Shown in pieces: positions 1 through 28,623 of a DNA stretch of 28,623 nt; the first letter of the stretch is position 1, and the number at the start of each line of letters is the position of its first letter. Under the pieces are notes generated by a model. The model ran no database searches. It was not told the DNA's origin and was given only the letters and a program-made list of their open reading frames with translations. Location: positions 1 through 28,623 of the IMG/VR virus record IMGVR_UViG_3300022221_000022; one strand, 5' to 3'. Made by a program: the position numbers and the translations under genes. The stretch is from a virus.

Positions 1-80
1 AGTAACAAATTATAGTAAATATATAACTTTTTGTGTAAATGTTTGTATAATTAGAATTGATTTAAAAGGCGGTCGTATCC
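1..80 (+). promoter_or_regulatory. AT-rich leader with candidate promoter for the lysis cassette
   Basis: This AT-rich stretch precedes the first lysis gene. A perfect TATAAT hexamer lies at 46-51, but no convincing -35 box sits 16-18 bases upstream. A purine-rich AAAGGCGG at about 65-72 would serve as ribosome binding site for the gene at 81. The cassette may instead be read only from the upstream late transcript, which is outside the window. Confidence 0.3.
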
Positions 81-368
81 ATGCCCATAGAGAATTTAAG
101 CAACCCAAGCAATATTGAATTAATCAAGCTCGGCATAGGGTTTGTAATGGCGGGTTTACTCGGCTTACTCGGCTTTACCGGGAAAAGACAAATTAAACGT
201 ATAGATAAAATCGAAACCAATTACGTACAAAAAAGAGAATTCAACGACAGCATAAACGCATTACGAAACGACTTTAAGGAATCCGCCAGCGACGTTAAAA
301 GTACCGTAAGAGACGTAAACGAACGCCTCGACCGACTTTTATTTCAAACCTTAGATAAAAAGGATTAG
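81..368 (+). CDS. Holin-like small membrane protein
   Basis: The product has 95 residues. One hydrophobic segment lies at about residues 14-33 (rich in Gly, Leu and Phe), followed by a basic KRQIKR stretch and a charged, heptad-like C-terminal half that is probably a coiled coil. This shape, a single membrane span with a long cytoplasmic coiled coil, is seen in many small phage holin-like proteins. It is first in a cluster with a secreted protein and a peptidoglycan peptidase, so a role in membrane permeabilisation at lysis is reasonable. I do not recognise a specific holin family, and an inner-membrane accessory or anti-holin is equally possible. Start: ATG with AAAGGCGG upstream. Confidence 0.55.
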   Translation: MPIENLSNPSNIELIKLGIGFVMAGLLGLLGFTGKRQIKRIDKIETNYVQKREFNDSINALRNDFKESASDVKSTVRDVNERLDRLLFQTLDKKD

Positions 369-373
369 GTAAA

Positions 374-706
374 ATGAAAATGATTATAGCTAGTATTGTA
401 ATTACAATTTTTACTATTTATACCCCCGCAAATGCTGAAACCTCTTTTAATTTAAGCTGGACGAATACTAATACCGAACTTGTAACGTTTAATGTCTATC
501 AAGACGGCGCACAAATAGCGACCGGACTTAATACCCCCAGTTACTCGACCGACGCGTTAAAAGCTGGTCAATATAATTATTATGTTACAGCGGTGGCAAA
601 TAGCATCGAATCCGAGCCAAGTAATACCGCCGTCGGTATTGCAAAACCCGCCCCGCCCGGCGCGTTCGCTATTGATAGCGCTACTGTTATTATTCCCGCT
701 AAATAG
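374..706 (+). CDS. Secreted fibronectin type III-like protein
   Basis: The product has 110 residues. Residues 1-21 form a classical Sec signal peptide: basic MKM start, hydrophobic IIASIVITIFTIYT core, and an ANA-E cleavage site. The mature part resembles one fibronectin type III domain: W near the start (SWTNTNTE), a central YQDG turn, and the late tyrosine and NSIESEPSN motif typical of FN3 strand F/G. It sits between the holin-like gene and the endolysin, five bases after the former, so it is probably exported to the periplasm or surface. Its role in lysis or carbohydrate binding is unknown. The C-terminus is a Pro/Ala-rich tail. Confidence 0.6.
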   Translation: MKMIIASIVITIFTIYTPANAETSFNLSWTNTNTELVTFNVYQDGAQIATGLNTPSYSTDALKAGQYNYYVTAVANSIESEPSNTAVGIAKPAPPGAFAIDSATVIIPAK

Positions 707-717
707 GTTAATTAAAC

Positions 718-1113
718 ATGCAAACCCCGTGGTTAAATTTTACCGTTAAGGAGATGTCCTGCCGGTGCGGTTGCGGGCGGTGTTGCGTTGACAATGATTT
801 TATGGAAAAGCTAATTAGTCTTCGGTTAGAGCTTAATTTTCCTTTTCGAATTAATAGCGGCTATCGCTGCTCAATGTACGACCGAAAAGTAAGTAATAAA
901 CCTATCAGGGGGGACGGCCCCCATACACAAGGCCGCGCGGTTGATATCGGGGTTTACTGGGGCCGGGCTTATGCCATAGTAACCGCCGCCGCTAAACACG
1001 GGTTAACCGGAATAGGCGTAAATCAAAAAGGCGCGTTACATTCCCGTTATATACATTTAGACGATATCGAACGCCCGTCGCCGATACATGGCCCGACTAT
1101 CTGGACTTACTGA
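718..1113 (+). CDS. Endolysin, M15-family peptidoglycan peptidase
   Basis: The product has 131 residues, close to the usual length of single-domain M15 (D-Ala-D-Ala carboxypeptidase-like) phage endolysins. The zinc-ligand pattern is visible: H69 and D76 in HTQGRAVDIG, then H113 in RYIHLD. The SGYRC motif at 47-51 is also typical of the family. A cysteine cluster CRCGCGRCC at 15-23 is found at the N-terminus of many phage M15_3 proteins. There is no signal peptide, so access to peptidoglycan would depend on the holin. It lies in a lysis cassette and its stop precedes the next ATG by one base. The substrate is inferred to be the stem-peptide cross-link. Confidence in the fold is high. Confidence 0.85.
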   Translation: MQTPWLNFTVKEMSCRCGCGRCCVDNDFMEKLISLRLELNFPFRINSGYRCSMYDRKVSNKPIRGDGPHTQGRAVDIGVYWGRAYAIVTAAAKHGLTGIGVNQKGALHSRYIHLDDIERPSPIHGPTIWTY

Positions 1114-1114
1114 C

Positions 1115-1684
1115 ATGAAAACGAGCAAAACGGTATACATTGTCCACGGGTTCAATGTAAGCGACGAAGGGCGGGGAACTATTGATAGGTTTCGTCCCTA
1201 CCTTGAACGCGCGGGGTATAAGGTCGTCGACGTCGATTATAACTGGGTTTTTTTGGGCCGCGTTAGACTATGTAATAACAACTTATCCCGAATGCTTGCA
1301 AGTATGAGCGAACCCGACTCGATAGCCCTGGGGCATTCGAACGGTTGCGCGTTAATACATCAAGCGACGCATTACGGCGCCCGCTTTCGCGAAGTCGTAT
1401 ACATTAACCCCGCGCTTAATCGCGAAGAGGTGCCCGGCGACCTTGTCGAGTGGTGCCACGTATGGCATAGTCCCGACGACTTGCCGGTTAAACTCGCGTC
1501 GTTTTTATGGCATCACAAGTGGGGGAAAATGGGCGCTATCGGATATAAAGGAAACGACCCGCGCGTTATTAATTATGATAAACAAAACGATTACGACGTA
1601 ATCAGTAAAACACATTCGGACGTATTCGAGTCGGGCAAAATAGAATATTTCGCGCCCGAAATTATCGGACAATTTCGAACATGA
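1115..1684 (+). CDS. Alpha/beta hydrolase in the lysis cassette
   Basis: The product has 189 residues. It begins with strand-HGF (VYIVHGF, oxyanion-hole region) and has the nucleophile elbow G-H-S-N-G with Ser at residue 75. Candidate acid residues are D121/D122 in HSPDD, and a catalytic histidine is H167 in KTHSDVF, so the triad looks complete. No signal peptide or lid domain is evident. I chose the ATG at 1115, one base after the endolysin stop, rather than an earlier start inside the endolysin gene. The next gene overlaps it by ATGA. A lipase or esterase attacking an envelope ester, in the manner of mycobacteriophage LysB, is possible by position only; the substrate is unknown. Confidence 0.75.
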   Translation: MKTSKTVYIVHGFNVSDEGRGTIDRFRPYLERAGYKVVDVDYNWVFLGRVRLCNNNLSRMLASMSEPDSIALGHSNGCALIHQATHYGARFREVVYINPALNREEVPGDLVEWCHVWHSPDDLPVKLASFLWHHKWGKMGAIGYKGNDPRVINYDKQNDYDVISKTHSDVFESGKIEYFAPEIIGQFRT

Positions 1685-1878
1685 ATAAACATCTAAAAGA
1701 AATCGTTTATATTCTCGCGGTGGTGGCGTCCCTTGGGCAAGGCGAGTACCGAATCGAAACCGCCGACGACATTTATATAACGGCCTTAAAAACAATGTCG
1801 GCCGCCTATGAATCAAACAGCGACCCCGAGTTAATGCAAACCGTGTCGGAATGCCTAAACGAACTATTCAAGCGCTAG
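1681..1878 (+). CDS. Small protein of unknown function, end of lysis cassette
   Basis: The product has 65 residues and is translationally coupled to the hydrolase through an ATGA overlap at 1681-1684. A moderately hydrophobic segment (IVYILAVVASL, residues 8-18) might be a short membrane anchor, followed by an acidic helix-rich remainder. I recognise no family. Its stop codon shares the palindrome CTAG with the stop of the converging minus-strand gene, so the two transcription units meet with no intergenic DNA and no visible terminator. Confidence 0.5.
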   Translation: MNKHLKEIVYILAVVASLGQGEYRIETADDIYITALKTMSAAYESNSDPELMQTVSECLNELFKR

Positions 1879-2465
1879 CCGTCTACTTCCTTTAAAAATA
1901 TAACGCCTTGCGTATTATCGACGGTTAATTCAACCCGCCCCGCCGCGTGATTTATTTCATTTATTGGCAATTCAACAAGCCCGCCGGAACGCTGAACAAA
2001 TACCAAAAACGCGCGGCGTAATAATTCCCAGTCTGAATCGGTCGTTAATTCAAATTCCGGGACGCGTACAGGCTTTTCGGGCGGTGTTTGCTTGACTAAT
2101 TCGCTATCCGTCCGACTTAGCCTGGGCGGCGCCCATTCCCGGTTAGTTTCTTTACGTTTAACCCGTTTCGGTTTTGTGCCGTCGATTAAATCCGCATCAC
2201 GCGCGCGCGCGGGTAATAGTGGTCTAATTTCGTCAATAAACGGCTTATTTATTCGGGCCGTTAAAATATTGTCTAAATCGACAGGGTAAGCTATATGCTT
2301 ATTTTTACAATAACGTCGAATTCGGCGTATTTCACCGAGAAACAACGCGCGAACCGTTCCAGGCGCTAACCCGACGCGCTCGGCCGTCGGCCCGTATCCG
2401 GCGCCGGAAATAATAGAAGTAAAAATATACTCGGTTCGTTCGGCCCTAGTTTTGAATGTTTGCAT
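1875..2465 (-). CDS. Hypothetical protein with possible N-terminal helix-turn-helix
   Basis: The product has 196 residues and is the last gene of the minus-strand AP2/helicase operon. The N-terminal 50 residues contain a plausible helix-turn-helix (GYGPTAERVGLAPGTVRALF, about 23-42), followed by a basic RRIRRYCKNK patch. The middle is basic and proline-rich (KPKRVKRKETNREWAPP), probably a flexible linker. The C-terminal 70 residues look like an independent alpha/beta domain. Its ATG starts two bases after the upstream stop. DNA binding is inferred from composition and context only. No family was recognised. Confidence 0.55.
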   Translation of the reverse strand: MQTFKTRAERTEYIFTSIISGAGYGPTAERVGLAPGTVRALFLGEIRRIRRYCKNKHIAYPVDLDNILTARINKPFIDEIRPLLPARARDADLIDGTKPKRVKRKETNREWAPPRLSRTDSELVKQTPPEKPVRVPEFELTTDSDWELLRRAFLVFVQRSGGLVELPINEINHAAGRVELTVDNTQGVIFLKEVDG

Positions 2466-2466
2466 T

Positions 2467-2967
2467 TTAAAACCCTGTTATTTTATCGTTATTATCGCGG
2501 CGGCGGTATTTTGCGCGGCCGCATTGCTCCCGTTGTTTGTCGCGTAACCATTTTTCGGCCTGCTCTAACGCCGGTATAAAACCGTAATGGGTGTATATGT
2601 GAAATTTTTGACTACGCCGCCGCCCGCTTACGCTAATTATTTCGGCGTTAAAATAGGTTTCTGGAAAATCGCCGACTAATAAATCGTGATAAGTAATGCC
2701 CGGCCCTATACCGTTTAATAATTGAAACTGTTTTAGCTGGAAAGCTTCCGACCCGATAATTATATCGGCGAAGTGGTCGCGAATCGCCCGCGCTTTTAAA
2801 AACCGCTGGCCGTTCCGATTACCCGTCGAAAAGGTCGCCGGTATAAAGTCGGTTAAAGGTTTACCCTTCAACATGGGAACATAAATTAAAACCCCGTCGT
2901 CGCGGGCATATATATAGCGGTATTGAAAATCCTTGTATGTATATTGCCGCACGTTCCCCCCCCCCAT
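2467..2967 (-). CDS. Divergent AP2-like repeat protein with G10 tract at its start
   Basis: The product has 166 residues. Two degenerate AP2-like repeats can be traced at about 25-66 and 105-147. Each has the pattern of three beta-strands, an aromatic F, a basic G-x-R/K turn, and a helix ending in A-x-x-x-RD (GQRFLKARAIRD in the first, EQAEKWLRDKQRE in the second). The same helix signature occurs in the three neighbouring proteins, so they are paralogues. The start codon overlaps the upstream stop as TAATG. Ten consecutive G residues run from the third base of the ATG through codons 2-4, making expression sensitive to slippage. A sequence-specific DNA-binding role is inferred from the AP2 fold. 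Confidence 0.55.
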   Translation of the reverse strand: MGGGNVRQYTYKDFQYRYIYARDDGVLIYVPMLKGKPLTDFIPATFSTGNRNGQRFLKARAIRDHFADIIIGSEAFQLKQFQLLNGIGPGITYHDLLVGDFPETYFNAEIISVSGRRRSQKFHIYTHYGFIPALEQAEKWLRDKQREQCGRAKYRRRDNNDKITGF

Positions 2968-3434
2968 TATTCAAATTTTGCTTTTAATAATGCCCGCTCA
3001 GACACGACCGCGCCGTAATAGTCCTTTTCCCACGTTAAACGCTGGTCTATGGCTAAATCGAGCGCGCGCAGAAACCCCCATTTTTTCGGCGAATAAGTTT
3101 TAACCAGCGTCCGGCCGGTGTCCGGGTGTTTGATTGTTACTCTAAACGTCGTATATTCGCGGGTTTCGCCGTCTATTGTCCGGCGATTATGGGCTAATTG
3201 AACACCCATATTAGGGAACGTTCGTAAGCGCCCAGGCGGTACACGGCCGCGCTTTAATTGTTTGTCGCGGTGTATACGCGCGGCGTTATAGGCTTGTATT
3301 TTGCCGCCATACGCAACAAACCCGAACCATTTATACGACGTTTCCTTAATATCAATTTTAACCCGGACGGCGTAACCCGCCTTCGATAATGTAATACCAT
3401 AACTATCATTATTATTAGTTAACCTAGCCCCCAT
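2967..3434 (-). CDS. AP2-like two-repeat DNA-binding protein
   Basis: The product has 155 residues. Repeat 1 spans about 20-63 (strands YAVRVKIDI and KWFGFVAYGG, then helix AYNAARIHRDKQL). Repeat 2 spans about 93-141 (TTFRVTIKH, then the helix around ALDLAIDQRLTWEKDYYG). The repeat-2 helix is nearly the same as in the protein at 4469-4939 (AIDQRL-x-WEK-x-YG, then S-x-RA-x-L), so the two are recent paralogues. AP2 domains are known in phage and bacterial HNH endonucleases and mobile-element proteins, where they bind DNA. No nuclease motif accompanies them here. The gene is separated by three bases from its upstream neighbour and overlaps the next by TAATG. Confidence 0.65.
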   Translation of the reverse strand: MGARLTNNNDSYGITLSKAGYAVRVKIDIKETSYKWFGFVAYGGKIQAYNAARIHRDKQLKRGRVPPGRLRTFPNMGVQLAHNRRTIDGETREYTTFRVTIKHPDTGRTLVKTYSPKKWGFLRALDLAIDQRLTWEKDYYGAVVSERALLKAKFE

Positions 3435-3437
3435 AGC

Positions 3438-4175
3438 TTAGCCCCCTTCGGCCTCTAAAATCATTTCGTCGCGTCGGATTCTGGCGGCTTCGAGCGTTTT
3501 ACGTTTCCCGCCGAATTTGCTATACGCGAAATATTCGGAATATTCATAACCCCCGCGAACGAAGCGTACTTGCAGCCCCCCGCCTTGTACGTCGTTTATA
3601 TTTTTTTTATCTACCTTTCGTTTTTTTAAAGCCACGCTCGGCCCTCCCTGGTTTAGTTTTAATAAAAAAGCGTTAGCGGTGGAAAAGACAACCCCATACG
3701 CCTTTTTTTCCATTTCTAGCCTGGCCGCGATAGCCATTCGTATAGCTTGAGACTTCCCGTATTTCGCGACCGAAAAACATTTAGTATACCGCCGCCCGCG
3801 CTCGTAATCGCGCAACGACGCCCGGTAATAGTGGTATTTATACGTCCGGCCGTTTAATCGGTGTTTAATGTCTGTTATAAGTGTTACGCCTTCGTCGTAT
3901 CGTCGGCCGTGGTTGCATTCCGGCCATTTTGCGCGCTTTCTTAATTCACAATCGCGCCACGCTTTCGCGGCGGCTAATGCTTTACGCTTCCCGCCGAATT
4001 TTTGAAAGTTAAACCGTTTACGTTTATTTATTTTATTGTAAATCCCGCGCCCGATTATTTTACCGTTTCGAAAACTAACGAGCCACGCGACGCCCGCGCC
4101 GTTATAGCGTGTTTCATATATACCAAACATCGGCCCCGCTTGTTTTGTGCGGAAACTGACATTTTCAAGACTCAT
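3438..4175 (-). CDS. AP2-like three-repeat DNA-binding protein
   Basis: The product has 245 residues. Three AP2-like repeats are visible. Repeat 1 at about 29-82 contains KFGGKRKALAAAKAWRD. Repeat 2 at about 114-161 contains KYGKSQAIRMAIAARLEMEKKAYG. Repeat 3 at about 199-241 contains KFGGKRKTLEAARIRRDE. Repeats 1 and 3 share the FGGKRK-x-L-x-AA helix start. Repeat 2 matches the second repeats of the neighbouring paralogues. The linker at 180-195 is lysine-rich. I start at the ATG at 4175, which overlaps the upstream stop as ATGA, rather than at a TTG nine bases earlier. DNA binding by all three repeats is inferred; the target is unknown. Confidence 0.7.
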   Translation of the reverse strand: MSLENVSFRTKQAGPMFGIYETRYNGAGVAWLVSFRNGKIIGRGIYNKINKRKRFNFQKFGGKRKALAAAKAWRDCELRKRAKWPECNHGRRYDEGVTLITDIKHRLNGRTYKYHYYRASLRDYERGRRYTKCFSVAKYGKSQAIRMAIAARLEMEKKAYGVVFSTANAFLLKLNQGGPSVALKKRKVDKKNINDVQGGGLQVRFVRGGYEYSEYFAYSKFGGKRKTLEAARIRRDEMILEAEGG

Positions 4176-4447
4176 CGAGTACAACGCGCTTTATAATTGG
4201 ATTGCAACTTTTTAATATCGTTTGTAAGTCTGGACTTTATCCGAGTTCCATTCGAAACGATACTAGAGGCACAAAAAACCCAAAACCCGCCGAATAGCCC
4301 CCCGCTTACGTCCCCCGCCGACAAATTAATTAGTAAAAAAACCGCACTTACTAAGCCGAAAAACGACGCCGCAATAATTAAAATATTCAGCATTAATAGC
4401 GATTTTCTCATAGCGCGCCGCAATTTATAATATTGTTCGTCTGTCAT
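4172..4447 (-). CDS. Two-span small membrane protein
   Basis: The product has 91 residues. Two hydrophobic segments, about 17-41 (LLMLNILIIAASFFGLVSAV) and 47-65 (around GGLFGGFWVFCASSIV), are bounded by basic ends (KLRRAMRKS and KSRLTNDIKKLQ). Both termini are predicted to be cytoplasmic by the positive-inside rule. It is embedded between AP2-repeat genes and coupled to the next through ATGA. No family was recognised. Its place inside the AP2 operon suggests membrane tethering or a superinfection-exclusion type role, but this is speculation. Confidence 0.5.
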   Translation of the reverse strand: MTDEQYYKLRRAMRKSLLMLNILIIAASFFGLVSAVFLLINLSAGDVSGGLFGGFWVFCASSIVSNGTRIKSRLTNDIKKLQSNYKARCTR

Positions 4448-4468
4448 TCCCGCCCCTTTTCTTATTAC

Positions 4469-4939
4469 TTAATATTTTTTTAAAATCACAGCGCGGGAAG
4501 AAAACGACGCGCCGTAAATTTCCTTTTCCCACTTCAAACGCTGATCTATCGCAGCATTTAACGCCGCGTTATAGCTGTGTTTTTTGATCGACCATTGTTT
4601 AGTTCTAATAGTCTTTAATCGGTGGTCGTAAATGTGACTTTTAAACCCTTCGTATAAATATAACCAGTCGCCTTTTTTTCGCCAGTAAGAACGAAAACTA
4701 ACGCCCTTATTTGCTTGTCGTTTTAGATTGTAATTAAGCCACGGCGCGCGGTGTTCTAACAGTTTGTCCCGATGTTTTTTGGCGGCCTGCAATGAAATTT
4801 TTTTGTTACCGTAAACCCCATCGCTAAACGTTTTACTTGTTGGCGAGCCTTTCGCTGATAGCTTTACGCGCACAGTCCACGCGTGAGTATTTCCCGCGTC
4901 GATACGAGTAATTCCGAACATAATACCCGCCGGTTTCAT
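4469..4939 (-). CDS. AP2-like two-repeat DNA-binding protein
   Basis: The product has 156 residues. The N-terminus has MFGI followed by an AW-x-V strand, a block shared with the three-repeat paralogue at 3438-4175. Repeat 1 spans about 19-64 (WTVRVKL, then helix SLQAAKKHRDKLLEHR). Repeat 2 spans about 89-143 (WLYLYEGF, then helix NAALNAAIDQRLKWEKEIYG). The ATG overlaps the upstream stop as ATGA (4936-4939). Both repeats lack any HNH or integrase catalytic region, so the protein seems to be only DNA-binding modules. Family assignment rests on the strand-strand-strand-helix pattern and on internal repetition, not on a database search. Confidence 0.65.
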   Translation of the reverse strand: MKPAGIMFGITRIDAGNTHAWTVRVKLSAKGSPTSKTFSDGVYGNKKISLQAAKKHRDKLLEHRAPWLNYNLKRQANKGVSFRSYWRKKGDWLYLYEGFKSHIYDHRLKTIRTKQWSIKKHSYNAALNAAIDQRLKWEKEIYGASFSSRAVILKKY

Positions 4940-5316
4940 ATTGGTAACTCGGCATCTATTTTGCCCTGTTCATACCCCGCCGCGTAGCCGATAGAGTAGG
5001 CCGCTTCGATTGCGTTTGGCTCGCCATTTAATAGAGCCTGTAAGGCGTCAACCATTACCGGCGCAAGCGTCCCGCAAACGGCGAAAAACTCAGGTAACGC
5101 GACGTCGTAGTTATGGCCTAAATCTATAATTATGTCGTCCTGGTTTCTAATCCAAGACTTACCCGCCGCATTTGTGGTTATATACCACGGCGGCGGCGGC
5201 AAATCGTTTAATAAGGGCTTGATAAGTTCGAGTATGTCTAATAATGGGCGGCTATCTATCGCCTTTTTAAACGTTTGAAACTCTAAGCCGACTTGATTTA
5301 TATTAGTTTGTAACAT
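4936..5316 (-). CDS. Hypothetical protein coupled to the helicase gene
   Basis: The product has 126 residues, with predicted helical N- and C-terminal parts and a proline run LPPPPWY in the middle. The C-terminal end contains EAAYSIGYAAGYEQGK, a small-residue helix. The first 14 bases overlap the end of the helicase gene and its stop overlaps the next gene by ATGA, so it is translated as part of the same operon. I recognise no domain. A helicase partner is possible by position. Confidence 0.5.
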   Translation of the reverse strand: MLQTNINQVGLEFQTFKKAIDSRPLLDILELIKPLLNDLPPPPWYITTNAAGKSWIRNQDDIIIDLGHNYDVALPEFFAVCGTLAPVMVDALQALLNGEPNAIEAAYSIGYAAGYEQGKIDAELPI

Positions 5317-6568
5317 TTATTTCTAATTCCGTTATAAAACGATTTAAAATCGGCCCCGACTGTTTTTTTAGCGCGTCGAGCGTTTCGCCCTTTAACCGCC
5401 CCGACCGAACCGCCCAGGCTATATCGTTTAATGTTTTGTCCCAGTTTCCCGCGAAATTATATTTATTTTTAATAATCGCCAGCGCTTCGCTAACGGCTTC
5501 GGCGGGCTTTAAGCGGACTAAATAACCGTTAGTTAAATCGTCTAGCGACGAACGGCTATAAATGCTGGAACTATTCAGCCTGGGAGTCGAGCGCGTCGAA
5601 TCATCGCGGACGCGCCCCCCCGCGCCAGCATATAAAGACCACTCGAAACCCTCTAACGGGTCGCCGAGCTTTTCGCAATTATTGAAATGGTCTAAAACTA
5701 TGGCCTTATCTTTATTCGGCGCAATTCGTAAGCCGCGCCCTATTTGCTGGTAATAAAGCATTTTCGACTTTGTCGCGCGAAGTAATTGCACGCATTCGAC
5801 CGTCGGAACGTCTAACCCTTCCGATATGGTGTCGCAAGAGGTAACGACTTTAATTTCGCGGTTATTTAACGCGTTTAATATCCGCGTTCGCTTTGTTTCA
5901 CTCGTCGCGCCGTGTATACAGTCGGCAGGGATACCGGCCGCGTTATAGATATGGCTTAATTTCTTAGCCTCGCCGACCGACGAGCAAAAAGAAAGAGTCG
6001 TTAAACCTTTGGCCCGTCGTAACCATGTTTTTACCGGGTCGCCGCTTGGTTCGCCCGACTTGGGCCGCCATATTTCAGGGGGGACGAGGAAACCGAGGTT
6101 AATTAGGTCTAATATGCTTGGCCCTTCTATGGCGGCCTCGAAAACCCCGCCTAGCCCCTTTCCGTCGGTTCGAAACGGCGTCGCGGTGGTACCGAATGTA
6201 ACCGCTTTAGGGTTCGCGTCGGCAATTTCGCGCCAAGTAGCGGCCTCTATGTGGTGCGCTTCGTCGAATATAATCAAATCGGCCCACTTTGCGAGACTAA
6301 CCGTATTAGCGTCTTGAACCGTCGCGACTTCAACGCCGACACACCCTAACGCTTTTAAGTGCGCCCGCGTTTGCGATAATAGGTGCCGGCGGTGTACAAA
6401 AATAACGACGTTTTTACGTTTACGAGCCGCCCGCGAGGCAAGTTCGCTTAAAACGGGCGTTTTACCCCCTCCCGTCGGTAAAACGTATAAAACACTCTTA
6501 CGCCCACTTCTAAATAACGTTTGCGCCTGTAATACGGCTTCGGCTTGATAGTTTCTAAGTGTTAACAT
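5303..6568 (-). CDS. SF2 DEAH-box helicase, RadD-like
   Basis: The product has 421 residues. All main superfamily 2 motifs are visible: Q-motif-like RNYQAEAV at 5-12, Walker A PTGGGKT at 31-37, Walker B DEAH at 102-105, motif III GTTATPFR around 126-133, and motif VI QQIGRGLR near 275. The order and spacing match the RadD/UvsW-like DNA helicases. E. coli RadD has a C-terminal zinc finger; I see no CxxC pair here, so this is a shorter relative. It would use ATP to remodel branched or damaged DNA. It sits third in a ten-gene minus-strand operon, ahead of the AP2-repeat genes, which points to a DNA-handling role for the operon. Confidence 0.85.
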   Translation of the reverse strand: MLTLRNYQAEAVLQAQTLFRSGRKSVLYVLPTGGGKTPVLSELASRAARKRKNVVIFVHRRHLLSQTRAHLKALGCVGVEVATVQDANTVSLAKWADLIIFDEAHHIEAATWREIADANPKAVTFGTTATPFRTDGKGLGGVFEAAIEGPSILDLINLGFLVPPEIWRPKSGEPSGDPVKTWLRRAKGLTTLSFCSSVGEAKKLSHIYNAAGIPADCIHGATSETKRTRILNALNNREIKVVTSCDTISEGLDVPTVECVQLLRATKSKMLYYQQIGRGLRIAPNKDKAIVLDHFNNCEKLGDPLEGFEWSLYAGAGGRVRDDSTRSTPRLNSSSIYSRSSLDDLTNGYLVRLKPAEAVSEALAIIKNKYNFAGNWDKTLNDIAWAVRSGRLKGETLDALKKQSGPILNRFITELEINVTN

Positions 6569-6584
6569 TCGTCCGCCTTGTTAA

Positions 6585-6866
6585 TTAATGCGCCGCTAAT
6601 CCCGGTTCCGCGCTCGCGAGAAATTCCAAAAAGCCGGCCGCCTCAAGTAATTTATTACCTAAATCAGCCGCCGCCCGCGCGTCTAGCATTACAATTTCGT
6701 CGGCGCGGTATTGTGGTTGCGCCGTTTCAGCTAAGCTCGTCGTTATCAATACGGCGCCGTCTAAAATCAGAAAAACAAGCCCGGCCGGGGGGATATGCTC
6801 GCCGTCGGGCGTCGTGGTCTGAATCCTTACGCCCCGCCTTTTACAGTCTTCGTTATTGCCTGACAT
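6585..6866 (-). CDS. Small hypothetical protein
   Basis: The product has 93 residues and appears soluble. A beta-rich middle (GLVFLILDGAVLITTSLAE) is followed by an alanine/leucine-rich C-terminal helix. A strong ribosome binding site (AAAAGGGGG) lies a few bases before the ATG. It is the second gene of the minus-strand operon. No family was recognised. Confidence 0.5.
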   Translation of the reverse strand: MSGNNEDCKRRGVRIQTTTPDGEHIPPAGLVFLILDGAVLITTSLAETAQPQYRADEIVMLDARAAADLGNKLLEAAGFLEFLASAEPGLAAH

Positions 6867-6878
6867 ATTAACCCCCTT

Positions 6879-7223
6879 TTAAATTGTTACAATTTCGGAA
6901 ACTACGCGGATTATATTTGAAGCGTCGGCGGCGGTGCATTTAGGCTTGACGACTTGCCCGTCGGCGAACGGGACATAATCCCCCGCCGGACAAAAAACGG
7001 CAATTTCGAATAACTCGGAAAGTTCGTTAGCTGAAAAAAAAGGAACTATTTGATTAAAACGAATAATAGATATTTCGTATTGATTAAAGCAAAAGACCCG
7101 AGCGCGATATACAATCGGGTCGGATAAATCGCGTATTTCCTTAACCCCTTTCGGTAAATTATGAAAGTCTAAAGCGGGGGTAACAGGTAACGCGGGGGGG
7201 ATTATTAAGGCGGTGGTATCCAT
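6879..7223 (-). CDS. Small hypothetical protein, first gene of minus-strand operon
   Basis: The product has 114 residues with no membrane segment. The N-terminus is proline-rich (IIPPALPVTPAL), followed by a mixed alpha/beta region. An AAGGA ribosome binding site precedes the ATG by about nine bases. It is the promoter-proximal gene of the operon, preceded by an inverted repeat and a candidate sigma70 promoter. I do not recognise it. A promoter-proximal unknown beside an operator-like repeat could be a small regulator, but no helix-turn-helix is visible. Confidence 0.5.
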   Translation of the reverse strand: MDTTALIIPPALPVTPALDFHNLPKGVKEIRDLSDPIVYRARVFCFNQYEISIIRFNQIVPFFSANELSELFEIAVFCPAGDYVPFADGQVVKPKCTAADASNIIRVVSEIVTI

Positions 7224-7248
7224 ATTTCGACGTCCTTTTTATTATTAG

Positions 7249-7268
7249 TACCTGTAATCAATCAGGTA
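7249..7268. promoter_or_regulatory. Inverted repeat, candidate operator of the minus-strand operon
   Basis: TACCTG at 7249-7254 and CAGGTA at 7263-7268 form a perfect 6-bp inverted repeat with an 8-base spacer. It lies just downstream of the expected transcription start of the operon, between promoter and first gene, where a bound repressor would block elongation. The binding protein is unknown. Confidence 0.4.
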
Positions 7269-7277
7269 ATTAAACGT

Positions 7278-7306
7278 AATATAAATAACCCTTGTTTTAT
7301 ATGCAA
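7278..7306 (-). promoter_or_regulatory. Candidate sigma70 promoter of the AP2/helicase operon
   Basis: Reading the minus strand, TTGCAT (7306-7301) and TATATT (7283-7278) are separated by exactly 17 bases. The -10 box matches the consensus at five of six positions, the -35 box at three. It stands about 50 bases before the first gene at 7223 and has the same form as the candidate late promoter at 15276-15304. A 5-bp inverted repeat CCTTG/CAAGG surrounds the -35 region. Confidence 0.5.
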
Positions 7307-7543
7307 GGTATAAATTTATCCTTTTAGTAAAACTTTAAAAGTACCGACGATAAATGTAACGTAATGTTAATCATGGAATAAACCCCGCATAGCGGCGCGT
7401 TATCCGACTGAATAAACAAGCCGGGCGCCCAAACCCGCCGCCGTCCAGGTACCGCCCGCCCCACGGGCTACCGCGCCCGAAAAAAGCAGAAAAAAATACA
7501 AGCCGCCCCAAAAAAAAATACCAAAAGACAAAAAAAAGGACAA

Positions 7544-7578
7544 AAAAAAACGACGGTAATAAAAACCGTCGTTTTTTT
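7544..7578. terminator. Strong bidirectional terminator
   Basis: A perfect 14-bp stem is formed by 7544-7557 and 7565-7578 with a 7-base loop. The core is CGACGGT/ACCGTCG and the outer stem is an A-run facing a T-run, so the RNA ends in U residues in either direction. It separates the minus-strand operon promoter from the attachment region. Confidence 0.8.
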
Positions 7579-7587
7579 GGGTGCCCG

Positions 7588-7625
7588 TTGTGGTGCCCCT
7601 TCATTTTTCCGATAGGGCACCACAA
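7588..7625. repeat. Inverted 11-bp repeats, candidate integrase arm sites
   Basis: TTGTGGTGCCC at 7588-7598 and its exact reverse complement at 7615-7625 flank a 16-base spacer. The same 11-mer occurs again at 7849-7859 on the other side of the att core. Short repeats on both arms of a tRNA attachment core are the usual arrangement of integrase arm-type sites. An alternative reading is a simple hairpin in RNA. Confidence 0.5.
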
Positions 7626-7653
7626 GCTAAGTTACTGAATAATCGGGCTAATT

Positions 7654-7700
7654 TGGTGCCGGCAAAAGGAGTCGAACCCTTGACCTACTGATTACAAGTC
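7654..7700 (-). other. attP core: 3' part of tRNA-Thr(TGT)
   Basis: On the minus strand this is the last 47 bases of a tRNA gene: end of the anticodon stem, loop CTTGTAA (anticodon TGT, Thr), TCAGT strand, variable region AGGTC, T-arm with TTCGACT loop, acceptor strand TGCCGGC, A73 and encoded CCA. Similarity stops at the 5' side of the anticodon stem: upstream bases cannot pair with TCAGT, so no complete tRNA is present. Tyrosine integrases of temperate phages commonly use such 3' tRNA segments as crossover sites, and the integrase gene begins 258 bases away. Integration would restore the host tRNA gene. Confidence 0.85.
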
Positions 7701-7793
7701 TAAAAGCGCCAGTTTTGGGCCGTTCCCGCCCGTTTTTCTCAGTCCTTAAAACGTTTGTAACTTGCTGTATTATATATTGTAATAACGTCCGTC

Positions 7794-7859
7794 GGTTCCT
7801 TTCGGTTCCTTGGCGCGTTTCTGGAGCCGTTCGTATTTTGGTTCCTCTTTGTGGTGCCC
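7794..7859 (+). repeat. P-arm repeats beside attP
   Basis: GGTTCCT occurs at 7794-7800, 7804-7810 and 7840-7846; the first two form a tandem TCGGTTCCTT repeat. The 11-mer TTGTGGTGCCC at 7849-7859 is identical to 7588-7598 on the other arm. Together they are candidate binding sites for integrase (arm domain) and excisionase. No gene is convincing in this strip. Confidence 0.4.
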
Positions 7860-7958
7860 GCCCCTTTTTTGCCTGTTTTACCGATAGAGAGACAGTCGAA
7901 CTAATGTTATTATTACAATCAGTAAACAATAAAACAAGTTTAAAAAAGGGGCCGTATT

Positions 7959-9230
7959 ATGAAGTTTACCGACGCCTATATACGAGGCATTAAACCGACC
8001 GATAAACGTTTCGTTATCACTGAACCGGGGGGGTTATCTGTTCGCGTTTACCCGACCGGCTCGAAAGTCTTTTATTACATTTATAGAGATATTTTTACTA
8101 ACACTAAAAAATACGAGAAAATCGGCGCGGTCGGTATTACCTCGCTCGGCGACGCTCGAAAACAATGTACAGCATTGCGAAACCTTCGCGACCAGGGCGT
8201 ACAAATTAAAAAACAAGCCGCCGGAAAAGCCCCGAGCGGTGCCACGTTCGGCGACCTAGTCGAAGCCTATTTAACCTCACTCGACGAGCGGGGCGCCTCT
8301 TCGGCGGCCGGATATCGAACCGCTTTTACTAATTCGATTTATCCGCTTATCCCGCCGCGAAAGCTTGTAACTCAAGTAACCCCCGACGACGTCGCGAAAG
8401 TAATTTCGCAAAAAATCCAGAAAGGCGCGTTAACCCAAGCAAACCGCACGCGTTCAATGCTGGCCGCCGCGTTCGCTTTTGGCATCAAATACGACCACGA
8501 CCCGAAATACTACGGGCGCGGCGCGGTGTTTAAAATACAGACAAACCCCGTCGAAGTTATCCGAAAACAAACCGACGGCGAGGAAGCGCGAAACCGAGTA
8601 TTAAGCAAACACGAATTAAAATACCATTTTGAAAATATGCCTATTTCAGGTTATGGGACGATACATCGTTTAATGGTACTTTTAGGCGGACAGCGCTATA
8701 TAGATATCGCGTCGGCGAAAGTGGCCGATATCGACCGCGAAAAAAACGTATACGACCCGTCGCGCGCTTCAAAAAAGAACCAGCGCGTTAACGTGTTGCC
8801 GTTGTCGCCCTGGTCGCTTCGAATTATCGACGAATGGTTACGGGTTCGCCGCTCGGACTCTGAATACCTTTTTCCTGCTCGCCCGGACGCCCGCCCGTCG
8901 AAAAACTCTAAGCCGTGGCTAACCGTCGACGGTAGCGCCCGCGCAAAAGCGGCCCTCGTAAAAACCGACCCCGCCGCTAATATAATCGACCCTTATAAAA
9001 TAATGGATTTAAGGCGAACGGTTAAAACGTTTATGGGCGAAGCCGACGACGCGCTCGGGGACGATTACCATATAACGAATGAAAATAAAGACCTTTTACA
9101 AAATCACAATTTAGCGCAAAACGTAAGCGCGAAACATTACGACCGGCATAATTACATAAAACCCAAACGGCAAACGCTCGAAACATGGGAAAAGTTTTTA
9201 ACCGATATCGTTAAAATTAAGCCTTGGTAA
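7959..9230 (+). CDS. int: Phage integrase, tyrosine recombinase
   Basis: The product has 423 residues, normal for tyrosine recombinases with an N-terminal arm domain of DUF4102 type. The N-terminus (KFTDAYIRGIKPTDK, then GLSVRVYPTGSK and a WxF-like FYYIYR) matches the arm-binding domain. A core-binding helical domain covers about 95-200. Catalytic residues: first Arg in LLGGQRYIDIASAKV near residue 248, second Arg in MDLRRTVKTFM near 353, His in NHNLAQN, and the nucleophile Tyr in AKHYDRHNY near 391. The second box has Asp where His is common. It acts on the tRNA-Thr core upstream. Its stop is followed by a hairpin terminator shared with the convergent excisionase gene. Confidence 0.93.
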   Translation: MKFTDAYIRGIKPTDKRFVITEPGGLSVRVYPTGSKVFYYIYRDIFTNTKKYEKIGAVGITSLGDARKQCTALRNLRDQGVQIKKQAAGKAPSGATFGDLVEAYLTSLDERGASSAAGYRTAFTNSIYPLIPPRKLVTQVTPDDVAKVISQKIQKGALTQANRTRSMLAAAFAFGIKYDHDPKYYGRGAVFKIQTNPVEVIRKQTDGEEARNRVLSKHELKYHFENMPISGYGTIHRLMVLLGGQRYIDIASAKVADIDREKNVYDPSRASKKNQRVNVLPLSPWSLRIIDEWLRVRRSDSEYLFPARPDARPSKNSKPWLTVDGSARAKAALVKTDPAANIIDPYKIMDLRRTVKTFMGEADDALGDDYHITNENKDLLQNHNLAQNVSAKHYDRHNYIKPKRQTLETWEKFLTDIVKIKPW

Positions 9231-9236
9231 AAAAGG

Positions 9237-9256
9237 AAGGGGGCCGACGCCCCCTT
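9237..9256. terminator. Convergent terminator between int and the AlpA-like gene
   Basis: A perfect 8-bp stem AAGGGGGC (9237-9244) and GCCCCCTT (9249-9256) closes a CGAC loop. On the minus strand the stem is followed after CC by six T residues, a good terminator for the excisionase operon; on the plus strand the following TATATT is a weaker U-tract. It overlaps the stop codon of the minus-strand gene. Confidence 0.7.
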
Positions 9257-9470
9257 ATATTATCCCGTCGCGTATATACCTATCTATCGCCGACGCCGGC
9301 CATAACCCGCCCCCGCTCGGATGTTGCGCGGGAAACTTCCCAAGCTTTAAAAGTCTATATATTTTAGTCCGTTTAAAACCGACTAAAAACTCGACCTCGT
9401 CGATATGTAAATTACGATCAATACCGCCCGGCGTCGAAACCGTCGTCGCGGTCGTCTCTGAATTGTTCAA
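9255..9470 (-). CDS. AlpA/Xis-like DNA-binding protein
   Basis: The product has 71 residues. The segment LHIDEVEFLVGFKRTKIYRLLKLGKFP (about 21-47), followed by a GG-x-x-W wing and I-x-R/Y-I-R end, is the winged helix of the AlpA/excisionase group. Such proteins act as excisionases or activators of int. The start is TTG, supported by a strong GGGAGGT seven bases upstream on the minus strand. A near-palindrome centred on AACGTT covers the start region. It converges with int, so int/xis antisense overlap is limited to the shared terminator. Confidence 0.75.
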   Translation of the reverse strand: MNNSETTATTVSTPGGIDRNLHIDEVEFLVGFKRTKIYRLLKLGKFPAQHPSGGGLWPASAIDRYIRDGII

Positions 9471-9526
9471 CGTTAAACCTCCCGATAATATTAATTATCC
9501 GTCGGCTTCCCTTCCCACTTTAACGA

Positions 9527-9925
9527 CTACAAGTTACACCATTTATTTTTATTATTCGGTTTATATGGTCGCGCGACTTGCGCGGCGGTCAATATATCCG
9601 CCAGCGATTGCCCTTTTATGAATACGTCGGCAACAAAACGCCCCCCGAAACTACCTTGTTTAACATTGTCGATAGTAACGCCGCCGCCTTTCAGGGCTTC
9701 CCCCGTCAGGCGGGCCGCTACTTTCGCCGCCGTTCGTTCGCATAAATCCCGCGCCCTTAGTTCGGGCGTGTCGATAGCATTTACGCGAACCTTAATAACC
9801 ATTTCAACGCCCGGCCATACAAACGCGCGCGCTTCGAACGTGTCGCCGTCTATAACGCGCATTACTTCAACGTTGAACGGCCCGTAATGATTGCCCCCGC
9901 TCGACGCGGTGACGCTGAAAAACAA
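9527..9925 (-). CDS. SNase-like (thermonuclease) nuclease, start uncertain
   Basis: The product has at least 132 residues and is a complete staphylococcal-nuclease fold: VIDGDTFEA with the calcium-binding Asp, VRVNAIDTPEL with the catalytic Arg and Glu, and FGGRFVADV-x-x-x-G-x-SLADIL with the second Arg. Annotated from a TTG at 9925. The same frame stays open upstream to about 9970 and would add IIKRYRLVGAVALLFFSV before TASSG, which is a convincing signal peptide, but no ATG, GTG or TTG begins it. Either an ATT start near 9964 or a frameshift from the ATG at 9974 is needed. A secreted or periplasmic nuclease is therefore likely. It could degrade incoming or host DNA. Confidence 0.8.
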   Translation of the reverse strand: MFFSVTASSGGNHYGPFNVEVMRVIDGDTFEARAFVWPGVEMVIKVRVNAIDTPELRARDLCERTAAKVAARLTGEALKGGGVTIDNVKQGSFGGRFVADVFIKGQSLADILTAAQVARPYKPNNKNKWCNL

Positions 9926-9942
9926 AAGCGCAACCGCGCCGA

Positions 9943-10248
9943 CTAATCTATAACGTTTAATAATAAAAACTCATGAACCTCTTTTGATATGACGCCGCGC
10001 AATGATTGCGCCCCGGCATATTCACGCGCTAACGCGGTTAAACGATTTACGAAAGCCGCCGTTACATGGCCTTTTATATCCGCGTCCTTTAAAGGGCATT
10101 CGATAGGTATTGACCACGTCGCCGGAGTCGTCGAAAAGTGCGGGCATGGCGGCAACGCGTATACCTGGCAGTCTTCGCAGCTATTTAAAATATATTTTTT
10201 TCGCCTTATCGTATTTATTTTAACTTGCCTCGCCCTATACGCCGACAA
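9943..10248 (-). CDS. Hypothetical phage protein
   Basis: The product has 101 residues with a basic N-terminus (RARQVKINTIRRKKY) and a CEDC...CPHF cysteine cluster around 24-37 that could bind a metal. The C-terminal 40 residues look helical. The TTG start at 10248 overlaps the upstream gene by 14 bases and no later ATG exists near the N-terminus. It lies between a conserved phage unknown and the nuclease gene on the same strand. No family recognised. Confidence 0.5.
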   Translation of the reverse strand: MSAYRARQVKINTIRRKKYILNSCEDCQVYALPPCPHFSTTPATWSIPIECPLKDADIKGHVTAAFVNRLTALAREYAGAQSLRGVISKEVHEFLLLNVID

Positions 10249-10600
10249 GCAACGGCGACGGCTTCGGTATTATCGCCGAAATAGGCCGCCACAAGTGCAA
10301 GCAGTGCGGGTGCGTGTTGACATACTCGGGGCGCGCGGGGTGAAACTGTATAACTGTGTCGGTATCATCCCAAAATAAATTTTTTATAAAGCACATTTCG
10401 GCCCAGTCCGGGCAACGGCCGACATTGTGAACAGTTATACTGACATGCTCCCAGTCCATACCGTCGGACGCGATACAAAATAGTCCGTATTCAGTGGTCA
10501 GCAGTCGATACGGTATTAGAAACGCGCCGTTATTACCCTGCATAATATCCGACCCCATTAAACCAGTGCGTATTCTGTAATCGTTCGGTACTTTAAACAA
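10235..10600 (-). CDS. Conserved phage protein of unknown function (DUF7694-like)
   Basis: The product has 121 residues. The motifs DWEHVSITVHN, CPDWAEMCFIKNLFWDDTD, V-x-QFHP and YVNTHPHCLHLWRP are strongly reminiscent of a widespread phage protein family that I know as DUF7694; its biochemical role is not established. The start is TTG with AAGGGGG upstream. The gene begins a minus-strand group leading through 9943 and the nuclease to the AlpA-like gene, and its upstream control region carries two inverted repeats. Confidence 0.7.
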   Translation of the reverse strand: MFKVPNDYRIRTGLMGSDIMQGNNGAFLIPYRLLTTEYGLFCIASDGMDWEHVSITVHNVGRCPDWAEMCFIKNLFWDDTDTVIQFHPARPEYVNTHPHCLHLWRPISAIIPKPSPLLVGV

Positions 10601-10660
10601 TGTCGCCCCCTTGTAAATATTTTAGCTGATATGAAATTTTACTTTTTGTATTCTTATTTT

Positions 10661-10714
10661 ACTAAATGTACTTTAGTTAGCAACAATAAGTAAACTAATA
10701 TTTTAATAATTAGT
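10661..10714. promoter_or_regulatory. Two operator-like inverted repeats with a shared half-site
   Basis: ACTAAA (10661-10666) and TTTAGT (10672-10677) form a perfect 6-bp inverted repeat with a 5-base spacer. ACTAAT (10694-10699) and ATTAGT (10709-10714) form a second one with a 9-base spacer. Both use the half-site ACTAA. They lie in the AT-rich gap between divergent genes at 10600 (-) and 10785 (+). The cognate regulator may be the phage repressor at 10997-11437. Confidence 0.5.
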
Positions 10715-10784
10715 ATAAGTTTTTATTAAAAAAATGACTGAAAGGAGGTATTATTACTACTAAAGAAAACGGAAGTAATAAGAA

Positions 10785-11000
10785 ATGGACAAGATAAAAG
10801 CGGCGGTAAGCTTGGCAGTAAATAAGATAATGGATAAACAGCGAACGCGCCTCGCCATTATTTCGGCGGCGGTGGTTATTGTGTTAGTAATTACGGGGGT
10901 TTTGGTCGGTATGTCTTATATAGTCGACAAAGCCGAAGCGCGATTATATAACAAAATAACAGAATCTATTATATCCGACACCGCCCGACACAAACATTAA
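10785..11000 (+). CDS. Single-span small membrane protein
   Basis: The product has 71 residues: a basic N-terminus, one strong hydrophobic segment at about 24-46 (LAIISAAVVIVLVITGVLVG) and a charged C-terminus. It is the only plus-strand gene between two minus-strand blocks. A GGAAG lies about ten bases before the ATG; a stronger AAAGGAGGT sits farther upstream at 10741-10749. Its stop overlaps that of the convergent repressor gene in TTAA. Its site beside the repressor would fit a lysogenic-conversion or exclusion protein expressed from the prophage, but nothing in the sequence proves it. Confidence 0.55.
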   Translation: MDKIKAAVSLAVNKIMDKQRTRLAIISAAVVIVLVITGVLVGMSYIVDKAEARLYNKITESIISDTARHKH

Positions 11001-11437
11001 GCAGGCTTCGAAAGTATGTAATTTATTATATTTCGGGTCGGTTGCGGGTTTTTAGTATGCCGCCCGTAAAGCTCGGCGGCCATTGTCGCGACTAAGTCGG
11101 GGGTTATTTCTATTTTTAGTCCGGCCGCCTCTTCAAATAATAGCGTTACTATTTCGCGTAACGTCTCTTCGTCGGGCGTATCGTTAAAACCGTCGTCGCC
11201 TTCATTAAAGGCGGCGCCCTCGCCTAATATCAACCACGCGCGCCGAACCCCCGTCGCGTCGGCGATTCTTTTTAACGATCGTAAGCTTATATCCCCGTCG
11301 CACCATGACCGCGCCGTTTTTGGCGTTACCCCGAAGTCGTCCGCGATTGCCACGAAACGGCCCCGCCCTGGGGGGTATTTCAAGTCGAACGCCTTATTTA
11401 TGCGCGCAATCAGTTTTTTATTTTCCATTTCTACCAT
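10997..11437 (-). CDS. CI-like phage repressor (HTH)
   Basis: The product has 146 residues. The N-terminal half contains a lambda-repressor-like helix-turn-helix: FVAIADDFGVTPKTARSWCDG at about 27-47, followed by ISLRSLKRIADATGVRRAWLILGEG, the usual end of a phage repressor HTH. The C-terminal half is acidic and helical and lacks the LexA/S24 Ala-Gly cleavage site and Ser-Lys dyad, so induction by RecA-stimulated self-cleavage is not expected. It is divergent from the Cro-like gene across a 344-base control region, the classical immunity arrangement. ATG at 11437 or the in-frame ATG three codons later could be the start. Confidence 0.8.
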   Translation of the reverse strand: MVEMENKKLIARINKAFDLKYPPGRGRFVAIADDFGVTPKTARSWCDGDISLRSLKRIADATGVRRAWLILGEGAAFNEGDDGFNDTPDEETLREIVTLLFEEAAGLKIEITPDLVATMAAELYGRHTKNPQPTRNIINYILSKPA

Positions 11438-11781
11438 AACTTTATAAAGACCCTCTCGCGATATTGTCGGCCTGATTAAAAAGCGCTTAATATACTTTTA
11501 CTATTTCCTATAATAACGATTATACAACTATAAATCTGTAATGTTTTGTCCTTCGATCTTACGTTTAAATCGAATTTTCTGTAACTGAATGTAAATTCTA
11601 GTTATTTCTTAGACTAATTCAAGTTTCCCGCGCGGTGCCTATAAAGCCGAAACAGTCCCCGTTAGTACCTTTCCGTTTTTTCTCGGCTTTCACTCTTTCT
11701 TTTCCCTTTTATAACAAGTATTTACAAACGGTTAAACGGCGCGTAAATATTATACTTTAAGTAAATTTACAAAGGTTAAAC
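11438..11781. promoter_or_regulatory. Immunity region: divergent promoters and GTAAAT operators
   Basis: This 344-base gap between repressor and Cro-like gene has no convincing gene. GTAAATTTAC at 11761-11770 is a perfect palindrome just before the Cro-like start. TATTTAC (11719-11725) and GTAAATA (11743-11749) form a 7-bp inverted repeat. Another GTAAAT is at 11591. A TATACT box at 11751-11756 is a candidate -10 for rightward transcription, so the palindrome would cover the start point. On the minus strand TATAAT at 11523-11518 may serve the repressor; neither has a good -35 box. Repressor and Cro binding to the GTAAAT half-sites is inferred. Confidence 0.5.
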
Positions 11782-12051
11782 ATGACAAATCAAAACCTGT
11801 TAGCGCCCGCGAGCAATCCAGTCGCCCGCGCCGTTAAAAATATTAAAGGCGGTTATTCTGGTATCGCCCGGCTATGCGGTGTAACCCCGGCAGCGGTTAT
11901 GCGGTGGGCGTCGTCGGGTATGCCGCGCACTGAATCGACCGGCGAAACAAATTACAGTGTATTAATAGCCGCCGCCCTACCTGGGATTGTATCCGAGCAG
12001 GAATTACGCGAAAGCCGCCGATTAATCAAACTCGCATTAAAGGCCGGTTAA
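11782..12051 (+). CDS. Cro/YdaS-like regulator
   Basis: The product has 89 residues. A helix-turn-helix is visible in YSGIARLCGVTPAAVMRWAS (about 24-43), followed by GMPRTESTG, the pattern of YdaS/Cro-type phage regulators that pair with a divergent CI-like repressor. The ribosome binding site AAAGG lies seven bases before the ATG. The stop overlaps the start of the replication gene as TAATG, so it is the first gene of the early operon and probably shuts down repressor synthesis. Confidence 0.75.
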   Translation: MTNQNLLAPASNPVARAVKNIKGGYSGIARLCGVTPAAVMRWASSGMPRTESTGETNYSVLIAAALPGIVSEQELRESRRLIKLALKAG

Positions 12052-12908
12052 TGGCGCGTAAACGCATGATAGACCCGAATTACTGGGCGTCGTCGGAAAT
12101 TACCGGCCTTAGCCTGGGCGCGCGGTTGCTTTTTATTGGCTTTTGGAACTTTGCGGACGACGGCGGAGTAATGCCAGCGGATACCAAACGCTTAAAGCTT
12201 CGCGTATGGCCCGACGGCGAATTCAACTTACGCGATGTTATGCTGCAAATCGAAGAGTTATTAAAAGCGGGTTTAATTGTCGAGTATATCGCGAACGATT
12301 CGCGCATGTACTGGCAGGCGGTTAACTGGGCGGTCTATCAGAAAATCGACCGCCCCCGCTTTCAATACCCGCCGGCCGATAGCGACTGTACTTTCGACCC
12401 GCGCGGCTTACTCGACAGGAACAAAACCGCCGACCTTTTCGGCAAGCTAAAAGCTCGGCTCGATGATATTTCGACGAATAGTCGTCGAGCGCTCGACCCT
12501 AATAGAAAAGAAGAGAAAAGAAAGGAAGTAAAAATAAAAGAAATTAACAAGAATAAGAACAATAGCCCCGGCGACGGTTCCCCGATAGCGTTAAAAATCC
12601 CACTAAAAGACGGTACCGACTACGACATAACCGCCGATATGGTCGCCGAATGGGTTAGAACGTTTCCCGCCGTCGATGTTAGGCAGCAATTATCAGCGTT
12701 ACGCGAGTGGAATATAGCTACCGCGCAAATCGACAGAAAAAGCCGCCCTTTTATTTTACGACACGTTATTACCTGGCTTAGCAAACATCAAGACACCGCC
12801 CGCCGTGATGAAATAACCGCGACACGGGATAGTATCGACGCGATTAATAGGCGGTTGTATTCGGATTTAGACGAAATCGACGACCCTTTCAAAGTTAAAG
12901 GGGGTTAA
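12051..12908 (+). CDS. Phage replication initiator / replisome organiser-like protein
   Basis: The product has 285 residues. The N-terminal 115 residues look like the winged-helix domain of phage replication proteins (DPNYWASSEITGLSLGARLL, FIGFWNFADDGGV, then LLKAGLIVEY and W-x-VYQKIDRP). A lysine/asparagine-rich linker follows at about 150-170, then a helical C-terminal domain that could bind the helicase loader. It corresponds in position to lambda O: after Cro and before a P-like gene. It would open the origin and recruit the replisome. The linker is encoded by an almost pure purine tract at about 12499-12560, a possible origin element. Confidence 0.7.
   Translation: MARKRMIDPNYWASSEITGLSLGARLLFIGFWNFADDGGVMPADTKRLKLRVWPDGEFNLRDVMLQIEELLKAGLIVEYIANDSRMYWQAVNWAVYQKIDRPRFQYPPADSDCTFDPRGLLDRNKTADLFGKLKARLDDISTNSRRALDPNRKEEKRKEVKIKEINKNKNNSPGDGSPIALKIPLKDGTDYDITADMVAEWVRTFPAVDVRQQLSALREWNIATAQIDRKSRPFILRHVITWLSKHQDTARRDEITATRDSIDAINRRLYSDLDEIDDPFKVKGG
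12499..12560 (+). other. Purine-rich tract inside the initiator gene, candidate origin
   Basis: About 60 bases of the plus strand are nearly all A or G. In lambdoid phages the origin lies within the O gene and includes an A/T-rich unwinding region, and a comparable place is occupied here. No clear iterons flank it, so this is a weak candidate; it may simply encode the Lys/Glu linker. Confidence 0.25.
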
Positions 12909-13310
12909 GTGGACGAATGGACGCCCGCTAAATTCCGCCTTTTTTGGCGCCGAATGGGTGAATTATACGGCCGCGCCTGGTATGCAAAACACGGTAGCGG
13001 GTTAGCAATGGACGGAACGATTACTAATAAGGAATGGTACGAAATGATTACAGGGTTAACAGTTGAACAAACAAAAAAAGCGCTCGATAAATGCCGCGCC
13101 GCTAACGAAACGGCCCCGCCGAGCGCTTTAACATTCCGCGCGCGCGCGAAACTCCCGTCGTTAACTGGATACGATCGCCCTAAACCCCGACCGCGTACAG
13201 AGTCGCAAAAGCGCGAAGCTAAAACCGCCGTCGAAAAAATGAAAGAAATATTAATAAATGCCAAAACTAAGACCCCGAACTATAGCGGCGCGCTATATAG
13301 AGACGAATAA
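12909..13310 (+). CDS. Helicase-loader-like replication protein (lambda P-like)
   Basis: The product has 133 residues. The pattern F-W-x-RMGELYGRAWYAKHG, then EWYEMITGLTVEQTKKALDKCRAANETAPPSALTFRARA resembles lambda P-family proteins, in which EW-x-x-x-x-GLT and PPS-x-x-x-F are common. It starts at GTG one base after the initiator stop and is shorter than lambda P (233). It probably delivers host DnaB to the initiator. The last 53 bases overlap a further small gene in another frame. Confidence 0.65.
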   Translation: MDEWTPAKFRLFWRRMGELYGRAWYAKHGSGLAMDGTITNKEWYEMITGLTVEQTKKALDKCRAANETAPPSALTFRARAKLPSLTGYDRPKPRPRTESQKREAKTAVEKMKEILINAKTKTPNYSGALYRDE

Positions 13311-13431
13311 TAAAGAGCAACTAATTCAGGATTGCAACGAGTGGGCAAACTCTAAACAGGTTTATAAATGGGTAAAAATTTACATAGACGGATATATACG
13401 CCGCGCAAACAAAAACGAGGATGGAAAATAG
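13258..13431 (+). CDS. Small basic protein overlapping the P-like gene (57 aa)
   Basis: A 57-residue frame starts at ATG 13258, overlaps the P-like gene by 53 bases and fills the 110-base space before the next gene, which it overlaps by 11 bases. The peptide is basic and looks structured: RTIAARYIETNNKEQLIQDC, then NEWANSKQVYKWVKIYIDGY and a basic end. Codon choice (GCG GCG CGC, AAC GAG) resembles neighbouring genes. No good ribosome binding site is seen, so translation may be coupled. Function unknown. Confidence 0.55.
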   Translation: MPKLRPRTIAARYIETNNKEQLIQDCNEWANSKQVYKWVKIYIDGYIRRANKNEDGK

Positions 13432-13663
13432 AATGTATACGGATTTATTAATACAGTTTGTTGTGATTTTAGGCGCTATAGCGGTGGTTTTCAAAATCGG
13501 GCGCGACTATGAGCGTTTTAAATTTGCTTCAGTTCTTACAAAAACCGGGGGAAGCGTCGTTATTCGTACCCCTGGCGGTGTATATGCGGTGGTAAAGCTA
13601 AGCAACAAAGATATAGATGACTTGGACGCGAAAAATAGTAAGGCGGTGTCGAATGAGCGATAA
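13421..13663 (+). CDS. Small membrane-anchored protein
   Basis: The product has up to 80 residues. Hydrophobic residues 8-25 (LLIQFVVILGAIAVVF) form one membrane anchor, followed by a cytoplasmic or periplasmic beta-rich part (SVVIRTPGGVYAVVKLS). The first ATG at 13421 lies too close to its GAGG; the ATG at 13433 has that GAGG twelve bases upstream, so the start may be either. It is part of the early operon. Function unknown. Confidence 0.55.
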   Translation: MENRMYTDLLIQFVVILGAIAVVFKIGRDYERFKFASVLTKTGGSVVIRTPGGVYAVVKLSNKDIDDLDAKNSKAVSNER

Positions 13664-13919
13664 AGTTTTCGAGGAACACCGGCTAAAAATGAAAGAATTA
13701 AACGACGCCCTAAAAGCGTTCGATTTTTTCTACGAGTACGCCGACGACCCCGAAGAGGTTATACGCGGTAAGGTAAAAGCCCGTTATATAGCTAATTTGG
13801 TTAAGCGGTGCGGTCAAGACGGCGACCGCCTATACCGCGCGCATAAAGACACAGTTTTTTATCCTGGTAACGGTTTCGCGTATAAATACGGCGTCGCCTA
13901 CGAAACCTTATGTATTTAA
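13653..13919 (+). CDS. Small helical hypothetical protein
   Basis: The product has 88 residues, starting with MSDKVFEE at 13653. I reject an earlier in-frame GTG-type start because this ATG has AAGGCGG upstream and overlaps the previous stop by 11 bases. It is charged and helical (LKMKELNDALKAFDFFYEY, then DPEEVIRGKVKARYIANL), ending in an aromatic-rich segment (GNGFAYKYGVAYE). It overlaps the nuclease gene by 10 bases. No family recognised. Confidence 0.5.
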   Translation: MSDKVFEEHRLKMKELNDALKAFDFFYEYADDPEEVIRGKVKARYIANLVKRCGQDGDRLYRAHKDTVFYPGNGFAYKYGVAYETLCI

Positions 13920-14200
13920 AACAAAAGGCGTTTAGATCGCCGAAATATATACGTTACGTAAAAAGTTTGGTTTGTGTCTATTGCGGTGCGCCTGCTGATG
14001 ACCCTCACCACGGAATCGGGCTTAAACTTGGCGGAATGGGACTAACCGCCCCCGACTGGGCCGCTATACCGGTTTGTCGTGGTTGTCATTCTAAATTACA
14101 TATAACCCCGGAGTTATGGCCGGGACAGTGGGAACATATCGCCCGCACTATCGCCGGCGCTATCGACTTGGGTATTTTAACAATAAGTAAGGGCGGATAA
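13910..14200 (+). CDS. HNH-like nuclease (Ref/YbcO-like)
   Basis: The product has 96 residues. CVYC at about 22-25, DPHHGIGLKLGG at 31-42, and PVCRGCHSKLH at 54-64 form the C-x2-C, HH and C-x2-CH-x3-H pattern of small HNH/zinc nucleases related to phage YbcO (DUF968) and Ref. It probably binds zinc and cuts DNA during recombination or processing of replicating phage DNA. It is followed with no gap by csrA (stop at 14198-14200, ATG at 14201) and, two genes on, by a RusA-like resolvase, consistent with a recombination module. Confidence 0.75.
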   Translation: MYLKQKAFRSPKYIRYVKSLVCVYCGAPADDPHHGIGLKLGGMGLTAPDWAAIPVCRGCHSKLHITPELWPGQWEHIARTIAGAIDLGILTISKGG

Positions 14201-14395
14201 ATGCTAGTTTTACAGCGGCGAGAAAACGAAGTTATTAGAATCGGCGACGATATAACAATTACGATAGTCGATATTGACAGATACGGAAAAAAAGTACGAT
14301 TAGGAATCGACGCGCCGGGCGAAATATCGGTACATCGCGAAGAGGTATACCGGCGAATCGAAGCGGCGAAAGGTAACGGTAATATAAAATGTTAA
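14201..14395 (+). CDS. csrA: CsrA-family RNA-binding regulator
   Basis: The product has 64 residues, close to bacterial CsrA (61). The two RNA-contact blocks are intact: strand 1 [21 protein letters not shown] (bacterial form L-x-L-x-RR-x-x-E) and strand 5 with [19 protein letters not shown], including the VHREE arginine (about residue 46). A small insertion (DRYG) extends the turn before VRLGI. CsrA binds GGA in 5' leaders and represses or activates translation. A phage copy could replace or compete with host CsrA. It sits in the early operon between a nuclease and a membrane peptide, and its end overlaps the next frame. Confidence 0.9.
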
Positions 14396-14526
14396 ATGCG
14401 GCGTGTATTGTATCCCTTTTGGTAACTATGGCGGTGGTGTGTGTCCTTGCGATTGCATTGGTTTTTATCGTCGGCGAAAGTCGAGCAAATAATAGAAAGC
14501 CCGAAAACATTAAAAGCAACGATTAA
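14389..14526 (+). CDS. Small single-span membrane peptide (45 aa)
   Basis: A 45-residue frame starts at ATG 14389, overlapping the csrA stop by seven bases. Residues 2-28 are continuously hydrophobic ([20 protein letters not shown], then LVFIV), ending with a polar, basic tail ([16 protein letters not shown]). It lies mostly in the same DNA as the uncertain N-terminal part of the RusA-like gene but in a different frame. The clean membrane helix and the close junction with csrA support it as a real gene. Confidence 0.6.
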
Positions 14527-14875
14527 CGAGGCCGTCCCCCTGCTAAATGTATGGCAGCGATTACACTTTAAAGCTAAAGCGCAAAAACTAAGGCTTTACG
14601 CCTGGGAACTTCGCGCCCATATACCGAAGGGCGACGCCTTGCAGCGGTGCGCGGTGTTAATTGTGAGACATAGCGCCGCCCAGGTACCGCCAGACGACGA
14701 TAATTTAATAGCTAAGCCTATCCTTGATTGTTTAGTCGAGCCGAGTAAACGGAACCCGTATGGCGTCGGCGTCATTAAAGACGACAGCCCTAAATATTTA
14801 CAAGGTGTCGCGGTGTTATCAGCGCGGTGCGGTGCGAAAAAAGATAAAACGGAGGTTTATATTTTACCGTTATGA
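14441..14875 (+). CDS. RusA-like Holliday junction resolvase, start uncertain
   Basis: The product has up to 144 residues. The signature PPDDDNLIAKPILDCL followed by G-V-I-KDDSP is the active-site region of RusA endonucleases, whose aspartates bind magnesium. N-terminal LLNVWQRLHFKAKA corresponds to the substrate-binding start of the fold. The longest frame begins with GTG at 14441, but about the first 25-30 residues overlap the membrane peptide gene and do not look like RusA, so the true start may be a later non-ATG codon. It would resolve recombination intermediates before packaging. It overlaps the Q-like gene by ATGA. Confidence 0.8.
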   Translation: MSLRLHWFLSSAKVEQIIESPKTLKATINEAVPLLNVWQRLHFKAKAQKLRLYAWELRAHIPKGDALQRCAVLIVRHSAAQVPPDDDNLIAKPILDCLVEPSKRNPYGVGVIKDDSPKYLQGVAVLSARCGAKKDKTEVYILPL

Positions 14876-15228
14876 TTATTCCATTTTGTGAAATAGAGTT
14901 AGATAACTGGGGGTCGTGGGTTCGACACGATGAAAGATTAGGTTACAGGTCGGTAACGTTTGAAGGCTTGTTGATGAAATACGGGCAAGTAATACGGGGG
15001 ACGAACCATAAAGAACCGGAAAACCCCCGCGCCGAAGTTATCGACAGGCTTATCCGAAAACTGATACCGGTTTATCGAAACGTTTTAATATTAAAATATA
15101 TTTTCGGTTATTTTGATTACGAAATCGCGCGCATTATTAAAGTAAGTCGTAAAACTATCTCGGGCTATGTCGAAAATGCACACCATTACATATATGGAGC
15201 GTTAACAGGCAACGCCGCAACCGCTTAA
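14872..15228 (+). CDS. Q-like late antiterminator
   Basis: The product has 118 residues. GSWVRHDERLGYRSVTFEG near the N-terminus and the C-terminal helix-turn-helix-like KYIFGYFDYEIARIIKVSRKTISGYVENAHHYIYGAL fit the small phage antitermination Q / sigma region 4-like proteins at the end of early operons. It is the last early gene. Directly downstream are a long hairpin, a promoter, a leader and a terminator before the late genes, which is the site where a Q protein should act. Start ATGA-coupled to the resolvase. Confidence 0.7.
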   Translation: MIIPFCEIELDNWGSWVRHDERLGYRSVTFEGLLMKYGQVIRGTNHKEPENPRAEVIDRLIRKLIPVYRNVLILKYIFGYFDYEIARIIKVSRKTISGYVENAHHYIYGALTGNAATA

Positions 15229-15280
15229 ACAAATAGTAATAGGTTCCACGGGGAACCTATTACTATTTGTTGCGGTTGCG
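15216..15280. other. Very long near-perfect hairpin at the end of the Q-like gene
   Basis: Positions 15228-15247 pair perfectly with 15252-15271 (20 bp, loop ACGG), and the outer segments 15216-15224 and 15272-15280 add nine more pairs with only a three-base bulge. The bulge and the first paired base contain the stop codon of the Q-like gene. No T-run follows, so it is not a standard intrinsic terminator. It could protect the 3' end of the early transcript, be a protein-binding site, or be a cruciform. Confidence 0.85.
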
Positions 15281-15304
15281 TGTACTCATAAAACGCGCTA
15301 TATT
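15276..15304 (+). promoter_or_regulatory. Candidate late promoter (pR'-like)
   Basis: TTGCGT (15276-15281) and TATATT (15299-15304) are separated by exactly 17 bases. The -10 box matches five of six consensus positions. Transcription would begin near 15311 and meet the terminator at 15369-15401 after about 90 bases, as with lambda pR' and its 6S leader. The -35 box overlaps the right arm of the long hairpin, so hairpin extrusion or a factor bound there could affect it. Confidence 0.6.
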
Positions 15305-15411
15305 GTTTATCGTGGCATTCGTGCCCCTACGGTTTACCCCTGTAAGTATCCTTATTCGATTAATGAATAAACCGCCCCTTTAATAGAGGCGGTTTTTTTT
15401 TGGGCTAAAAA
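15305..15411 (+). ncRNA. Short late leader RNA (6S/qut-like), inferred
   Basis: No coding frame is convincing here. Between the candidate promoter and the terminator lies a stretch that would be made as a ~90-nt RNA and extended only if antitermination occurs. An early pause site needed for Q loading is expected just after the start point but I cannot identify it. Confidence 0.4.
15369..15401 (+). terminator. Leader terminator (tR'-like)
   Basis: AAACCGCC (15369-15376) pairs with GGCGGTTT (15388-15395), loop of 11 bases, and nine T residues run from 15393 to 15401. It stands 11 bases before the first late gene and would block late transcription without antitermination. Confidence 0.85.
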
Positions 15412-15924
15412 ATGGCGATTGTTTCAACGACGGTTAAGCGCGTTCTAATTGAAACGGGCGGTGTTAAACAGTGCAAGTTTGAAGGCATCGACCAAGCGGG
15501 CCGCGATTACTTTGTACATTTACATATAGACGCGTCCGCCGACCCTATCGACTTTTTAACTAAAATCGAATTACACCTAAATAAGCAAGCGCGACAGCGG
15601 GAAACGGCCGAGGCGGTGCGGGCTTACTTTCAGGGCGCCGACGTATTTAACGCGGTGTATGAGCATACGACCCCGGTACAGATAGCCAAACAAATTATAC
15701 GCCCGGCGGCGGAATCCGCCGACCCTAATTTTATGATAATGGCCGCCCCCGCTATTGAATGGGCTTTAGCAAACTTTACGATCGCACAAATTAAAAACGC
15801 CTTGAATTTGTCTGATAGCGAGTGGGTGGAAGTGCGAGACAGATATTTAAACCTTACCGACCCGGCCGTCGAAACCGTCTTAACAAGTGATAAAGAAATA
15901 AGACTTTTAAATATAGACGCATAA
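15412..15924 (+). CDS. Hypothetical late protein
   Basis: The product has 170 residues. The N-terminal part is beta-rich (KRVLIETGGVKQCKFEGIDQ), the middle has a long helix (LTKIELHLNKQARQRETAEA) and the C-terminus is helical. No signal peptide. It is the first gene of the late operon, 11 bases after the leader terminator, with no clear ribosome binding site. I recognise no family. Its position beside a large beta-rich protein suggests a structural or assembly role. Confidence 0.55.
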   Translation: MAIVSTTVKRVLIETGGVKQCKFEGIDQAGRDYFVHLHIDASADPIDFLTKIELHLNKQARQRETAEAVRAYFQGADVFNAVYEHTTPVQIAKQIIRPAAESADPNFMIMAAPAIEWALANFTIAQIKNALNLSDSEWVEVRDRYLNLTDPAVETVLTSDKEIRLLNIDA

Positions 15925-15939
15925 CCGGAGTAATAGAGT

Positions 15940-17277
15940 TTGTCCCTTGCTGAATTGTCGTCTAAATTTTCGCGTTTAATTTACTATAACGCGGCCGCAA
16001 CGGGCGCAAATAATGGAACAAGCCCGACCGACGCCTATACGACATTTCAAGCGGCTTTAACCGACTATACGTCGTCGGTAACGCCGGTAAATGAAGCGAT
16101 TTTAGTTTCGCATACATCATTAGAGCTTGGCCCCGCTAATCACTGGACGTTTACGGCGGCCGGTAGTTCATTTTATGACCCTATAACAGTAATAACGATT
16201 AGTTTTGCTGATTACAGCTACCAAAAAACTAATACTTTTCATATTAATACAAACGGTTGGTATTTAGGGTATTTCGATTTTTCATTAAATTTTTACGGCT
16301 TCGGGTGCAAAATCGACAGGGGATACCGAAGCGACGTTAATTTTAATTATCATACTTTTACCGATTGTTATTTAGAGTTTGACACAGGGCAAGCCCTAGC
16401 AAGTAACCCTTTGTCGGTTACTCGCCTTGTTAATTGTCATATTAAAGACCTTGGCGCTTGGAATGGACTATCATCGACAACCGGAAACATTGTAGTAAGC
16501 GGCGGTCTAATTGAATGCCTTACACCTAATTATGTTTTAATCGCTACAACAAACGGCGATATGATTGTAGATGGTTTCGATATGTCGGCAATGGCGGCAA
16601 CCGTAAACCCCGTCGCGGTAGTCGCCGGAAATAATCCGGCAAAAATCACGATTAGAAATTCAAAATTACCACTAGGCGCCGTTGTCGCGTCAATCGACCT
16701 GCCTGGTCAAAGCGTCGAAATTTGTTCGAGTGACAGCGGCAGTTTTTATGGTCGAAATGAACTATATAATTATTACGGAACAGCAATAGCGACGACCGCC
16801 GTTTATAGGGTCGGCGGTTATCAGTCAAAAAAGAGTAACGCCGTACAAAGTATCGAAATGACGGCAACCGCCCAAACGACGGCGACGCGGCCTTTTTCTG
16901 GGCAACGTATTTATAATTATATAAATACAATAGCGCCGACGACATACCGGTTTCAGATTGCCCATGATTACGCGGCGGCCCTTACTGATTCCGATTTTTA
17001 TATACGCGTTTACTATGGCGCCGACGCGCTCGAAACCGGCCTAACACTGGGAAGCTCGAACGGGGCGCCGGGCGTCATTAACTTATGCAAAACGTCGACC
17101 GCGTTATCAGTGAGCGCGGAAACATGGGTCGACCCTGGCGGTATGACTTACCAACAAGTCGACGTAACTTTTACCCCCGCGCTAACAGGGCGCGTTTTAT
17201 TTGTCCCTTACCTGTCTAAATACGAGGCGTCGAAATCTGTTTTTTTGTGTCCATTACCTGACGACGTGACAATATGA
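15940..17277 (+). CDS. Large beta-rich late protein, possible virion-surface component
   Basis: The product has 445 residues. It opens with a motif common in phage right-handed-helix proteins (YYNAAATGANNGTSPTDAYT, then FQAAL), followed by many short aliphatic/aromatic strands and asparagine-rich turns, as in pectate-lyase-like or parallel beta-helix fibres. The C-terminal 150 residues look like a separate beta-sandwich (RFQIAHDYAAALTDSDFYIR, RVLFVPYLS). The start is TTG with GGAG nine bases upstream. The next gene is coupled by ATGA. A receptor-binding or decoration role is inferred only. Tail fibres usually lie after the tape measure gene, so its place here is unusual. Confidence 0.6.
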   Translation: MSLAELSSKFSRLIYYNAAATGANNGTSPTDAYTTFQAALTDYTSSVTPVNEAILVSHTSLELGPANHWTFTAAGSSFYDPITVITISFADYSYQKTNTFHINTNGWYLGYFDFSLNFYGFGCKIDRGYRSDVNFNYHTFTDCYLEFDTGQALASNPLSVTRLVNCHIKDLGAWNGLSSTTGNIVVSGGLIECLTPNYVLIATTNGDMIVDGFDMSAMAATVNPVAVVAGNNPAKITIRNSKLPLGAVVASIDLPGQSVEICSSDSGSFYGRNELYNYYGTAIATTAVYRVGGYQSKKSNAVQSIEMTATAQTTATRPFSGQRIYNYINTIAPTTYRFQIAHDYAAALTDSDFYIRVYYGADALETGLTLGSSNGAPGVINLCKTSTALSVSAETWVDPGGMTYQQVDVTFTPALTGRVLFVPYLSKYEASKSVFLCPLPDDVTI

Positions 17278-17519
17278 GCCATTACGAAGGCTACGAAGTA
17301 GACGGCGTCTACTTCGTCGACCATTTCGGTTTAGGGCATCAAATAGACGGCGTTTATTTTAGCGGCCCGGCGGTGGTTGAACCGGACGCCGTAACGTTTG
17401 TTTTTGCGTGCCTAACTATGAACCCTGCAATATCGGGCGCGGTGATTAGCGCGGCGGCGGTGGTGGCATGTTCAACGCTAAACCCCGCCCTTAACGCGAC
17501 GATAAAGGTTAACGAATAA
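17274..17519 (+). CDS. Small late protein with internal repeats
   Basis: The product has 81 residues. VDGVYFVDHFG and IDGVYFSG are a duplicated motif in the first half, and the second half repeats ACLTMNPAISGAV and ACSTLNPALNATI. It is coupled to the large beta-rich protein by ATGA and to the next gene by TAATG. Such short repeat proteins often cap or connect fibre proteins. Function not recognised. Confidence 0.5.
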   Translation: MSHYEGYEVDGVYFVDHFGLGHQIDGVYFSGPAVVEPDAVTFVFACLTMNPAISGAVISAAAVVACSTLNPALNATIKVNE

Positions 17520-17845
17520 TGACAACCGCCCTTAAAATTTATGTGAGTAACGATAATATAATTACGTTAGTCGGTTTAAAAGATTATGTCGCCGATACCT
17601 ATATTAACGATTCGACTGTAACTGTAACGGTTGTCGATAGTTCGGGTACAAGTATTTCGGGCGAAACCTGGCCCCTATCCTTACCCTATGTAACGGCAAG
17701 TAATGGCAATTATCAGGGGACATTAAGCGACGTTCTGGTATTGACGGCCGACGACAGCTATACAGCACAAATTACGGCCGACAGCGGCGGCGGTAAAAAA
17801 GGATATTGGGAAGCGCCGTTAATCGGTACAACCCGAACGGCTTGA
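17519..17845 (+). CDS. Beta-sandwich late protein
   Basis: The product has 108 residues, Thr/Val/Ser-rich with regularly alternating strands (TVTVTVVDSSGTSISGETWP and SYTAQITADSGGGKKGYWEA), suggesting an Ig-like or BppU-like sandwich. It starts on TAATG and ends two bases before the next ATG. It is part of the five-gene structural block before the terminase. No specific family assigned. Confidence 0.5.
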   Translation: MTTALKIYVSNDNIITLVGLKDYVADTYINDSTVTVTVVDSSGTSISGETWPLSLPYVTASNGNYQGTLSDVLVLTADDSYTAQITADSGGGKKGYWEAPLIGTTRTA

Positions 17846-17847
17846 TA

Positions 17848-18447
17848 ATGATTAGTATTGAGTATAAAACCGCAATCGAAAAAATGAAAAAGGACTTAAA
17901 CAAAATCGAAAGGCGCGTCGTCGATCAAGCGGCAGTAACGGCAATTAATAAGGCCGCAATATCAGTACAAGGCCGAGCGATTAAGGCGATAGCTTTACGA
18001 ACGGGGATTAAACAAAAGCTCGCGCGAAACTATATAACTGTTACAAAAGCTAACTACAAACGCCCTTGGGCTACCGTTAACGCCGCGCAAAAGAGGCAAC
18101 AAAATTTAATAGAATTTGTACAAACAAGCCGCCAGAATCCGCAAGCATTCCGAAAGGCTACCGGTGTTAAGGCGCGCGCCTGGGGAAAGGCGACGACGTA
18201 CAAAAATACGTTTATTGTCTACGGCCGCAACGGTAAAGCCGTTGTCGTAAGCCGCAAACCAAGCGCGACGCGTAGCGGCGGACGATGGAATACAGGCTGG
18301 AGCAAAAACATATATGGGCCGAGTATTCCCGAGACTTTCGCGACTAAAGACCTTATGAACATAATGAACGCGGTAGCCGAGTATCGTTTTGGTGTTAACT
18401 TTAACCACGAAGTTAGCCGCCGCCTGGCTAAAATACGTGCTAAATAA
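17848..18447 (+). CDS. Tail completion protein, lambda Z-like
   Basis: The product has 199 residues and is strongly basic. The N-terminal helix IEKMKKDLNKIERRVVDQAAVTAINKAA and the following SVQGRAIKAIALRTGIKQKLA resemble minor tail protein Z, which in lambda (192 residues) is needed to finish the tail end that joins the head. The later part (GRNGKAVVVSRK, SGGRWNTGWSK) is beta-rich. I take the ATG at 17848 over an upstream in-frame ATG because it directly follows the previous stop. In lambda Z lies between FII and U; here it is before the terminase. Confidence 0.6.
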   Translation: MISIEYKTAIEKMKKDLNKIERRVVDQAAVTAINKAAISVQGRAIKAIALRTGIKQKLARNYITVTKANYKRPWATVNAAQKRQQNLIEFVQTSRQNPQAFRKATGVKARAWGKATTYKNTFIVYGRNGKAVVVSRKPSATRSGGRWNTGWSKNIYGPSIPETFATKDLMNIMNAVAEYRFGVNFNHEVSRRLAKIRAK

Positions 18448-18549
18448 ATGGTTTAGGTACCTTTCCGCCCTTCCTTGCGGGTACCACAAGCAGCGCGGGA
18501 ATTGCCTAGCGACAGAAATTTTAAAATCATTTCGCTACGTTAATTAATA
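18448..18549. other. Short gap with imperfect hairpin
   Basis: Around 18457-18485, GGTACC...CCGC faces GCGGGTACC, giving an imperfect hairpin with a three-base bulge. There is no T-run. It precedes the packaging genes, where a cos site could lie, but I see no cosN-like symmetry beyond this hairpin. Confidence 0.3.
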
Positions 18550-19092
18550 ATGCAAATAGTAAACACGGATATAACAAAAGTATTACCGTATGTAAGAAAC
18601 CCGCGCGTAAATACTGACGCAGTAAAGAAGGTCGCGGCAAGTATTCGCGAGTTTGGATTTAGACAACCGATTGTAGTCGATAAACAAAACGTAATAATTG
18701 CAGGCCATACACGATATGAAGCGGCAAAGCGTCTTAAATTAAAAACCGTACCGGTACACGTCGCCGAAAATCTAAACGCTGAACAAGTGAAAGCATACCG
18801 AATCGCCGACAATAAAGTCGCCGAGTTTTCGACGTGGGCCGAAGATTTATTAACTTTAGAGCTTCGCGACCTCGACGCCGGCGGCTTCGATTTATCGTTA
18901 ACGGGGTTTTCTTCCGAGGACTTGGAAGCGCTTTTATCTGGCCTAAAAGACGAGCCAATAAAAGAAGAAATCGCGCCCCTTCCGACGACTTTTACGGTTA
19001 CGTGTACTTGTGAAGACGAAGCCGACCAGCAAGCGGTGTACAAAATATTATTAGCTCGCGGCTATAAATGCAAAATAAGCGGCTTAAACTAA
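18550..19092 (+). CDS. ParB/sulfiredoxin-like domain protein
   Basis: The product has 180 residues. Residues 5-90 are a ParB N-terminal-like domain: LPYVRNPRVNTDAVKKVAAS, FGFRQPIVVDKQNVIIAGHTRYEAAKRL with the GHTR motif (52-55), then VPVHVAENL and IADNKVAE. In many phages this domain is fused to a DNA methyltransferase before the small terminase; here it is followed only by a linker and a small C-terminal domain (TFTVTCTCEDEADQQAVYKI), with no methylase motifs. It probably binds nucleotide and DNA and may act in packaging or as a nuclease. Confidence 0.8.
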   Translation: MQIVNTDITKVLPYVRNPRVNTDAVKKVAASIREFGFRQPIVVDKQNVIIAGHTRYEAAKRLKLKTVPVHVAENLNAEQVKAYRIADNKVAEFSTWAEDLLTLELRDLDAGGFDLSLTGFSSEDLEALLSGLKDEPIKEEIAPLPTTFTVTCTCEDEADQQAVYKILLARGYKCKISGLN

Positions 19093-19107
19093 AGGTAAAA
19101 ACTTTCG

Positions 19108-19722
19108 ATGGCTTCGACCGAATCGGGTTTGCTTGTTTCTGGCGACGTTTTGGCGAAATTGTTTAACGTTTCGTTACGTCGAATACAGCAACTAGCGAAG
19201 GACGGGACAATACCGAAAGGTATTAGCCGGGGGAAGTACGACCTTGGCGCGTCAGTTCGTGGCTACGTTAAGTTTTTACAGGAACGCGCCTACGGTAAAG
19301 GGTCAGGCTCGACCGATTACCATACCGAAAGTACGCGCGTTAAAAAACTAACAGCGGACAAGCTAGAGCTGGAAATTAAACAACTTGAAAAAGAGTTAAT
19401 CCCCGTCGAAATGGCCGTCGCGGTTTGGCAGGCTAAAGTAAGTTCGGCGCGTGCTAAGTTTCTTTCGCTCCCTTCTAAAATCGCGTCGGCCGTTATCGCG
19501 GCAACCGAAATACACGAAGTCGAAGAGGCGATACGCGATAGCATTTACGAAGCATTAACGGAACTCGCCGGACTTGGAATACCAGAAGAAACTTTGCAAC
19601 GCCTGGAATCGAACGGCGAAAGTTTGGGCGCCGCCGCCCCTGCTAACAGTAAGCAAGTGGGCCGACGAAAAACGAAAGCTAAGCCCCGAGGCGAGCGCGG
19701 AGCCGGGACAGTGGCGCACTGA
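19108..19722 (+). CDS. terS: Terminase small subunit (Nu1-like)
   Basis: The product has 204 residues. Residues 8-50 form a winged helix-turn-helix (LVSGDVLAKLFNVSLRRIQQ, LAKDGTIPK) like lambda Nu1, which recognises cosB. A coiled-coil segment follows at about 75-105 (TRVKKLTADKLELEIKQLEK). The remaining C-terminus is basic. It overlaps the large subunit gene by 149 bases, unusually long. Together with the ParB-like gene upstream this is the packaging module. Confidence 0.85.
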   Translation: MASTESGLLVSGDVLAKLFNVSLRRIQQLAKDGTIPKGISRGKYDLGASVRGYVKFLQERAYGKGSGSTDYHTESTRVKKLTADKLELEIKQLEKELIPVEMAVAVWQAKVSSARAKFLSLPSKIASAVIAATEIHEVEEAIRDSIYEALTELAGLGIPEETLQRLESNGESLGAAAPANSKQVGRRKTKAKPRGERGAGTVAH

Positions 19723-21409
19723 TCGAGCTATTTATCAAGCCGGCATTATGGACGCGTACAACGACCGCGCCGTAAATACAATCGTTGTAATGAGTTCGGC
19801 GCAAGTCGGAAAAACAGAAATAATTAATAACATCGTCGGTTATGTTATCGACCAAAACCCCGGCCCGATGTTAGTTTTACAGCCCACGCTTGAAATGTCG
19901 CAAACGTGGAGTAAAGACCGACTCGCCCCCATGTTGCGCGACAGTCCATGCCTTCGCGGTAAGGTAAAAGACCCCCGCGCCCGCGACTCGGGCAACACAA
20001 TGCTACACAAGACGTTTACCGGCGGACAGATAACAATGGCCGGAGCGAACAGCCCGGCAAGCTTGGCAAGCCGCCCGATTCGGGACGTACTCGCCGACGA
20101 GGTAGACCGCTACCCGTACAGCGCGGGAAGCGAAGGCGACCCGATAAGTTTAGCCCGTAAACGTTCTACAACATTTTGGAATCGTAAACTTATTATAACG
20201 TCGACGCCGACCGTTAAAGGCGCGTCGGCCGTCGAACGCTGGTACGACTCAAGCGACCAGCGGCGTTTTTACGTCCCATGCCCTCACTGTAACGAAATGC
20301 AGGTTTTAACCTGGGCGCATATACAATGGGACAACGACACAAAAGACCCGAATACGACGCGTTATATCTGCATACATTGCGGCGCGATTCTCGAAGAAAA
20401 AGACAAACCCCGAATGATACGCCGGGGCGAGTGGCGCGCAAACGCGCCATTTAAAGGCGTAGCCGGTTTCCATTTGAACGAATTGTATAGCCCTTGGAAA
20501 CGTTGGTCGGAAGTGGTCGCGGACTTTTTCGCGGCAAAGGACGACCCCGAAACGTTACGCGTTTGGATTAATACAAGCCTCGGCGAAACATGGGAAGAAC
20601 AAGGCGAGCAGGTAGAATCTATCGGCCTGCTTAACAATCGCGAAAATTACCCGGCCGAAGTCCCCGCCGCCGTTGTTGTATTAACATGCGGTGTCGATGT
20701 TCAGGACGACCGCCTAGAAGCGGAAATAGTCGGTTATACAGTCGACCGGCAAACTTACAGTATTGAATACGCCGTATTCCACGGCGACCCGTCACAGCGC
20801 GACGTATGGGACAAACTCGACCACTTTAGAGCAAAGCACTTTAACCACGAAAGCGGGTTAACGTTATCAGTTAGCGCCACGGGGATAGACTCGGGCGGCC
20901 ATTTTACACAAGTCGTTTACAACTATGGAAAGGAACGTTACTACGAACGCGTTTACGTTTTAAAGGGCGTCGGCGGCGGTGGTCGACCTATGACCGGCCG
21001 CCCGACCCGAAATAATCGGTTACGCGTTCGCGTTTATCCCGTCGGCGTCGACACAGCAAAGGAAAGCATATACGCGCGGTTAAAGGTTCGCGAACCTGGG
21101 CCGGGTTATTGTCATTTCCCCGCGCACTACGACGAAGAGTATTTTAGACAGTTAACCGCCGAACGAATCGAAACAAAGTTTATTAAGGGTTATGCCCGGC
21201 GCGTATGGGTTAAGAAACGCGCGAGAAATGAAGCGCTAGACGTTCGGGTATACGCCGACGCCGCGCTCGATATAAACGGCGACAGCTTGCAACGCCTGGC
21301 CGATGTTTTAAAAGAACGTATCGCGCAACGTGGGCACGTACCGAAAAGCCCGCCGCCGAAACCCGCCGGGTTTATTGGTTCTAATTCTGATTGGTTTAAT
21401 AAAAGGTAA
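19574..21409 (+). CDS. terL: Terminase large subunit (GpA family)
   Basis: The product has 611 residues, near lambda GpA (641). PPPLLTVSKWADEKRKLSPE and EPGQWRTDRAIYQ are the family N-terminus. The ATPase has a deviant Walker A SSAQVGKTE (Lys80) and Walker B VLADEVDRYP (DEVD 175-178). A zinc-like pair CPHC (236-239) and CIHC (266-269) follows. The nuclease domain begins near CGVDVQDDRLEAEIVG, with TGIDSGGH later. The start is TTG 19574, deep inside the small subunit gene; no later ATG exists before the conserved region. It cuts and pumps DNA into the prohead; GpA terminases act at cos sites, so the virion probably has cohesive ends. Confidence 0.93.
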   Translation: MEYQKKLCNAWNRTAKVWAPPPLLTVSKWADEKRKLSPEASAEPGQWRTDRAIYQAGIMDAYNDRAVNTIVVMSSAQVGKTEIINNIVGYVIDQNPGPMLVLQPTLEMSQTWSKDRLAPMLRDSPCLRGKVKDPRARDSGNTMLHKTFTGGQITMAGANSPASLASRPIRDVLADEVDRYPYSAGSEGDPISLARKRSTTFWNRKLIITSTPTVKGASAVERWYDSSDQRRFYVPCPHCNEMQVLTWAHIQWDNDTKDPNTTRYICIHCGAILEEKDKPRMIRRGEWRANAPFKGVAGFHLNELYSPWKRWSEVVADFFAAKDDPETLRVWINTSLGETWEEQGEQVESIGLLNNRENYPAEVPAAVVVLTCGVDVQDDRLEAEIVGYTVDRQTYSIEYAVFHGDPSQRDVWDKLDHFRAKHFNHESGLTLSVSATGIDSGGHFTQVVYNYGKERYYERVYVLKGVGGGGRPMTGRPTRNNRLRVRVYPVGVDTAKESIYARLKVREPGPGYCHFPAHYDEEYFRQLTAERIETKFIKGYARRVWVKKRARNEALDVRVYADAALDINGDSLQRLADVLKERIAQRGHVPKSPPPKPAGFIGSNSDWFNKR

Positions 21410-21413
21410 TATT

Positions 21414-21626
21414 ATGTCTTTCTGGAGCGAAGCGCTTATAAAATGGCAAGACGCGTACAAAGCCGTCGCCGACGGTAAGTCGTATTCTATGAACGGCCGG
21501 ACGCTAACCTATGAAGACGCCGACGTTATATTAAAACAAATTCAAACATGCGAACGTATGGTACGCGGTGAAAACAACGCGACGACCGGCGTAAATAGCA
21601 CTATATCGCTGGCGGACTTTTCCTAA
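21414..21626 (+). CDS. gpW-like head-tail joining protein
   Basis: The product has 70 residues, the same size as lambda gpW (68). The helix W-x-x-AYKAVADGKSYSM, the NGRTLTYEDADVI beta-hairpin and LKQIQTCERM are typical. In lambda, gpW seals the filled head and prepares tail attachment. I use the ATG at 21414, four bases after the terminase stop, with AAAAGG upstream. The portal gene starts immediately after its stop. Confidence 0.8.
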   Translation: MSFWSEALIKWQDAYKAVADGKSYSMNGRTLTYEDADVILKQIQTCERMVRGENNATTGVNSTISLADFS

Positions 21627-23183
21627 ATGGCTTTAATCGACAAGCTAATTAAAAACGTGTCCCCCGCCTGGGCGTTACGTCGTGAGCGCGCGCGTTATAT
21701 GCTGAAAGCATACGAGGCCGCTAAGCCGTCCCGTTTACATAAAAAGCGAACCGATACCGGCAGCGGCGATAGCATCGTCGGCAGCGCGGGGGCGTCGCTA
21801 CGAATGCAAGCGCGGCATTTAGACGAAAACCACGACCTCGCGCGCGGTGTTTTAAGTGTATTAGTTAATCAAGTCGTCGGAAACGGAATACGGGTAGAAC
21901 CTCAAGTACGCGACAAAAAGGGAAAATTACTACGCAATGTAAACCAGCAGTTAACCGCCCTGCATCGCGACTGGATGTTATCCCCCGACGTAACGGGACA
22001 GGTACACTGGAACGCGGCACAACGTATCGCCGCCCGTACTTGGTTTCGAGACGGCGAAACGTTTACGCAACTATTACGCGGTGATATTAAAACGCTCGAA
22101 CATAATACCCGCGTTCCGTTTTCCATTGAATTAATCGAACCTGATTACGTGCCGATTGATTATAACGACGAAAAAAAACGAATTATACAAGGCGTTCAGA
22201 AAAACGCATGGGGCCGCCCGTTAAATTATTACTTCTATAAATCACACCCCGGCGACCGCCTTTTTAGTCGTGTTACTCAGGATACTAAACGCGTCCCCGC
22301 TGAAAACGTTTTACACTTAAAATTAATCGACCGAATCGGGCAAACGCGCGGCGTAACTGTTTTCGCGTCCGTATTAAACCGATTAGACGACATAAAGGAT
22401 TACGAAGAGTCGGAACGCGTCGCCGCCCGTGTCGCCGCCGCTATGACGGCTTATATTAAAAAGGGTTCGGAGTATATACCAACAACGGCCCAAACTAGCG
22501 AACGTTCGTTAGCTATGGCGCCCGGTATGATTTTCGACGACTTAGCGCCGGGCGAAGAAATCGGAACAATACAAAGTAATCGACCGTCGGGCGCGCTTGA
22601 ACCGTTCCGACAAGGTCAGTTAAAAGCCGTCGCGGCCGGAACGACGACGGGCTATTCAAGTATCGCGAAAGACTATAACGGGTCGTATTCAGCGCAACGA
22701 CAGGAACTTGTCGAACAGTCTGTACATTACGCCGCGTTACGCGACCACTTTGTCGAGCGCTTTTGTCGCCCTACCTGGCGCGAATTTGTAAAAGTCGCTA
22801 TCGCGGCCGGTTTAGTACAAATACCAAAAGAAACCGATTTAACGACAATCGACGACGCCGATTTTAGGGGGCCGTCCCTTCCTTGGATTGACCCGCTAAA
22901 GGAATTAAAAGCAAACGAAGGACTCGTACAAGCGGGGTTTAAATCACGCTCTCAAGTAATCCGCGAAATGTCAGGAAGTCCGGCGGACGTAACCGAACAA
23001 ATCGTACAGGAACGCGCCGACGAACTCGACAAGGGTTTAACCTTTACAACAAACACAAACACAGCAAAACCGCCCGACACGTCGCAACCCGTACAGGACG
23101 GCCAAAAGTTCGCCGACCAAAACGGAAACCGATATATATACAGGCACGCGACCGGTTGGCACAGATTAGACGACGCCGCGTAA
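21627..23183 (+). CDS. Portal protein (lambda gpB family)
   Basis: The product has 518 residues, close to lambda gpB (533). Family motifs include RARYMLKAYEAAKPSR near the N-terminus, HLDENHDLARGVLSVLVNQVVGNGI, RDGETF, FSIELIEPDYVPI, and DRIGQTRGVTVFASVLNRLDD followed by YEESERVAARVAAAMTAY and DYNGSYSAQRQELVEQ. It forms the dodecameric ring through which DNA enters the capsid. The C-terminal 60 residues extend beyond the conserved portal region. Confidence 0.92.
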   Translation: MALIDKLIKNVSPAWALRRERARYMLKAYEAAKPSRLHKKRTDTGSGDSIVGSAGASLRMQARHLDENHDLARGVLSVLVNQVVGNGIRVEPQVRDKKGKLLRNVNQQLTALHRDWMLSPDVTGQVHWNAAQRIAARTWFRDGETFTQLLRGDIKTLEHNTRVPFSIELIEPDYVPIDYNDEKKRIIQGVQKNAWGRPLNYYFYKSHPGDRLFSRVTQDTKRVPAENVLHLKLIDRIGQTRGVTVFASVLNRLDDIKDYEESERVAARVAAAMTAYIKKGSEYIPTTAQTSERSLAMAPGMIFDDLAPGEEIGTIQSNRPSGALEPFRQGQLKAVAAGTTTGYSSIAKDYNGSYSAQRQELVEQSVHYAALRDHFVERFCRPTWREFVKVAIAAGLVQIPKETDLTTIDDADFRGPSLPWIDPLKELKANEGLVQAGFKSRSQVIREMSGSPADVTEQIVQERADELDKGLTFTTNTNTAKPPDTSQPVQDGQKFADQNGNRYIYRHATGWHRLDDAA

Positions 23184-23184
23184 A

Positions 23185-23388
23185 GTGCAAACGCTTGTAA
23201 ATATACTACCCGGTTTAGTCCCTATAGATAAGCCAAGCAACCGAGGCCCAAAAGGCCCGCGCGGGCAACGTGGGCAACGCGGCGAACCTGGCCCACTTCC
23301 CGCGCATAGGTGGAACGGGTCAAAGATACAATTTCAAACCGGCCCCGATACCTGGGGCGAGTGGGTCGAACTACGACCGCCGAACTAA
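23185..23388 (+). CDS. Small collagen-like protein
   Basis: The product has 67 residues, starting at GTG one base after the portal stop. GPKGPRGQRGQRGEPGP at about 21-37 is a run of Gly-X-Y triplets, as in trimeric phage collagen-like stalks. The C-terminus HRWNGSKIQFQTGPDTWGEW matches the short W-x-G-x-x-I-x-F-x-x-x-x-x-x-WG-x-W module found at the end of many phage collagen-like proteins. It may form a short trimeric capsid or head-tail fibre. A UUCG terminator follows. Confidence 0.65.
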   Translation: MQTLVNILPGLVPIDKPSNRGPKGPRGQRGQRGEPGPLPAHRWNGSKIQFQTGPDTWGEWVELRPPN

Positions 23389-23403
23389 AAACCTCCCTCA
23401 AAC

Positions 23404-23430
23404 AAACCCGCTTCGGCGGGTTTCTTTTTT
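23404..23430 (+). terminator. UUCG-loop terminator after the portal block
   Basis: AAACCCGC (23404-23411), loop TTCG, GCGGGTTT (23416-23423), then CTTTTTT. The same stem-loop recurs at 26935-26954. It probably lowers expression between the portal block and the capsid gene or processes the transcript. Confidence 0.85.
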
Positions 23431-23442
23431 AAAGGCGAAAAA

Positions 23443-25359
23443 ATGAAACAGCGAATAGAAGGTACGTTACATCGTGCCGCCGCCGACGTATCAATCGCGG
23501 ACGATGAAAGCCGCGCGATTAAACTTTCGTTTAGTAGCGAAGAACCCTATTTACGTTCGTCGTTTTTCGACGAACCCTGGTTAGAAGTCCTCGGCCATGA
23601 CGAGGCCGAAGTAGATTTAGCCCGTTTAAATAACGGCGCCCCTGTTTTGTATAACCACGATCGAAGTAATCGCGAAAACCGCCTCGGGGTAGTTTCTCGC
23701 GCATGGCTTGAAAACGGCCGAGGGTATGCGGAAATCCGACTAAGCAAGCGCGCTTCGGTCGATGAAATTTGGCAAGACGTAAAAGACGGCGTTTTAACTA
23801 ATGTAAGCGTCGGTTATCAAATATTAGAACGAACGCTAACAAAACAAAACGAAGACGGCCCGAACGAGTATCGCGTTAATTCCTGGCTTCCGATGGAAGT
23901 ATCGTTAGTCGACATACCGGCCGACGCAAGCGTCGGAATCGGACGAACGGCCGACGATATCGCGTACCGCGTCGTCGATATTGAAAATACTTTAAACGTT
24001 AAAGAGGTTAAAACCATGAGCGAAGAAACCACAAGCCCCGACGTGACCGTCGACAACGTCAAGCGCGCCGATATTCAAGCCGCTATGACAACCGCCCTAG
24101 AGCAGGAAACCGCCCGCCGTAATGAAATTAAAGAAGTGTTTAAACCATTTCTTACGACACAGCGCGACATTATGGACGAATGCTTAGACGACGTTTCTGT
24201 AACAGTCGACGCCGCCCGCGCGCGCCTATTGTCTGAAATGGGTAAAGGTTCGTTTTCTGTATCGGGTACGGCTCGAATCGAAGTCGGCGAAGGTTCAAAC
24301 GAGAAATTTACTAAGGCAGCAGAACAAACCCTTTTAAGCCGTGTCGGCCTGGATAAAGTCGACCCGCAAAACGAATACCGCTCGTTTAGCTTAACCGAGT
24401 TCGCGCGGCGGTTTCTTGAAATAAATCACGTCTCGACGCGCGGGCTTGATAAAATGGCGCTAGTCGGCCGCGCGTTTACTACCTCGGATTTTCCGCTATT
24501 GCTCGCGTCGACGGCTGAAAAGTCAATGTTAAAAGGTTATACCGAAGCGCCGGAATCTTTCGGATTATGGACGAGCGTTGGCAATTTGGCCGACTTCAAA
24601 GTTAGCGACCGTTCAAGTTTGTCTGAATTTTCAGACCTGGCCGAAGTTAAAGAAAGCGGCGAATATCAACACGGTTCTATGTCTGATTTTCGCGAACAAA
24701 TCCAGTTAGCCACTTACGGGAAAATGTTTAACATTTCTCGTCAGGCAATTATAAACGACGACCTTAACGCGTTTAGTGCGATTCCGCGCAAAATGGGCCG
24801 AGCCGCCGCGCGTAAAGTCGGCGACCTTGCTTACGGCGTTTTAACAGCAAATGCGGCAATGTCTGACGCCGTCGCGTTATTTAATACCGCTAGTCACGCT
24901 AACGCGGTGGAATCAGGCGGCGGCGCCCCTACGGCTGCAACCGTCGGCGCGGGGCGTACTGCAATGCGAAAACAAACGGATAGTACAGGTAATGCTTATC
25001 TGAATATAACCCCGTCGTTTTTGATCGGCCCGGCCGCGCTTGAAGATACCATGTTAGTACTAATGGCGTCGGAAACCGACCCGAGCAAAACTAATAGTAA
25101 GGTTCCTAACCCGGTTCGCAATATGTCGACGGTCGTTACCGACGCCCGCCTCGACACCGCAAGCGCGACGGCCTGGTATATGTCGGCTAATCCCGCGATG
25201 TTCGATACAGTGGAAATCGGCTACCTTGACGGCAACCCTAATCCGGTTGTCGAACAGCAGGACGGCTGGAACGTGGACGGTATCGAATTTAAAGTACGAA
25301 TCGACGCCGCTGCAAAAGCGCTTGACTGGCGGACAATGTATTACAACGTCGGCGCATAA
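23443..25359 (+). CDS. Prohead protease-major capsid fusion protein
   Basis: The product has 638 residues. Residues 1-175 form an S78-like prohead protease: N-terminal beta strand, His72 in LYNHDRS, Ser122 in TNVSVGYQI, and LPMEVSLVDIPADASVGIGR, the usual end of the domain. After a linker (about 185-250, acidic and helical, possible scaffold) comes a HK97-fold capsid of the kind seen in Mu-like or P22-unrelated cos phages, containing TYGKMFNISRQAIINDDLNAF (about 427-447) and DPSKTNSKVPNPVRNM. An internal ATG at 24016 has an excellent AAAGAGGT. Self-cleavage should release the shell protein. Confidence 0.88.
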   Translation: MKQRIEGTLHRAAADVSIADDESRAIKLSFSSEEPYLRSSFFDEPWLEVLGHDEAEVDLARLNNGAPVLYNHDRSNRENRLGVVSRAWLENGRGYAEIRLSKRASVDEIWQDVKDGVLTNVSVGYQILERTLTKQNEDGPNEYRVNSWLPMEVSLVDIPADASVGIGRTADDIAYRVVDIENTLNVKEVKTMSEETTSPDVTVDNVKRADIQAAMTTALEQETARRNEIKEVFKPFLTTQRDIMDECLDDVSVTVDAARARLLSEMGKGSFSVSGTARIEVGEGSNEKFTKAAEQTLLSRVGLDKVDPQNEYRSFSLTEFARRFLEINHVSTRGLDKMALVGRAFTTSDFPLLLASTAEKSMLKGYTEAPESFGLWTSVGNLADFKVSDRSSLSEFSDLAEVKESGEYQHGSMSDFREQIQLATYGKMFNISRQAIINDDLNAFSAIPRKMGRAAARKVGDLAYGVLTANAAMSDAVALFNTASHANAVESGGGAPTAATVGAGRTAMRKQTDSTGNAYLNITPSFLIGPAALEDTMLVLMASETDPSKTNSKVPNPVRNMSTVVTDARLDTASATAWYMSANPAMFDTVEIGYLDGNPNPVVEQQDGWNVDGIEFKVRIDAAAKALDWRTMYYNVGA

Positions 25360-25376
25360 TTCCGACGATTAAAACG

Positions 25377-25403
25377 CGGCCCTATCCTGGGCCGTTTTTT
25401 TTT
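25377..25403 (+). terminator. Terminator after the capsid gene
   Basis: CGGCCC (25377-25382) pairs with GGGCCG (25389-25394), loop TATCCT, followed by nine T residues (25395-25403). It ends the major capsid message before the decoration gene. Confidence 0.8.
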
Positions 25404-25428
25404 ACTAATTTGAAAAGGTGTAAATATC

Positions 25429-25788
25429 ATGGCTTCGAACTTCGTAGAAAATGGCGATAACCTGCTATATACAGCAACCGCCGCAATTAGCGCCGACGAC
25501 GTCGTCGTCGTCGGTCAACAAATCGGAATTGCAATGGTAGATATTGCAAATACCGAAACCGGGACGGTCGCAATGGAGGGCGTATTTACAGTACCGAAAG
25601 TATCCGCCGCCGTTATTGCCCAGGGCGAAGCGGTTTTATGGGATTCGTCCGCCGGTGCATTCGATGATAACTTAGCCGTCGCGGCGGCGGGGGACGTTTC
25701 GAACGCGTGTACCGCCTGGGAAGCGGCCGGAAACGGCGTTACGACTATTAAGATTAAACTTAATACGGGCAAAGGTACCGTCGCATAA
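25429..25788 (+). CDS. Capsid decoration/cement protein (DUF2190-like)
   Basis: The product has 119 residues. NFVENGDNLLYTATAAISAD at the N-terminus, VVVVGQQIGIAMVDIA, EGVFTVPKV, and GEAVLWDSSAGAFDD match the DUF2190 small beta-rich capsid proteins placed directly after the major capsid gene. They stabilise the shell. The stop overlaps the next ATG as TAATG. Confidence 0.8.
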   Translation: MASNFVENGDNLLYTATAAISADDVVVVGQQIGIAMVDIANTETGTVAMEGVFTVPKVSAAVIAQGEAVLWDSSAGAFDDNLAVAAAGDVSNACTAWEAAGNGVTTIKIKLNTGKGTVA

Positions 25789-26102
25789 TGGATAATTTCC
25801 GGGCAAAGTTATTGCAAATTGATAACAAGTTACTCGGGGCGTTAGGTCAAACCGCGACCTATACCCCGAGTAATTGCCCGCACCCTTCAAGCAAGACGAC
25901 GACTATTACCGGCATTTTTGACAATCTATTTATTGAAACCCAAAAGACGCAAGGAACCCGACCGACGTTTACTTGTAAGGCGTCCGCCGTTACTGATATT
26001 AGCAACGGCGCGGCGTTAACAGTGGACTCGGTCGACTACCTCGCGCGCGAGTGGGAACCCGACGGAATGGGCTTAATAATGATTATTATGGAAAAGGTCT
26101 AG
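25788..26102 (+). CDS. Head-tail joining protein (gpFII-like)
   Basis: The product has 104 residues. The beta-rich pattern with ATYTPSNCPHPSSKTTTITG and a later VDYLAREWEPDGMGLIMIIM fits the small head-tail attachment proteins of the FII/ head completion group that follow the decoration gene. A function at the head-tail interface is inferred from position and fold-like pattern. Confidence 0.65.
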   Translation: MDNFRAKLLQIDNKLLGALGQTATYTPSNCPHPSSKTTTITGIFDNLFIETQKTQGTRPTFTCKASAVTDISNGAALTVDSVDYLAREWEPDGMGLIMIIMEKV

Positions 26103-26103
26103 T

Positions 26104-26544
26104 ATGGCGCACGTCCGACAACAAATACGCGAAAGGCTCGCGGTCGAACTCGCAGGACTAACGACAACGTCGACCCGTGTTTATCAGACTCGGCTATACA
26201 ATATAGACGAAACACTATTACCCTGTTTATTGATCTATACGCAAACAGAGACAAGCGAAGTACAGACGTTAAGCCGCCCATATAATATTTATAAAACGTT
26301 AACTATTATCGTCGAAGGTGTCGCGCGGGCGGTGGCCGATATCGACGACACACTCGATACAATCGCGGCCGAGGTTGAAACGGCCGTCGGCAATTCAACG
26401 CTAAATAATTTAGCAAAAGATTTTTATTTAACGTCGACGTCTATTGACCTTAGCGCGGACGCGCAGCAACCGACGGGGACGGTTAGACTAACGTTTAACG
26501 CGACGTATGTAACAACCAGTAACGCCCCCGAAACCGCACTTTAA
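26104..26544 (+). CDS. Tail terminator protein (gpU-like)
   Basis: The product has 146 residues. The start REQIR-like (HVRQQIRERLAVELAGL), then RVYQTRLYNIDETLLPCLLI-type strand (DETLLPCLLIYT) and IIVEGVARAVADIDDTLDTI-type helix (residues around 68-90) match lambda gpU-type proteins, which form a ring to stop tail tube growth. Its place between head-tail joining and tail tube genes agrees. Confidence 0.75.
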   Translation: MAHVRQQIRERLAVELAGLTTTSTRVYQTRLYNIDETLLPCLLIYTQTETSEVQTLSRPYNIYKTLTIIVEGVARAVADIDDTLDTIAAEVETAVGNSTLNNLAKDFYLTSTSIDLSADAQQPTGTVRLTFNATYVTTSNAPETAL

Positions 26545-26556
26545 AAAGGAACCATA

Positions 26557-26886
26557 ATGGCTACTTTAACTGTATACACGACCGCACTAGACGGCGTAAC
26601 CCCGTCTTATGTCGCGGCAACCGGAGGCGGCGACGACTTCGTTAACTCTACAAACACACTTTTACATATTAAGAATGGGAGCGGCGGCGACATTACGGTA
26701 ACGGTAAATAGTCTAAAGTCCTGCTCGTATGGTTTCGACCACGATAGCGTAACGGTAGTAACAGCAGGAAGCGAGGAAATCGTCGGCCCGTTCGATACAA
26801 AACGCTTTAACGATTCGAACGGTAAAGCGGCGATTACGTATAGCGGCGTAACAAGTTTAACGATAGCCGCTTTTAAGCTGGCCTAG
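26557..26886 (+). CDS. Small beta-rich structural protein
   Basis: The product has 109 residues. TALDGVTPSYVAATGGGDDF and DSVTVVTAGSEEIVGPFDTK, then FNDSNGKAAITYSGVTSLTI are features of a small phage protein family commonly found next to tail terminator or tube genes; its role is not firmly established (perhaps decoration). A strong UUCG terminator follows. Confidence 0.6.
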   Translation: MATLTVYTTALDGVTPSYVAATGGGDDFVNSTNTLLHIKNGSGGDITVTVNSLKSCSYGFDHDSVTVVTAGSEEIVGPFDTKRFNDSNGKAAITYSGVTSLTIAAFKLA

Positions 26887-26934
26887 TTTAATTACAAACC
26901 CTTAACGTTACGAAAGTAACATAATTATTAGTAT

Positions 26935-26958
26935 AAACCCGCTTCGGCGGGTTTTTTT
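26935..26958 (+). terminator. UUCG-loop terminator before the tail tube gene
   Basis: AAACCCGC (26935-26942), TTCG, GCGGGTTT (26947-26954) and further T residues to 26958. The stem-loop is identical to the one at 23404-23423. It precedes the tail tube ribosome binding site GGAGGT at 26961. Confidence 0.85.
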
Positions 26959-26973
26959 GTGGAGGTTAAAAAA

Positions 26974-27366
26974 ATGGCTAATCATGCGGGCAGCGAGGGC
27001 GCGGTTTATGTCGGCGCTAATCAAGTGGCAGAAATAACCGGTTACTCGATTGAATCAAGTATGGAACCGATCGAAGATACTTTACTAGGCGACGCATGGA
27101 AAACATACCTGGCGGGTAATCAATCGTGGTCGGCTTCATGCGAAGGCTTTTGGGATGAAACCGACACGACCGGACAAGGCGCGTTAACGCTCGGGTCGTC
27201 TATTACTGCAAATTTCTACCTCGAAGGAAACACCAGTACCGACACATATTTAACCGGTACCGCTTTAGTAACCGGCGTTAGCAAAGGGGCGAGCGTTAAC
27301 GGAATGGTAACGGTATCGTTTAGCCTGCAAGGAACCGGGGCGTTATCAGAATCGGTGGTGGTGTAA
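26974..27366 (+). CDS. Major tail tube protein
   Basis: The product has 130 residues. ANHAGSEGAVYVGANQVAEI, then GYSIESSMEPIEDTLLGDAW, and the later SWSASCEGFWDETDTTGQGA are the pattern of TP901-1/lambda V-type tube proteins. The C-terminus is beta-rich (VTVSFSLQGTG). The ATG at 26974 has GGAGGT at the right distance, better than an upstream GTG in the same frame. It polymerises to form the flexible tail tube. Confidence 0.8.
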   Translation: MANHAGSEGAVYVGANQVAEITGYSIESSMEPIEDTLLGDAWKTYLAGNQSWSASCEGFWDETDTTGQGALTLGSSITANFYLEGNTSTDTYLTGTALVTGVSKGASVNGMVTVSFSLQGTGALSESVVV

Positions 27367-27369
27367 TTT

Positions 27370-27729
27370 ATGAGCGACGCACTGGAACGAGCAAAAACCC
27401 ATTTTAGAAACCTACTAAACGAAGCTTCGTTAATTAAAATCGTTGTCGACGAATGGGACGGGTTAGAGATTTTTTTTAAACCACTGGACGCGCTAAAGGC
27501 TAAGGAACTCGACCGAGTACTCGCCGGGGAAAGTAAAGCAAACGTCGAGGGTATGGTCGAAGTCCTGATAACCCGCGCGCTTGATAGCGACGGCCGCCCC
27601 CTTTTTAAACCCGTCGAAAAAAATGAAATCTTACGCCATGTATCCCCGCAAGTCGTCATTAAAACACTGTCTCGCATGGCCGAAGCCGCCGACGAAATGC
27701 TATCGGTCGACGACGTGGGAAAGTCCTAG
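27370..27729 (+). CDS. Tail assembly chaperone (gpG-like)
   Basis: The product has 119 residues. It lies between the tail tube and tape measure genes, where all lambda-like phages carry the G chaperone. Helical C-terminus (PQVVIKTLSRMAEAADEMLS) and a LDALKAKELDRVLAGESKA segment fit. The last codons read GTG GGA AAG TCC TAG, including the lambda slippery heptamer G GGA AAG at 27717-27723. Confidence 0.8.
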   Translation: MSDALERAKTHFRNLLNEASLIKIVVDEWDGLEIFFKPLDALKAKELDRVLAGESKANVEGMVEVLITRALDSDGRPLFKPVEKNEILRHVSPQVVIKTLSRMAEAADEMLSVDDVGKS

Positions 27730-27875
27730 AAAGCGATAACCTGTTACTTTTTCAGCTCGAACTAGCTGAAAGGCTGCACAAGTCGCTAGACGAAATCCGC
27801 GAATTATCCGTTTTTGAATTGAAACTATGGGCCGCTAAATGGCAACAACGACAGCACGTTACGAATTCGTCTTAG
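27370..27875 (+). CDS. GT fusion chaperone by programmed -1 frameshift
   Basis: A -1 slip on GGGAAAG (27717-27723) continues translation past the G stop into an otherwise unstarted frame ending with TAG at 27873-27875, giving about 168 residues. The extension begins VLESDNLLLFQLELAERLHK and continues with SLDEIRELSVFELKLWAAKW, the conserved end of phage tail assembly T domains. The heptamer is in the correct phase (X XXY YYZ in the zero frame). Lambda gpGT is made the same way and recruits the tape measure protein. The T part overlaps the start of the tape measure gene by 37 bases. Confidence 0.88.
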
Positions 27876-28623
27876 GCGCGAAAAATAAAACGGGCGGCGC
27901 GTTTTCGGCCGTCAGTCGTGGGCTAACCTCACTTCGTAAAAATATGTTAAGCGCTACTAGCGCAATTACTGGCCTGGTCGGTGTTGCCGGTATGGGCGCG
28001 CTTATTAAATCCAGTTTAGACGCCGGCGACAAAATACAAAAGCTATCTATACGCCTGGGTGTATCGACCGAAGCATTAAGCCAATATAAACACGTCGCCG
28101 AATTATCGGGCATTACCTTTGAAACTATGTCGATGGGATGGCAACGGCAAACCCGCCGAATAGCCGAAGCGGCCGAAGGAATGGGCGAAGCTAAAGGCGC
28201 ATTAAGGGAACTAGGCTTAAACGCCGCCGCGTTAAAAACACAAGCCCCCGAAAAACAATTCGAAATTCTCGCCGACGCGTTCGGTAATGTTGACAGCCAA
28301 GCGGATAAAGTCCGCCTCGCTATGAAAATATGGGATTCCGAAGGCGTTAGCATGTTACAGGCTATTGAAGGGGGAAGCGCCGGGCTAAAAAGCATGAGGC
28401 AGGAAGCCGACGACCTAAATTTAACACTTACAAAAGACCAAGCAAACGCAATGGCCGAAGCTAACGACAATATTACACGAATGAAAGCTAATTTTACTTC
28501 GTTCGGTAATACGTTAGCGGTCGAACTCGGCCCAGCTATCGCGGCGGTTACTAAATGGCTTGGCGAAAATATGCCGATAGCCGTAGCGGTTGCAAAGCTT
28601 GTTTGGTTAGACCTTGCGAGCGC
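27839..28623 (+). CDS. Tail tape measure protein (N-terminal part, runs off the window)
   Basis: At least 261 residues are present. The start ATG at 27839 lies inside the T extension in another frame. It opens with TARYEFVLGAKNKTGGAFSA, followed by SLRKNMLSATSAITGLVGVA, the typical start of tape measure proteins (a helix, then a hydrophobic segment). KIQKLSIRLGVSTEALSQYK and ELSGITFETMSMG are seen in many tape measure N-termini. The rest of the sequence is helical with Ala repeats (LGPAIAAVTKWLGENMPIAV). It determines tail length. The C-terminal end is outside the window. Confidence 0.88.
   Translation, partial: MATTTARYEFVLGAKNKTGGAFSAVSRGLTSLRKNMLSATSAITGLVGVAGMGALIKSSLDAGDKIQKLSIRLGVSTEALSQYKHVAELSGITFETMSMGWQRQTRRIAEAAEGMGEAKGALRELGLNAAALKTQAPEKQFEILADAFGNVDSQADKVRLAMKIWDSEGVSMLQAIEGGSAGLKSMRQEADDLNLTLTKDQANAMAEANDNITRMKANFTSFGNTLAVELGPAIAAVTKWLGENMPIAVAVAKLVWLDLAS

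Follow-up and report, generated by a model that had tools for sequence, protein, structure and literature searches.

Clustered double-AP2 genes in a phage operon as possible diversified DNA-binding regulators

The window analysed here is an entire contig (C342; 28,623 bases) belonging to a 2.1-Mb assembly of 387 contigs. This contig is a phage, as it encodes an integrase, an excisionase-like gene, a repressor, a replication-initiation gene and an endolysin, and its large terminase shares 55% identity with Roseobacter phage terminases. Judged by position and translation, the contig end looks as if it falls within a tape-measure-like gene, so that the phage would be incomplete. Four genes on the minus strand, for which the coordinates and strand given in the initial annotation were correct, are the subject of this study: gene A (2467–2967), gene B (2967–3434; 155 amino acids), gene C (3438–4184; 248 amino acids) and gene D (4469–4939; 156 amino acids). 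Genes B and D each encode a double-AP2 protein of two units, that of D being stand-alone and having the layout nearest to the bacterial family described below, while gene C encodes two family units followed by a C-terminal third unit of the first type. Gene A is a divergent fourth member with a clear unit 2 and a degenerate unit 1. The four genes had been described as tandem neighbours; a minus-strand open reading frame of 91 amino acids (4172–4447), with hydrophobic stretches, sub-threshold Pfam matches and no secure family, separates C from D. Upstream of D and overlapping it lies an open reading frame of 126 amino acids (4936–5316, minus strand) with no family match, which is presumed to belong to the same operon and also overlaps the superfamily 2 helicase (5303–6568, minus strand; ResIII and Helicase_C; phrog_16-like) that was correctly placed two genes upstream. 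Downstream of A, a minus-strand open reading frame of 196 amino acids (1875–2465) has no family match and, judged by eye, possibly an N-terminal helix-turn-helix.

The AP2 operon sits between the integrase and the lysis genes, diverging from the former and converging on the latter. Between the operon start and the integrase there is a perfect 14-base-pair hairpin with T-rich ends (7544–7578), which is likely to be a terminator. Near the integrase, 47 bases (7654–7700) resemble the 3' part of a tRNA-Thr gene in reverse orientation; this stretch, which is flanked by phage genes on either side, is likely to be the attP core. A second copy is absent from the assembly, and the 60 related genomes yielded a single near match; the contig may thus represent a free phage form or a binning error. 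Across the whole contig GATC is strongly depleted (14 observed against 44.7 expected), and CCGCGG and ATCGAT are absent (17.1 and 8.7 expected, respectively), as if restriction sites had been avoided. A CsrA-like protein, identified from its translation, is encoded at 14201–14395 and has a tblastn match (E 3e-8) in another AP2 phage (G442, see below).

Against the Pfam AP2 model (PF00847), C scored 26.8 bits (E 6.7e-6) and D 11.1 bits, both below the curated gathering cut-off of 33.3, and A and B had no match. Since the genes lie below this cut-off, their assignment as AP2 proteins leans on their relatives and on predicted structure. Six of the eight bacterial relatives tested scored above the gathering cut-off (34.2–43.3 bits), and a profile of the double-AP2 family, built without the genes of this contig, matched C at 100.2 bits (over two stretches), D at 76.9 and B at 44.3. 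The AP2-like fold initially proposed was supported by structure prediction with AlphaFold2; a fold search of the PDB yielded no significant match to a solved AP2 domain. The model of D contains two strand-strand-strand-helix units (mean pLDDT of 89), and that of A contains such a unit at position 2 (pLDDT of about 90–95), with unit 1 at low confidence (about 50–75); in B and C the three-stranded sheet and helix were assigned by alignment alone. Eight of the nine repeats originally counted are supported, with two, three and two of them in B, C and D, and the ninth, unit 1 of A, is degenerate. The proteins are basic (pI 9.7–10.4, with D at pI 10.4 and a net charge of +23). As had been proposed, they carry no attached catalytic domain: searches of Pfam, NCBIfam and PHROGs revealed no catalytic or other domain in A–D, including no HNH nuclease domain, and nothing useful came from NCBIfam or PHROGs.

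Genes B, C and D are mutually similar (blastp E 9e-18 for B versus D, and 2e-14 and 6e-16 for the others), and comparisons of like units among them gave z-scores of 7–19. Unit 1 pairs with unit 1 (B1/D1, z 12.6) and unit 2 with unit 2 (B2/C2, z 19.2), whereas units 1 and 2 of B do not (z 0.0); the duplicated object was therefore the whole two-unit gene and not a single unit. A tree with 55 relatives (58 sequences) groups B, C and D in a single clade (support 99/91), although the branches are long and, according to a warning of the tree program, groupings of this kind can be spurious. Independent support for duplication in place, as first suggested for this locus, comes from repeats visible in the DNA itself, namely a 45-nucleotide stretch shared by B and D (84%) and one of 50 nucleotides shared by units 1 and 3 of C (72%). 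The proteins now share only 30–36% identity with one another. Gene A has no detectable pairwise similarity to the other copies (z ≤ 1.7); it scored 14.8 bits over unit 2 on a profile made from sequences outside the contig, whereas none of 4,000 shuffles of A exceeded 8.1. Clear paralogy thus applies to B, C and D, with A as a divergent member recognized through the outside profile, giving three and probably four copies in all.

The family to which these genes belong was traced using a degenerate DNA pattern for the motif [FY]GGKxxALxxAxxxRD, for which fewer than about ten chance matches were estimated. The pattern matched 105 stretches across 84,980 bacterial and archaeal genomes and seven in viral contigs; a pattern for the second unit recovered no family member. 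Ninety of the bacterial stretches encode free-standing two-unit proteins, mostly of about 150–210 amino acids, from at least ten phyla, including Pseudomonadota, Nitrospirota, Calditrichota, Planctomycetota, Verrucomicrobiota, Balneolota, Bacteroidota, Acidobacteriota, Chloroflexota and Rhodothermota. Members are also found on plasmids of Agrobacterium and Rhizobium (Rhizobiaceae), where some are already labelled 'AP2 domain-containing protein' (for example, Agrobacterium vitis WP_234636846.1). The view that AP2 domains of phages and bacteria usually come joined to a nuclease or integrase is not supported, given these roughly 90 stand-alone homologs and the existing plasmid annotations. The phage proteins share with the bacterial family the two-unit layout, the unit 1 motif, the AxxxAxxxR end of unit 2, a high pI and the absence of a catalytic domain. 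In 384 other genomes of the source's class neither profile found a match, so that recent copying of a class-wide gene does not by itself account for the phage genes. Clustering of the neighbours of the bacterial copies revealed no partner conserved across lineages. On the A. vitis plasmid pAvCG78b (L161, 4612–13384), the last position in a stretch of type VI secretion genes, among them VgrG, DUF2169 and DUF4150, is taken by a double-AP2 gene, after which comes an HU-family gene; other Rhizobiaceae may offer a similar context, to judge from the neighbour clustering. No experimental study of stand-alone double-AP2 proteins was found in the literature searched.

Other phages carrying such genes were found by a relaxed pattern scan of viral contigs followed by a profile check, which yielded three further contigs from IMG/VR. 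G440 (44.7 kb) has two adjacent AP2 genes converging on the lysis genes, in G441 (40.5 kb) two adjacent copies lie next to the integrase and diverge from it, a third being located elsewhere, and G442 (41.2 kb) has one AP2 gene. G440 and G441 are unrelated phages, and in both the pair neighbours a regulator-like gene, which in G441 matches Rrf2 (50 bits) and in G440 has a weak match, below threshold, to a Crp-type helix-turn-helix. Among 36 bacterial genomes, 25 carried a single copy and 11 carried two or three, always on different contigs; none had adjacent copies, and no second copy lay near any of the 91 loci checked. The bacterial family therefore has one copy or two to three dispersed copies, whereas the present phage has three to four clustered ones, one with a third unit. 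With the present contig left out because it had been picked for its array, adjacent copies in two of the three phages against none of the 36 bacterial genomes corresponds to a hypergeometric probability of 3/741, or about 0.004, for a small sample found with one motif that misses divergent copies. The presence of side-by-side copies in phages and in no bacterial genome checked suggests that the phage gains a number of distinct DNA-binding specificities from them. The family itself is known; it is the clustered double-AP2 array in phages that is unusual.

Several other searches of viral sequences were negative. Searched by tblastn, 50,697 phage records contained no significant match to gene C or to either of two bacterial relatives, and viral contigs likewise gave no hits when searched with single proteins or three-row alignments. 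A match in L006, of the same genus (E 0.004), is not a homolog, as it sits in an unrelated gene. Six IMG/VR contigs (L013–L016, L018 and L019) encode proteins of 685–1,059 amino acids with a single AP2-like unit in the N-terminal part, and L017 (IMG/VR; 6024–6353) encodes 110 amino acids with one AP2-like unit and an apparent C-terminal helix-turn-helix. The initial annotation had further suggested that the AP2 proteins could work with the neighbouring helicase. This partnership is not supported: tblastn found no relative of the helicase in G440, G441 or G442, contigs that may themselves be incomplete, so that co-occurrence with AP2 arrays is unsupported, and helicases of this type are common in phages, occurring in 1,711 records of the same collection in which gene C had no match.

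The reading that we favour, with a probability of roughly one half, is that a stand-alone double-AP2 gene was duplicated whole within the phage operon and that its copies diverged into several DNA-binding regulators. An ancestral two-unit gene of the bacterial type would have entered the phage and undergone whole-gene duplication inside the minus-strand operon, for which B, C and D provide the evidence and which is likely for A, and C would then have acquired its third unit. By analogy with other AP2 domains, each protein would probably bind double-stranded DNA through basic residues on its sheets. The copies would most likely recognize different sites, given their low mutual identity and their differences at sheet positions conserved in bacteria. 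In the family, R12 is conserved in 97% of members, R24 in 55%, and position 36 is basic in 87%; D keeps all three positions, B keeps 24 and 36 without 12, and C, for which the alignment is uncertain, keeps 36 without 12 and 24. One would expect such a pattern had D retained the ancestral site while B and C shifted to other sites, although a loss of constraint can look similar to a new specificity, and the divergence may reflect weak constraint. The copies would then most likely serve as small regulators or promoter blockers of phage or host DNA and not form a uniform coat. DNA-binding domains of homing endonucleases have been turned into regulators in the cases of CapR and the plant AP2 factors (PMC10448857), and AP2 proteins have been proposed as regulators of anti-CRISPR (acr) loci (PMC10732046). 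Scans for repeats and promoters turned up no convincing array of binding sites, with 13 promoters found against 10.1 expected, and pointed to no bound site, repeat array or promoter target.

A regulatory role is preferred to masking or counter-defence, in which the copies would coat or mask phage DNA, or chosen sites on it, against restriction or host nucleases, or would silence host DNA. The strong basic charge of the proteins would suit this explanation, as would the restriction of adjacent copies to phages and the position of the genes as a small accessory cluster between the integrase and lysis genes, which we infer to be a usual place for cargo. However, the marked sequence divergence of the copies speaks against a simple coat protein, most bacterial genomes have one homolog and the AP2 genes have no defence-related family matches; masking is a rather unlikely reading. 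A much less probable explanation is that the genes derive from HNH-AP2 homing endonucleases, have shed the nuclease and are now decaying. In Xanthomonas phages, decay to AP2 fragments is on record for HNH-AP2 genes (PMC2248197), and unit 2 of the relatives matches the Pfam AP2 model as such enzymes do. However, all four open reading frames are intact, and a two-unit stand-alone layout with invariant residues kept across many phyla is not what decay would yield; this family-wide conservation already largely refutes the idea. It is similarly improbable that the unit pair acts as tandem double-stranded-RNA-binding domains, since, although proteins of that type were the best sensible matches in a PDB fold search (E 0.015 at best, with no match at E ≤ 0.001), the phage proteins are related in sequence to Pfam AP2 at the profile level, and the weak matches in a viral-library fold search include HNH homing endonucleases.

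Compared with known systems, proteins A–D share an AP2-type DNA-binding unit with the HNH-AP2 homing endonucleases of phages (IPA-HNH genes; Xp10 type), but they lack the HNH domain and contain two to three AP2 units each. By description, they resemble the AP2 proteins of anti-CRISPR loci (phiCDHM13 gp27 and relatives; 159–196 amino acids), which are likewise small, stand-alone and located in phage or mobile loci; regulation of the accessory locus has been proposed for these proteins, and no acr gene was identified in the present phage. With plant AP2/ERF and apicomplexan ApiAP2 factors the common feature is the AP2 fold; the individual units had no detectable pairwise similarity to AtERF1 (z ≤ 0.7). 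Some plant AP2/ERF or ApiAP2 factors carry two AP2 domains. To our knowledge, a regulatory function of AP2 is established solely for these eukaryotic proteins.

A broader and more speculative proposal, which we consider doubtful at present, is that a double-AP2 protein of bacteria has been taken up by phages time and again and multiplied there into diversified tandem arrays for host take-over or for masking phage DNA from host defences. If this were true, a phage gene array would constitute a set of DNA-binding specificities, a strategy for which no description was found in the literature searched. Multi-copy arrays in unrelated phages offer a small and testable entry to the function of double-AP2 proteins. 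They also bear on the passage of AP2 from the mobile genes of phages and bacteria to the large regulator families of plants and apicomplexans.
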